DNA from: Anaerolineales bacterium
Lineage (GTDB): Bacteria; Chloroflexota; Anaerolineae; Anaerolineales; UBA6668
Assembly (NCBI GenBank): GCA_020630175.1
Contig: JAHDBW010000013.1
Coordinates: forward strand, 1 to 46,618
Length of the DNA stretch: 46,618 nucleotides
Direction: 5' to 3'
The notes beneath the pieces are model-generated. The model ran no database searches. It had not been told where the DNA came from and saw nothing but the letters and a program-made list of their open reading frames with translations. How positions within the stretch are numbered: position 1 is the first letter of the stretch; each line of letters begins with the position of its first letter. Positions 1 to 46,618 of this stretch are shown here, piece by piece. The translations under genes and the position numbers were made by a program.

Positions 1-11
1 CCATCTGCCTT

Positions 12-45
12 AAAAAAGAAAAGCCCCAGCCAATTGGCCGGGGCT
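12..45 (-). terminator. Rho-independent terminator of the SdrD-repeat gene
   Basis: A GC-rich inverted repeat has AGCCCC at 22-27 pairing with GGGGCT at 40-45, an inner GCC/GGC pair and an AATT loop. On the minus strand it is followed by a T-rich run (12-21). It lies 40 bases past the stop of the minus-strand gene. Confidence 0.8.
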
Positions 46-84
46 CCTCTTAGGTTATAACTTGAACGCCAAGGGTATAGGTGA

Positions 85-3000
85 CTATTCGTCGTCCAAG
101 TTGATGCCTTCGTTATCTTTGCGCTTGCTCAGATCGCGATCGACTTTGTTCCAGCGTGACTTGTCGCGCATGGATTTGCCAGCGAACTCAACGTCTGCCC
201 AGCTGTATGGTTTAGCAGCATGGCGAACCATACCGAATGCCATACCGAGCATCAGAGACAAGCGTGATACCAAGTTCCAGTTGCGGGTTGCGTTCACTGA
301 GAGTGGCGCACCAGAGACTGGCAAGGTTTGAACACCTTGTACTTGGGTTGTTTCTTGGACACCGAGGTCCAAGAAGTCGTTGTTTTCATAGTTCACACCA
401 GATTGCAAGGCGTCTACGCGGATCACGTTGTCATTGACTTTTGTGCCGCCGTTGCCCGGTGCAGCGTTGGTGCTGTTTAGACCTTGTGGATCCGTTTCGC
501 GGATCAAGTAGGTGCCGGTTGGAACGGTGAACTTGTAGTTACCTTGGGCGTCGGTGACTGTTGTTGCAACCACGTTACCTTGTTGGTCTAGCAAGTCGAT
601 CTTTACGCCTTGGAGTGCGATTTCGCCAGCGTCAATTTGACCGTTACCGTTGCTGTCTTCTACCACGCGACCGCTAATCATGATTTCTGGCGCGCTGTCC
701 AAGAAGTCGTGACCGCTGTAGGTCGTGTTGTTTTGTGACGCTTGCACCGTGATGGTGTTTTCGTTGACCCGGGTTCCGGCGTCACCTGCAATTGCGTTGG
801 TGCTGCTGAAGTCTTGTGGGTCATTTTCAATGATGGTGTAAACACCTGGTGTTAGGTCATTGAACTTGTACTTGCCTTGGGCATCGGTCAAGATGCTTTG
901 GACAACTGCGCCGCTTGCGTCTAGCAAGTCAACTTGTACGCCGCTGATTGGTGCTTCACCTGCATCAAGTGCGCCGTTTGCGTTGGCATCGTTGTAAACG
1001 TTACCCATGATCATGATGCCGCCTGGCTCGGTGTCCAAGAAGTCGTGACCGTTGTATGAGCGGTTGTTTTCGTTTGCAGTAACGGTGATTGTATTTTCAT
1101 TCACGCGGTTACCAGCATCACCTGCTACAGCGTTTGTGCTGCTGAAGCCTTGTGGGTCGGTTTCGCGGATGGTGTACAACCCTGGTGCCAAGTCGTTGAA
1201 CTTGTACTTACCAGTTGCGTCCGTCAGTGCGCTTTGGACAACTGCACCGTTGGTGTCAAGCAAGTCTACTTGTACGCCAGTGAGTGGTGCTTCGCCAGCA
1301 TCGAGTTGACCGTTTTGGTTGGCGTCGTTGTAAACGTTACCCATGATCATGATGCTTGCTGGAATTGCATCCAAGAAGTCGTTATCTTCGTAAGATTGGC
1401 CGCCTTCATTTGCAACAACCGTGATGGTGTTGTCGTTGACCCGTGAGCCGCGATCGCCAGGAATAGCGTTGGTGCTGCTGAAGTCTTGTGGGTCGGTTTC
1501 AACAACGGTGTACAAGCCCGGTGTTAGATCAGTGAAGCGATAGTCGCCGTTTTGATCTGTTGTTGCGGTACCTGCTGGTTGACCGTTTGAGTCTGTTAGT
1601 TGAACGGTGACACCTGGAATTGGTGCTTCACCCGGATCAAGTTGACCGTCTGCATCAGCATCGTTGAACACTGTCCCCGCGATTTCAACCTTAGGCTGCG
1701 TATCTAGGAAGATTTGGTTCGGATAGCTTTGACCTGGGGTCGTTGCTTGAACGGTAATGTTGTTTTCGTCGTTACGGCTGCCACCAGTGCCTGGTACTGC
1801 GTTGGTGCTTTCGAAACCTTGTGGGTCGAATTCTTCAACGCGGTAGGTGTCTGGTTGCAGGTCTGTGAATTGGAAGTTACCACCAGCATCGGTTGTTGCT
1901 CGATCAACAATCGCACCGCTTGAAGCGACCAAGTCGACTGTGACACCAGAAAGTGGTTGTTCGCCAGCGTCTTGTACGCCGTTTGAATTGAGATCATTGA
2001 ACACTGCACCAGAGATGCTCACCGGTTGTGGTGTTGGGGTGTTCGTTGGGACTTCTGGATTGTCTGCACCAAGTACATCTGTTTGTGGAACTTGTGCCAC
2101 AGCTGCAGGTGTGTTGGTTGGGAATGGTGTATTGGTCGGGAACGGTGTGTTCGTTGGCACTGCCGTTGCCGTGTTTGTTGGGGCCTGGGTTGGGCTAATG
2201 ATTGTTGTTGCCGTTGGCTCAGGCGTCCACGTTGGCACTGGCGTCCAAGTTGGTGCAACCGTGAAGGTTGGCGCTGGCGTGTTCGTTGGAACTGCAGCGG
2301 CAACTTGCGGTGCTTGCACTGTTGCTGTAGACGTTGGTGTTGGCGTGTTGGTTGGTGCTGGCGTGTTCGTTGGAACAGGCGTATTTGTATTAGTTGGTGC
2401 TTGGGTCGGTTGTACGACTGTTGTAGCAGTTGGTTGTGGCGTCCAGGTTGGCACTGGCGTCCAGGTTGGTGCAACCGTGAAGGTTGGTGCTGGCGTGCGT
2501 GTTGGAACCGCCGTGTTTTGTGCGCCATTCACTTGTGGCACTGGTGTGCTGGTTGGCACTGGCGTTAGCGTTGGTGCTGGCGTGTTCGTTGGAACAGGCG
2601 TGTTTGTATTGGTTGGTTGCGCTTGACCTTGTGGTACTGGCGTGAACGTTGGAACCTGAGTAAAGGTTGGTACAGGTGTCCAGGTTGGTGCAACAGTAAA
2701 GGTTGGTGCAGGCGTACGGGTTGCAACAGGTGTGTTTAGTGGCGCTTTGTCACTAGGCGTGTTGGTTGCGGTTGGTACTGGTGTGTTTGTCGGAACCGGC
2801 GTATTCGTTGGAACAGGCGTGTTCGTGTTGGTTGGTGCAGCCGTTACGCCCGGTTGTGGGGTAAAGGTTGGCACTTGTGTAAATGTTGGCACAGGCGTAA
2901 ACGTCGCTGGTTGCGTAAATGTAGGCGCAACGGTTGGCGTTTCTGTGTTCAATGGTTGTTTTGTTCCGTTCGTGTTTGGCGTGTTTGTTGCCGTTGGAAC

Positions 3001-4221
3001 GTCTGTATTGGTTGGAACTGGCGTGTTGGTTGGAACCAAGGTGCCAGTGCTGGTTGGTTGCGGCGTGTTTGTTGCTGTTTCTGTGTTGGTTGGCACAGCA
3101 GTGTTCAACGGTCCTTTGGCTGTGTCTAGGAAGTTCTGACCAGCATAGATCCCATTTGCATCAGTTGCCGTCACAATGATGAGGTTGATGCTTGCTTTTA
3201 CGCCACCGGTACCTGCAATTGCTTCGCGGCTGATAAAGCCGTTTGGATCACGTTCGCGCACGCTGTAAGTGCCCGGCGTGACGTTGGTGAATTCATATTC
3301 GCCATCTGCGTTGGTGGTTACGGTTGAAACAACGTTGCCAGATTCATCGATCAATTCGACTGAAACACCGTTGATGCCGCTGTCTGTACCGTCTACAGCA
3401 CCGTTGCCGTCTACATCGTTTACAACTGAGCCGCTAATGGTAACGTTGCCGTCGCCATTGGCTTCAGCATTGTTACTGTTAGGCGTAAATGCTTTTGCTG
3501 CGATTGAAACAGTTTCGTTGTCGTTCTTGTTTGGTGCGTTTGTGGCAGATACAACTGAAACGATCACTTCTGTACAGCCGTCAAATGCGCTGCGTGGGAA
3601 GCCCCATTCGTAAATCATGAAGTACATCCAGTTTGCATTTGGTGTATCAAATGATTCTGCACTTACCCAATCTGCTTGATCAGTGCTACCTGCGGTGAAA
3701 TCCCAACCATGAATAGTTTCGTTGTTGAGGTTCCAAGCGAGTGAAGATTCAACGTCTGCGTCAGCTGGGAATGTGCCAGTGGCGGTAGCGGTGTAATCTT
3801 CGTTATCTACTTTGTCAGCGAGATAATCGATGTCAAAGTCGAAGAGGGCGTTCCCGTCACAGGTGTATTCCAAACCGATGGTGTCATCAGTTAGGTCTGC
3901 AAACGAGTGACCGTCTTGCCAGCCCCAGTCAGCAACATAAGTGTCACTGCCAAAGACGTTTTCATTGACCGCACGATCAATGACGAGCGCGAAGTAAAGG
4001 GTGTCTGCGTCAGAGGCTGAAGCCAATGATCCTAATGTGCCATTGCTCAATGGCTCATACCCTTGTTCCAATAGCCCATCTACAACAATACCTTGTGCGA
4101 GGGCGCTTGGCACAATGCCAACCACACCGGAAAGCATTGAAGAAATAAGAGAAATAATTATTGTAATGTCTAAAAATTTTGCGAAAACTTTACGGCGTTT
4201 TCTGTTGAATACCTTTTTCAT
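85..4221 (-). CDS. Large secreted SdrD B-repeat surface protein with Thr/Pro-rich stalk and LPVSG tail
   Basis: This is a 1378-residue exported surface protein. The N-terminus has a basic stretch, a hydrophobic segment and an ALAQ cleavage site near residue 43. A globular domain (about 45-240) is followed by one SdrD B-like domain (about 259-366), a Thr/Pro/Asn linker made of PTNTP-type units (about 366-732), and five more SdrD B-like domains (about 733-1298). Each SdrD domain carries an acidic Ca-binding-type loop of the form NDxNxNGxxDxGE. The C-terminus has LPVSG (about 1300-1304), a hydrophobic segment (about 1316-1332) and a long charged tail, which resembles a sortase signal except that the tail is much longer than usual. 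An adhesin or S-layer-associated role is inference. The start ATG is preceded by a weak AGGTG site, and a promoter lies at 4276-4304. Confidence 0.85.
365..2030 (-). repeat. Five tandem SdrD B-domain modules, about 330 bp each
   Basis: The coding DNA repeats with a period of about 330 bp, with modules starting near 2030, 1700, 1375, 1035 and 700 on the minus strand. Modules 3 and 4 are most alike: phrases such as the FLD end and the FSSTNA loop recur with few base changes. This suggests expansion by unequal recombination. Confidence 0.75.
2027..3125 (-). repeat. Low-complexity Thr/Pro/Asn stalk-coding repeat with higher-order periodicity
   Basis: About 1.1 kb encodes PTNTP, PTFT and PTWT units. 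Blocks recur near 2220-2290, 2440-2510, 2640-2720 and 2860-2940, giving a higher-order period of roughly 220 bp in which a [17 protein letters not shown]-like block alternates with a [13 protein letters not shown]-like block. Both strands are strongly biased, so the antisense open frames here are artefacts of composition. Confidence 0.8.
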
Positions 4222-4275
4222 AGTGTCACCTATACCTTCTGAATCGTTACGAGTACGTTAGTCATACGCTCAATC

Positions 4276-4304
4276 ATTGTAGTTAGGCCTGCCAATACGG
4301 ACAA
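4276..4304 (-). promoter_or_regulatory. Sigma-70-type promoter of the SdrD-repeat gene
   Basis: Read on the minus strand, TTGTCC (4304-4299) and TACAAT (4281-4276) are separated by exactly 17 bases. The predicted transcript starts near 4269 and has a leader of about 48 bases. A CTCAGA/TCTGAG inverted repeat (4346-4351, 4364-4369) lies upstream in the shared divergent region and could be an operator. Confidence 0.55.
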
Positions 4305-4475
4305 TGAAAGACTCGATATAGTTCTGTTAGAAGTTGGTTCGATTCCTCAGAATCCGTTTTTAGTCTGAGAAATGGCCGAAAATGACACATTTTTTGCTGC
4401 AAAGTCACGCAATCCTTTTTGCTAAATTTTGCGGCTAGCAGGGCAAACGTTGCAAAGTAAAACGCCTAAATCTCG

Positions 4476-4481
4476 TATAAT
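4476..4481 (+). promoter_or_regulatory. -10 box (TATAAT) for the membrane glycosyltransferase operon
   Basis: A perfect TATAAT lies 38 bases before the ATG at 4520. The best -35 candidate, TTGCAA at 4450-4455, has a long 20-base spacer, so the call rests on the -10 match and its position between divergent genes. Confidence 0.45.
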
Positions 4482-4519
4482 CTCGCGGTGTGTAAAACAA
4501 CTTTGCACGATATGTATTG

Positions 4520-6751
4520 ATGACATCTAGTACTACTCAAAAATTCAATCGCCAAGACTTGTGGTTCTTACTTTTACTCTGTGTAATTTGGGGGCTGTTT
4601 GCATGGCGCTGGCTTACCCCAAATATGGCAGACCAGGTCATGTTTCCTGAAGGGGACTTCAGCCATCATTATTTTGTGTATCGCACGCATGCCTTTCGTG
4701 AGTTTCAGGCGGGCCGCCTCCCACTCTGGATGGATTGCACCTTTGCTGGCTATTCGTTTCAAGCTGATCCACAATCCTCACTGTTTTACTTACCCACTAC
4801 GTTTAACTTGCTCTTCCATTTAGTGACTGGGCAGCCTGAGTTTTCTTTATATGCCTACCAATTGGAGGCCTTACTGCACCTCCTGCTAGCCAGCGGGCTG
4901 ACGTATTTATTTTTACGGACAGAAATTGGCCGCCGTCTACCGGCGCTGTTAGGGGCAGTGATCTTTGCTTATAGCGGCTATCTCACCGGCTATCCGCCAC
5001 TACAGATTGCAATTCTAGAAGGTGGTATTTGGTTGCCCCTAGTCCTTTGGGGGCTACACGGGATTGCTAAACAACCGTTGCGGCGGCATTACATTGCGTT
5101 TGTTTTTGCAACGGTCATGAGCGTGATGGCAGGCAACCCGCAAACCTACTTATATGTAGGGTATGCCGCAATTGCGTATTTTCTTTATAAAGTTTGGCGC
5201 AACAAACTGCCTTGGCTGACTGCACTAAAACGGATTACCTGCGCTGGTGCTGTTATCTTGGGATTGTGTATTGTGCAACTCTGGCCAACCGCCGAATATA
5301 CCGGTCTCTCAACCCGTGCGTCTTTGCCATTTGGCGAATCGGCGTCTGGGTTCCCGCTGCGCGATATTGTGCAGATTTTGCTGCCAAACGTTGTTAGCCT
5401 GTTCAACCCGCTTTACGTTGGCATTTTGCCGCTGTTCTTAGTTGGGTTAGCGATCACGCATGGCAAGCATCGCGACCGCTGGTTTTGGACGGGGCTGGTT
5501 GTCATTTCATTCTTGTTCTCGTTTGGCAAGAATTTGTTTGGCTTTGAGATTGCCTATCTGTTTGCACCCGGTCACGCGCTAATGCGCAGCCAAGAACGCC
5601 ATGCGCAGCTGTATAGCTTCGGCATTGCAGTCTTAGCGGCCTTTGGCGTGGATACCTTGCTGCAATTGGCAGGCGAAAATTTGAAGCAAGCGCTGCGGCG
5701 TTATCAATCAATTTCGATTGGGGCGCTTATCCTCACGGGCGTAGCTTTATTTGCCGTGGTGTTGGGTGCTGAAGTTGGCCTTAGTCGGTTGCAAGAGCTT
5801 GGGCTTGGCAATAAAGTTGGCCTCTTGTTCTTGCTAACAGTTGGTACAACAATTCTGCTGACGTGTGCAATTCAGTTCCCGCAGACCATAAAAACAATTG
5901 TGTGGGCGGCATTAGCGCTCATTGTGATTGACTTATTTACCGTCAACCGACCCGTGAACGCGGCACCATCGTATGCGGCGTTTCCGCCAGAGCCTGCGCT
6001 CACAGAGATTGTGGCTGATGAGCGTGATTTTTTCCGGATTCAAGATGATTGGCGCTTAGCCGGTCATACTGCCTGTATGGCTGGCCTAGATGAAAACTAC
6101 GGCATTGCATCGATTAAAACCGAACGCATTGAACGTTTTACAAAAGAAGTGCCTGAAGAAACGCAGTGGGACTTGCTTGGTGTCAAATATTTAGTGACTT
6201 GGAAAGGTAATTTGGTGCGAGGTGATGGATCACCAATTGCCTCTGAGCAGGTATTCCATGATGGCGCTGAAACGTACACCTATCGTTTAGATACAACCCC
6301 ACAAGCCGCTTGGCTCGTGCATAACTGGACCAGCGCCGACTATGAAGGTGCCTTAGCCGCAGTCTCTGCGCCAGACTTTGCGCCAACAACCCAGGCTGTT
6401 GTGGAAGGCCTGCCTGCGCAAACAGCAACGGCAACGGTGGCACAGGTAGATGTTTTAGAACGCCATACCGGTTACTTGGCGCTTGACGTCGTGACTGATC
6501 AGCCGGGGCTGGTTGTCATCTCGCAGGCGATGTATCCGGGATGGCAGGCCACTGTCAATGGTGAGCCGGTTGCGGTTGTTGCTGCAAATAGCTTGTTGCA
6601 GGCCGTGCCCGTTGCTGCTGGCGAGTCTGCTGTTGTATTGCACTATGCGCCGCGTCCATTTTGGACTGGCGTTTGGATCGCGCTCGGTACGCTACTCATT
6701 GGCGTGTTGGCGCTGATCTTTTTGGTTCGTTCAGATCGAAAATCGCACTAA
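4520..6751 (+). CDS. YfhO-like polytopic membrane protein (GT-C glycosyltransferase type)
   Basis: This 743-residue integral membrane protein resembles the YfhO family, whose members act in lipid-linked sugar transfer to envelope polymers. The first extracytoplasmic loop contains GDFSHHYF and later LPLWMDCTFAGYSFQADPQ, typical of GT-C/YfhO proteins. About 12 hydrophobic segments run to residue 480. A soluble C-terminal domain contains the family phrase YPGWQATVNG near residue 670 and ends with one last membrane helix and a basic tail. An in-frame TTG sits directly before the ATG at 4520; the ATG is preferred. No clear ribosome binding site is seen. It is followed after 3 bases by the next gene, so they are likely co-transcribed. 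Substrate is unknown. Confidence 0.75.
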   Translation: MTSSTTQKFNRQDLWFLLLLCVIWGLFAWRWLTPNMADQVMFPEGDFSHHYFVYRTHAFREFQAGRLPLWMDCTFAGYSFQADPQSSLFYLPTTFNLLFHLVTGQPEFSLYAYQLEALLHLLLASGLTYLFLRTEIGRRLPALLGAVIFAYSGYLTGYPPLQIAILEGGIWLPLVLWGLHGIAKQPLRRHYIAFVFATVMSVMAGNPQTYLYVGYAAIAYFLYKVWRNKLPWLTALKRITCAGAVILGLCIVQLWPTAEYTGLSTRASLPFGESASGFPLRDIVQILLPNVVSLFNPLYVGILPLFLVGLAITHGKHRDRWFWTGLVVISFLFSFGKNLFGFEIAYLFAPGHALMRSQERHAQLYSFGIAVLAAFGVDTLLQLAGENLKQALRRYQSISIGALILTGVALFAVVLGAEVGLSRLQELGLGNKVGLLFLLTVGTTILLTCAIQFPQTIKTIVWAALALIVIDLFTVNRPVNAAPSYAAFPPEPALTEIVADERDFFRIQDDWRLAGHTACMAGLDENYGIASIKTERIERFTKEVPEETQWDLLGVKYLVTWKGNLVRGDGSPIASEQVFHDGAETYTYRLDTTPQAAWLVHNWTSADYEGALAAVSAPDFAPTTQAVVEGLPAQTATATVAQVDVLERHTGYLALDVVTDQPGLVVISQAMYPGWQATVNGEPVAVVAANSLLQAVPVAAGESAVVLHYAPRPFWTGVWIALGTLLIGVLALIFLVRSDRKSH

Positions 6752-6754
6752 TTC

Positions 6755-8428
6755 ATGACTGACTTTACGCGGATGTTGCTTGGGAATGCTGTCTCAATCG
6801 TTTTGGCGATTGTGCTGCTTCGCGTTACCCAAAAGCGACTTGCGCAACCAAGCTGGCGACTGCTGGCTGGCCTGATCGGGCTAGAACTGCTCCTCATCAA
6901 CCTGCATATGTGGGCGTGGGGCGATGTGCACCAATTCTTTCGGTGGTTCTTCAATCTTGATGTTGAACTCACGCTTGGCTCCATGTTCTCGTCAGCACAG
7001 CTCTTAGCCATAGGTTTGGTTGGGGCGTTGCTTATTATCAATGTCAGGGGTGGTTTTGCGCGCCTGTATTGGGCTAGCTTTGCGGCTTGGTTTATTTTTC
7101 TCAGTCTGGATGAATACTTTGCGCTGCATGAAAAGTTAGATCCCAACACGTTCATCATTGTTTATTTGCTGATTGGGGTTGCCTTAGCCGGGCTAACGGT
7201 ATTGGCTTGGCGCACGGGGGGCAAGAAACACACGCTGCTTTATGTGCTGCTGCTCATCGGCTTTTTTGCCTTTGGCGTGGGCGGCCTTGCAATTGAGTCT
7301 GGCACGCTGTTGCTGGCCGACCGTTTCCCTTGGGTACATCAGGTTTGGCTTGTTTCAATCGTGCTGGAAGAATTTTTAGAAATGGCGAGCGCCAGCTTGG
7401 TGTTAGTCGTAGCGCTTACCTTTTTGCAAAAAAACGGCACCACGCTAAAGCCAACGCGGTTAGCGCTAATTTTTGCAAGCTGGCTGCTTGTGCTAATTGC
7501 GTATGTTTGGCTGTTGCCAACGGTCTTGTTCAATCGTAACGCGATTGAAGTCAGTGCAACCTATACTGAAGACGCCTTGACCTTAGTTGGGTATACGCTG
7601 CCGACCCAAGTTGTGCAGCCCGGCGATGTGCTCAATATTGAAACGTTTTGGCAAGCGCAAGACTTTCTGGCCGCGCATTACACGTTCTCTTTGCATGCGC
7701 TCACGCAGCCAGACCAACAGTCGATTGCGCAAATGAATGTTGTAGGCAGTGATTACAACGTCTCATCGGTTGACTATCCCTCTGGGGCGTGGTTGCCAAA
7801 CCGCATTGTGCGCGTCCCGTTACAACTGGAGATTCCAACTGATCTCGAAGACGCCCGCAGCTATCTACTGAATTTGTCGGTTGGCACAACGGATCAACCG
7901 TTAGGTGTCGCGCAGACCGATTTGGCGATGTTAGACCCTGCGTCTGTTGTGTTGAATTACATTGCCTCTCCTGAAGCGCAACTGGGTGACGTGCCCACGG
8001 CTGGACTGGTGCAATTTACGGATGATGCCATTAGTTTTTCATTGCCAGATGTGCAGCGCCAGTTGCCAACAATGTTAGCCGCCGGTGACGCGTTTACGCT
8101 TGATTTTGTGTGGAATGCTACCGCTGCGCCGCCGCGTGATCTGATTCAATTTATCCATCTTATTTCGAAGTCAGACGGCACTGTCTACAACGTGGACCGT
8201 GCGCCGTTTGATCAGCAATATCCCGTCTCACAGTGGGTGCCAAACTCGGTGTCTGTGGATTCAATTACGTTCCCGATCCCAACAGACGCGCTTGCCGGTG
8301 AGTATGATATTTACACTGGCCTTTACGAATGGCCAGCGTTAGAACGGGCTGCCGTTGTGAACACGACCGGTGAAGCCTATGTCAACCGCACCATTCCACT
8401 TGGAACGCTCTCTATTACCGCGCCATAG
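6755..8428 (+). CDS. Polytopic membrane protein with C-terminal extracytoplasmic beta domain
   Basis: The protein has 557 residues. About eight hydrophobic helices fill residues 5-265, with LSLDEYFALHEK after the fourth, an acidic/His stretch that could be functional. Residues about 268-557 are soluble and beta-rich, with two repeats of a segment (QPGDVLNIETFWQAQ and later DAFTLDFVWNA) like the C-terminal domains attached to Chloroflexota glycosyltransferase-like membrane proteins. No catalytic motif is certain. It starts 3 bases after the YfhO-like gene and ends 3 bases before the lipoprotein glycosidase gene, so a shared role in envelope glycan handling is inferred from context only. Confidence 0.6.
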   Translation: MTDFTRMLLGNAVSIVLAIVLLRVTQKRLAQPSWRLLAGLIGLELLLINLHMWAWGDVHQFFRWFFNLDVELTLGSMFSSAQLLAIGLVGALLIINVRGGFARLYWASFAAWFIFLSLDEYFALHEKLDPNTFIIVYLLIGVALAGLTVLAWRTGGKKHTLLYVLLLIGFFAFGVGGLAIESGTLLLADRFPWVHQVWLVSIVLEEFLEMASASLVLVVALTFLQKNGTTLKPTRLALIFASWLLVLIAYVWLLPTVLFNRNAIEVSATYTEDALTLVGYTLPTQVVQPGDVLNIETFWQAQDFLAAHYTFSLHALTQPDQQSIAQMNVVGSDYNVSSVDYPSGAWLPNRIVRVPLQLEIPTDLEDARSYLLNLSVGTTDQPLGVAQTDLAMLDPASVVLNYIASPEAQLGDVPTAGLVQFTDDAISFSLPDVQRQLPTMLAAGDAFTLDFVWNATAAPPRDLIQFIHLISKSDGTVYNVDRAPFDQQYPVSQWVPNSVSVDSITFPIPTDALAGEYDIYTGLYEWPALERAAVVNTTGEAYVNRTIPLGTLSITAP

Positions 8429-8431
8429 TTT

Positions 8432-11164
8432 ATGAAAAAATTATTGTTATGCCTGTGTGGCATTAGTGTGATGTTATCTAGCTGCGTTGCGCTAGAAGCG
8501 TATCCACCAAATATTGCCCTAGAACGGGACTGCATCGACCCTGAATTAGATTACGACACGCGCTACGGATGGCAGTACACCGCTAAAGTGGTGCCGCCCG
8601 TAACAGATTGGCGCTTTCAATTAGATCCAGACGATGTCGGTCAAGCCCAAGCTTGGTATGCAATAGACGCGGACCTGAGCGCTTGGGACACGAGCGCCCC
8701 CGGCTTAGCATGGGAAGAACAAGGCTATGAAGACTACGACGGCATCGCTTGGTACTCTGCTTCATTTGCGCCCAAAGATTTTTGGGACACCTTCTACCTT
8801 GGCTTAGCGGATGTTGATGATGACGCCACGCTTTGGGTCAATGGCGTTGAAACCGATTGGCGCTTGATTGCAGATGCCAACACGCAGGTGATTGCATTGC
8901 CCGTAGAACCCGTCACAATTACCATTCGCGTGGTGGATGAAGGCGGCTTTGGCGGCATCAAAACGCCGGTCAATGTTGGCCGTACCCCGTTTGATGTGCT
9001 AACCGATTCAGAATATGTGCGTTGGTTGGCCGCCCAAAATCCAGATTGGCCAATGCCAGGCTGGGCGCGCGATGCGTATTATGCGTGGGCTTTTACTGGC
9101 CAGTTCCGGTCTGATCACGAAGCGTTGCTGACAACGGAAGGCTCTGTTGCCCCGTGGGGCGCTGCGCCAACCGTGGCCCTGCTGTTGCGTGACCGTAACA
9201 CAGGCGAACTGCTACAGCCGCAGCCAGAAATGTCTCTGTTGGATGAGGTGCTGCCAATCCCCAAAGCGCGCTGGAATTCCGCTGGGCTTGATTTTGATAC
9301 GACCCTGATTACAGATTTCAATGAGTTCCGTGTCAATTGGGAGGTTGGTATCCAAAATCCGACCGACGCGCCGATTGAAGCCGACCTGATTGCTGTGGTG
9401 CGTCCATTCCGTATTCATCGTGATATGTACCGGATTCATGGGATTGCCTTTGATCGTGGCAATCGTATTTGGGTCAATGGGGATCAACCGTACATGCAAT
9501 TCTCCGCCACGCCAGATGCGGTGTTGACAGGTGCTTATGGCGAGGTGATTGAATCGTTAGCGGCAGGGACGTTTAGCGGTGCAGATAAGCTTGAATGCGC
9601 CGCACAGTATGATGGCAGTGCCGCCGCTGTGTTTGCTTTAGATATCGCGCCGGGCGAACGCTACGACCTCAACTTGGTGTTCCCAAATAAGGCGGCAGCC
9701 CCATTCCCCGCATCGTCTGCGGGCAGTTTAGTGCCAGATACGGGTTACTTTGTGGCCCGTGATCTAGATCTGCAAGCAATCCAAATTCCAGATGAATTTG
9801 TGTGGAATGGCTACCGCGCTTCCTATGGCTTTTTACAAATTGCCGCTGATGATGAAGGGATTCGTCCCGGCCCCGGTGAGCATAACGCCATTTGGATTAG
9901 AGACTTGGCCTACATTGGGGAAGCGCTGTTGGCGAACAATAGCAACCTCATCAACGACTATTTGAGCGTGGTGTTTGAGCTGCAAACCGCCGAGGGGTTA
10001 GTGCCGCCGGTTATTTTGCAGGCCAATGGGCAACTGTTGCCGCGGCCAGATACAGAAGAATGGGACTCGCAAGGCCAAGCGATCTTTTTGATTGCCGAAA
10101 CTTACCGCTATCAGCAAGACATCACGCTATTGGAAGCGTATTACGACAATGTGCTGCGCGCTGCCCAGTTTATTCAACAACTGCGGACGCAAACGGTTGA
10201 TAATCCGGTTGAAACGCGTGGCCTATTGCCGCCTAGCCTTAGTGCTGAAGATCTTGGGCCAGACACTTATCACCATTACTGGGATGATTATTGGTCAGTT
10301 GCGGGTCTTGAAGACGCCGCATTCATCGCCACAACGCTAGGCCACACGGACGACGCAGCATGGATGCTGGCCGAAGCAGATGCGCTCCGCACGGCAATTC
10401 ATGACAGCGTAACAGCCGTGATGGGACCCGAGCCAGCATATATTCCGGGCGCGCCAGAAAATATTGAAAGTTCGGCGATGGCGCGTGGCACTGGTCCGAG
10501 TATGTTCCCGGCCAAAATTTGGGAATGGGACGATCCGCTTTTGGAGCGCTCATTTGATGAATATCACCAGCGTTGGATCAATCCGGCGAACGGTGGTTAC
10601 GTGCATATTTATGGCCAATACTGGCCGTATGGTGGCTTAGGCTTGGCGCGTAATTATTTGCGGTTGGGGCGGCAAGATGTCGTGCACCAAATTCTGGGGT
10701 GGACGCTCACGCATCAGACGATACCGGGGACGTTTGTTTGGGCGGAGCAAGTTAGCCCAGAACAGGGCGGGATTAGCGGCGGTGATATGCCACACGCTTG
10801 GGCAATGGCAAATTACATGATGCTAATCCGTGAAATGCTAGTGCTGCGCGATGGTGACACGTTAGAAGTATTTGCTGGTGTGCCGCCAAGTTGGCTGGAG
10901 GCTGGCAAAGAGATTCGGCTCAATGGGCTAACAACGGCCTATGGGCCGATAGAGGCCAGCATTGATAGTACATTGACAATTGTTGAAGACGATTGGACTG
11001 GCACGTTGGATGTCTCGCTTGGCAGTGCTGCGCCACCAAATGGCTTCCGCTGGCGTTTGCAACAACTCCCGGACCGTGTCATTTCGGACCAAGACGTGAT
11101 TTTAGATGGTGAATGGCTCTATATTCCAAGCGGTGGGGCAGAGTTTCAGCTTGTTTATGAGTAG
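8432..11164 (+). CDS. Lipoprotein with six-hairpin glycosidase domain
   Basis: This is a 910-residue predicted lipoprotein: the N-terminus MKKLLLCLCGISVML is followed by the lipobox LSSC (Cys18). Residues about 85-165 look like a GH2-type jelly roll (TLWVNGVETDW). Residues about 480-800 look like an (alpha/alpha)6 six-hairpin glycosidase, with NAIWIRDLAYIGEALL, DTEEWDSQGQAIFLIAETY and GTFVWAEQVSP containing candidate acid residues. The C-terminus (GVPPSWLEAGKEIRLNGL) matches the beta cap common in such enzymes. The likely role is hydrolysis of a surface or environmental glycan, though the exact GH family cannot be set by eye. It is the third gene of a tight operon with 3-base spacing. The ribosome binding site is absent or weak, which suggests coupled translation. 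Confidence 0.7.
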   Translation: MKKLLLCLCGISVMLSSCVALEAYPPNIALERDCIDPELDYDTRYGWQYTAKVVPPVTDWRFQLDPDDVGQAQAWYAIDADLSAWDTSAPGLAWEEQGYEDYDGIAWYSASFAPKDFWDTFYLGLADVDDDATLWVNGVETDWRLIADANTQVIALPVEPVTITIRVVDEGGFGGIKTPVNVGRTPFDVLTDSEYVRWLAAQNPDWPMPGWARDAYYAWAFTGQFRSDHEALLTTEGSVAPWGAAPTVALLLRDRNTGELLQPQPEMSLLDEVLPIPKARWNSAGLDFDTTLITDFNEFRVNWEVGIQNPTDAPIEADLIAVVRPFRIHRDMYRIHGIAFDRGNRIWVNGDQPYMQFSATPDAVLTGAYGEVIESLAAGTFSGADKLECAAQYDGSAAAVFALDIAPGERYDLNLVFPNKAAAPFPASSAGSLVPDTGYFVARDLDLQAIQIPDEFVWNGYRASYGFLQIAADDEGIRPGPGEHNAIWIRDLAYIGEALLANNSNLINDYLSVVFELQTAEGLVPPVILQANGQLLPRPDTEEWDSQGQAIFLIAETYRYQQDITLLEAYYDNVLRAAQFIQQLRTQTVDNPVETRGLLPPSLSAEDLGPDTYHHYWDDYWSVAGLEDAAFIATTLGHTDDAAWMLAEADALRTAIHDSVTAVMGPEPAYIPGAPENIESSAMARGTGPSMFPAKIWEWDDPLLERSFDEYHQRWINPANGGYVHIYGQYWPYGGLGLARNYLRLGRQDVVHQILGWTLTHQTIPGTFVWAEQVSPEQGGISGGDMPHAWAMANYMMLIREMLVLRDGDTLEVFAGVPPSWLEAGKEIRLNGLTTAYGPIEASIDSTLTIVEDDWTGTLDVSLGSAAPPNGFRWRLQQLPDRVISDQDVILDGEWLYIPSGGAEFQLVYE

Positions 11165-11176
11165 GTTTTTTGGGGC

Positions 11177-11294
11177 CGCCTGAGGCTGAAGCCGTCAGGC
11201 TAGTGGATGGGGGAAAGCCCGTTGGGCTGGAGTTGGGTGCGTTTGTTTTTGGAATTATTATCGCAGGCGTTGTCTTGGCTTTGGTGATGGATAA
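11177..11294. repeat. 118-bp exact direct repeat, copy 1
   Basis: The first of two copies that read as identical over 118 bases, with a period of 160. It begins with a hairpin (GCCTGA, inner GGC-TGAA-GCC, TCAGGC) followed by a second (AGCCC-GTT-GGGCT). One plus-strand frame stays open through the copy and would encode a hydrophobic segment. It starts 12 bases after the glycosidase stop codon. No T-run follows the hairpins, so it is not an ordinary terminator. Confidence 0.85.
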
Positions 11295-11336
11295 GGTTGC
11301 GATGTCTATGCTTCTTTTGGGGTGATTTTCTTTGTT

Positions 11337-11454
11337 CGCCTGAGGCTGAAGCCGTCAGGCTAGTGGATGGGGGAAAGCCCGTTGGGCTGGAGTTGGGTGC
11401 GTTTGTTTTTGGAATTATTATCGCAGGCGTTGTCTTGGCTTTGGTGATGGATAA
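11337..11454. repeat. 118-bp exact direct repeat, copy 2
   Basis: The second identical copy of the 118-base unit, separated from the first by 42 unrelated bases. It carries the same two hairpins. The same hydrophobic frame is again open but shifted by one base relative to copy 1, because the 160-base period is not a multiple of three. It lies 45 bases before the terminator at 11500. Confidence 0.85.
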
Positions 11455-11499
11455 ACATAGTTGATAATGCGGGGTTGTTCTAACTTCTTTGCAAGAATC

Positions 11500-11529
11500 A
11501 AAAAGGCGCTCATTGCTGAGCGCCTTTTT
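11500..11529. terminator. Bidirectional terminator between glycosidase operon and Fe-S carrier gene
   Basis: A perfect 13-base stem (AAAAAGGCGCTCA at 11500-11512 with its complement at 11517-11529) and a TTGC loop carry T-runs on both strands. It can serve the minus-strand Fe-S carrier gene and the plus-strand operon. Confidence 0.9.
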
Positions 11530-11556
11530 ATTTTGTTTTGTGAGCTAGTGGCTAGC

Positions 11557-11976
11557 TTAGCAACCGCAGCTGCCACCGCTGCCTTCAGCAGCTGGGGCGC
11601 TTTCGTCGGTGCGGAAGCTGTGACCACAACCACATGATGACACTGCATTTGGGTTGTCGATGCGGAAACCGCCACCCATGAGGTTGTCAACATAGTCAAT
11701 GGTTGCGCCTTGTAGGTACATCATTGAGGTTGGATCAATAAAGAGCTTGATGCCTTGATCTTCAAGCACGGTGTCAAAGTCGCGTTCTTCGCCTTCAAGT
11801 GCCATGCCATATTGCAAGCCACTGCAACCACCACCTGAAACAAACACGCGCAAACCGTGATCGGTAAGTTGGCGTTCTTCCAAGAGAGTGCGGACTTTTT
11901 CTACTGCAACTGCGGTCATCGTGATGTCTTCATCAGCGATGGTAATATCTTTTGTTTCAATAACTGGGGCTGCCAT
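11557..11976 (-). CDS. erpA: A-type iron-sulfur carrier (HesB/IscA/ErpA family) with extra CGC tail
   Basis: This 139-residue member of the A-type Fe-S carrier family receives clusters from the assembly scaffold and passes them to apoproteins such as the complex I subunits encoded nearby. The three conserved ligands are present: Cys51 in GGGCSG, and Cys115 and Cys117 in SSCGCG followed by HSF. NPNA before the CGC is also typical. The protein is longer than the usual 105-120 residues at both ends. The C-terminal tail ends GGSCGC, adding Cys137 and Cys139 in a second CGC motif. An AAAGGAG site at 11984-11990 fixes the start, and a promoter lies at 12019-12047. The exact paralogue (ErpA or IscA) is not certain, so the symbol is provisional. 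Confidence 0.85.
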   Translation of the reverse strand: MAAPVIETKDITIADEDITMTAVAVEKVRTLLEERQLTDHGLRVFVSGGGCSGLQYGMALEGEERDFDTVLEDQGIKLFIDPTSMMYLQGATIDYVDNLMGGGFRIDNPNAVSSCGCGHSFRTDESAPAAEGSGGSCGC

Positions 11977-12018
11977 AATTAGGCTCCTTTTTACAAATAA
12001 ATTGAATTTTGTACTCTC

Positions 12019-12047
12019 AGTTTAACATTATGTGTAGGGTGGGTCAA
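12019..12047 (-). promoter_or_regulatory. Promoter of the A-type Fe-S carrier gene
   Basis: On the minus strand TTGACC (12047-12042) and TAAACT (12024-12019) are spaced by 17 bases, with a predicted leader of about 35 bases that contains the AAAGGAG ribosome binding site. Confidence 0.5.
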
Positions 12048-12268
12048 TGCGAGCGGCTGATTCTAATATGGTTCTGATGATTGTTCTCCCATTCCTGTTA
12101 GATTGTGAGAATTTGTTGTGCAACGTTAGGCGTTTACTATGAACACGCACCATAAAATAAACAGATACTGTTCATGTCTATACGGCAAAATCACAGCGTT
12201 CTGTGCACGTTGCTCTATACAATAGGTAGTTTATAGCTGTATATAAACCAGACAAGAGATTTTCCTTT

Positions 12269-13249
12269 ATGAAAGCTGTACAAATCCTTATGCGTGACCA
12301 AGTTTCGATTGTGGATGTTGATCCGCCGTCTTTGGAAGCTAACCGTGTTCTTTTGAAAGCTAATTGTATTAGCTTATGCGGCAGCGATGTCTGGATGTTG
12401 CAGGACGCACCACCAGAAGACTATCCACAGCCGATAGGTGTTTCTGGGCATGAAGTTGTGAGTGAAGTGGTTGCAATTGGCAAGCATACTGGCGCATTAG
12501 ACTTTGCAGTGGGTGACCATGTTTTGGTGCTTAGCCCGGCCTTAGATGCCATGTCCGAGTTGTATATTGCCCCAATCCAAAATGTGTTGCCATTGCCTAG
12601 CGGGGTGCCTCTGCCGCATTTATTACAAGCGCAGCAATTGGGCACAGTGATCTACGCCTGTCAGTCGCTGCCAAACGTGATCGGGAAAACAGTTGCTGTC
12701 ATCGGGCAAGGCTCAGCTGGGCTGTGGTTCAATTTGATGTTAAAGCGTTTGGGCGCGAGACGCGTAGTGGGGTTGGACCTGCATGCACATCGTGTTGCGC
12801 TGAGTACGCACTTTGAGGCTGATCTTGGTCTACATAATGAAGGCATGGCAGAGCCTGAGGCCGTTGCAGCAGTAAATCATGCGTGTCATAACGCTGAAGT
12901 TGATATTGTGATCGATGCGGCGGGCACAGAAAGCGCGCTCAATTTGGCAATTGCGTTAGCAACGCGTGAAGGGTTTATTTTGAGCTTTGGCGTGCCACAT
13001 CAGCAACAGCTAACGCTGGACTATTACAAGTTATTTCGAAAATGCCTGACGGTACGGGCTGTTGTCGGCGCAACAATTGGCGACCCAACGCACGCCTGTA
13101 CCCGCCAAGCCATCGATTTGATCGCGAATGGCATCGTTGATCTGACGCCGTTGATTACGCATCACTTCCCATTTTCAGCGGTTGCCAAGGCCTACGCGCT
13201 GCAAGCAAATCCGCAAGATGGGGCGGTGAAGATTGTGGTGAATTTCTAA
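12269..13249 (+). CDS. Zinc-type medium-chain alcohol dehydrogenase lacking the structural-zinc lobe
   Basis: This is a 326-residue MDR-family dehydrogenase. Catalytic-zinc ligands are visible as Cys37 (LCGSD) and His61-Glu62 (SGHE). The Rossmann motif GQGSAG is at 146-151 and Asp170 ends beta-2, which favours NAD(H) over NADP(H). Between residues 85 and 110 the four cysteines that bind structural zinc in classical ADHs are absent and the loop is short, so the protein is about 20 residues below the usual length. The closest types are sorbitol/threonine dehydrogenase-like oxidoreductases; the substrate cannot be deduced. It is transcribed alone between the divergent Fe-S carrier gene and the iscX operon. 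The start ATG lacks a strong ribosome binding site. No clear promoter is seen in 12048-12268 beyond AT-rich TATACAAT and TATATAAA stretches. Confidence 0.8.
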   Translation: MKAVQILMRDQVSIVDVDPPSLEANRVLLKANCISLCGSDVWMLQDAPPEDYPQPIGVSGHEVVSEVVAIGKHTGALDFAVGDHVLVLSPALDAMSELYIAPIQNVLPLPSGVPLPHLLQAQQLGTVIYACQSLPNVIGKTVAVIGQGSAGLWFNLMLKRLGARRVVGLDLHAHRVALSTHFEADLGLHNEGMAEPEAVAAVNHACHNAEVDIVIDAAGTESALNLAIALATREGFILSFGVPHQQQLTLDYYKLFRKCLTVRAVVGATIGDPTHACTRQAIDLIANGIVDLTPLITHHFPFSAVAKAYALQANPQDGAVKIVVNF

Positions 13250-13268
13250 TCTTTGATTTTCATTTACG

Positions 13269-13392
13269 AATTACAAATTGGTTTGCATTTTGTTGCCTTT
13301 TTTCTCACAATCTGCGGATTCTGCGCATCTTCTTCCATTGACCTACGCGAAGCCTCCGGACTATAATTCATTCGTTTGTGAAATTTGTAATT
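13269..13392. repeat. 11-bp inverted repeat flanking the iscX-nuo promoter
   Basis: AATTACAAATT at 13269-13279 is the exact complement of AATTTGTAATT at 13382-13392. The arms lie about 60 bases upstream of the -35 box and just after the predicted transcription start, so they could be paired binding sites for one regulator. Both arms are AT-rich, so chance is possible. Confidence 0.4.
13338..13367 (+). promoter_or_regulatory. Promoter of the iscX-nuoB-nuoCD-nuoI operon
   Basis: TTGACC (13338-13343) and a perfect TATAAT (13362-13367) are spaced by 18 bases, one of the best sigma-70-type matches in the window. The transcript would start near 13374 and leave a leader of about 60 bases before the TTG start of iscX. 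Confidence 0.7.
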
Positions 13393-13433
13393 ATCGGTGG
13401 GCTATGTGGGTTTGAATGCGGTAAAATAACGTA

Positions 13434-13661
13434 TTGAACGAACAGAATTCAGCGCTTACTCTTTATTGGGATGCTTCCTTTGCGATCGCGATGCGGCTCA
13501 AAGATCGTTTCCCAAATGAAACCTTGGAACACGTTTCCTTAAATGATATTTATCAGTGGGTGATCGCGTTGCCTAACTTCGGGGACGACCCGGACCTAGT
13601 CAACGACGACTTCCTGCACGCAATCTACCAAGACTGGTACGAGGAGATAGATAAACCATGA
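13434..13661 (+). CDS. iscX: IscX-like Fe-S assembly protein
   Basis: This 75-residue acidic protein matches the IscX (YfhJ) family, which binds the cysteine desulfurase IscS and iron and modulates Fe-S cluster assembly. Family features are the N-terminal WD motif (LYWDAS), LNDIYQWV, the acidic FGDDP and the C-terminal [12 protein letters not shown] start at 13434 is chosen because no ATG or GTG precedes the conserved WD. The stop overlaps the nuoB start by four bases (ATGA). IscX genes usually sit at the end of isc operons, so the position directly in front of nuoB is unusual and fits a role in supplying clusters to the complex I subunits that follow. Confidence 0.85.
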
Positions 13662-14287
13662 CGGATGAACTAAAAAATCCGAACATTCCAGTTCCTGCGG
13701 AACTTGAAGGCACGGTCACAATTACAACCCTAGATAAGTTGTACAACTGGAGCCGCCGCTCTTCAATCTTTCCAATGATTTTTGGTCTGGCTTGCTGTGC
13801 AATCGAAATGATTTGTGCTGCATCTAGCCGCTTTGATCTTGCCCGCTTTGGGATGGAAGTTTTCCGCGCAACGCCACGTCAATCTGACCTGATGATTGTG
13901 TCTGGAACTGTCACCAAGAAAATGGTGCCGCAAATTGTTCGTCTGTACAACCAAATGCCAGAACCTAAATATGTGATGGCAATGGGGGCTTGTGCAAGTG
14001 GTGGTGGTCCTTTCAAAGAAGGCTACAACGTTGTGTCTGGGATTGATAAGTTCATTCCCGTTGACGTTTACGTACCAGGTTGTCCTCCGACTCCACAAGC
14101 ATTGATTTTCGGCTTGATCAAACTTCAAGAAAAAATCGACCAACAATCAATCAAGAGCGTGCCTTGGTACAACTCTGATGCTATTGAAGCAATTCCAATT
14201 CCAATTCTTGGTCCAGATCTCATTGATCCACGCCAAGGTAGTCAGATTGCCCGTGAAATGGCAGTCGCGACGGAGGCCGAAGCGTAA
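13658..14287 (+). CDS. nuoB: NADH-quinone oxidoreductase subunit B
   Basis: This 209-residue subunit of complex I binds the terminal cluster N2, which passes electrons to quinone. The four N2 cysteines are present: the adjacent Cys46-Cys47 (LACCAIEM), Cys112 (GACASGG) and Cys142 (PGCPPTP). The protein acts on the cytoplasmic face at the junction with the membrane arm. It starts by ATGA overlap with iscX and ends with a one-base overlap (TAATG) into nuoCD, so translation is probably coupled. nuoA, which normally precedes nuoB, is absent. The C-terminal extension past residue 165 is somewhat longer than in compact homologues. Confidence 0.95.
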
Positions 14288-16053
14288 TGGCAGCGCCAGC
14301 AACACCTAACACTGAAACTGAAGTACTCTCACTCGAAGAAAAATTCGCTGGGATTGCTAGTCCAGACACCCGTGAAGGGTATGAAGGTTACATCATCGCT
14401 GCTGACAAAGCAGAAGAAGTTGTAAAGTACATTCGTGATGACCTTGGGTATGACTATCTTTCATCCGTAACCGGTGTTGATTATCTTGAAGATGATCACA
14501 TGGAAGTGGTGTACCACGCCTTCAAAACTGAAGGTGGGCCAGCGCTGAATTTCAAGATCCAAACCGATCGTGAAAATCCACGCGTACCGTCGATCACGCA
14601 CCTTTATCCAGCAGCTGAGTTCCAAGAACGTGAAGCCTACGACATGTACGGCATCTTGTTCGATGGACACCCAGACCTGCGCCGCATTTTGATGTGGGAT
14701 GACTTTGAAGGTTGGCCAATGCGTAAGGATTGGAAAGAAGCTTACTATGAAGCTGAAACCAAGCCTTTCAAAAACCGCTGGCCGGGTGGGGATGTTTACC
14801 GCATTGAAGCAAACAACCCATTCAACAAAAATGTTGTTTATCCAGAAGGGTTCAACCTAAACGGTTACAACCCACTTGGCGATAAAACCTTGTACGACAT
14901 GCTCAATCAGTATGATCGTGGTGGTAGCAACCTCAAGACAGATCAAATTGTGGTCAACATTGGCCCACAACACCCTTCAACCCACGGTGTGTTCCGCATG
15001 GTTGTGCGTTTGGATGGTGAAAATGTGAATGCCTTGAAACCAGTTTTTGGTTACTTGCATCGCAACCATGAAAAAATCGGCGAACGCAACACTTGGTTGA
15101 TGAACATGCCGTACACCGATCGTCTAGATTACCTGACATCGATGTGCAACAACCACGCATATGCGCTCACCGTTGAAAAAATGATGGGCTTGGAAGTTCC
15201 AGAACGCGCAGATTACATCCGCGTGCTGATGAACGAACTGACCCGTATTGCCAGCCACTTGTGGGCAACCGGCTTCTTGCTGAACGACCTTGGTGCTTTC
15301 CAAACGCCAATGTTGTACCTCATCAAGAACCGTGAATTGATCTTGGACTTCTTCGAAGCAACGTCAGGCACACGCATGATGTGTAACTACAGCCGCTTCG
15401 GTGGGGTTGCTTACGATTTGCCTGATACGCTACGTGATGAAAACACCATGGACTGGCTCCATGAAATGATCCACGAACGCTTGCCACGTGGCTTGGAAGA
15501 GCTCGAACGCTTCCTGAGCAACAATGAAATTGTGCGCACCCGTGCGATTGGCCTAAGCCCAGTTACGGCGCAAGAAGCAATTGCGTTGGGCATGTCTGGT
15601 CCTATGTTGCGCGCTGCTGGCGTGCCATATGACGTACGTCGTGCAGAGCCATACGGCATTTATGATCGCTTCGACTTCGACATTCCAGTGGGCACCACTG
15701 GCGATGTTTATGATCGCTACCTTGTTCGCGTGAATGAAATCCGCGAAAGTATCAAAATCTTGAAACAGTGTCTTCGTGATATGCCTGCGAAGGGCGACAT
15801 CATGTCAGTGAAACCAGGCTACACGCACAAAGTGCCAGCCGGTGAAGCATACGGCCGCGGTGAAAATCCGAAGGGCGAACTAGGCTTCTACTGTGTTTCT
15901 AAGGGCAAAGGTCACCCGTATCGCTACCATATCCGCGCTCCTAGTTTCATCAACCTGACTGGGTTGGAAAAACTATGCGTTGGTACAAAAATCGCTGATG
16001 TGGTTGTTGTACTCGGTAGTATTGATATTGTTCTTGGTGAAGTAGACAGATAG
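14287..16053 (+). CDS. nuoCD: Fused NADH-quinone oxidoreductase subunit C/D
   Basis: This 588-residue protein joins NuoC (about residues 12-170, with the [20 protein letters not shown] signature) to NuoD (about 217-588). The NuoD part begins with the GPQHPSTHG motif that forms the quinone pocket, continues through [10 protein letters not shown] with the pocket tyrosine, and ends in the family C-terminus [12 protein letters not shown]. Fused nuoCD is known from enterobacteria and some other groups. It overlaps nuoB by one base and is followed after 62 bases by nuoI. No frameshift or loss of key residues is seen. It belongs to the peripheral arm of complex I. Confidence 0.93.
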
Positions 16054-16115
16054 ACAGAATTGAGTAGCAGGGCGCGTGGCAACACAGCGCGGCAACTCTC
16101 AACAAGGATACTCTT

Positions 16116-16925
16116 ATGTATGGATTAGGCATTATTCGCGGCATGGGCATTACGCTCAAGCACTTCGTAGATACCTACGTGGATGACCTACGGTTCTTAG
16201 GCAAACGTTACTATGACGAAAGCTCATTGAAAGTGCGTCAAGGTCCGAAAGCAGCCGGTGCATTTACCGTGCAATATCCGGAAGAAAAATTGGCAATGCC
16301 AGAACGCTTCCGCTTCGTTCCATTCTTGTTATTTGAAGAAAACGAAGATGGCACAACGCAAGATCGCTGTACCTCATGTGGTATTTGCTCTAAGGTTTGC
16401 CCACCGCAGTGTATTTGGATTGAACGGACAAAAGATCCGGTTACCAAACGCCCTGTGCCAGAACCAAAAGATTTCCACATTGATATCGATATCTGCATGA
16501 ACTGTGGTTACTGTGCAGAGTTCTGTCCGTTTGACGCCATCAAGATGGATCATGACTACGAACTAAGCTCTTACGACCGCACATCAGCGCATGTCTTCAA
16601 TAAAGAGCGTCTGTCTAAGCCGGTTTCTTACTACGCCAGCATCCGCCCGAACTTCTTCCTTGCTGAAGAAAAAGTGCGTGCTGAAGAAAATAAGAAGAAA
16701 GCTAAGCAAGCTGAAGCCAAGGCCAAGGCTAAAGGTGGTGGTAAGGCAAAAGCTGCCGCGCCTGCACCTGCCGCCGCAGCGCCTGCTGCCGTTGCAGAAG
16801 CACCAGCGCCAGCCGCCGCACCAGCTGCGTCAGCCGCTGATCTTGATGCCGCCGCTAAGAAAAAAGCACTTGCTGAAAAACGCAAAGCAATGATCGCAGC
16901 GCGCAAAGCGAAGAAAGGCAAATAG
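16116..16925 (+). CDS. nuoI: NADH-quinone oxidoreductase subunit I with Ala/Lys-rich C-terminal tail
   Basis: The 269-residue protein carries the two [4Fe-4S] clusters of the NuoI subunit. The motifs are Cys85-88-91-95 (CTSCGICSKVCP) and Cys127-130-133-137 (CMNCGYCAEFCP). The conserved part ends near residue 180. An Ala/Lys/Pro/Glu-rich tail of about 85 residues follows, low in complexity and strongly basic at the end, and absent from ordinary NuoI (160-200 residues). The start has an AAGGA site at 16104-16108. A terminator follows directly, so the operon stops here without nuoH or the remaining membrane subunits; nuoA, E, F, G, H and J-N must be encoded elsewhere if the complex is complete. 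Confidence 0.9.
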   Translation: MYGLGIIRGMGITLKHFVDTYVDDLRFLGKRYYDESSLKVRQGPKAAGAFTVQYPEEKLAMPERFRFVPFLLFEENEDGTTQDRCTSCGICSKVCPPQCIWIERTKDPVTKRPVPEPKDFHIDIDICMNCGYCAEFCPFDAIKMDHDYELSSYDRTSAHVFNKERLSKPVSYYASIRPNFFLAEEKVRAEENKKKAKQAEAKAKAKGGGKAKAAAPAPAAAAPAAVAEAPAPAAAPAASAADLDAAAKKKALAEKRKAMIAARKAKKGK

Positions 16926-16950
16926 CAAACGCTAACAATCAAGTCTGAAT

Positions 16951-16978
16951 AAAAAAGCACCCAGTTGGGTGCTTTTTT
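16951..16978. terminator. Terminator of the iscX-nuo operon
   Basis: A 12-base stem AAAAAAGCACCC/GGGTGCTTTTTT with an AGTT loop is followed by more T residues. It differs by one loop base from the terminator at 18200-18227. Confidence 0.92.
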
Positions 16979-17184
16979 TGTTTAAGTGGTCGCCGTAGTG
17001 CTGTTGCTTATATCTTTGCCGGGGTGAAGTCAACAGCAGCAGCGCTTACAAATTGGAATTATGTTTGCGGCACCAGGCTAGGGTGGCTTTGCTGAGTAAA
17101 AAAAACGCTTTATTTAGCACATAGCAGAGCATTGCGTTATCCAGAACTCAGGTTAAGACAGAAGACGCCTCGTAGTTCGCAATT

Positions 17185-17233
17185 GCCCGAAAAAATCGGG
17201 CGTGAATGGATGTCTATTGCGATTTGTGCCCGA
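17185..17233 (+). promoter_or_regulatory. Switch-like RNA element with two competing hairpins
   Basis: GCCCGA (17185-17190), TCGGGC (17196-17201) and a second GCCCGA (17228-17233) occur in order. The middle segment can pair perfectly with either neighbour, so two mutually exclusive stems are possible. The first stem has an outer helper pairing of TTCGC with GTGAA. The element sits in the 573-base gap 16981-17553, which also holds a 7-base stem at 16999-17005/17032-17038 and a candidate small ORF. I recognise no known riboswitch class. Confidence 0.35.
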
Positions 17234-17324
17234 TGAACTCTGCTGGAAGATCCTATTATTTGGCTATCAGAAAACAACACGTGTGACGCAACGCCGCCGC
17301 ACATTTCAAAAGGACTCAAGCAAC

Positions 17325-17423
17325 ATGACTTACTTAGCAAAATTGATCACCGCTGTAAAACAAACACTCACCATCACGCCTACGGTCTTGATGCCGTCTC
17401 TCGTTGTTGATGTTGAGAATTAG
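17325..17423 (+). CDS. Candidate small ORF, 32 residues
   Basis: This short open frame begins with ATG after a good AAAAGGA site (17308-17314) and encodes a 32-residue peptide with an amphipathic N-terminal half (YLAKLITAVKQTL) and a hydrophobic C-terminal half, ending at TAG. It lies between the competing-hairpin element and the secreted-protein gene at 17554, so it could be a leader peptide or a stand-alone small protein. No family is recognised. The evidence is the ribosome binding site and spacing only; an in-frame upstream extension to 17202 has no comparable site. Confidence 0.35.
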   Translation: MTYLAKLITAVKQTLTITPTVLMPSLVVDVEN

Positions 17424-17507
17424 CGCCGTCGCCGATAAAAGACTATAAGTTATCCCCTGAATTTCCGGGGTTGGTAGAAAAACACAAGCAGATCTCCAGT
17501 TGGGATG

Positions 17508-17523
17508 CTGTTTTGTAAAACAG
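17508..17523. promoter_or_regulatory. Palindromic site upstream of the secreted-protein gene
   Basis: CTGTTTT-GT-AAAACAG is a perfect 7-base-arm palindrome ending 30 bases before the ATG at 17554. It could be an operator or a leader hairpin. The strong AGGAAGGA ribosome binding site lies just after it. Confidence 0.4.
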
Positions 17524-17553
17524 AATTTGGTAATTAGGAAGGAAAAATAGATT

Positions 17554-18129
17554 ATGTTTACTCAGAAGAACGCGTTGAAATTTGCAGTATTGGCCGTCGT
17601 TACCGGTGCATTGATGTTAGGTCTCACATCAACTATCTATGCAGTCGAAGAACCCATTGGCTCTAAAGCCGCGACACCTGCGCCAAAAGCTGCAGTTGTA
17701 ATTCCGGTCCAGAAAGATGATGACCCGGATCCGCCAGTTCAAGAAGACACTAGCTGCGACCCAAACGCGCGCATGTATAACGGCCTTGATGTACGCAACG
17801 TCCAAGCTGGCGGCGTTTACACTGACTCAAAACCAATGCGCTTACACATCACTTGTGACACGCCAGTCGTTGCATATATGCACAACGATAGCGTCCTCAA
17901 AATTTATTTAGCAAAAGGCATGAAAATGTCAGAAACAAGTGTTGATGTTCTAAACTTGGCTAGCGAAGGATCTATTACTATTCCAACGGAAGATGGCCTT
18001 GGCACAATCACGCTCAAGCCGTTTCAGTGGGGCATTTTATACGTCAGCGTAGAGCATCCGACAGATAACAACGGGATGGCCATGCACAGCAAAATTTTAT
18101 GGGGCCATTATGAAATCCCTCCGGGATAA
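17554..18129 (+). CDS. Secreted protein of unknown function
   Basis: This 191-residue protein has an N-terminal signal peptide (FAVLAVVTGALMLGLTS then a likely cut after IYA near residue 30), an Ala/Pro and Asp/Pro-rich spacer (about 31-65) and a compact beta-rich domain with two cysteines (near residues 68 and 100) that could form a disulfide. I do not recognise the family. The ribosome binding site AGGAAGGA is among the strongest in the window, suggesting high expression. It is flanked by two nearly identical terminators (16951-16978 and 18200-18227) and preceded by a long structured non-coding region, so it is an isolated transcription unit. It may be anchored if the signal is not cleaved. 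Confidence 0.7.
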   Translation: MFTQKNALKFAVLAVVTGALMLGLTSTIYAVEEPIGSKAATPAPKAAVVIPVQKDDDPDPPVQEDTSCDPNARMYNGLDVRNVQAGGVYTDSKPMRLHITCDTPVVAYMHNDSVLKIYLAKGMKMSETSVDVLNLASEGSITIPTEDGLGTITLKPFQWGILYVSVEHPTDNNGMAMHSKILWGHYEIPPG

Positions 18130-18199
18130 ACGTTTAGATTATGCCTAAAAAGGGTTAGGCATCGCGGCCCTTATTCCAAAGTATGCGTATGCATTCGAC

Positions 18200-18227
18200 A
18201 AAAAAGCACCCAATTGGGTGCTTTTTT
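18200..18227. terminator. Perfectly palindromic bidirectional terminator
   Basis: The 28 bases AAAAAAGCACCC-AATT-GGGTGCTTTTTT form a perfect palindrome with T-runs on both strands. They sit between the plus-strand secreted-protein gene and the convergent minus-strand Crp/Fnr operon. Confidence 0.92.
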
Positions 18228-18318
18228 GAGTCAGGAGGAGATAGATAAGATGTGTTTGATAAACGCTGCCGCCTTATCAATTGATAAAGCTGCGTCCAGT
18301 TATGTTGTTTTTCCCAAC

Positions 18319-19014
18319 TTATGCCTTCACGAGCGCCTGCAGGGCATAGATATTCAAGAGTTCAATCCGCTTCCTGCCAATTGCAATGAGTCCGCGCATT
18401 TTGAATTCGTTTAGCGTTTGGGTTGTTGTTTCGCGGTAGGTGCCCAGAATTTCCGCTAGATCACGGTGCGTGTAGCCGCAAACGGTTGGCGCGACTGGCG
18501 TAGGTTCTGCCATCTGTAGCAACAATGCGGCTAAGCGTGAGGCAATACTTTGGAATGCGATTTCCTCTAGGCGTTTTTCACTGTTACTAAGTCGGTCGCC
18601 CATCACGGTCATCACGCGCATGGCAACTTTGGGTTCTTGCATCATCAATGCGCGTAATTTGCTGGCATGCATGGCAATTACCATGCTTTTCTCGATTGCT
18701 TGGGCAAATGTGTTGCGCTCTTTTTCTTCAAGCACGGCCATTTCTCCAAAAAGATCGCCCGCACTGCGATTGGTAATCAAAATCTTTTTGCCAGATAAGG
18801 TCATGCGGTAGAGTTGCACTTGGCCTTCTAAAATGAGATAGACCGTGCTGGCAGCATCGCCTGGCATGTAAAACAAGTGATCTGGCTTGACCTTGCGCAC
18901 AAATTCTTGCTGACACAAGCGTTGCTGCTGTGCCGTGGGCAAATCTTGGAATATATATAGCGCCGGCCCACAATGTGTGCCAGCCGGTTGGGAGAGTGTA
19001 ATTGGCATCATCAT
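18319..19014 (-). CDS. Crp/Fnr-family transcription regulator
   Basis: This is a 231-residue DNA-binding regulator. A cyclic-nucleotide-binding-type beta barrel spans about 20-130, with GDLFGEMAVLEEKERNTFAQA in the position of the phosphate-binding cassette. The Gly-Glu is kept but the usual R-A-A-T is changed, so the ligand is uncertain. A winged helix follows, with the recognition motif ILGTYRETTTQTLNEF. No Fnr-type N-terminal cysteine cluster is present. The start is placed at 19014, where ATG overlaps the stop of the upstream gene by four bases (ATGA). It is the last gene of the four-gene minus-strand operon. The usual role is to switch genes in response to a small molecule or redox signal. 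Confidence 0.85.
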   Translation of the reverse strand: MMMPITLSQPAGTHCGPALYIFQDLPTAQQQRLCQQEFVRKVKPDHLFYMPGDAASTVYLILEGQVQLYRMTLSGKKILITNRSAGDLFGEMAVLEEKERNTFAQAIEKSMVIAMHASKLRALMMQEPKVAMRVMTVMGDRLSNSEKRLEEIAFQSIASRLAALLLQMAEPTPVAPTVCGYTHRDLAEILGTYRETTTQTLNEFKMRGLIAIGRKRIELLNIYALQALVKA

Positions 19015-19604
19015 TGTTGTCTCTGGGCTAACCCCATCACAATTTCCCCTTCTTGCCACAGGGTGACTTGGATATTGTCAAAGGTGAAGTCGTGCGATTG
19101 GCCGGGGGCCACATCAATTGCGTTACGGAACTCATACAGCGTATAAGCTTGATTGGTTTCATCTTCCAGATGGATTTGAACTGCGATTGAGTCATCTACG
19201 GTACAGTAGCGCGCGCCGACCATGTCATAGCTTGTGAACTGCATGCGGGTGGGGTGCACCGGCGCAAAATCTAGCTGATCCATTTCTGTTGTGAGTGCGG
19301 CAATGCTGGTGGCGCTGAATTCTGTATCAAAACGGCGGGCGTGGTTGAGCGCAATTTCTGCTGCCACAAGCTCTAGCTGCTGTTGTGAGGCGTAACTACG
19401 CATCCCCCAAACAGTAAGCATGACACACACTAAGAAGGCGGCCATTACCGCAGCAGACCGTTGCCAACTGTGCCACACTGGCGGCGTGGGGTGCTGGCTG
19501 GCGCTAACGATGTCCCCTAAATCGCCCAGTAAATCTGGCGGTAGGGTTGCGTTTTCGTAATAATCGCTGAGGCGTTTGTCTAAGTCAGGTGATGATTTTT
19601 TCAT
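19011..19604 (-). CDS. Putative anti-sigma factor, single-pass membrane protein
   Basis: The 197-residue protein has a short cytoplasmic N-terminus (about 1-49), one membrane helix (about 50-67) and an extracytoplasmic domain (about 70-197). Its gene overlaps the ECF sigma-factor gene by four bases and comes directly after it, the standard layout for a sigma/anti-sigma pair. The N-terminus (PDLDKRLSDYYENATLPPDLL) fits a sigma-binding segment but lacks the HxxxCxxC zinc motif of ZAS-type anti-sigma factors. The function is inferred from topology and position. The extracytoplasmic domain would sense an envelope signal. Confidence 0.6.
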   Translation of the reverse strand: MKKSSPDLDKRLSDYYENATLPPDLLGDLGDIVSASQHPTPPVWHSWQRSAAVMAAFLVCVMLTVWGMRSYASQQQLELVAAEIALNHARRFDTEFSATSIAALTTEMDQLDFAPVHPTRMQFTSYDMVGARYCTVDDSIAVQIHLEDETNQAYTLYEFRNAIDVAPGQSHDFTFDNIQVTLWQEGEIVMGLAQRQQ

Positions 19605-20107
19605 TCAATGCCTCGCTTGCTACTTGGAAAGCGGGCTGGATTGTTCAGCAGTTGTCGTAACAATGATTTTGCACGATGAAGCTTGCTGAGAATAGTGCCA
19701 CGCGGTGTATTGGTAAGTGTTGCCAGCTCTTGGGCGGTGTAATCTTCTACTACAGATAAGTAGAGCATTTCACGCGTTTTGGGATTCAATTGCGCCAGCG
19801 CTGCCTCTAAATCGTGGTCAAAGCTGGGTAAATCAATGTCAAGGTCGCCAATTAGATCAAAAGCGTCTAGCGGCTCATTTGGGAAGTTATTCGTTTGGCG
19901 CACGCCATCATAAAACGTGTGCCGAATAACCACGATCAAATAAGAGAGTTGCCAAGGGCCGCCTTTACGGCTGATCTTTAGGCAGGCTTCTTGTAGTAGA
20001 TCTTGGGCGTACTGATGGTCATGCGCAAGCGATAGTGCGTACCGATAGCCCCGATTTAAAAGATCGTCTAAGTTTGGCGGTGTATGTTGTGGATGAGTAT
20101 GACGCAT
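19601..20107 (-). CDS. ECF-type RNA polymerase sigma factor
   Basis: This 168-residue sigma-70-family protein of the extracytoplasmic-function class has a region 2 (about 14-75, with AQDLLQEACLKI and a DGVRQ-type helix) and a region 4 helix-turn-helix (about 103-158, with REMLYLSVVEDYTAQELATLTNTPRGTILSKLHRAKSLLRQ split over the two helices). The linker is short and acidic. It lies 3 bases after the DUF3105 gene and overlaps the putative anti-sigma gene by four bases. A self-regulated envelope-response operon is likely, but no promoter typical of ECF sigma factors could be assigned upstream of 20716. Confidence 0.88.
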   Translation of the reverse strand: MRHTHPQHTPPNLDDLLNRGYRYALSLAHDHQYAQDLLQEACLKISRKGGPWQLSYLIVVIRHTFYDGVRQTNNFPNEPLDAFDLIGDLDIDLPSFDHDLEAALAQLNPKTREMLYLSVVEDYTAQELATLTNTPRGTILSKLHRAKSLLRQLLNNPARFPSSKRGIE

Positions 20108-20110
20108 CCT

Positions 20111-20716
20111 TTACATCCTAAAATCGCCGTTGACCCCACAAGGCAATGCCTCTGGACCCATTTCTTCATATACACGGTAAAAGTCCGTCAATTGGCGGTC
20201 GTCAAATTCATCTAGATTTAGGCGTTGTTGCCAAGCGAGTGCAGTAATTTTAGACTCCATGTCGCCTTCATAAGGCATCACAATCAGGCGTGCCTCATTA
20301 CAGCGATTGAATGGTGCATTGTTGTAGAACGCTTCTAACTCGCTGCGAACTTCGGCACAGTCTTCTTCGCAACTGTACAAAACAACAACGCCGCCGTGTT
20401 CCATACTGTGTAGCCAGTAGCCTTCATCAATTGGTTCGTCATAAATACCCCATGCCAATGAACTCGAGTAATGATCGCCAGAACTCGGTGGATGGTTGGA
20501 ATATTCAATAGGGGTGCCGGGTTGGACGTGATTGCGTCCATCAGAAATTTCAAAAATGATATTTGGATTGTAAATAGGTTCTGAGATTGTGTCATACCAA
20601 AGTGCGGCGCCAAGTCCTGCTACCAGCAATACAATACCACCAACGCCGAACCAAAGTGGTTTGTTGAAACGTGATACCGTCTCAGTTTTCTTTCTATTTG
20701 TATATTTTTTAGCCAT
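20111..20716 (-). CDS. DUF3105 membrane-anchored protein
   Basis: This 201-residue protein has one N-terminal membrane helix (about 21-40) after a basic segment and an extracytoplasmic DUF3105 domain. Signature residues are NHPPSSGDHYSSS with His75 and His82, and LHSMEHGGVVVLYSC with His103 and His107; these histidines could bind a metal. Four cysteines (two in SCEEDC, one in NRCNEA, one in LPCG) suggest disulfides. DUF3105 has no established function. It is the first gene of the minus-strand operon with the sigma factor, putative anti-sigma factor and Crp regulator, and has a good AGGAGT site (20725-20730). It may be the sensed or regulated envelope component. Confidence 0.8.
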   Translation of the reverse strand: MAKKYTNRKKTETVSRFNKPLWFGVGGIVLLVAGLGAALWYDTISEPIYNPNIIFEISDGRNHVQPGTPIEYSNHPPSSGDHYSSSLAWGIYDEPIDEGYWLHSMEHGGVVVLYSCEEDCAEVRSELEAFYNNAPFNRCNEARLIVMPYEGDMESKITALAWQQRLNLDEFDDRQLTDFYRVYEEMGPEALPCGVNGDFRM

Positions 20717-20785
20717 TTGAAGTTACTCCTACTCAGTAAACGATTCAAATTGCCGTTTGATTGCAAATTGGATATATCCCGGCGT

Positions 20786-20814
20786 TTGGCAATGTATGCA
20801 CTACCTATTACAAT
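20786..20814 (+). promoter_or_regulatory. Promoter of mrp
   Basis: TTGGCA (20786-20791) and TACAAT (20809-20814) are spaced by 17 bases, each matching consensus at five of six positions. The transcript would start near 20821 with a leader of about 90 bases. It lies between the divergent DUF3105 operon and mrp. Confidence 0.6.
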
Positions 20815-20911
20815 TGGTGAAGCGCAACAGCATTTTGCAGTTGTGCCCTTAACTACAATTCCGCGTAATGATGTCTACACTGTATGCATTACGCTTCACA
20901 ATTTACTTTCT

Positions 20912-22009
20912 ATGTTTAAAAGAAAACCGAAACCGCAGCCAATTACGGCTGAAAAGGTCTTGAGTCTGTTGGCTCCGGTCCAAGATCCGCAAACGGGTAA
21001 GAGCATTGTTGACCTAAATATGGTTCATGATGTGCAAACCACAGATGGCAACGTTGAATTTACCGTTGCCGTGGCCGACCCTAACTATCCTTACCAAAAA
21101 GTTGTTGACCGCGAATCACGCCTAACCCTAATGGGTGCCGATGGCGTAAACGGTGTAAAAATCAACTGGATGGTCAACATGCCGCCTTCACCTGAAGGGG
21201 AAGCGGACGCAGCGCAAAACGAACCAACCATTATTGCAGTCGCTTCGGGCAAAGGTGGGGTTGGCAAATCAACCGTTGCTGTGAATTTATCTGTGGCGCT
21301 GGCTGAAACTGGCGCGCGGGTTGGCTTGCTTGATGCTGATATCTACGGCCCAAACTGCAACATCATGATGGGTGTTGAGCGTCCCCGGCCTTCACAAGTC
21401 AAGAAAATGGCACCAGCCGAAAATTTTGGTGTCAAAATCATGAGCATGGGCTTCTTGGTAAAACCAGATCAACCGCTGGTTTGGCGCGGGCCGATGTTGC
21501 ACTCTGCAATCCGCGAATTCTTAGAAGAAGTGGAATGGGGTGAGTTAGATTACCTCGTGATCGACCTGCCACCTGGCACTGGCGATGCGCAACTGAGTTT
21601 GGCGCAAACTACAACGCTCACCGGCGGTGTGATTGTGACCCTACCGCAAGAAGTTTCGCAAGCAGATGCGCGCCGTGGGCTAGAAATGTTCAACCAACTC
21701 AACGTGCCGATTATTGGCGTTGTTGAAAACATGAGCTACTTAGCACTACCAAATGGAGAGCGCATGGATGTGTTTGGCGCTGGCGGTGGCCAAATCTTGG
21801 CTGATGCAGCAGGCGTTGATTACATCGGCGGTATCCCAATGGACCCGAATGTACGCATTGGCGGGGATAGCGGTACGCCAATTATGGTGGCGCACCCAAC
21901 CTCAGAGGCAGCAAAAGCCATGCGTGCGATCGCGCTAGACGTGGCAGCCCGCGCTGATGCCCTACGTGGCGATCAGCCAGACGCAATCCAAATTGAGGTG
22001 ATTGAGTAA
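20912..22009 (+). CDS. mrp: Mrp/ApbC-type P-loop ATPase (Fe-S carrier family) lacking the CxxC motif
   Basis: This is a 365-residue Mrp-family ATPase. An N-terminal MIP18/DUF59-like domain (about 10-90) is followed by a ParA-type P-loop domain with deviant Walker A GKGGVGKS (113-120), the switch segment LLDADIYGPN, and DLPPGTGDAQL. Mrp/ApbC proteins usually bind a bridging [4Fe-4S] cluster through a CPxC motif after ENMSY; here that place (about residue 275) reads YLALPNGER, with no cysteine, so cluster binding must differ or be absent. The start at 20912 begins the conserved sequence; an upstream open extension lacks similarity and would run through the promoter. No ribosome binding site is seen. 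It overlaps the PSP1 gene by one base. Confidence 0.88.
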   Translation: MFKRKPKPQPITAEKVLSLLAPVQDPQTGKSIVDLNMVHDVQTTDGNVEFTVAVADPNYPYQKVVDRESRLTLMGADGVNGVKINWMVNMPPSPEGEADAAQNEPTIIAVASGKGGVGKSTVAVNLSVALAETGARVGLLDADIYGPNCNIMMGVERPRPSQVKKMAPAENFGVKIMSMGFLVKPDQPLVWRGPMLHSAIREFLEEVEWGELDYLVIDLPPGTGDAQLSLAQTTTLTGGVIVTLPQEVSQADARRGLEMFNQLNVPIIGVVENMSYLALPNGERMDVFGAGGGQILADAAGVDYIGGIPMDPNVRIGGDSGTPIMVAHPTSEAAKAMRAIALDVAARADALRGDQPDAIQIEVIE

Positions 22010-22929
22010 TGGCCGCGACGCAAACGCGCACAAACCACGTTGTTGGTGTCCGTTTTAGCGCCGTTGGAAAAATGTATCACTTCAAGGCCAACAAATATCC
22101 AGACCTCAAAGCTGGGGACAAGGTAATTGTTGAGACCAAGCGTGGCCGCCAAATGGGCGATGTGGTCAAGGTATTGCGACCTGAAGACCAAACAGATACC
22201 CGCGCATATAAGACTGTAAAACGCGCCGCTACACCGCGTGACTTGGTCATGCTGCAAATGTGGCAAGAAAAAGAATTGCCGGTGTTGATTGATTGTCGTG
22301 AAGCGGCTTCCACGTTGCGCTTTTCTGGTGTGAAGTGGGTCAAGGCTGAATACAACTATGACGGCTCTACGCTAACAATCTTCTATTCTGTAGATGATGA
22401 TGGCAAAGCCTCAGACGGTGAGATCAAAAAGCTGCGTGATCGCTTGCACAAGGCGTATCCAGATCCACAAATTGTGATGCAGCGCATCGGTCCACGCGAT
22501 GTTGCAAAACTGCTTGGCGGATATGGTGCTTGTGGCGCACCACGCTGTTGCTCTACATTCCTAACGGAATTTAGCCCGATCTCTATCAAGATGGCAAAGG
22601 TGCAAGGGCTCTCGCTCAATCCAGAAGAAATTACTGGCATGTGTGGGCGTTTACGCTGCTGCCTAGTCTTTGAATATGAGCAGTACGCAGAAGCAACCAA
22701 GAAGCTACCCAAGCGTGGCAAACGGGTTGGCACGCCGCATGGGATGGGCAAGGTCATCAACTTGATGCCGCTCAAGAATATTGCCATTGTGGATGTTGAC
22801 TTCACGCGGCATGAAGTGCATCAGGATGACATTATCCCGTGGATGGAGTATGAAGCGCTGATGAAAAAAGCCGCTGCTGGCTGCTCTAAACATGAAGGTG
22901 GCGGCTGCGACTGCGGCGCGGCACACTAA
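22009..22929 (+). CDS. PSP1-domain protein (YaaT-like)
   Basis: This 306-residue protein has a C-terminal PSP1 domain. Typical features are the signal-peptide-free N-terminus VVGVRFSAVGKMYHF, the cysteine-rich GACGAPRCCSTFL and the later CGRLRCCL, ending with the KOW-like segment GKVINLMPLKNIAIVDVDF. In Firmicutes the homologue YaaT/RicT works with RicA and RicF in an Fe-S-bearing complex that acts on RNase Y and phosphorelays; whether that applies here is unknown. An extra cysteine-rich C-terminus (GCSKHEGGGCDCG) ends the protein. The gene overlaps mrp by one base (TAATG), so a joint Fe-S-related role is plausible. Confidence 0.85.
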   Translation: MAATQTRTNHVVGVRFSAVGKMYHFKANKYPDLKAGDKVIVETKRGRQMGDVVKVLRPEDQTDTRAYKTVKRAATPRDLVMLQMWQEKELPVLIDCREAASTLRFSGVKWVKAEYNYDGSTLTIFYSVDDDGKASDGEIKKLRDRLHKAYPDPQIVMQRIGPRDVAKLLGGYGACGAPRCCSTFLTEFSPISIKMAKVQGLSLNPEEITGMCGRLRCCLVFEYEQYAEATKKLPKRGKRVGTPHGMGKVINLMPLKNIAIVDVDFTRHEVHQDDIIPWMEYEALMKKAAAGCSKHEGGGCDCGAAH

Positions 22930-22936
22930 ACAAATA

Positions 22937-22968
22937 AAAAACAGATGCTGGCAATAGCATCTGTTTTT
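22937..22968 (+). terminator. Terminator of the mrp-PSP1 operon
   Basis: A 13-base stem AAAAACAGATGCT/AGCATCTGTTTTT with a GGCAAT loop starts 8 bases after the PSP1 stop codon. It has T-runs on both strands. In 22969-23126 I see only a weak AT-rich promoter region for the next gene. Confidence 0.9.
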
Positions 22969-23126
22969 ATTTAACAAGCCCAACGGAAATTTCAAGCGTA
23001 ATGCGTTAATCAGATTGCATAGAGTTTGTGTCTAGTTTGATTACAAACCGCAATTTGATGTACCATGCGAAAGGGTAGCGTGACAATAGTATTGGTCTCT
23101 TTTTCATTTATCACGCCTGATTTATA

Positions 23127-25208
23127 TTGAAAACTTCTACACTTACTGCCGTTATAGTGGGCTTTGTGATGCTTGCTGCAATGGCTGTCATAACAGTTAC
23201 GGTTGGCTTGGTGGTTTACACCGCACGTCAACCAGCGCCTGAACAAACTGATGCGGTTGTTGTTATTGAGATTCCAACGCTGCCAGCGGGCAATGCGCCT
23301 GCGACGCAAGTGGCGCAGATAGTGCCAACAGCAGTTGCGTCTGATCCACTTAGCACAAGTGCGCCTGCACCCACGGCTGGGCCACAATCTACGCAAGTGA
23401 TTGAAGCACCTGCCACGGCACAGACAGTTCCCAGCACTGATGATGCCCCTACCACTGTGCCGCAAGCGACGGCAATCTCTGCAACGTCAACCTCGGTAAC
23501 CACTGCGGCACCTGCCGAAGCAGAATCTGAGAATTCGACGCCAACGCCAGTTATTTTTACTGCGACGGCAGAGGCATCGTCAACCGCACCTGATGCTGAC
23601 GCTAATACTACGCAGCCTGCAACAGCAACGGTGGCTGCCGGGCAACCGCCAGCGACAAGCACACCAGCAACTAATACTAATTTGCCGACCGCACAGGCTA
23701 CGCCAACCCAAACGGGTACAGCGCAAGCCGTTGCGCAGGTAACAGGGACGCGCACTGCAACGCCAACGCGCACGGCGACTCCAACCCGGACAACTGTGCC
23801 AACGCGCACTGCGACGACTATTTCGCAAAATCAGGCGCAGGTTACGCTGACAACTACCGCAACGCAAACGCCATCTGCAGCGACTGCGACAAACACTGTT
23901 ACTCCAACAAATACAAAAGCTGCAACAGCGACAGCCACGCAGACGAATACAAACACGCCAACGTTAACGAAAACACCAACGCCAACCAAGACCAAAACAC
24001 CGACGGCAACAAAAACGTCTACCGCAACCGCTACGCATACTAAAACAGCAACGGCCACCGCCACAAAGACGCCAACCCGCACAAATACGGCAACGGCAAC
24101 CAATACGAAGACGCCTACACGTACGAACACAGCAACAGCAACGCAGACAAACACGCCAACACGAACGCCAACTGCAACGCCAACGTTTGCTAATAGCGAT
24201 AGTTCATTTTCAGGATTTGGCGCACCACCACAAGTGGGGCCTAGCCCAACGTGGGTGATGCAAGTTGTCCATACGCCATATCCGGCAACCGGGCGCAGCA
24301 AGATTGGGTTACACGTGACGGGGGCCGGTGGTGCAGTTGAGTGGGCACAAGAAACACAGCCGCTTGTAATGAAAGCAGTTAGCGATTTTGGCACGCTCAA
24401 ATTGGTCAAAGAGGTCTCGCCCAACACAATTACGATTGCGCGCATTTACGAGCGTGAGCAAGGTCCGCTGGGCGTGGGTGATGCACGGGCCGCTGCGCGG
24501 GCGTACGTTGACCGTCACATGGCAACGTATCAAGAACATAATGCCTACGTAGACTATTGGGAAGGCTGGAACGAAGTTGGGCAGGGCGAGCACATTGCGT
24601 GGTACGCAGAGTTTGAAGCAGAACGCGCATGTTACATGCACCAACGCGGCTACAAAACGGTAATTGCTAATTTCTCAACGGGGATGCCGCATAACGTCAC
24701 TGAATTTGCGAAATTCTTGCCAGCGATTGAAGCCGGTTTGCAATGTAATGCCGTTCTAGGGTTGCATGAATATGGCGCGCCCACAATGTATCAATGGTGG
24801 ATGCAAGGCTTGCCGGGCGACCCTTGGTACACCGATCGCGGCCCGCTGATTGGGCGCTACCGCCATTGGTATAACGATTTGCTGCTGCCAAGAGGGCTTG
24901 AAATTCCACTTATCATTACTGAAATGGGCATGGATGGTTTAGTCTCTCCTGGCGCTAGGCCGGGGCCAATCTGGGGTGGCTGGAAAGAATCAACTGACTT
25001 CTGGCAACGCAATGGGCTAACCGGAGATCCCGTTCAATTCTATATAGATCAGCTCATTTGGTATGACAGTATTGTGCGCCAAGATGATTATGTATTGGGT
25101 GCAACGATCTACACAATCTCTGGCAATTGTTGTGGTGCAGAGCAATGGTCGTATGACGCAGAGGCGTTATTAGATGATCTTGCTGCTCATGTGCGGGACA
25201 CACGCTAA
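23127..25208 (+). CDS. Membrane-tethered clan GH-A glycoside hydrolase with Thr/Ala/Pro stalk
   Basis: This 693-residue protein is held by an N-terminal membrane helix (about 8-32). A stalk of Thr/Ala/Pro repeats (about 35-350, TATxTKTPT-like units) leads to a TIM-barrel domain (about 365-693). The barrel shows the two clan GH-A marks: WNE in EGWNEVGQG (Glu near residue 482, acid/base) and Glu in [10 protein letters not shown] (near residue 598, nucleophile). The substrate is unknown; GH39/GH5/GH79-like enzymes are the closest types. The start is TTG at 23127, giving Met-Lys-Thr before the helix; an alternative ATG at 23169 would still leave a membrane anchor. The stalk parallels that of the SdrD-repeat protein. 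Confidence 0.75.
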
Positions 25209-25314
25209 ACGCGACTTGGTGGCCTGACGCGGCATTTATAGGCTAGGGTTCTGTAACTCTCATCTTAGTCAGAACATTGGTGCCGGATTACAAAATTGCT
25301 TTGTGCCAATGCAC

Positions 25315-25343
25315 TAGACAGCCCGTCAGCACCTCGTTATAAT
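25315..25343 (+). promoter_or_regulatory. Promoter placed for a leaderless or near-leaderless transcript
   Basis: TAGACA (25315-25320) and a perfect TATAAT (25338-25343) are spaced by 17 bases. Transcription would begin near 25350, only about 3 bases before the ATG at 25353 and 6 before the ATG at 25356. There is no room for a ribosome binding site. Confidence 0.65.
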
Positions 25344-25352
25344 TCAATTAAT

Positions 25353-25733
25353 ATGATGCGCTTTCTAACATTAAATCGAGTTATTACTTGGACAACCGTT
25401 GGCCTTTTGTTGGCACTCGGTGCCGCAGCAACTGCCCAATACGGGCATCCAACCGGCGACGTTCAAATCGAATCGCAAGCAACCGAAATTGTGTTGCCTG
25501 ACGCTGCTTGGGACACTCCTGAAAATTTCTCGCCTGCTGAGATTGGCGGTTACATCGCCGGAATTTGGAAATCAATTTGGGATGTTGACTCAATCCCTAG
25601 TGCGCGTGCATTAGCCGTTGTGCTATTTGGTGGTTTTGTTGTCTTCAACATTATTGGCATCGGCGTAACGCTGGCCATTTTATTCTGGTTGTTTGGTCGC
25701 CTACAACGCAATGCCAATGCGGCAGCCGCTTGA
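25353..25733 (+). CDS. Small two-helix membrane protein of unknown function
   Basis: The 126-residue protein has an N-terminal hydrophobic helix or signal (WTTVGLLLALGAAATA), an acidic central segment with conserved-looking Trp residues (AAWDTPENFSPAEIGGYIAGIWKSIWDVD) and a C-terminal helix (ALAVVLFGGFVVFNIIGIGVTLAILFWLF). I recognise no family. The start is set by the promoter at 25315-25343: ATG at 25353 or 25356 would be at or next to the transcript's 5' end. It is a single-gene unit with its own terminator. Confidence 0.65.
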   Translation: MMRFLTLNRVITWTTVGLLLALGAAATAQYGHPTGDVQIESQATEIVLPDAAWDTPENFSPAEIGGYIAGIWKSIWDVDSIPSARALAVVLFGGFVVFNIIGIGVTLAILFWLFGRLQRNANAAAA

Positions 25734-25762
25734 CACACTTACAATTGTAAATTTTTGAATAG

Positions 25763-25786
25763 AGCCGAGCTTTTGCTCGGCTTTTT
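25763..25786 (+). terminator. Terminator of the small membrane-protein gene
   Basis: The stem AGCCGAGC/GCTCGGCT (25763-25770, 25775-25782) with a TTTT loop is followed by a T-run. Confidence 0.88.
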
Positions 25787-25806
25787 GTTTGGACGGTATT
25801 TCATCT

Positions 25807-26766
25807 ATGACAAACTTACCTGCTTATCAAAATGCAACGACAAACGCCGTGCTTATTGATCAATCTGCAATTGGGCGGTTTTGGTCCACAGGCGGTCATA
25901 ATGTTGATCTGATCCACCGCATGTCTACCAACGATCTGCGTAATATGCAGGTTAATGAAGGACGCCGCACGGTGCTTACCAACGCGCACGGCAAGATTGT
26001 TGACCTAATTACGGTAATCAATTTGGCAGATCGGGCGCTTGTTTTGACAAGCCCAAATAACGGAACGCCAATTCGGGGTTATCTCACCCGTTACATTTTC
26101 TTCAATGATGATGTGAAACTAGCTGATGCAACGGCTGACATCACTATTCAAGCGCTGGTTGGCCCAAAGGCAGCCGCGCTGGTAAGTGCGTTGAACCCTG
26201 CTGCTGCCGACCTTAGCCCGCACAGCGTTTTGACACTTAATGATGATGTGCTTTTGCAAGCCTTGCAACCGCTTGCTGGCGCACCAGCGTATCAACTCAT
26301 TGGCACCCCGGCTGCACTTGCAACTGTGGCCGACCAACTCCGGGCTGCTGGCGCAACAGATGCCGACCAAGCTATTCTTGACCTGCTGACATTAGAAGCA
26401 GGCTATCCAGCGCCGGGCAAAGAAGTTAGCAGCGATTTTATTCCGTTGGAAGTTGACCTGTGGGGCGCGGTTAGTTTTTCTAAGGGGTGCTACATTGGTC
26501 AAGAAATTATTGCGCGGATGGAAAGTCGCGGCAAGCTGGCAAAAACGTTAGTTGGGCTGCGCTCAGACGTCGCGTTACCGATTGGTGCCACCATCAAAGC
26601 GGGTAAAGGGCGTGGTAAAGTCACCAGTAGTTTAGAATCGCCAACACACGGCTGGATTTCACTAGGGTTATTGAAACCAGACGCAATTACACCTGGGGCA
26701 ATGGTTGACGTAATCGTAGATGGCGCAACGCTTTCAGCCACGTTAGCAGACACACCATTTTCGTAA
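25807..26766 (+). CDS. ygfZ: YgfZ/GcvT-family folate-binding protein
   Basis: This 319-residue member of the YgfZ (COG0354) family, related to the aminomethyltransferase GcvT, binds tetrahydrofolate and helps assembly or repair of certain Fe-S enzymes. The diagnostic motif KGCYIGQE with its single conserved cysteine is present near residues 225-232, followed by RMESRGK. The N-terminal GcvT-like domain contains MSTNDLRN and TNAHGKIVD. The ATG at 25807 is chosen, as the upstream TTG lies in the terminator region. No ribosome binding site is seen and the start is only 20 bases past the preceding terminator. The folate enzymes FolD and Fhs are encoded next. Confidence 0.88.
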   Translation: MTNLPAYQNATTNAVLIDQSAIGRFWSTGGHNVDLIHRMSTNDLRNMQVNEGRRTVLTNAHGKIVDLITVINLADRALVLTSPNNGTPIRGYLTRYIFFNDDVKLADATADITIQALVGPKAAALVSALNPAAADLSPHSVLTLNDDVLLQALQPLAGAPAYQLIGTPAALATVADQLRAAGATDADQAILDLLTLEAGYPAPGKEVSSDFIPLEVDLWGAVSFSKGCYIGQEIIARMESRGKLAKTLVGLRSDVALPIGATIKAGKGRGKVTSSLESPTHGWISLGLLKPDAITPGAMVDVIVDGATLSATLADTPFS

Positions 26767-26784
26767 ATTTTGAATAGAAATTAT

Positions 26785-26811
26785 CACGTGAAGTTTTCGG
26801 CCTTTCACGTG
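26785..26811. promoter_or_regulatory. Twin CACGTG inverted repeat upstream of folD
   Basis: CACGTGAA (26785-26792) and TTCACGTG (26804-26811) form an 8-base inverted repeat, each arm containing the palindrome CACGTG. The two palindromes are 21 bases apart, two helical turns. No T-run follows, so an operator is likelier than a terminator. It lies about 70 bases before folD in the 115-base gap after ygfZ. Confidence 0.5.
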
Positions 26812-26881
26812 GATATTATGATAAGAGGATTGCTCCAATCCTTGATATATCAGTAATATATAACAAAATACGCATCTACTT

Positions 26882-27790
26882 ATGAGTGAAGAAACCGCAA
26901 AAATTATCAACAGTAAGGCGCTAGTCGCTGAGATCAAAGAGCAAGTCCGCACAGAGGTGGACGCGCTCGATGCAAAAGGCTGGCCTGTAAAGCTTGTTTC
27001 CATAGATATTGGTGACAATCCAGCGTCTGGCATTTACATTCGCAATCAAAAGCGGATCGCCGAAAGCGTTGGCATTACCTTTGAGAATCGCCACTTTCCA
27101 TCTAGCATTACGCAAAAAGAATTACTGGCAACGATCCAAAGCTTGAACGTGGACCCACGGGTTACGGGCATTATTTTGCAGCGCCCAATTCCAAAGCATC
27201 TTGATCTAGACACGCTGCAGTTCTTTATTCATCCGGCCAAAGATGTTGAAGGCATGAACCCCGCAAATATTGGGAATATTGTCTATGGCAAATTCCGGTT
27301 GGTGCCTTGTACCGCGCTAGCTTCAGTTGAATTACTGAAAAGCACCGGGTTAGACATTCGTGGAATGGAAGTTGTGATGATTGGTCACTCTGAGATTGTC
27401 GGGAAGCCAGTATCGCTGCTCCTGATGGAAGACTTAGCAACAGTGACCGTCACCCATCATGGCACAATTGATCTTGCTAGCCACACGCGCCGCGCCGATG
27501 CAGTCTTTGTTGCGGTCGGGAAGCCAGGCCTGATCACGGCTGACATGATCAAACCGGGGGCAGTGGTAATTGATATTGGGATCAACCAAATTCAAGTCAC
27601 AGATGAAAACGGCAAAACGCGCAATCGCGTTGTTGGCGATGTTGACTACACTGAAGTCTCAAAGGTTGCAGGCTGGATTACACCAGTGCCGGGCGGCGTT
27701 GGGCCGGTTACCGTTGCTGTCCTGATGCGCAACACAATGCTTGCTGGAAAAAACCAGCGTAAAAAATACGAACAAACAATGGAAATGTAA
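26882..27790 (+). CDS. folD: Methylene-THF dehydrogenase (FolD family) with Gln at the catalytic Lys position
   Basis: This 302-residue FolD-family enzyme converts 5,10-methylene-THF to methenyl-THF (dehydrogenase) and normally also to 10-formyl-THF (cyclohydrolase). The substrate-site Tyr52 is present (GIYIRNQK), Gln100 is present in LQRPIP and Asp121 in KDVEG. The nucleotide-binding part has GHSEIVGKP and the C-terminal PVPGGVGPVTVAVL. Position 56, normally lysine four residues after Tyr52, is glutamine (codon 27047-27049); Lys57 is next to it. In the human enzyme Lys56 is needed for cyclohydrolase activity. The start at 26882 has no obvious ribosome binding site. It is followed by fhs after 77 bases. 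Confidence 0.92.
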   Translation: MSEETAKIINSKALVAEIKEQVRTEVDALDAKGWPVKLVSIDIGDNPASGIYIRNQKRIAESVGITFENRHFPSSITQKELLATIQSLNVDPRVTGIILQRPIPKHLDLDTLQFFIHPAKDVEGMNPANIGNIVYGKFRLVPCTALASVELLKSTGLDIRGMEVVMIGHSEIVGKPVSLLLMEDLATVTVTHHGTIDLASHTRRADAVFVAVGKPGLITADMIKPGAVVIDIGINQIQVTDENGKTRNRVVGDVDYTEVSKVAGWITPVPGGVGPVTVAVLMRNTMLAGKNQRKKYEQTMEM

Positions 27791-27867
27791 CGTTATTGCG
27801 TTACATAGAAATTCTGGGGTTTTCCCAAAAAATGCTGTTAGCCACCTAAAGGCTATCGGAGGACAAA

Positions 27868-29763
27868 ATGGCACATAAATTACAAAACATGCTCGCTGAT
27901 GTTCCAAGTGATATTGACATCGCGCAAGCAGTAGAACCGTTATCAATCAAGCAAATTGCTGAAGAAGCTGGTATTTTGCCAGAAGAACTCATGTTGTATG
28001 GCGATACCAAAGCTAAGGTTTCGTTGTCTGTTGTGCAACGGTTGGCTTCACAAAAGAACGGTAAATATATCGACGTTACCGCCATTACCCCAACACCATT
28101 GGGTGAAGGGAAAACCACAACCACAGTTGGGTTGAGCCAAGCACTTGGCGCGCACCTCAATAAAAAGGTGTTCACCTGCATCCGCCAACCAAGCATGGGC
28201 CCGACCTTCGGGATTAAGGGTGGTGCTGCTGGTGGTGGCTATAGCCAAATCATCCCGATGGATGAGTTCAACTTGCACATGACGGGCGACATCCACGCGA
28301 TTACCGCAGCAAACAACTTGCTCGCGACTGCAATCGATACGCGCATGTTCCACGAATCAACCGCAACCGATGCTGGTCTATACAAGCGCCTAACCACCAA
28401 TAAAAAGAACAAGCGCATGTTCTCGCCAATCCAAGTCACGCGGTTGGAAAAATTAGGTATTGATAAGCGCGATCCTTTGGAATTGACCGAAGACGAACAA
28501 CGCCGCTTTGCACGCCTGGATATCGATCCAGAAACCATTACTTGGAAACGCGTACTAGACACCAGTGACCGCCTCTTGCGCGGGATCACCGTTGGGACTG
28601 GGCCAAAAGAAAAAGGCAAGACCCGCGAAACTGGCTTTGACATTGCCGTTGCAAGTGAAATTATGGCTGTGCTCGCACTAACCACTTCACTTGAAGACAT
28701 GCGCGACCGCTTGGGCCGCATGGTTGTTGCCACTAGCTTTGCTGGTGAAGCCATTACCGCTGACGACTTAGGCGCTGGTGGGGCACTTACCGTCTTGATG
28801 AAAGACGCAATTATGCCAACGTTGATGCAATCACTTGAAGGCACGCCTGCCTTTGTGCACGCGGGGCCATTTGCAAACATTGCCCACGGTAACTCTTCAA
28901 TTATCGCCGACCAAATTGCGCTCAAGCTTGTGGGTGAAGATGGTTATGTTGTGACCGAGTCGGGCTTCGGCGCAGACATCGGCATGGAAAAATTCTTCAA
29001 CATCAAATGCCGCTATAGCGGGTTGGTGCCAGACTGTGTTGTGCTTGTTGCAACCGTTCGCGCGTTGAAGATGCACGGTGGCGGTCCAAAAGTGACTGCT
29101 GGTAAGCCGCTTGCGATTGAATACAAAGAAGAAAATCTAGGCTTGCTAGAAGAAGGCTGCAGCAACTTGCGCGCACACATCGCAAATGCACGTAGCTATG
29201 GCATTCCAGTTGTGGTTGCTGTCAACCGCTTCCACACTGACACAGACGCAGAAATTGACATGATCCGCAAAGCTGCGCGTGAGGCTGGTGCTGAAGATGC
29301 AGTGATGTCAAATCACTGGGCCCGTGGTGGCGAAGGCGCTGCTAAGTTGGCAGAAGCTGTTGTTGAAGCCTGCGAACAACCAACCGACTTCAAATTCCTT
29401 TACCCATTGGATATGTCAATCAAAGACAAGATTGAAACCATTGCTAAAGAAATGTACAACGCAGACGGTGTGGATTACTCAGAAGAAGCTGAAGAACAAA
29501 TCGAACGCTACACGCGCCTTGGCTTTGATAACTTGCCAATGTGTATGGCAAAAACCCACCTCAGCATTAGCCATGATGCGAACCTGAAAGGTGCACCAAG
29601 CGGCTTCCGCATTCCAATTCGCGAAATCCGTGCCAGCGTTGGGGCAGGCTTCCTGTATCCGTTGGTTGGCTCAATGAGCACAATGCCAGCGTTGCCAACC
29701 CGCCCAGCGTTCTATGATATCGATCTAGACATGGAAACCGGCAAAGTTGTGGGTCTGTTCTAA
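27868..29763 (+). CDS. fhs: Formate-tetrahydrofolate ligase, eukaryotic C1-synthase-like form
   Basis: This 631-residue enzyme makes 10-formyl-THF from formate, THF and ATP. The P-loop [11 protein letters not shown] is near residues 76-86, with [22 protein letters not shown]-type sequence downstream, split by [10 protein letters not shown]. It is about 70 residues longer than the common bacterial enzyme (about 557). The segment after GLYKRL ([19 protein letters not shown], then [19 protein letters not shown]) and the C-terminus [22 protein letters not shown]-type ending closely resemble the synthetase domain of eukaryotic MTHFD1/C1-THF synthase. A strong GGAGGA site precedes the ATG. With folD it supplies or interconverts one-carbon units for purine synthesis, or takes part in formate metabolism. 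Confidence 0.95.
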
Positions 29764-29827
29764 GACTGAATTGATTTTTCCAGTTGCGTAGCAGCACATC
29801 GTGGTGTGCTGTTGCGCTTGTGAAAAT

Positions 29828-29861
29828 AAAAAGCCCTTCGCAATGTTGCGAAGGGCTTTTT
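29828..29861. terminator. Bidirectional terminator between fhs and pyk
   Basis: A 16-base perfect stem AAAAAGCCCTTCGCAA/TTGCGAAGGGCTTTTT with a two-base minimal loop and T-runs on both strands lies between the convergent genes. Confidence 0.93.
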
Positions 29862-29893
29862 TGTTTTATGTGTTATCTGCGTAGCCGTTGCGA

Positions 29894-31345
29894 TTACTGC
29901 TGATCTGTCTCGCCAATTTCGTGGATCATGATCATGTTCGCTGGCAACATTTTCCGTACAGGAATGCCCGCAATAATTGCAATGCGCTGGCCGTCATTTA
30001 GCTCTGTTTCTTGCCGTAAAACGTGGTCTACGCCCTGTAACATTTCTTCCAACGAATCTGCACGCGGCATGCGGAATGATTCCACACCCCACATTAGGGC
30101 AGTGCGCTGATAGGTTTTTTCATCTGGCGTAAAGGCCAAGATTGGTACATTTGGGCGCTGCTTAGACATTACCCGCGCATTGTTGCCAGTTTGTGTGAAC
30201 ACTGCAATCGCGCTTAGGCCTTCATCTTTGGTGAGCGAGCGTGCGGCACTTGCGAGCGCCAAGGCCTTTGCAAAGCCAGCGCTTTCTGGAATTTTGTAGC
30301 GACCCCAGCGTTTGGTGTTTGTTTCTGATTCTTCAGCAATAATACTCATTAGGCTTACTGCTTCAACCGGATATTTCCCAACCGCTGATTCAGCAGATAG
30401 CATCACCGCGTCAGAGCCATCGTAAATTGCATTAGCAACATCAGACGCTTCGGCACGCGTTGGAGTCGGATTATTGATCATCGACTCCATCATTTGGGTC
30501 GCCGTGATAACGATCTTGCCGTGCCGGTTGGCTTGGCTAATAATCCGTTTTTGAGCCGCTGGCACTTTGTGTGGGCCAAGCTCAACGCCTAAGTCGCCCC
30601 GGGCAACCATCACGCCTTGCGCAACGCTAATGATGCTGTCTAGATTTTCTAACGCCATTGGCTTTTCTAATTTTGCAATAATTGGCGTGTTGGCTTTGTT
30701 CGGATCAAAGCGCATGATTTCATCTTGCACTTGCATAATGTCTGATGCGCGCTGCACAAAAGAAACGGCAACGTAATCGACATCGTTGGCAATCCCAAAC
30801 TGTAAATCTTCTTGGTCTTTGCGGGTGAGCGCTGGAGCACTGACCAACACACCAGGCAAATTGATGCCTTTGCGATTGGTCAACTTACCGCCAACTTCTA
30901 CTTTTGTGTAGACCTTAGCGCCATCAATGCGGATTACTTTCAAACGCAAGTTGCCATCATCTAGCAGAAGATCAAAGCCCACGCGGGCATCCCGTGGTAG
31001 CTGGCGGAAACCGGTGCTTACGATTTTATCGTCACCCTCAACTTGATCGGTGGTGATGATAAATTCTTGCCCTTTTTTGAGCCGAATCCCTTTAGGATCT
31101 TTGAATGTGCCAATGCGGATTTTTGGACCTTGTAGATCTTGTAAGATCGCAACTGGCTTGCCGACTTGGTTGGACACGTGCCGCACCATTTCAATGGTGT
31201 TGGCGTGGTAAGCGTGTTCATTGTGTGAGAAATTGAGCCGCGCAACATTCATGCCTGCCATCACCATTTTAGTGAGCATTGCTTCAGATTGTGTTGCGGG
31301 GCCAATGGTACAAACGATTTTTGTTTTTTTTGTGTAAGTGGCCAT
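29894..31345 (-). CDS. pyk: Pyruvate kinase
   Basis: The 483-residue enzyme transfers phosphate from phosphoenolpyruvate to ADP, the last step of glycolysis. Visible motifs are MNVARLNFSHN near the N-terminus, KLEKPMALENLDSI with the catalytic lysine, the metal-binding VMVARGDLGVE and the signature ITATQMMESM. The C-terminal domain (about 350-483) is the usual regulatory domain, without the extra PEP-utiliser-like tail of Bacillus enzymes. The ATG at 31345 is chosen because MATYTKKTKIVCTIGPAT is the conserved start and an AGGGAA site precedes it. The upstream region holds two inverted repeats (31393-31408, 31427-31446). The gene is monocistronic. Confidence 0.95.
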   Translation of the reverse strand: MATYTKKTKIVCTIGPATQSEAMLTKMVMAGMNVARLNFSHNEHAYHANTIEMVRHVSNQVGKPVAILQDLQGPKIRIGTFKDPKGIRLKKGQEFIITTDQVEGDDKIVSTGFRQLPRDARVGFDLLLDDGNLRLKVIRIDGAKVYTKVEVGGKLTNRKGINLPGVLVSAPALTRKDQEDLQFGIANDVDYVAVSFVQRASDIMQVQDEIMRFDPNKANTPIIAKLEKPMALENLDSIISVAQGVMVARGDLGVELGPHKVPAAQKRIISQANRHGKIVITATQMMESMINNPTPTRAEASDVANAIYDGSDAVMLSAESAVGKYPVEAVSLMSIIAEESETNTKRWGRYKIPESAGFAKALALASAARSLTKDEGLSAIAVFTQTGNNARVMSKQRPNVPILAFTPDEKTYQRTALMWGVESFRMPRADSLEEMLQGVDHVLRQETELNDGQRIAIIAGIPVRKMLPANMIMIHEIGETDQQ

Positions 31346-31392
31346 GGAGTTCCCTATATTGCCCAATTGTACTCCGGCTTTTGCGTTCCTCT

Positions 31393-31446
31393 AGCAATAT
31401 AAATTGCTCTTACAGCAGCCAAAAGTTGCCACAAAATGATGTGGCA
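31393..31446. promoter_or_regulatory. Two operator-like inverted repeats upstream of pyk
   Basis: AGCAAT-ATAA-ATTGCT (31393-31408) is a perfect 6-base-arm palindrome overlapping a minus-strand TATATT box. TGCCACA-AAATGA-TGTGGCA (31427-31446) is a perfect 7-base-arm palindrome 18 bases away. A further minus-strand TACAAT occurs at 31371-31366. Together they suggest regulated pyk transcription. No repressor can be named. Confidence 0.4.
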
Positions 31447-31640
31447 TGAGCGTATCTTTCCTTTTTCTAACTATACGCCTGTATTGCGGATTCCTGTATA
31501 TTGATGACACCTAATATTTATGTCAAAGCTTTGAGCGGTATAGCCAAACTCTAGATTGAGATTGTCTTACGCACACCCTTTGCAACCCCACTTAGCGGAT
31601 GTCGATGCGTATTTATTGCTATTTTTCATCAGATGCTTGG

Positions 31641-31669
31641 TTGCATCTGCCTGCGCTGAATGGTACAGT
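31641..31669 (+). promoter_or_regulatory. Extended -10 promoter placed for a leaderless transcript
   Basis: TTGCAT (31641-31646) and TACAGT (31664-31669) are spaced by 17 bases, with TGG directly before the -10 box (extended -10). Transcription would begin at about 31676-31677, the position of the ATG of the first gene in the envelope cluster. Confidence 0.55.
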
Positions 31670-31676
31670 TCTTCCA

Positions 31677-34079
31677 ATGATGCTAAAGGCAAACCCCTTC
31701 AAAACTGCTACGCTTCTGTTGCTGTTTGTAACGTTGTTTTCCCCTGTTCCAAAATCTGTTCGTGCTACGCCAACTGCGCAATCCGACGCGATTACGTTTA
31801 CGATCCAAGCTGGGTTCGACGGCTTCTTTCAGCGGAACAGCCATTTCATTCCCATCAAAATTACGGTTTCAAATATTGGCCCAGATATTGACGGCACGCT
31901 ACGCGTTGTGCCGAGCCGATCTCAGGTTGGCCCGATCATAACGCGGCCTATTACGCTGGCGAGCCAGTCTAATAAAGAACTGTTTATCTATGCCAGCACG
32001 GTAGATGTGTTACGCACGGTGACGGTTGAAATTCTGGGGCCGGATGGGCAAGTTTTGGTAAGTTCAGACACCCCAACAACTACTTTACGCAGTCAAGATG
32101 TGTTATACGGAATCGTGTCTGACAGCCCGTCTGCGTTTGGGTTTCTAACCGAAGAAGAACCGGTTGGCGGGGACGTTTATCTGGCGCAACTAACTGCGGC
32201 TGATCTGCCGCCATTGGCAAGCGGCTGGCAAAGCTTAGATGCTGTTGTCATTGCCGATTATGACAGCGCACAGCTAACCCCCGCGCAACGCATTGCGCTA
32301 ACAGATTGGATCAATGCTGGCGGGCATCTGATTGTGATGGCCGGTCAAAACAGTGCCCGCACCACCACGCCGCTGGCGGACCTGTTGCCTATAATTTCTG
32401 CCAATACAGCATCCACTGCCGTCTCAATTGGCGAACCCAATGCCTTACTTGAAGCTGACTTGCCAATTAGCCCAGTTGAACTCACAAGTGCCGATCAAGT
32501 TGTGTTCTCTGCTGGTAATTTGCCGCTAGTAACCCAACGAACGGTTGGGTTAGGGCGCGTGAGTTTGATCACCGCCGACTTAACATTAGCGCCCATGAGC
32601 AATTGGGATGGGCTTACGACTTGGTTTATTCGCGCCATCCCTGGTGCACATACCCCAGTTTTGACTATCGTTTCTGAGCGCTGGTACACCCCTAGCTCGG
32701 CGCTCAATGCCCTCCCAGATGCTTTGCCACCAAGCACGCTGTTACTGTGTGTATTTATGGGGGTGTACATTGTTGTGCTGGGGCCAATCAATTTTGTGAT
32801 TTTGGGTCGCCTCAAAAAACGCACTTGGGCTTGGGTGACAATTCCAGTGTTGGTGCTGATATTTTCCTTATTTAGCTATGGGCTAGGCTATAGCCGCAGC
32901 GGCCTAACGCCAACGCTACATCGGCTTGGGGTGGTAGAAGGGGTTGCAGAGTCTTCCCGCGCAGAAATGACTGGCATGATCGGGTTGTATTCGCCACGCC
33001 GCAACAGTTATACCGTTCAGTTGGCAAACTCAGCCTTACCAATTCCAATGGTAGGGTATGCAGGCGATGATAACACCTCACTTAGCGGACAGCGCGTTGA
33101 ACAAGGTGATGTCACTAGAATAGAAGGGTTGAATGTTGATGTCTCTGGATTAGAAACATTTGCCTATAAAGCGCATGTCGATATTCCCGTGATAACGGCT
33201 CAGTTGCAGCAAACGCAATCGGCCGGGGTTGTGCAAATTGAAGGCAATATTACGTTACCCGCTGGCGTGAGCTTAACGCGTCCAGCATTGTTGGTGCGCG
33301 GGGATGCCGAGCCGCTTAGTGGCGAGTTGTCTGGTACCACCCAAATTAGTGTGGATACAACATCGCTAGGCGGTCAAGCCACACCGTTTGGCAATTCATT
33401 AGTGTCTGGCAACGTGCCATATGCCCAAGTGAACAATGCAGTTGATGCGATACTAGGCACGACCTTCGGATTTGATGCTGACCTCTATCGTGAAGATCAA
33501 GTGTTGGAATGGTACTTAGAAGAGAATTGGGCGCGCTTACAAGGCGGGGTTTATCTCTTCGGATGGCAAAGTGAAACGCCACTTGATGTAAGTTTGGCGA
33601 CGTCTAGTTACGACACAAACGACCTAACGCTGTATGTCTATCAGCTTGCGCCAGACCTTGTCGTTAACGAAAATGAAGCATCCCTGACGCTTACACCAGA
33701 GCTGATGTCTTATGAAATAATCGATCAGACTCTTTTTGGCGATTTCGTCAATATTTACGACAATGGCTTTTATAACACGGGCTATTTCACTGTCCGCTAT
33801 CGGCCACGCACGCCAATTGAATTTTCCAGCGTCGACTCGCTAAAACTACGCCTAGATTGGAACTTACCATATCAGACGCAAGATGTTGAAGTTGAACTTT
33901 ACAATGTTCAAAATGACACTTGGGATCGCATCAGCATCACCGGGAGTATTGTTTCGATTGCAAATCCTGCTGACTATGTACGCGAAGATGGCAGCCTTGA
34001 TTTACAGTTCAATATTTTGCAAAACGATACGTATGTGGAAGTGTATTCGTTAGACTTTACAGCGGTACTTGTGCCATGA
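31677..34079 (+). CDS. Exported membrane protein with GATase-like domain, first gene of the envelope cluster
   Basis: The 800-residue protein has a signal peptide (KTATLLLLFVTLFSPV, cut near SVRA), a beta-sandwich segment (about 38-130), and a GATase1/DUF4350-like flavodoxin fold (about 145-230, LDAVVIADYDSAQLTP then LTDWINAGGHLIVMAG) that lacks an obvious catalytic Cys. Two membrane helices around 350-405 (LLLCVFMGVYIVVLGPINFVIL and TIPVLVLIFSLFSYGLGY) and a long extracytoplasmic beta-rich C-terminus follow. The ATG at 31677 (or 31680) is preferred because it opens a good signal peptide and fits the promoter at 31641-31669. It overlaps the ABC ATPase gene by four bases, so it is probably a partner of that transporter. 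No enzymatic role is assigned. Confidence 0.7.
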   Translation: MMLKANPFKTATLLLLFVTLFSPVPKSVRATPTAQSDAITFTIQAGFDGFFQRNSHFIPIKITVSNIGPDIDGTLRVVPSRSQVGPIITRPITLASQSNKELFIYASTVDVLRTVTVEILGPDGQVLVSSDTPTTTLRSQDVLYGIVSDSPSAFGFLTEEEPVGGDVYLAQLTAADLPPLASGWQSLDAVVIADYDSAQLTPAQRIALTDWINAGGHLIVMAGQNSARTTTPLADLLPIISANTASTAVSIGEPNALLEADLPISPVELTSADQVVFSAGNLPLVTQRTVGLGRVSLITADLTLAPMSNWDGLTTWFIRAIPGAHTPVLTIVSERWYTPSSALNALPDALPPSTLLLCVFMGVYIVVLGPINFVILGRLKKRTWAWVTIPVLVLIFSLFSYGLGYSRSGLTPTLHRLGVVEGVAESSRAEMTGMIGLYSPRRNSYTVQLANSALPIPMVGYAGDDNTSLSGQRVEQGDVTRIEGLNVDVSGLETFAYKAHVDIPVITAQLQQTQSAGVVQIEGNITLPAGVSLTRPALLVRGDAEPLSGELSGTTQISVDTTSLGGQATPFGNSLVSGNVPYAQVNNAVDAILGTTFGFDADLYREDQVLEWYLEENWARLQGGVYLFGWQSETPLDVSLATSSYDTNDLTLYVYQLAPDLVVNENEASLTLTPELMSYEIIDQTLFGDFVNIYDNGFYNTGYFTVRYRPRTPIEFSSVDSLKLRLDWNLPYQTQDVEVELYNVQNDTWDRISITGSIVSIANPADYVREDGSLDLQFNILQNDTYVEVYSLDFTAVLVP

Positions 34080-35032
34080 GCATTATCGAAATAGACAACT
34101 TGGTCAAACGTTATGGCGCGCTTACGGCAGTTAATGAGCTTTCATTGACCGTGCCAACAGGGTCAATCTATGGCTTTGTGGGACCAAATGGGGCTGGCAA
34201 AACCAGCACAATGCGCATCCTCACCACCTTGATGGAGCCTACCTCTGGCGATGCCCGCATTGCCGGTTTTTCTGTCCGTAAGAAGCCGCGCGATGTCCGC
34301 CGTGCTATTGGCTATATGCCAGACTTTTTCGGCGTCTACAATGATATGACCGTTTGGGAATATCTAGATTTCTTTAGCGCTTGTTACGATATTGACGCCA
34401 ATGAGCGCGCAGTAATCAACCGTGACCTGTTAGAGCTTGTGGATTTGCCACATAAACGGGATGCCAAAGTTGACTCGCTTTCACGCGGGATGAAGCAGCG
34501 CATTGCGCTTGCCCGCACGCTAGCGCATGATCCACAAGTCTTGATCTTAGATGAGCCCGCATCTGGGTTAGATCCGCGCGCACGCGTTGAAATTCGTGAA
34601 TTGCTAGTAGAGCTGGCGCGAATGGGCAAAACGATTTTCTTTTCGACGCATATCTTGGCTGACGTCGCTGAAATCTGTACCGCAATTGGCATTGTTGAGG
34701 CCGGTAAGCTTGTGGCGTCTGGTGATATTGCTGATATGCAACGCGCCATTATGCCAACGCGGCAGTATGAAATTCAGCTTCTGCCAACGGCGCTACCCGC
34801 AGTCGAGGCGTTACTCAGTACGCAGCCGCATGTCATGTCTGTTCAGCCGCTACTGGATGATGAGGATCAGCCTATCCCTAAATTTGTGATTGAGTTTTCT
34901 GGCAAAGATAGCGATGCGAGCGCTTTACTGCTCACGCTTGTGCAGCAAGGGTTGCCCGTGTTGAAGTTTGCCGAAGTGGTGCAAGACGTAGAAGAGTTAT
35001 TTATGCGTGCGACGCGCGGGGTGGTGACCTAA
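34076..35032 (+). CDS. ABC transporter ATP-binding protein
   Basis: This is a 318-residue ABC ATPase. Walker A is GPNGAGKT (36-43), the signature is LSRGMKQR (about 134-141), Walker B is VLILDEP (about 155-161) and the H-loop His is in FFSTHIL. A C-terminal extension of about 95 residues resembles the regulatory domain of ABC-2-type exporters (NatA/CcmA-like). It starts by ATGA overlap with the GATase-like membrane protein gene and ends with TAATG overlap into the permease gene. It energises the transporter whose membrane part is next. Substrate unknown. Confidence 0.93.
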   Translation: MSIIEIDNLVKRYGALTAVNELSLTVPTGSIYGFVGPNGAGKTSTMRILTTLMEPTSGDARIAGFSVRKKPRDVRRAIGYMPDFFGVYNDMTVWEYLDFFSACYDIDANERAVINRDLLELVDLPHKRDAKVDSLSRGMKQRIALARTLAHDPQVLILDEPASGLDPRARVEIRELLVELARMGKTIFFSTHILADVAEICTAIGIVEAGKLVASGDIADMQRAIMPTRQYEIQLLPTALPAVEALLSTQPHVMSVQPLLDDEDQPIPKFVIEFSGKDSDASALLLTLVQQGLPVLKFAEVVQDVEELFMRATRGVVT

Positions 35033-35970
35033 TGACTGCACAACAACCTCGTAAACGGCGTGCTTTCAGCCGCATGTTAAGCAATCCGATTGTGGTCAAA
35101 GAATTACGCAGCCGCATGCGTGGCAATCGCGGCGTGGTGATTTTGAGCGTTTATCTAACTGCACTCACATTGGTGATGTTGTTTGTCTACGGCGCTGTGA
35201 TTGGCACAAGCAATACGATTACGAATGTTTCGGACCGGCAAGCCTTTGGCTTAGCGGTCTTTGCGGTGACCTATGGCTTACAGCTTTTCTTGATCGCCAT
35301 TATTACACCGTCTCTCACCGCTGGCAGCATTGCGGGCGAGCGTGAGCGCCAAACATATGATTTGCTGCGAACCACATCACTGACAGCACGCAGTATTGTC
35401 TTAGGGAAACTTGGCACAGCCGTGGCATTTATTGCATTGCTAATCTTAGCGACGTTGCCACTGCAAAGCGTTGTATTTCTAATCGGCGGCGTTTCACCTG
35501 TAGAACTAGCGCTTAGTGTTGTAATTTTGCTGGTCACGGCACTGATGTTCTCGGCGTTTGGCGTGTTGCTGTCATGCTTCACGAAACGGGTAATTAGCGC
35601 CACCATTCTGACCTATACCGTCATTATGTTTATTATTGTGATCTTGCCAATTATGCTGATGGCTGCATTTGGCTCTGGCACAGCGTATCTCTTTTCGCTG
35701 ACCTCTGGTGTGCAACCTTCAGACGGCGTGATCACGCTATTATTTATCTTATTTTGGGCGATTGTCTCGATCAATCCTGTGGCAACAAGCGTTGCTTCTG
35801 AGCTGATTTTGCTTGAAGAACAATCGCTGTGGTACATGATGTTTGATATGCCAAATGGCAGCGTGTTGCCGGTTGTGTCTCCTTGGATCTTGTACGTCCC
35901 TTTTGCACTGATCCTAAGCGTCCTAATGATTTGGTGGGCAACCGCGATTGTCAAACGTAAAGAACGCTAA
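35032..35970 (+). CDS. ABC-2-type transporter permease
   Basis: The 312-residue integral membrane protein has about six to seven helices. The N-terminal cytoplasmic stretch NPIVVKELRSRMRGNRG is the typical coupling segment of ABC-2/NatB permeases, and ITPSLTAGSIAGERERQTYDLLRTT is the conserved cytoplasmic loop of the family. It overlaps the ATPase gene by one base and its end overlaps the TTG start of the next gene by 23 bases. With the ATPase it would form a half-transporter dimer for an unknown substrate. Confidence 0.88.
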   Translation: MTAQQPRKRRAFSRMLSNPIVVKELRSRMRGNRGVVILSVYLTALTLVMLFVYGAVIGTSNTITNVSDRQAFGLAVFAVTYGLQLFLIAIITPSLTAGSIAGERERQTYDLLRTTSLTARSIVLGKLGTAVAFIALLILATLPLQSVVFLIGGVSPVELALSVVILLVTALMFSAFGVLLSCFTKRVISATILTYTVIMFIIVILPIMLMAAFGSGTAYLFSLTSGVQPSDGVITLLFILFWAIVSINPVATSVASELILLEEQSLWYMMFDMPNGSVLPVVSPWILYVPFALILSVLMIWWATAIVKRKER

Positions 35971-37600
35971 GCAGATCACATTTGCGCAAATTGAAACGAC
36001 GTTGCAAAAATTGCAGCGGCGGATCAAGGTGCAAACCACGCTGATCCAACTTTTGCGCGGTCTTGTTTTTGGCTTGATGGTAGCCTGTGGGCTGGCGCTG
36101 CTAGCCCGGCAAGCTCCACTTATCTCACAACGCCAGTTGCTACAAGCCGCAGTGCTGCTGACAGTGCTGAGTGGCATTGTAGGGGCACTCTTTGGTTGGT
36201 TCAAACGTATTGAACAAACGCTTTTGGCGCAATGGCTTGACCGTAAACTAGGGTTAGCTGAGCGCCTTAGCACCGCGCTGGAATTTGCCAAACAGCCTGC
36301 CACCGCACTTACCACTGCTCAATTTCAAGACACGCTCACCGCACTTGATGCAATTGATCTAAAAACACAGCTCCCAATTCGGTTGGGCAAAGCCCATCTC
36401 AGCGCAGTTGTGGTAGCCAGCGTGCTATTAGGTAGCCTACTGTATGCGCCAAATCCACAGTTTGAAACAGTTGCCCAAAACGCACAGGTCACAGCCGAAA
36501 TTGAAGACGCCGTTGCCGAACTCACTGCGCTAACCCAAGCCGTTGAAGACGTGCCTAACCTCACTGAAGAGCAGCAAGCTGAACTCACAGAGCCGCTACA
36601 AGCGGCAATTGAACAGCTTCAAACGCAAGCGCTTTCTCCAGAACAAGCCGCGGCTACGATTGATGCCGCTGCACAAACGCTAGAGCAAGCTGCCAACACG
36701 CCAGCGTTGCAACAAGAAACGCAAGCCTTACAAAATGTCGGCGCGCAATTAGCCGAATCTGAAGCACTCCAAGACGCGGCTGAAGCCTTACAAGCGGGTG
36801 ATCTAACCGAAGCGGCAGAGGCGTTATCAACAGCCGACTTGAATGCCCTAACACCAGCTGAGCTTGAACAACTGGCCAGCAGCTTAGATGCCGCTGCGCT
36901 GAATAGCGCAACGGGTGAACTAGCGGAGTCCTTGGCTGAAGCGGCTACTGCGGCGCGTAATGGCGATGCACAGGCGGCTGAAGATGCGCTTGCAGCAGCG
37001 GGTGAGTCTGTTGGTGAGACGCAAGCCAACGCCGAACAAACAGAAGCCTTGGCGGAAGCTGCGCAGCAGGCCAATCAGGCGGCGCAAGAGGTTGCCCAAG
37101 CGGGCCAGCCTGCCGCTGGTGAGGGCCAAGGCGCTAATCAAGGCGCAGCGCAACCCGGCAATGGTGGCGCAACAGGCGCGGCTGGGCAACCCGGCGCTGG
37201 GGATAGCGGGTCTGGTGAAGACGGCGCTGGGTCCGGTTCTGGCTCTGGTACATCTGATGGTTCTGATGCTGCGGGTGGCGCTGCAAGTAATGCGTCAAGT
37301 TCACAGAACAACAGCGGGTCTGGTGGTGAACGTGAGTACGAACCAATCTTCGCACCACAGCGCATTGGCGGTAACGTTGGGATTGATGTAGAGCTAGAGA
37401 GTCAAACAGACGGGTCTGGCGGCGATGAAATCTTAGCGGAGACCCGTAGCCAGCCTGATAGTAATGAAGCATCGCTTGTCCCGTATAACGAAGTGTTTGG
37501 TGACTATTCACAAGCTGCGGGTCAGGCGATTGACAATGGCGATGTACCAGTTGGCCTGCGCGGCGTTGTGCGCGATTACTTCACGTTATTAGAGCCCTAA
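35948..37600 (+). CDS. Membrane protein with long Ala/Glu/Gln coiled coil and Gly/Ser linker
   Basis: This 550-residue protein has two hydrophobic helices near 30-54 and 66-87 and a third near 150-168. A very long Ala/Glu/Gln-rich region (about 170-380), likely coiled coil, is followed by a Gly/Ser/Asn low-complexity linker (about 385-455) and a conserved-looking C-terminal domain ending PVGLRGVVRDYFTLLEP. A TTG at 35948 is the best start; it overlaps the permease gene by 23 bases and no ATG or GTG precedes the conserved part. It resembles the DUF4175-like proteins found beside MoxR-VWA clusters and may be a scaffold. A weak AACTTG/CAAGTT stem (37599-37617) follows. Confidence 0.65.
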   Translation: MSNVKNAKQITFAQIETTLQKLQRRIKVQTTLIQLLRGLVFGLMVACGLALLARQAPLISQRQLLQAAVLLTVLSGIVGALFGWFKRIEQTLLAQWLDRKLGLAERLSTALEFAKQPATALTTAQFQDTLTALDAIDLKTQLPIRLGKAHLSAVVVASVLLGSLLYAPNPQFETVAQNAQVTAEIEDAVAELTALTQAVEDVPNLTEEQQAELTEPLQAAIEQLQTQALSPEQAAATIDAAAQTLEQAANTPALQQETQALQNVGAQLAESEALQDAAEALQAGDLTEAAEALSTADLNALTPAELEQLASSLDAAALNSATGELAESLAEAATAARNGDAQAAEDALAAAGESVGETQANAEQTEALAEAAQQANQAAQEVAQAGQPAAGEGQGANQGAAQPGNGGATGAAGQPGAGDSGSGEDGAGSGSGSGTSDGSDAAGGAASNASSSQNNSGSGGEREYEPIFAPQRIGGNVGIDVELESQTDGSGGDEILAETRSQPDSNEASLVPYNEVFGDYSQAAGQAIDNGDVPVGLRGVVRDYFTLLEP

Positions 37601-37729
37601 CTTGATACTGCCAAGTTATTTTCCTAAGTCTTTTCAATTGTAACGATACGGGTTTTTCTACCCATAATCTCTCGCGGGTTGGCACATGGGCAATTTACCA
37701 TCGGCTTCATCCGTCTGGCAGAGCAGACC

Positions 37730-37758
37730 CTGAAAAGTTACATTCAAATTTTTACACT
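37730..37758 (+). promoter_or_regulatory. Internal promoter placed for leaderless moxR transcript
   Basis: CTGAAA (37730-37735) and TACACT (37753-37758) are spaced by 17 bases. The expected start of transcription, near 37765, coincides with the moxR ATG at 37764. It lies in the 163-base gap 37601-37763. Confidence 0.45.
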
Positions 37759-37763
37759 TACTT

Positions 37764-38735
37764 ATGACAACACCTCAAGAATTTCGTACCATTGCAGCCA
37801 ACATCAAAACTGAGCTGCAAAAGGTTATTGTTGGACAAGATGATGTAATCCAACACGTGCTGATTGGCCTAATTACCGGCGGACATGTCCTTTTAGAAGG
37901 GGTGCCGGGGTTAGGCAAGACGATGCTCGTGCGAACCTTAGCGGATGTCTTGGATTTAGAATTTTCGCGGATTCAGTTCACGCCAGATCTAATGCCAGCC
38001 GACATCATCGGTACCGATATTTTGGATGAAGACGAAACGGGGCGGCGCGGCTTTCGGTTTCAATCTGGGCCAATTTTTGCCAATCTTGTACTGGCAGACG
38101 AAATCAACCGGGCCACACCAAAAACGCAGTCGGCAATGCTCGAAGCAATGCAAGAAAAGCATGTGACGGTGGCAAATAAAACGTATCCGCTTGCGCCGCC
38201 TTTCTTTGTGTTGGCAACCCAAAACCCCCTAGAAATGGAAGGGACCTACCCCTTGCCAGAAGCGCAGCTTGATCGCTTTTTGTTCAAGGTCAACGTTGGG
38301 TTTCCTGACGCCGCGAACTTGGTCGAAATTTTGAATCGCACCACCAGCAGCACCGTTCCAACGGCTAGCGCTGTGGCAAATGCCAATACGATTGTCGCGA
38401 TGGGCAAGCTGGCTCGTGATGTGCCAGTGGCATCACATGTTAGCCGCTATATTGCCGAGTTGGTGGTTGCGACGCATCCTGAGCTAGACGGCGCAAATGA
38501 CCTTGTCAAAAAATACGTTCGCGTGGGTGCAAGTCCACGGGCGGCACAATCGCTAATGTTGGGTGCTAAAACAACGGCCTTGTTAGCCGGGCGCTACAAC
38601 GTGGCCTTTGAAGATGTGCAAGCGGTTGCGCCTGCTGCGCTGCGGCACAGACTGTTGCTCAACTTTGAGGCCCAAGCCAATTCCATCACCGCAGATTCAA
38701 TTGTGGCTGAATTGCTGCGTAATCTTGCACAATAA
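37764..38735 (+). CDS. MoxR-family AAA+ ATPase
   Basis: The 323-residue AAA+ chaperone-like ATPase has Walker A GVPGLGKT (about 46-53), Walker B and sensor region LADEINRATPKTQSAMLEAMQE-type (split as ADEINRATPKTQ and MLEAMQEKHVTV), the substrate-pore-like TQNPLEMEGTYPLPEAQLDRF segment, and the C-terminal lid. MoxR ATPases remodel or activate VWA-domain partners, which here are encoded in the next genes. It begins a subgroup (moxR, DUF58, VWA, VWA) with its own putative promoter. A 34-base gap separates it from the DUF58 gene. Confidence 0.93.
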   Translation: MTTPQEFRTIAANIKTELQKVIVGQDDVIQHVLIGLITGGHVLLEGVPGLGKTMLVRTLADVLDLEFSRIQFTPDLMPADIIGTDILDEDETGRRGFRFQSGPIFANLVLADEINRATPKTQSAMLEAMQEKHVTVANKTYPLAPPFFVLATQNPLEMEGTYPLPEAQLDRFLFKVNVGFPDAANLVEILNRTTSSTVPTASAVANANTIVAMGKLARDVPVASHVSRYIAELVVATHPELDGANDLVKKYVRVGASPRAAQSLMLGAKTTALLAGRYNVAFEDVQAVAPAALRHRLLLNFEAQANSITADSIVAELLRNLAQ

Positions 38736-38769
38736 CAAGCGCACTGCGTAGCCCGCAGTTATCTTGGCA

Positions 38770-39654
38770 ATGCCTCCGCTTTTTACCGATTCTGACTTAC
38801 GCAGCCTCGAGCAGCTTATGCTTGTGTCACGCCGCGTCCGTAACGCAGCCTATCAAGGCGAGCGGCGGTCGGCGCGGCGCGGGTCTTCAATTGAGTTTGC
38901 TGACTTTCGCAACTATGTGAAAGGCGATGATCTGCGCCACCTCGATTGGAATCTATTTGCCCGGCTAGAAAAGCCCTTTATCAAACTGTTTGAAGACGAA
39001 GAAGATTTGGCGGTCTATCTGTTGATTGATGCCAGCCTCTCAATGGATTGGCCACGAGATGCTGTGCAGCACAATAAGTTGCAGTATGCGCTACGCTTGG
39101 CTGGGGCGCTTAGCTATATCGGTCTTGGCACAGATGACCGCATTCAACTTGATATCTTGGGCGCGCAGCGTCCGTTTGGCCCGGTTCGGGGCCGCAATCA
39201 GGCGCTGGGACTGCTAGATTGGTTAGCGGAACAAACTGCAACGCCCACAGTGATGTTCAACGACGCCTTGCAGCAATTTGCAGCCCGCCAAACGCGGCCG
39301 GGGTTAGTTATTTTGCTAAGTGATTTTTTGCTGGCCGATGGTTATCAATCTGGTATCGATGCGCTGCTGGCACGCGGCAATAGTTTGACGGCAATTCAGG
39401 TGCTAGCGCCGGATGAAATCGCGCCGCAGCTCAATGGGGATTTACGCCTCATTGATGTTGAAACGAACACCGCCCGTGAAGTCACGGTTGATCAGGCGTT
39501 GCGCAGCCGCTATCAACAAGCGTTGGCTGCATTCCAAGCGGAGCTCAATGCGTATGCGCAACAGCGCGACGCTGTCTTTACTACCGTTAGCACGGCTGTG
39601 CCATGGGAGACGTTTGTGCTCGCCAACTTACGCGCGATTGGAGTGCTGAAATAA
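38770..39654 (+). CDS. DUF58 protein with VWA-like fold
   Basis: This 294-residue protein has the DUF58 signature DLRHLDWNLFARLEKPFIKLFE, followed by a degenerate VWA fold whose MIDAS-type motif DASLS lies near residues 86-90. It has no membrane helix or signal peptide, so it is probably cytoplasmic and membrane-associated. DUF58 proteins usually accompany MoxR ATPases, as here. The ATG at 38770 is preferred over the TTG six bases upstream. It overlaps the next gene by one base (TAATG). Confidence 0.9.
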   Translation: MPPLFTDSDLRSLEQLMLVSRRVRNAAYQGERRSARRGSSIEFADFRNYVKGDDLRHLDWNLFARLEKPFIKLFEDEEDLAVYLLIDASLSMDWPRDAVQHNKLQYALRLAGALSYIGLGTDDRIQLDILGAQRPFGPVRGRNQALGLLDWLAEQTATPTVMFNDALQQFAARQTRPGLVILLSDFLLADGYQSGIDALLARGNSLTAIQVLAPDEIAPQLNGDLRLIDVETNTAREVTVDQALRSRYQQALAAFQAELNAYAQQRDAVFTTVSTAVPWETFVLANLRAIGVLK

Positions 39655-41582
39655 TGCAGCTGCTTTCGCCACTGGCACTAGCCTTCGCGCTACTCGCGTT
39701 ACCAATTATTTTGCTGTATATGCTGCGGCTCCGCCGCCGTGAGCAGACGGTATCCAGCACGGTATTGTGGCAAAAAGCGCTGCAAGATTACGAGGCGAAC
39801 CGGCCTTGGCAACGCCTACGCCGCAACTGGCTTTTGCTGTTACAACTGCTGGCATTACTGGCGTTGGTTTTTGCCTTGGCGCGTCCGTTTCAACGTGCGC
39901 CGGGCGTTACGTCTGGACAGCTTGTGATCTTGCTAGATGCTAGCGCGTCTATGCAGGCAACGGATGTTGCGCCCTCGCGCTTTGCCCGTGCGCAAGCAGA
40001 GGCGTTAGCCCTAATTGATACGCTAGGCGATGAAGCGCAGGCAAGCGTCATTCATGTTGCTGATCGGCCAACGCAGCTTATTGCGCCAACTAGCGATAAA
40101 CGCGCCTTGCGAACGGCCATTAGCGAGACCCAACCAACATTAACCGAAGCCGATTGGACAGCAGCGTTTGCCTTGTCTAGTGCGGCAACGCGCAGCGCTG
40201 CGCAGGCCACAACAGTGGTCATTTCTGATGGTGGTTTACCGGCCAACTTGCCGGTTCCAACAGTTGGCGAGCTGCGCTTTGTGCCAGTTGGCCAGAGTGC
40301 TGCTAATGTTGGTATTACGGCCTTAGCATTACGGGCGACAGTCAATGATCAGCCGCAGCTTTTGATTAGTGCCCAAAATTATGGGGATGTCGATCAGGCC
40401 GCAACGCTGTCTCTGTTTCTTGATGAGACGTTGTTTCATGCGCGGCAAATCAATATTCCGGCGCAGGGGTCAGAGACCGTGGTGATGGATGCGTGGCCTG
40501 CGGCGACGTTACGGGCAGAGCTCTCCCCGCTGTCTGGCGCAGCGGCACTGGATGATTTTCCGTTGGATAACGTGGCTTGGACAGTCTATCGCCCGCCGGT
40601 GACGGGTGGCGTTTTGTATGTGTCGGCTGAAGGGAACTTATTTGTCGAGCAGGTGCTAGCTGCCTTGCCGCAAGTGCAAGCCTTTCGCGCGAATTCAGTT
40701 GATGCGCTGCCCGCCGACCCGTTTGATGTGTATATTTTTGATGGCGTTGTGCCGCAAGAGTGGCCGGATGGTGAGGTCTTGCTTATCAATCCGCCTATTA
40801 GTAATCCCTTGGTTGATGTTGGTATTTCACAGGCTGTGACCGGGGCTGTAACTATTCAGCAGGCCGATCACCCAATCCAACGTTTTGTAGATTGGGGCGA
40901 TGTGAACTTTGCGGCCTATTCCCCACTGGCAACAGATGCGAGTGCGCAATTACAACCGTTGGTCACGCTAGATGGCGCGCCAATTGTGCTCGCTGGCACA
41001 GTGGGGCGGCAACGGGTTGCTATCTTAGGGTTTGACATTCGGCAAACAGATCTGCCGTTACAGGTCGCGTTCCCCATTTTATTTTCGAATCTCATTGAAT
41101 GGTTGACGCCTTCCACAGTGATACAAACCACAGGTGACATTGTGCGTCCGGGTGATGCCGTCACAATCCTGCCGGATATTGCCGCAGACGCGATTGTGAT
41201 TTTACGCCCCGACGACGCGCGTGTGGAGGTTCCCGCAGTAAGTGGCGCGGTGGTCTATACCGATACTGCGTTGCCCGGCGTTTATGAGGTGGTTTCTGGC
41301 AACCCAGAGACTGGTGAGGTTGTGGATGGCAATCGCTTTGCGGTCAATTTATTCTCAGCCTTGGAAAGCGATATTGCGCCTCAAACGGAGCTGTCTGTGG
41401 TGCAGACTGCCGCCAGCGCCGCCGATTCTGCCAATGAAGGGCGGATTGAGTATTGGCGTTGGATCGCTGCCCTTGGGTTGCTTCTGATTCTATTTGAATG
41501 GTGGTGGTATCAACGCCAGCGGCAGTTGACGCCGCGCCCCTCAACTTGGTTGACCCGCTGGCGAGGACAGCCCAGCGCATGA
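39654..41582 (+). CDS. BatA-type VWA membrane protein
   Basis: The 642-residue protein has an N-terminal BatA membrane domain with helices at about 5-25 and 60-76, separated by a basic loop (RLRRREQTVSS). A VWA domain follows with MIDAS motif DASAS (about 94-98). Extracytoplasmic beta-rich segments come next, then a C-terminal helix (IAALGLLLILFEWWWY, about 600-617) with a basic tail. It overlaps DUF58 by one base and the following VWA gene by four. In Bacteroides and other phyla BatA proteins act with MoxR in aerotolerance or envelope stress, but here the role is unproven. Confidence 0.85.
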   Translation: MQLLSPLALAFALLALPIILLYMLRLRRREQTVSSTVLWQKALQDYEANRPWQRLRRNWLLLLQLLALLALVFALARPFQRAPGVTSGQLVILLDASASMQATDVAPSRFARAQAEALALIDTLGDEAQASVIHVADRPTQLIAPTSDKRALRTAISETQPTLTEADWTAAFALSSAATRSAAQATTVVISDGGLPANLPVPTVGELRFVPVGQSAANVGITALALRATVNDQPQLLISAQNYGDVDQAATLSLFLDETLFHARQINIPAQGSETVVMDAWPAATLRAELSPLSGAAALDDFPLDNVAWTVYRPPVTGGVLYVSAEGNLFVEQVLAALPQVQAFRANSVDALPADPFDVYIFDGVVPQEWPDGEVLLINPPISNPLVDVGISQAVTGAVTIQQADHPIQRFVDWGDVNFAAYSPLATDASAQLQPLVTLDGAPIVLAGTVGRQRVAILGFDIRQTDLPLQVAFPILFSNLIEWLTPSTVIQTTGDIVRPGDAVTILPDIAADAIVILRPDDARVEVPAVSGAVVYTDTALPGVYEVVSGNPETGEVVDGNRFAVNLFSALESDIAPQTELSVVQTAASAADSANEGRIEYWRWIAALGLLLILFEWWWYQRQRQLTPRPSTWLTRWRGQPSA

Positions 41583-44407
41583 CGTTTACGCATCCTTGGT
41601 TTTTGTTGGGCTTATTGAGCCTCGGGCTAATTGGCTGGACGGCTTGGCAGCAGCGCCATGTCTGGCAGCGCCGGGATTGGCTGTCGTTGTTAATTCGCAG
41701 CGTAATTCTCACTGCGCTGACATTTGCGTTAGCTGGCGCTAGCTTTGGCGCGGTTACGCAGCGTTCGGCGGTGGTGTTTTTGGTGGACGTATCCGACTCA
41801 ATGTCACAGGCCACCCAAGCGGAAGCGCAGGCTTGGGTTCAAGCGGCAATTGAAACAATGCCAGTTGAGGATCAAGCGGCAATTGTGCTGTTTGGTGCCA
41901 ATGCCTTAGTCGAGCGTCCGATGCGTAATTGGGAAACGCTTGATGCGTTTACCTCCATCCCTTTGCAAACCGAAACCAATCTAGAACAAGCCATTCAATT
42001 GGGGTTGGCCTTGCTGCCGAGCGGCTACGCGCAGCGGTTGGTGATTTTGTCTGACGGGATTGCCACCAATGGTGCAACGGAAGACGCCGCATTGCTGGCG
42101 TTGGCCGCTGATGTGCGCGTGGATATTGTGCCGTTTGCGTTGTCACAACAGGCTGAAACTGTGGTGTCTAGTGCAAATGCGCCAGAGCGTGTGCGCAGTG
42201 GGCAGCAGTTTGAGCTGGAAGTTGGCATTACTACCAATACGGCCGGACCGGCTTCGGTGCGGGTGCTAAGTGGCGATACGGTTGCTTATGAAGGTGCGGT
42301 ATCGCTGAACGTTGGCGCTAATAATTTCTTGCTGCCTCTGACGGCGACTAGTACGGGGTTTTCTCAGTTTCGCGTACAAGTTGATGCGGCTCAAGACACG
42401 ATTTTGCAAAACAATGCGCTGGCAACTTATGCGCAGGTGTTAGGACCGCCGCGTATTTTAGTGGTTAGCCAGCTTGATGAATTTGGGGTTGATCCCTCGA
42501 CGCAGTTGCTAGCGGCCTTGCAAGAGGGCGGTATTGATGTAGAACAAGTTTCCCCAGCGGCCTTACCGGCTGATCTAACAGGTCTAATTGAATATGCCAG
42601 CGTTGTGTTGGTTGATACGCCAGCACGGGCGCTTTCGGCGCGCCAACAGTTGGCATTGCAGCAGTATGTGCGTGATCTTGGCGGTGGGTTAGTTGCGATT
42701 GGTGGCCCAAGTAGCTATGGCGTTGGGGGCTGGTTCCGCACACCGCTGGAAGAGATGCTGCCCGTTGAAATGCAGCTGACGGACGAGCAGCGCCGCCCGC
42801 AAGTCACGATGGTGTTTGTGGTTGACCGATCCGGCAGTATGACTGATACGAGCGGTGGAACCAACAAGCTGGAATTGGCAAAAGAGGCGACGATCCGTGC
42901 GATTGAGTTGCTTTCGCCAAATGATCGGGTTGGCGTTATTGCCTTTGACGATACTGCACAGTGGGTGGTTGAGATGACAGACTTAACCGACGCTGATGAG
43001 GTGATTGCGAGAGTTGGTACGCTGCGTGCCGGTGGTGGCACGAGCATTTTAGCTGGTGTGCAGGCGATGGGGCAGGTATTGCCGGCAGAGACGGGTGAAA
43101 TCAAGCATGTGATTTTGCTGACAGATGGCGGCGCGGATGATAGCGGTCTGGTGCGTATTATTCGCAACCTAAATACTGAATACGGGATTACGTTATCTTC
43201 CGTGGGCGTTGGCAGCGGTGCAGCTGGCTTTTTGCCAGACCTGGCCGATGCTGGTGACGGGCGTTATCACTTTACTGCTCAGGCAGAAAGTATTCCAGAA
43301 ATTTTTAGCGAAGAAACCACGCTAGCAACGCGGGCTTATCTTATTGAAGAGCAATTCAATCCGCTACAAGCCAATTCAAGTGATTTGCTGGGCGGCATTA
43401 GCGCGGTGCCGCCGTTGCTAGGCTACGTTGGCACGAGTGCCAAAACCACTGCCAATGTTGTTTTAGTGTCTGATACCGCTGAAGGGTATAACGATCCGCT
43501 GCTGGCAACTTGGCAGTATGGGTTGGGGCGCACGGTGGCATGGACATCTGATGCAACCGGGCGCTGGGCTACTAATTGGGTGCAGTGGCCGCAGTATGCC
43601 CAGTTTTGGCAGCAAATTGTGCTAGGGACAGTGTCGAACACGCTTGAGTCTGACCTGACTATTGACGTTGTGCAAGATGGCACCACGGCCACGATGACCA
43701 TTGATGCGGTTGATTTGGCGGGTAATTACCTCAATGACCTCAGTTTGCAGGCCAATGTTGTTTCGCCAACCGGTGCGCAGGATATTGTGACGTTGCAACA
43801 AATTGCCCCAGGGCAATATCAAGGTGCATTTACGGCATTAGAGCCGGGTGCGTATTTGTTGGGTATCTCAGATCAATCTGGCATAGGCAGCTATTCGCAA
43901 ACTGCCGGTTGGGTCTTGGGGTATTCGAATGAATATCAGTTGCAGACCGCTGAAACGGATACGCTTACGCGCGTTGCTGGGCTAACGTCTGGCGTGCAGT
44001 TAGCATCTCCGGCAGCGGCATTTGAGCCGTTCAAAACAGTGCGGGCCACTGCTCAGCCGTTTTGGCCACAATTGCTGTTGCTGGCAATTTTGCTGTGGCC
44101 GCTTGATATCGCCATCCGGCGGTTGTACCTAACCCGTGAAGATTGGCTGCTGTTTACGCAACGTTTCCGGCGAGCCGAGACTGTCCCATTGGAGTCAATT
44201 CCGACAACAGCACGCGTAGGGTCTTTGCAAAAAGCGAAGGCGCGGGCAGCCACGCCAGTTGACACTAGCGTTACGCCACCGCCAACCGTCGTAGAGCCTG
44301 TCGTGCCAACGAAAAAAGCTGCGGCACCAGCAACACCTGAGCAGCCTAGCGGTTCAACAGCGAGTCAATTACTGGCGCGTAAGAAGAAACGTAGCAGCGA
44401 TGATTAG
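41579..44407 (+). CDS. Double-VWA membrane protein with internal GATase-like domain
   Basis: This 942-residue protein starts with two membrane helices (about 7-25 and 36-60). The first VWA domain has MIDAS motif DVSDS (about 71-75). A GATase1-like fold follows (about 290-405, PRILVVSQLDEFG then VRDLGGGLVAIGG), then a second VWA domain with DRSGS (about 416-420) and LLTDGGADDSG. After beta-rich extracytoplasmic sequence there is a C-terminal helix (about 840-860) and a basic, Lys/Arg/Ser-rich tail. The start is ATGA-coupled to the preceding gene. It ends the cluster, 8 bases from the convergent peptidase gene. Two MIDAS sites in one protein suggest it binds two metal-dependent ligands. Confidence 0.83.
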   Translation: MTFTHPWFLLGLLSLGLIGWTAWQQRHVWQRRDWLSLLIRSVILTALTFALAGASFGAVTQRSAVVFLVDVSDSMSQATQAEAQAWVQAAIETMPVEDQAAIVLFGANALVERPMRNWETLDAFTSIPLQTETNLEQAIQLGLALLPSGYAQRLVILSDGIATNGATEDAALLALAADVRVDIVPFALSQQAETVVSSANAPERVRSGQQFELEVGITTNTAGPASVRVLSGDTVAYEGAVSLNVGANNFLLPLTATSTGFSQFRVQVDAAQDTILQNNALATYAQVLGPPRILVVSQLDEFGVDPSTQLLAALQEGGIDVEQVSPAALPADLTGLIEYASVVLVDTPARALSARQQLALQQYVRDLGGGLVAIGGPSSYGVGGWFRTPLEEMLPVEMQLTDEQRRPQVTMVFVVDRSGSMTDTSGGTNKLELAKEATIRAIELLSPNDRVGVIAFDDTAQWVVEMTDLTDADEVIARVGTLRAGGGTSILAGVQAMGQVLPAETGEIKHVILLTDGGADDSGLVRIIRNLNTEYGITLSSVGVGSGAAGFLPDLADAGDGRYHFTAQAESIPEIFSEETTLATRAYLIEEQFNPLQANSSDLLGGISAVPPLLGYVGTSAKTTANVVLVSDTAEGYNDPLLATWQYGLGRTVAWTSDATGRWATNWVQWPQYAQFWQQIVLGTVSNTLESDLTIDVVQDGTTATMTIDAVDLAGNYLNDLSLQANVVSPTGAQDIVTLQQIAPGQYQGAFTALEPGAYLLGISDQSGIGSYSQTAGWVLGYSNEYQLQTAETDTLTRVAGLTSGVQLASPAAAFEPFKTVRATAQPFWPQLLLLAILLWPLDIAIRRLYLTREDWLLFTQRFRRAETVPLESIPTTARVGSLQKAKARAATPVDTSVTPPPTVVEPVVPTKKAAAPATPEQPSGSTASQLLARKKKRSSDD

Positions 44408-44415
44408 AAGCGGGC

Positions 44416-45534
44416 TTACCGAAATCTGATGTCGGCATCAGATAGGGCGCAGACTTTTTCGATCAAGAGGAAAAGATGATCTAGCCCCTGTTGGATTGGT
44501 GGTAGGTCGATATATTCTGAGGTGCGATGAATGTTGCCGCCCGTGGTGATACCCGTCACGATGGCCGGTATGCCCTGACTTAGCGGAATGTTTGCATCCG
44601 TGCTGCCGCTCACTAACTCAGGTTTAGTACGCCAGCCGACGTCTGCTAAGGCGCTCTGCGTTGCTTTGACTAAGGGATGCTCTTCTGCAAGGGCGCCCGC
44701 TGGTCGATCGCCAATTTCTAGCCACTGCAAGCTCCACGTACGGTTATGCGAGTGGGGCGCACAGGCTTTTACCGCGCGGACTAGTTTATTGAGCCCACGC
44801 TGGCTAATACTGCGTAAATCTAATTCTAGCCATGCATTGGCCGCAATGGTGTTGATTGTGGTGCCGCCCTGAATCAGCCCAATATTCAAACTTGCGTTAC
44901 CAGAATCTGAAATTGGCAGTGAGGCGATTTTTGCAGCGATTTTTGCGAGCTCATGGATGGCGCTGGAGTTGCCGTAATTCGCCCATGAGTGCCCGCCTAA
45001 CGCCTTTACTTCTAATCGGAACCGCTTTACCCCAATCGACTGGCAGTATATTTGCCCAAGCGCGGCACCTTCTAAAATAATCATGGCATGCGGTAACCGT
45101 TGCATGGTGTCACACACGTGCCTGATTCCTTTAAGATTGCCGTTGCCTTCCTCTGCAATATTGGCCACGAAATGCAATGAACGATTTAAGCTTTCTGGTT
45201 TTATGTGGGCAGCGACCCAGATTAAGGCAGCAACCGCTATAGAATTATCACCAATGCCCGGTGCTGCTAATTTCGCTTCAGATAGCTGGTATGATATGTC
45301 GGTTTCTTCTGAAAAAACTGTATCAAGATGTGCCGTAAGATATAGCTCAGGAAGGCTAGAATCGCACTTAATAAGGGCATGGATATTGCCACACGCGTCC
45401 TGATAGACGGTATCCGCTTGGGTTTCTTTGAAACGTTCTAAGACATAGCTTGCACGCTTTTCTTCTTTGAATGTTGGGGCTGGGATTTGCTGAATTGCAA
45501 TTGCTAGGTCAAGAAAAGACTGGAGATTGTTCAA
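44416..45534 (-). CDS. M20-family metallopeptidase
   Basis: This 372-residue zinc hydrolase has M20 residues His69 and Asp71 (TAHLDTVF), the bridging Asp96 (GIGDNS), catalytic Glu128 and ligand Glu129 (AEEGNG), Glu155 (ILEGA), and the C-terminal His in NIHRTSEYI. It is closest to PepT-like tripeptidases and related amidohydrolases and is probably cytoplasmic. The GHSWANYG segment matches the dimerisation domain. Only a TTG (45534) can start the conserved reading frame. It converges on the VWA gene and leaves 8 bases between the stops, with no terminator seen. Confidence 0.85.
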   Translation of the reverse strand: MNNLQSFLDLAIAIQQIPAPTFKEEKRASYVLERFKETQADTVYQDACGNIHALIKCDSSLPELYLTAHLDTVFSEETDISYQLSEAKLAAPGIGDNSIAVAALIWVAAHIKPESLNRSLHFVANIAEEGNGNLKGIRHVCDTMQRLPHAMIILEGAALGQIYCQSIGVKRFRLEVKALGGHSWANYGNSSAIHELAKIAAKIASLPISDSGNASLNIGLIQGGTTINTIAANAWLELDLRSISQRGLNKLVRAVKACAPHSHNRTWSLQWLEIGDRPAGALAEEHPLVKATQSALADVGWRTKPELVSGSTDANIPLSQGIPAIVTGITTGGNIHRTSEYIDLPPIQQGLDHLFLLIEKVCALSDADIRFR

Positions 45535-45822
45535 AACGGTTGCCGGAAAATACGAAATTGAATCGTTTAAGATTTTGACTGATGTTCAATATCAACTGCG
45601 CTACATACTCGTTGAGGTAACGCTTTGGTCAATCATAACTTATCTTGTTCGCGTAATTTATAATAAGTTACAGATTCCTTTGGGTGTAGATACAGTATTG
45701 TTTTAAACGTCATTTCGTAGATTTTTTTTGGTTATAAATGCGGCCTGATTGTTACCATTACTTTTACATTTTTTTGTACGTAACATTCAAATTTTTTATA
45801 AAAGACCGCACATCGCTTCCCG

Positions 45823-45853
45823 TTGACTATGCGTGTTTTGCATAGCTCATAAT
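45823..45853 (+). promoter_or_regulatory. Candidate promoter with hairpin in the spacer, upstream of the OmpR-type regulator
   Basis: TTGACT (45823-45828) and CATAAT (45848-45853) are spaced by 19 bases. The inverted repeat CTATGC-GTGTTTT-GCATAG (45827-45845) fills the spacer and could be an operator. The transcript would carry a leader of about 115 bases. The rest of the 443-base gap 45535-45977 is AT-rich, and I see no other gene in it. Confidence 0.4.
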
Positions 45854-45977
45854 GGGCTTTTAAAAACGTATTGAGAAAGACAACCATCCGTTATTTTATA
45901 CATTGGGTGTTGGTTTTGATTGGTCTCAATTGCAAGGTTGCCACGGTAATCTTCAGTCGTCATTCTTATTTTCATTT

Positions 45978-46618
45978 ATGGTAAAAAAAGCCCATCGCAT
46001 TGTGCTAGTTGAAGCTAGCCGTGCCACTCTCGTTTCGCTTGCCCAGCCACTGATAAACCGTGATTATGCCGTAGAGACCGTGTACTCTGGCGCTGCGGCG
46101 ATTAAGGCTGCTAAGCAAGATCTTCCGGCTGCAATTGTGGTGCATGCGGCGTCTATGAATACTTCTGGGGCGCGGATTTGCCGTAGCATTCGGCGTGAAC
46201 TTGGGCCTGATGTAAAAGTGCTGCTGCTGATCGAAAGCGATATAAAGCTCAAAGATAATGTGGGCGCAGACGAAGTGGTTAAGATGCCGTTCACCAGCCG
46301 CCGCGTTGTTAATGTACTCAAGAAGATGGTGCCGCGCAGCGATGTTGAATGGCTAACTGTCGGACCAATCTCGCTATGTGAAGAGCTAGACAAAGTGCGC
46401 TGCAATGGCAAAGAGACGCAATTGACGCCACGGGTAACCCGCTTGTTGCGGTATATGATGGAAAATCCCAACCGTGTAATTGAACGGCGCTCTTTGATGG
46501 AATATGTCTGGGACACCGTCTATATGGGGGATACGCGCACCCTAGAAGTGCACATTAGCTGGGCTCGGAGCGCGATCGAAAAGAATCCACGCAAACCGCA
46601 ATACATCAAAACGGTGCG
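45978..46618 (+). CDS. OmpR-type response regulator with degenerate receiver (3'-truncated by window end)
   Basis: At least 213 residues are in the window and the frame is open to its end. Residues 1-120 have the receiver fold (HRIVLVEASRAT, then VVHAASMNTSGARICRSIR, then VVKMPFTSRR). The phospho-acceptor aspartate position is occupied by His56, and the acidic pair near the N-terminus is reduced to Glu12-Ala13, while Lys102 is kept. Residues about 125-213 form an OmpR-type winged helix (TPRVTRLLRYMMENPNRVI, LMEYVWDTVYMGDTRTLEVHI). It is a pseudo-receiver DNA-binding protein that cannot be phosphorylated in the normal way. No sensor kinase is visible nearby. Confidence 0.88.
   Translation, partial: MVKKAHRIVLVEASRATLVSLAQPLINRDYAVETVYSGAAAIKAAKQDLPAAIVVHAASMNTSGARICRSIRRELGPDVKVLLLIESDIKLKDNVGADEVVKMPFTSRRVVNVLKKMVPRSDVEWLTVGPISLCEELDKVRCNGKETQLTPRVTRLLRYMMENPNRVIERRSLMEYVWDTVYMGDTRTLEVHISWARSAIEKNPRKPQYIKTV

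Follow-up and report, generated by a model that had tools for sequence, protein, structure and literature searches.

What brings a DUF3105 protein and a Crp/Fnr-family regulator into one operon with an ECF sigma factor and a membrane anti-sigma-like protein? The question is raised by a stretch of 46,618 nucleotides (the window) from a draft Chloroflexota genome of 500 contigs (G000), the nearest named relatives of which are 'Anaerolineales bacterium' MAG-93 and MAG-116. ECF/anti-sigma operons, autoregulation of such operons, and zinc-free anti-sigma factors are all common already. The operon described here is a local variant of this common bacterial switch, and its novelty is that DUF3105 and Crp are locked into the sigma/anti-sigma operon, in one genus. 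The comparisons below draw on the three sampled genomes of that genus (G000, G023, and G036) and on G009, from a sister genus in the same family.

Organization of the operon

All four genes proposed in the initial annotation were found on the minus strand with the domains as named, in the order DUF3105, sigma, anti-sigma-like, Crp, running from 20716 to 18319 (Table 1). The tight junctions that it described can be read directly: a 3-base gap separates DUF3105 from the sigma gene in the window, at which point G023 and G036 have TAATG, and 4-base ATGA overlaps join sigma to anti-sigma in 3/3 genus genomes and anti-sigma to Crp in both readable genomes (in G023, this junction is hidden by scaffold N's, as is the initial third of Crp). 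For Crp, the ATG at 19014 is taken as the start codon; a GTG at 19059 is the alternative given in the mechanical ORF list. The gene that this list places at 20717 is mrp, the true start of which lies near 20912, which leaves a divergent intergenic region of about 195 bases between mrp and DUF3105.

Table 1. Coordinates of the operon genes and of the flanking regulatory elements in the window.
Feature	Position	Strand	Description
Terminator-like hairpin	18200..18227	.	AAAAAAGCACCC-AATT-GGGTGCTTTTTT; -20 kcal/mol, z -5.9
Crp/Fnr-family regulator	18319..19014	-	231 aa from ATG; cNMP_binding and HTH_Crp_2 over cut-offs
Membrane anti-sigma factor (probable)	19011..19604	-	197 aa; hhalign match to proteobacterial anti-sigma factors
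ECF sigma factor	19601..20107	-	168 aa; Sigma70_r2, Sigma70_r4_2, and TIGR02937 over cut-off
DUF3105 protein	20111..20716	-	201 aa; PF11303 99.2 bits, cut-off 25
ECF-type promoter candidate	20736..20765	-	TGCAATC (20759-20765), 16-base spacer, CGTT(T)AC (20736-20742)

The same four-gene order occurs in 3/3 genus genomes at a protein identity of about 62-75% (DUF3105 62-66%, sigma 69-71%, anti-sigma 62-65%, and Crp 68-75%). Since it recurs in all three, the association of these genes is more than chance.

Promoter and terminator candidates

Only three exact blocks of at least 10 bases are common to the three divergent intergenic regions. The longest, AATTTGCAATCAAAC, covers 15 bases, compared with a maximum of 9 in 2000 dinucleotide shuffles, and is followed by CGTT at a constant distance in all three regions. 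The other two blocks make up TTGGCA-N17-TACAAT, a textbook sigma-70 promoter that points toward mrp, divergent from the ECF candidate, and serves as a positive control for the footprint. On the operon side, TGCAATC-N16-CGTT(T/A)AC is found with a constant spacer in 3/3 genus genomes, some 20-30 bases 5′ of the DUF3105 start. Because of its form and place, TGCAATC-N16-CGTT is a candidate ECF promoter, presumably used by the operon's own sigma factor.

The strict pattern was matched three times in G000, once in G023, twice in G036, and zero times in G009, with 0-1 match per genome for a backward-pattern control. One match lies 5′ of the operon in each of the three genus genomes, and the remaining three are inside ORFs. 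No second intergenic copy was detected in the genus by this strict pattern, which would miss variants, and the regulon may therefore be limited to the operon itself. The initial annotation had described a signaling unit with two output regulators; the gene content fits this description, but apart from the operon's own promoter targets were found for neither regulator.

At the other end, a hairpin closes the operon and also the convergent gene at 17554..18129. It is missing from the output of the consensus scan. Its counterparts, each a hairpin with a T run 3′ of crp, are present in G036 and G023, and a SLOG-family gene lies beyond the hairpin in G036, so the unit stops at crp in that genome as well. 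Given the conserved order, the ECF-like promoter 5′ of DUF3105, and the terminator-like hairpin 3′ of crp, the four genes appear to form a single transcription unit. The coupling that was proposed for them thus extends to all three genus genomes, in which order, junctions, promoter, and terminator are kept.

The sigma factor and its probable membrane partner

The sigma factor contains Sigma70_r2 at residues 17-73 and Sigma70_r4_2 at residues 99-149 and has no region 3, which identifies it as an ECF sigma factor. Its neighbor consists of about 49 cytoplasmic residues, a membrane helix at about 50-70 (hydropathy peak at 50), and an outer beta-rich domain, and matches no Pfam or NCBIfam family over cut-off. 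Both the zinc motif Hx3Cx2C and CxxC are absent from the 3/3 genus orthologues, which places them outside ZAS class I. The absence of a ZAS motif had been singled out in the initial annotation and proved to be genus-wide, but it is not remarkable, given that non-zinc domains make up about 44% of the class I anti-sigma domains in the available text of PMC7406223. The same text treats domains of <50 aa separately as possible class II.

Evidence for an anti-sigma function comes from profile similarity that spans the membrane helix and the outer domain. The sole plasmid match of the outer domain, at a sub-threshold E of 7, is a protein of Massilia sp. H6 (WP_259213783.1) annotated as an anti-sigma factor and encoded beside a sigma gene. 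A proteobacterial profile was built from 11 relatives of the Massilia protein, drawn from 159 records with a match, and hhalign aligned the three-sequence genus profile to it with a probability of 86% (E 5e-6) over 181 columns. The outer domain alone scores 29.3, far above 200 column shuffles (mean 12.8, sd 2.5, max 22.1), and a control comparison with DUF3105 gave 3.7%. Because of this profile match and the low scores of the shuffles, the protein is supported by sequence comparison as a distant member of the membrane anti-sigma factors, which backs the ECF/anti-sigma pair of the initial annotation. The Massilia protein and other proteobacterial anti-sigma factors share the overall layout and the outer domain with the genus protein, but are approximately 70 aa longer, and a weak zf-HC2-like match at the start of the Massilia protein (E 0.018) has no counterpart in the window protein.

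That the third gene encodes a membrane protein of some other function is highly unlikely in our judgment. Such a protein would account for the lack of family matches, the very short cytoplasmic part, and a poor structure prediction (pLDDT 44); it would leave unexplained the 4-base overlap with the sigma gene in 3/3 genomes, the annotation and sigma-gene neighborhood of the only plasmid match, and the profile comparison. The pLDDT 44 model, which was excluded from the fold search, places two short helices at residues 6-18 and 26-34, within the cytoplasmic part. Sequence searches of the PDB returned no credible match. The outer domain, 76-77% conserved against 63% for the whole protein, is the best conserved part, as expected for a part that meets a partner.

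The DUF3105 protein

DUF3105 carries one N-terminal membrane helix (hydropathy peak at 21, positive N side) and an outer-face domain in which H82, H103, E106, H107, and the C116xxxC120 pair are all present in the window copy. An AlphaFold2 model from a 13-sequence alignment (pLDDT 87.5, membrane helix 19-45) has a core of strand, helix, strand, two strands, and helix. By VIA, residues about 88-185 align to thioredoxins with a middling best Z of 7.3 (<8) and 3.6 A over 98 residues, and the best Foldseek E is 0.05; all or nearly all of the structural matches listed are thioredoxin-fold chains. The core is likely to be thioredoxin-like, as judged from the predicted model. No thioredoxin Pfam family is matched (PF11303 is the only match), the motif is CxxxC rather than CxxC, and a profile search of the PDB yielded no thioredoxin. 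In the model, C116xxxC120 immediately precedes the helix after the first core strand (110-114), which would correspond to the place of the active site in thioredoxins. The CxxxC motif also resembles that of Sco copper proteins; Sco proteins are absent from the Foldseek and VIA matches listed, an absence that is given no weight.

Conservation of these residues was followed in two surveys. Across 80 phylum loci from a family-profile search, H103, E106, and W162 are present in 80/80, H82 in 79/80, and H107 in 76/80, with the C116/C120 pair in 39/80. Among 25 order loci from a protein search, C116 is kept in 25 and C120 in 23, compared with 19 for H103, 19 for E106, and 18 for H107, and the HxxEH set is lost with the Cys kept in 6/25. 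Neither motif is therefore universal, CxxxC being found in 39/80 phylum loci and HxxEH being lost in those six order loci. The named-locus search described below used conserved peptides holding H82 or H103/E106/H107, so its His counts are inflated; the other two surveys used no such patterns. No paper on DUF3105 was found in the open-licence literature searched, which agrees with the initial annotation of the family as one without a known role.

The Crp regulator

The regulator matches PF00027 with 60.3 bits and PF13545 with 57.7 bits, and its nearest relatives (40-51% identical) are G000 C53, G036 C468, G023 C360, G032, G057, G045, and G002. All of these except G002 (6/7 loci) have a small thioredoxin-domain gene directly upstream on the same strand. 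This gene matches Thioredoxin_3 over the Pfam cut-off in one scanned locus (L193) and just under it in another (L197), and AhpC/TSA and DsbD_TM (CcdA-like) genes also lie near the Crp relative in the former. Where the thioredoxin-linked Crp regulators of the order have a small Thioredoxin_3 gene as partner, the window Crp has DUF3105 and the sigma pair. Since the Crp relatives adjoin thioredoxin genes and the predicted DUF3105 fold is thioredoxin-like, the two provide independent pointers to thiol redox.

Distribution and origin of the gene set

Anti-sigma matches at E < 0.001 are confined to 3/101 order genomes. G009, the sole other genome of the family, has none (0/1), which gives 3/4 for the family; its contig stops just upstream of mrp. 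Matches with E 0.09-1 in 16 further order genomes are short and scattered and were attributed to chance. The outer domain was matched in 1/400 phylum genomes, that one being the window's own, and the closest kin of the sigma factor outside the genus is 34% identical.

Neighborhoods of DUF3105 were surveyed twice. The named-locus survey covered 80 DUF3105 loci out of 91 confirmed, by six-frame scan, with two profiles, one for ECF built on sigma genes of the genome itself and one for Crp built from few sequences, and many of its loci are shortened by contig ends. ECF matches were found in 3/80 (the genus loci L070 and L071, and L125 at 7 kb) and Crp/cNMP matches in 4/80 (L070, L071, L075, and L099). 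The match in L075 and L099 is a cNMP-histidine-kinase, and the cNMP link of DUF3105 that these would form (family f4, 2/80 named loci) does not exceed a rough expectation by chance. The phylum survey took 80 DUF3105 loci by rank from >150 places, roughly one per genome, and some of these are the same records as in the named-locus survey. Here, ECF matches within the stretch scanned again number 3/80: approximately 150 bases downstream on the same strand in L207, followed by a short zinc-motif-like anti-sigma gene; about 0.9 kb downstream on the same strand in L280; and 2.4 kb away on the other strand in L222. A clustering of all DUF3105 neighbors was discarded, as antisense frames and shared synteny dominated it.

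The initial annotation had looked to a neighborhood survey for linkage of DUF3105 and crp to the sigma pair elsewhere, the lack of which would count against its reading. That linkage stops at the genus: sigma and Crp occur together in 0/78 named loci besides the two genus loci, and Crp was matched in 0/80 phylum loci. In the loci surveyed, the window protein shares the full PF11303 domain with its family, whereas the accompanying sigma/anti-sigma/Crp set was not found outside the genus. Downstream of DUF3105, and on its strand, two loci outside the genus (L207 and L280) do carry a sigma/anti-sigma pair. They are too few for a rule, and because L206, a congener of L207, lacks the sigma arrangement, they are only a hint.

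Restriction to one genus is what would be seen if the four genes were merely co-located, in an operon assembled by the genus without a common task and with Crp and DUF3105 as passengers, and both of these do have paralogues elsewhere in the genus. Co-location of this kind is nevertheless unlikely, as order, overlaps, promoter, and terminator are kept across three species with 25-38% divergence between their proteins.

One such paralogue bears on the origin of the operon copy. In the DUF3105 tree, the operon copies join the stand-alone DUF3105 of G023 and G036 (95/94), and this group is next to the G009 copy (95/92). In G023, G036, and G009 alike, one and the same 139-aa gene comes after the stand-alone DUF3105; because the stand-alone gene keeps this neighbor, the operon DUF3105 looks like the moved product of a duplication of that gene on the stem of the genus.

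A duplicate whose source lives without a sigma factor, both within the genus and in its sister genus, could be a target of the sigma factor and nothing more. DUF3105 would then be an effector that handles thiols or metals at the outer face, with the anti-sigma factor sensing alone or being cut by regulated proteolysis. This is a real possibility, if short of an even chance. In the operon, DUF3105 comes first behind the ECF-type promoter, a position usually occupied by a main target, and the family is widespread without sigma, being present in 164/400 phylum genomes sampled, with an ECF match within the stretch scanned in only 3/80 phylum loci. Strict co-retention with tight junctions in 3/3 genomes argues against a target only, as does the anti-sigma outer domain, which is the best conserved part, as if docking an outer-face partner.

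Proposed mechanism

The reading that we prefer, and to which we give an even chance, is an autoregulated operon of an ECF sigma factor and a membrane anti-sigma factor that responds to thiol-redox or metal stress in the envelope, with DUF3105 as sensor or partner and Crp as relay. First, the short cytoplasmic tail of the anti-sigma factor (residues 1-49) would hold the sigma factor at the membrane. A signal at the outer face would then free it, most likely through the redox or metal state of DUF3105 acting on the anti-sigma outer domain, or alternatively through a change in the anti-sigma factor itself. Once freed, the sigma factor would transcribe its own operon from TGCAATC-N16-CGTT, a step backed by the footprint. 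Induction would raise the level of DUF3105, as both partner and effector, and of Crp, which may carry the response to further genes.

More doubtful is a stronger form of this proposal, in which DUF3105 would be a new outer-face sensor of ECF switches: a membrane protein with a thioredoxin fold that bears His, Glu, and Cys and passes its metal or disulfide state to a class II-like anti-sigma factor, Crp being a built-in second stage and the genus having made the system by duplicating its stand-alone DUF3105. If DUF3105 is the sensor, a new sensor fold would be added to the three-part ECF switches. Membership in the operon suggests for the DUF3105 family a role in redox or metal stress of the envelope that can be put to the test, and that role matters for a family found in 164 of the 400 Chloroflexota genomes sampled. 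Promoter, sigma factor, anti-sigma factor, and partner together form a set small enough for rebuilding in E. coli.

Comparison with CnrYXH

As described in the available text of three sources, CnrYXH of Cupriavidus metallidurans comprises the ECF sigma factor CnrH, the membrane anti-sigma factor CnrY, and the membrane-anchored periplasmic metal sensor CnrX (PMC7689651, PMC4598750, PMC7406223). The cytoplasmic domain of CnrY consists of two helices and is of the class II type (PMC7406223, PMC4598750), and release of the sigma factor is triggered by CnrX (PMC7689651). To the extent that these texts describe the system, its likeness to the genus operon is one of gene content, both having an ECF sigma factor, a single-pass anti-sigma factor with a cytoplasmic part below approximately 50 aa and no zinc motif, and a membrane-anchored His-rich protein at the outer face. 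CnrX and DUF3105 are not homologous; CnrX is an all-helical metal sensor, and a thioredoxin-like core is predicted for DUF3105. The genus anti-sigma factor, unlike CnrY, has a large outer beta domain; by analogy, its tail length and the two short helices of its pLDDT 44 model may recall class II CnrY. Relative to CnrYXH as there described, the genus operon is followed by no efflux pump and adds a Crp regulator.

DUF3105 Copies and the mrp Leader

In G000, the genome to which the window belongs, a search for the DUF3105 family returned only two genes, and no counterpart to the stand-alone copy found outside the operon in its congeners G023 (contig C300) and G036 (contig C337). This absence reflects either loss or an assembly gap.

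The leader of mrp, the gene divergent from the operon, contains a hairpin in the window. The G023 version, GCGAAATG...CATTTCGC, is altered in both arms relative to the window, and G036 has a different stem at the equivalent position. Fold z-scores are -3.3 (window), -1.6 (G023), and -2.3 (G036). The hairpin might act on this Fe-S carrier gene as an RNA switch or attenuator. Elsewhere in the window, a long ORF looks, by eye, like the complex I subunits NuoC and NuoD fused into one.

Features located in the window
Feature	Position	Strand	Detail
mrp leader hairpin	20863-20894	+	arms GCGTAATG...CATTACGC
588-aa ORF	14287-16053	+	sequence read by eye

Related Gene Neighborhoods

In a distant Chloroflexota genome (L207:3792-5638), a Cys-free DUF3105 gene is followed on the same strand by genes for an ECF sigma factor and a short Cys/His-containing anti-sigma-like protein, both of which are absent at the congener locus L206. 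At L053 and L055 (genomes G017 and G003) and L054 (G031), from another family, a cNMP-binding histidine kinase gene lies divergent from DUF3105 and is followed by a GAF histidine kinase gene; L053 and L055 also carry a thioredoxin-reductase-like gene nearby.

On a plasmid of Massilia sp. H6 (L176:1991-3737), an NTF2-like gene precedes sigma, anti-sigma, and DUF305 genes with overlapping ends. This set resembles the window operon in joining a sigma pair to an outer-face protein, here DUF305, a family that the title of PMC4335983 connects with copper.
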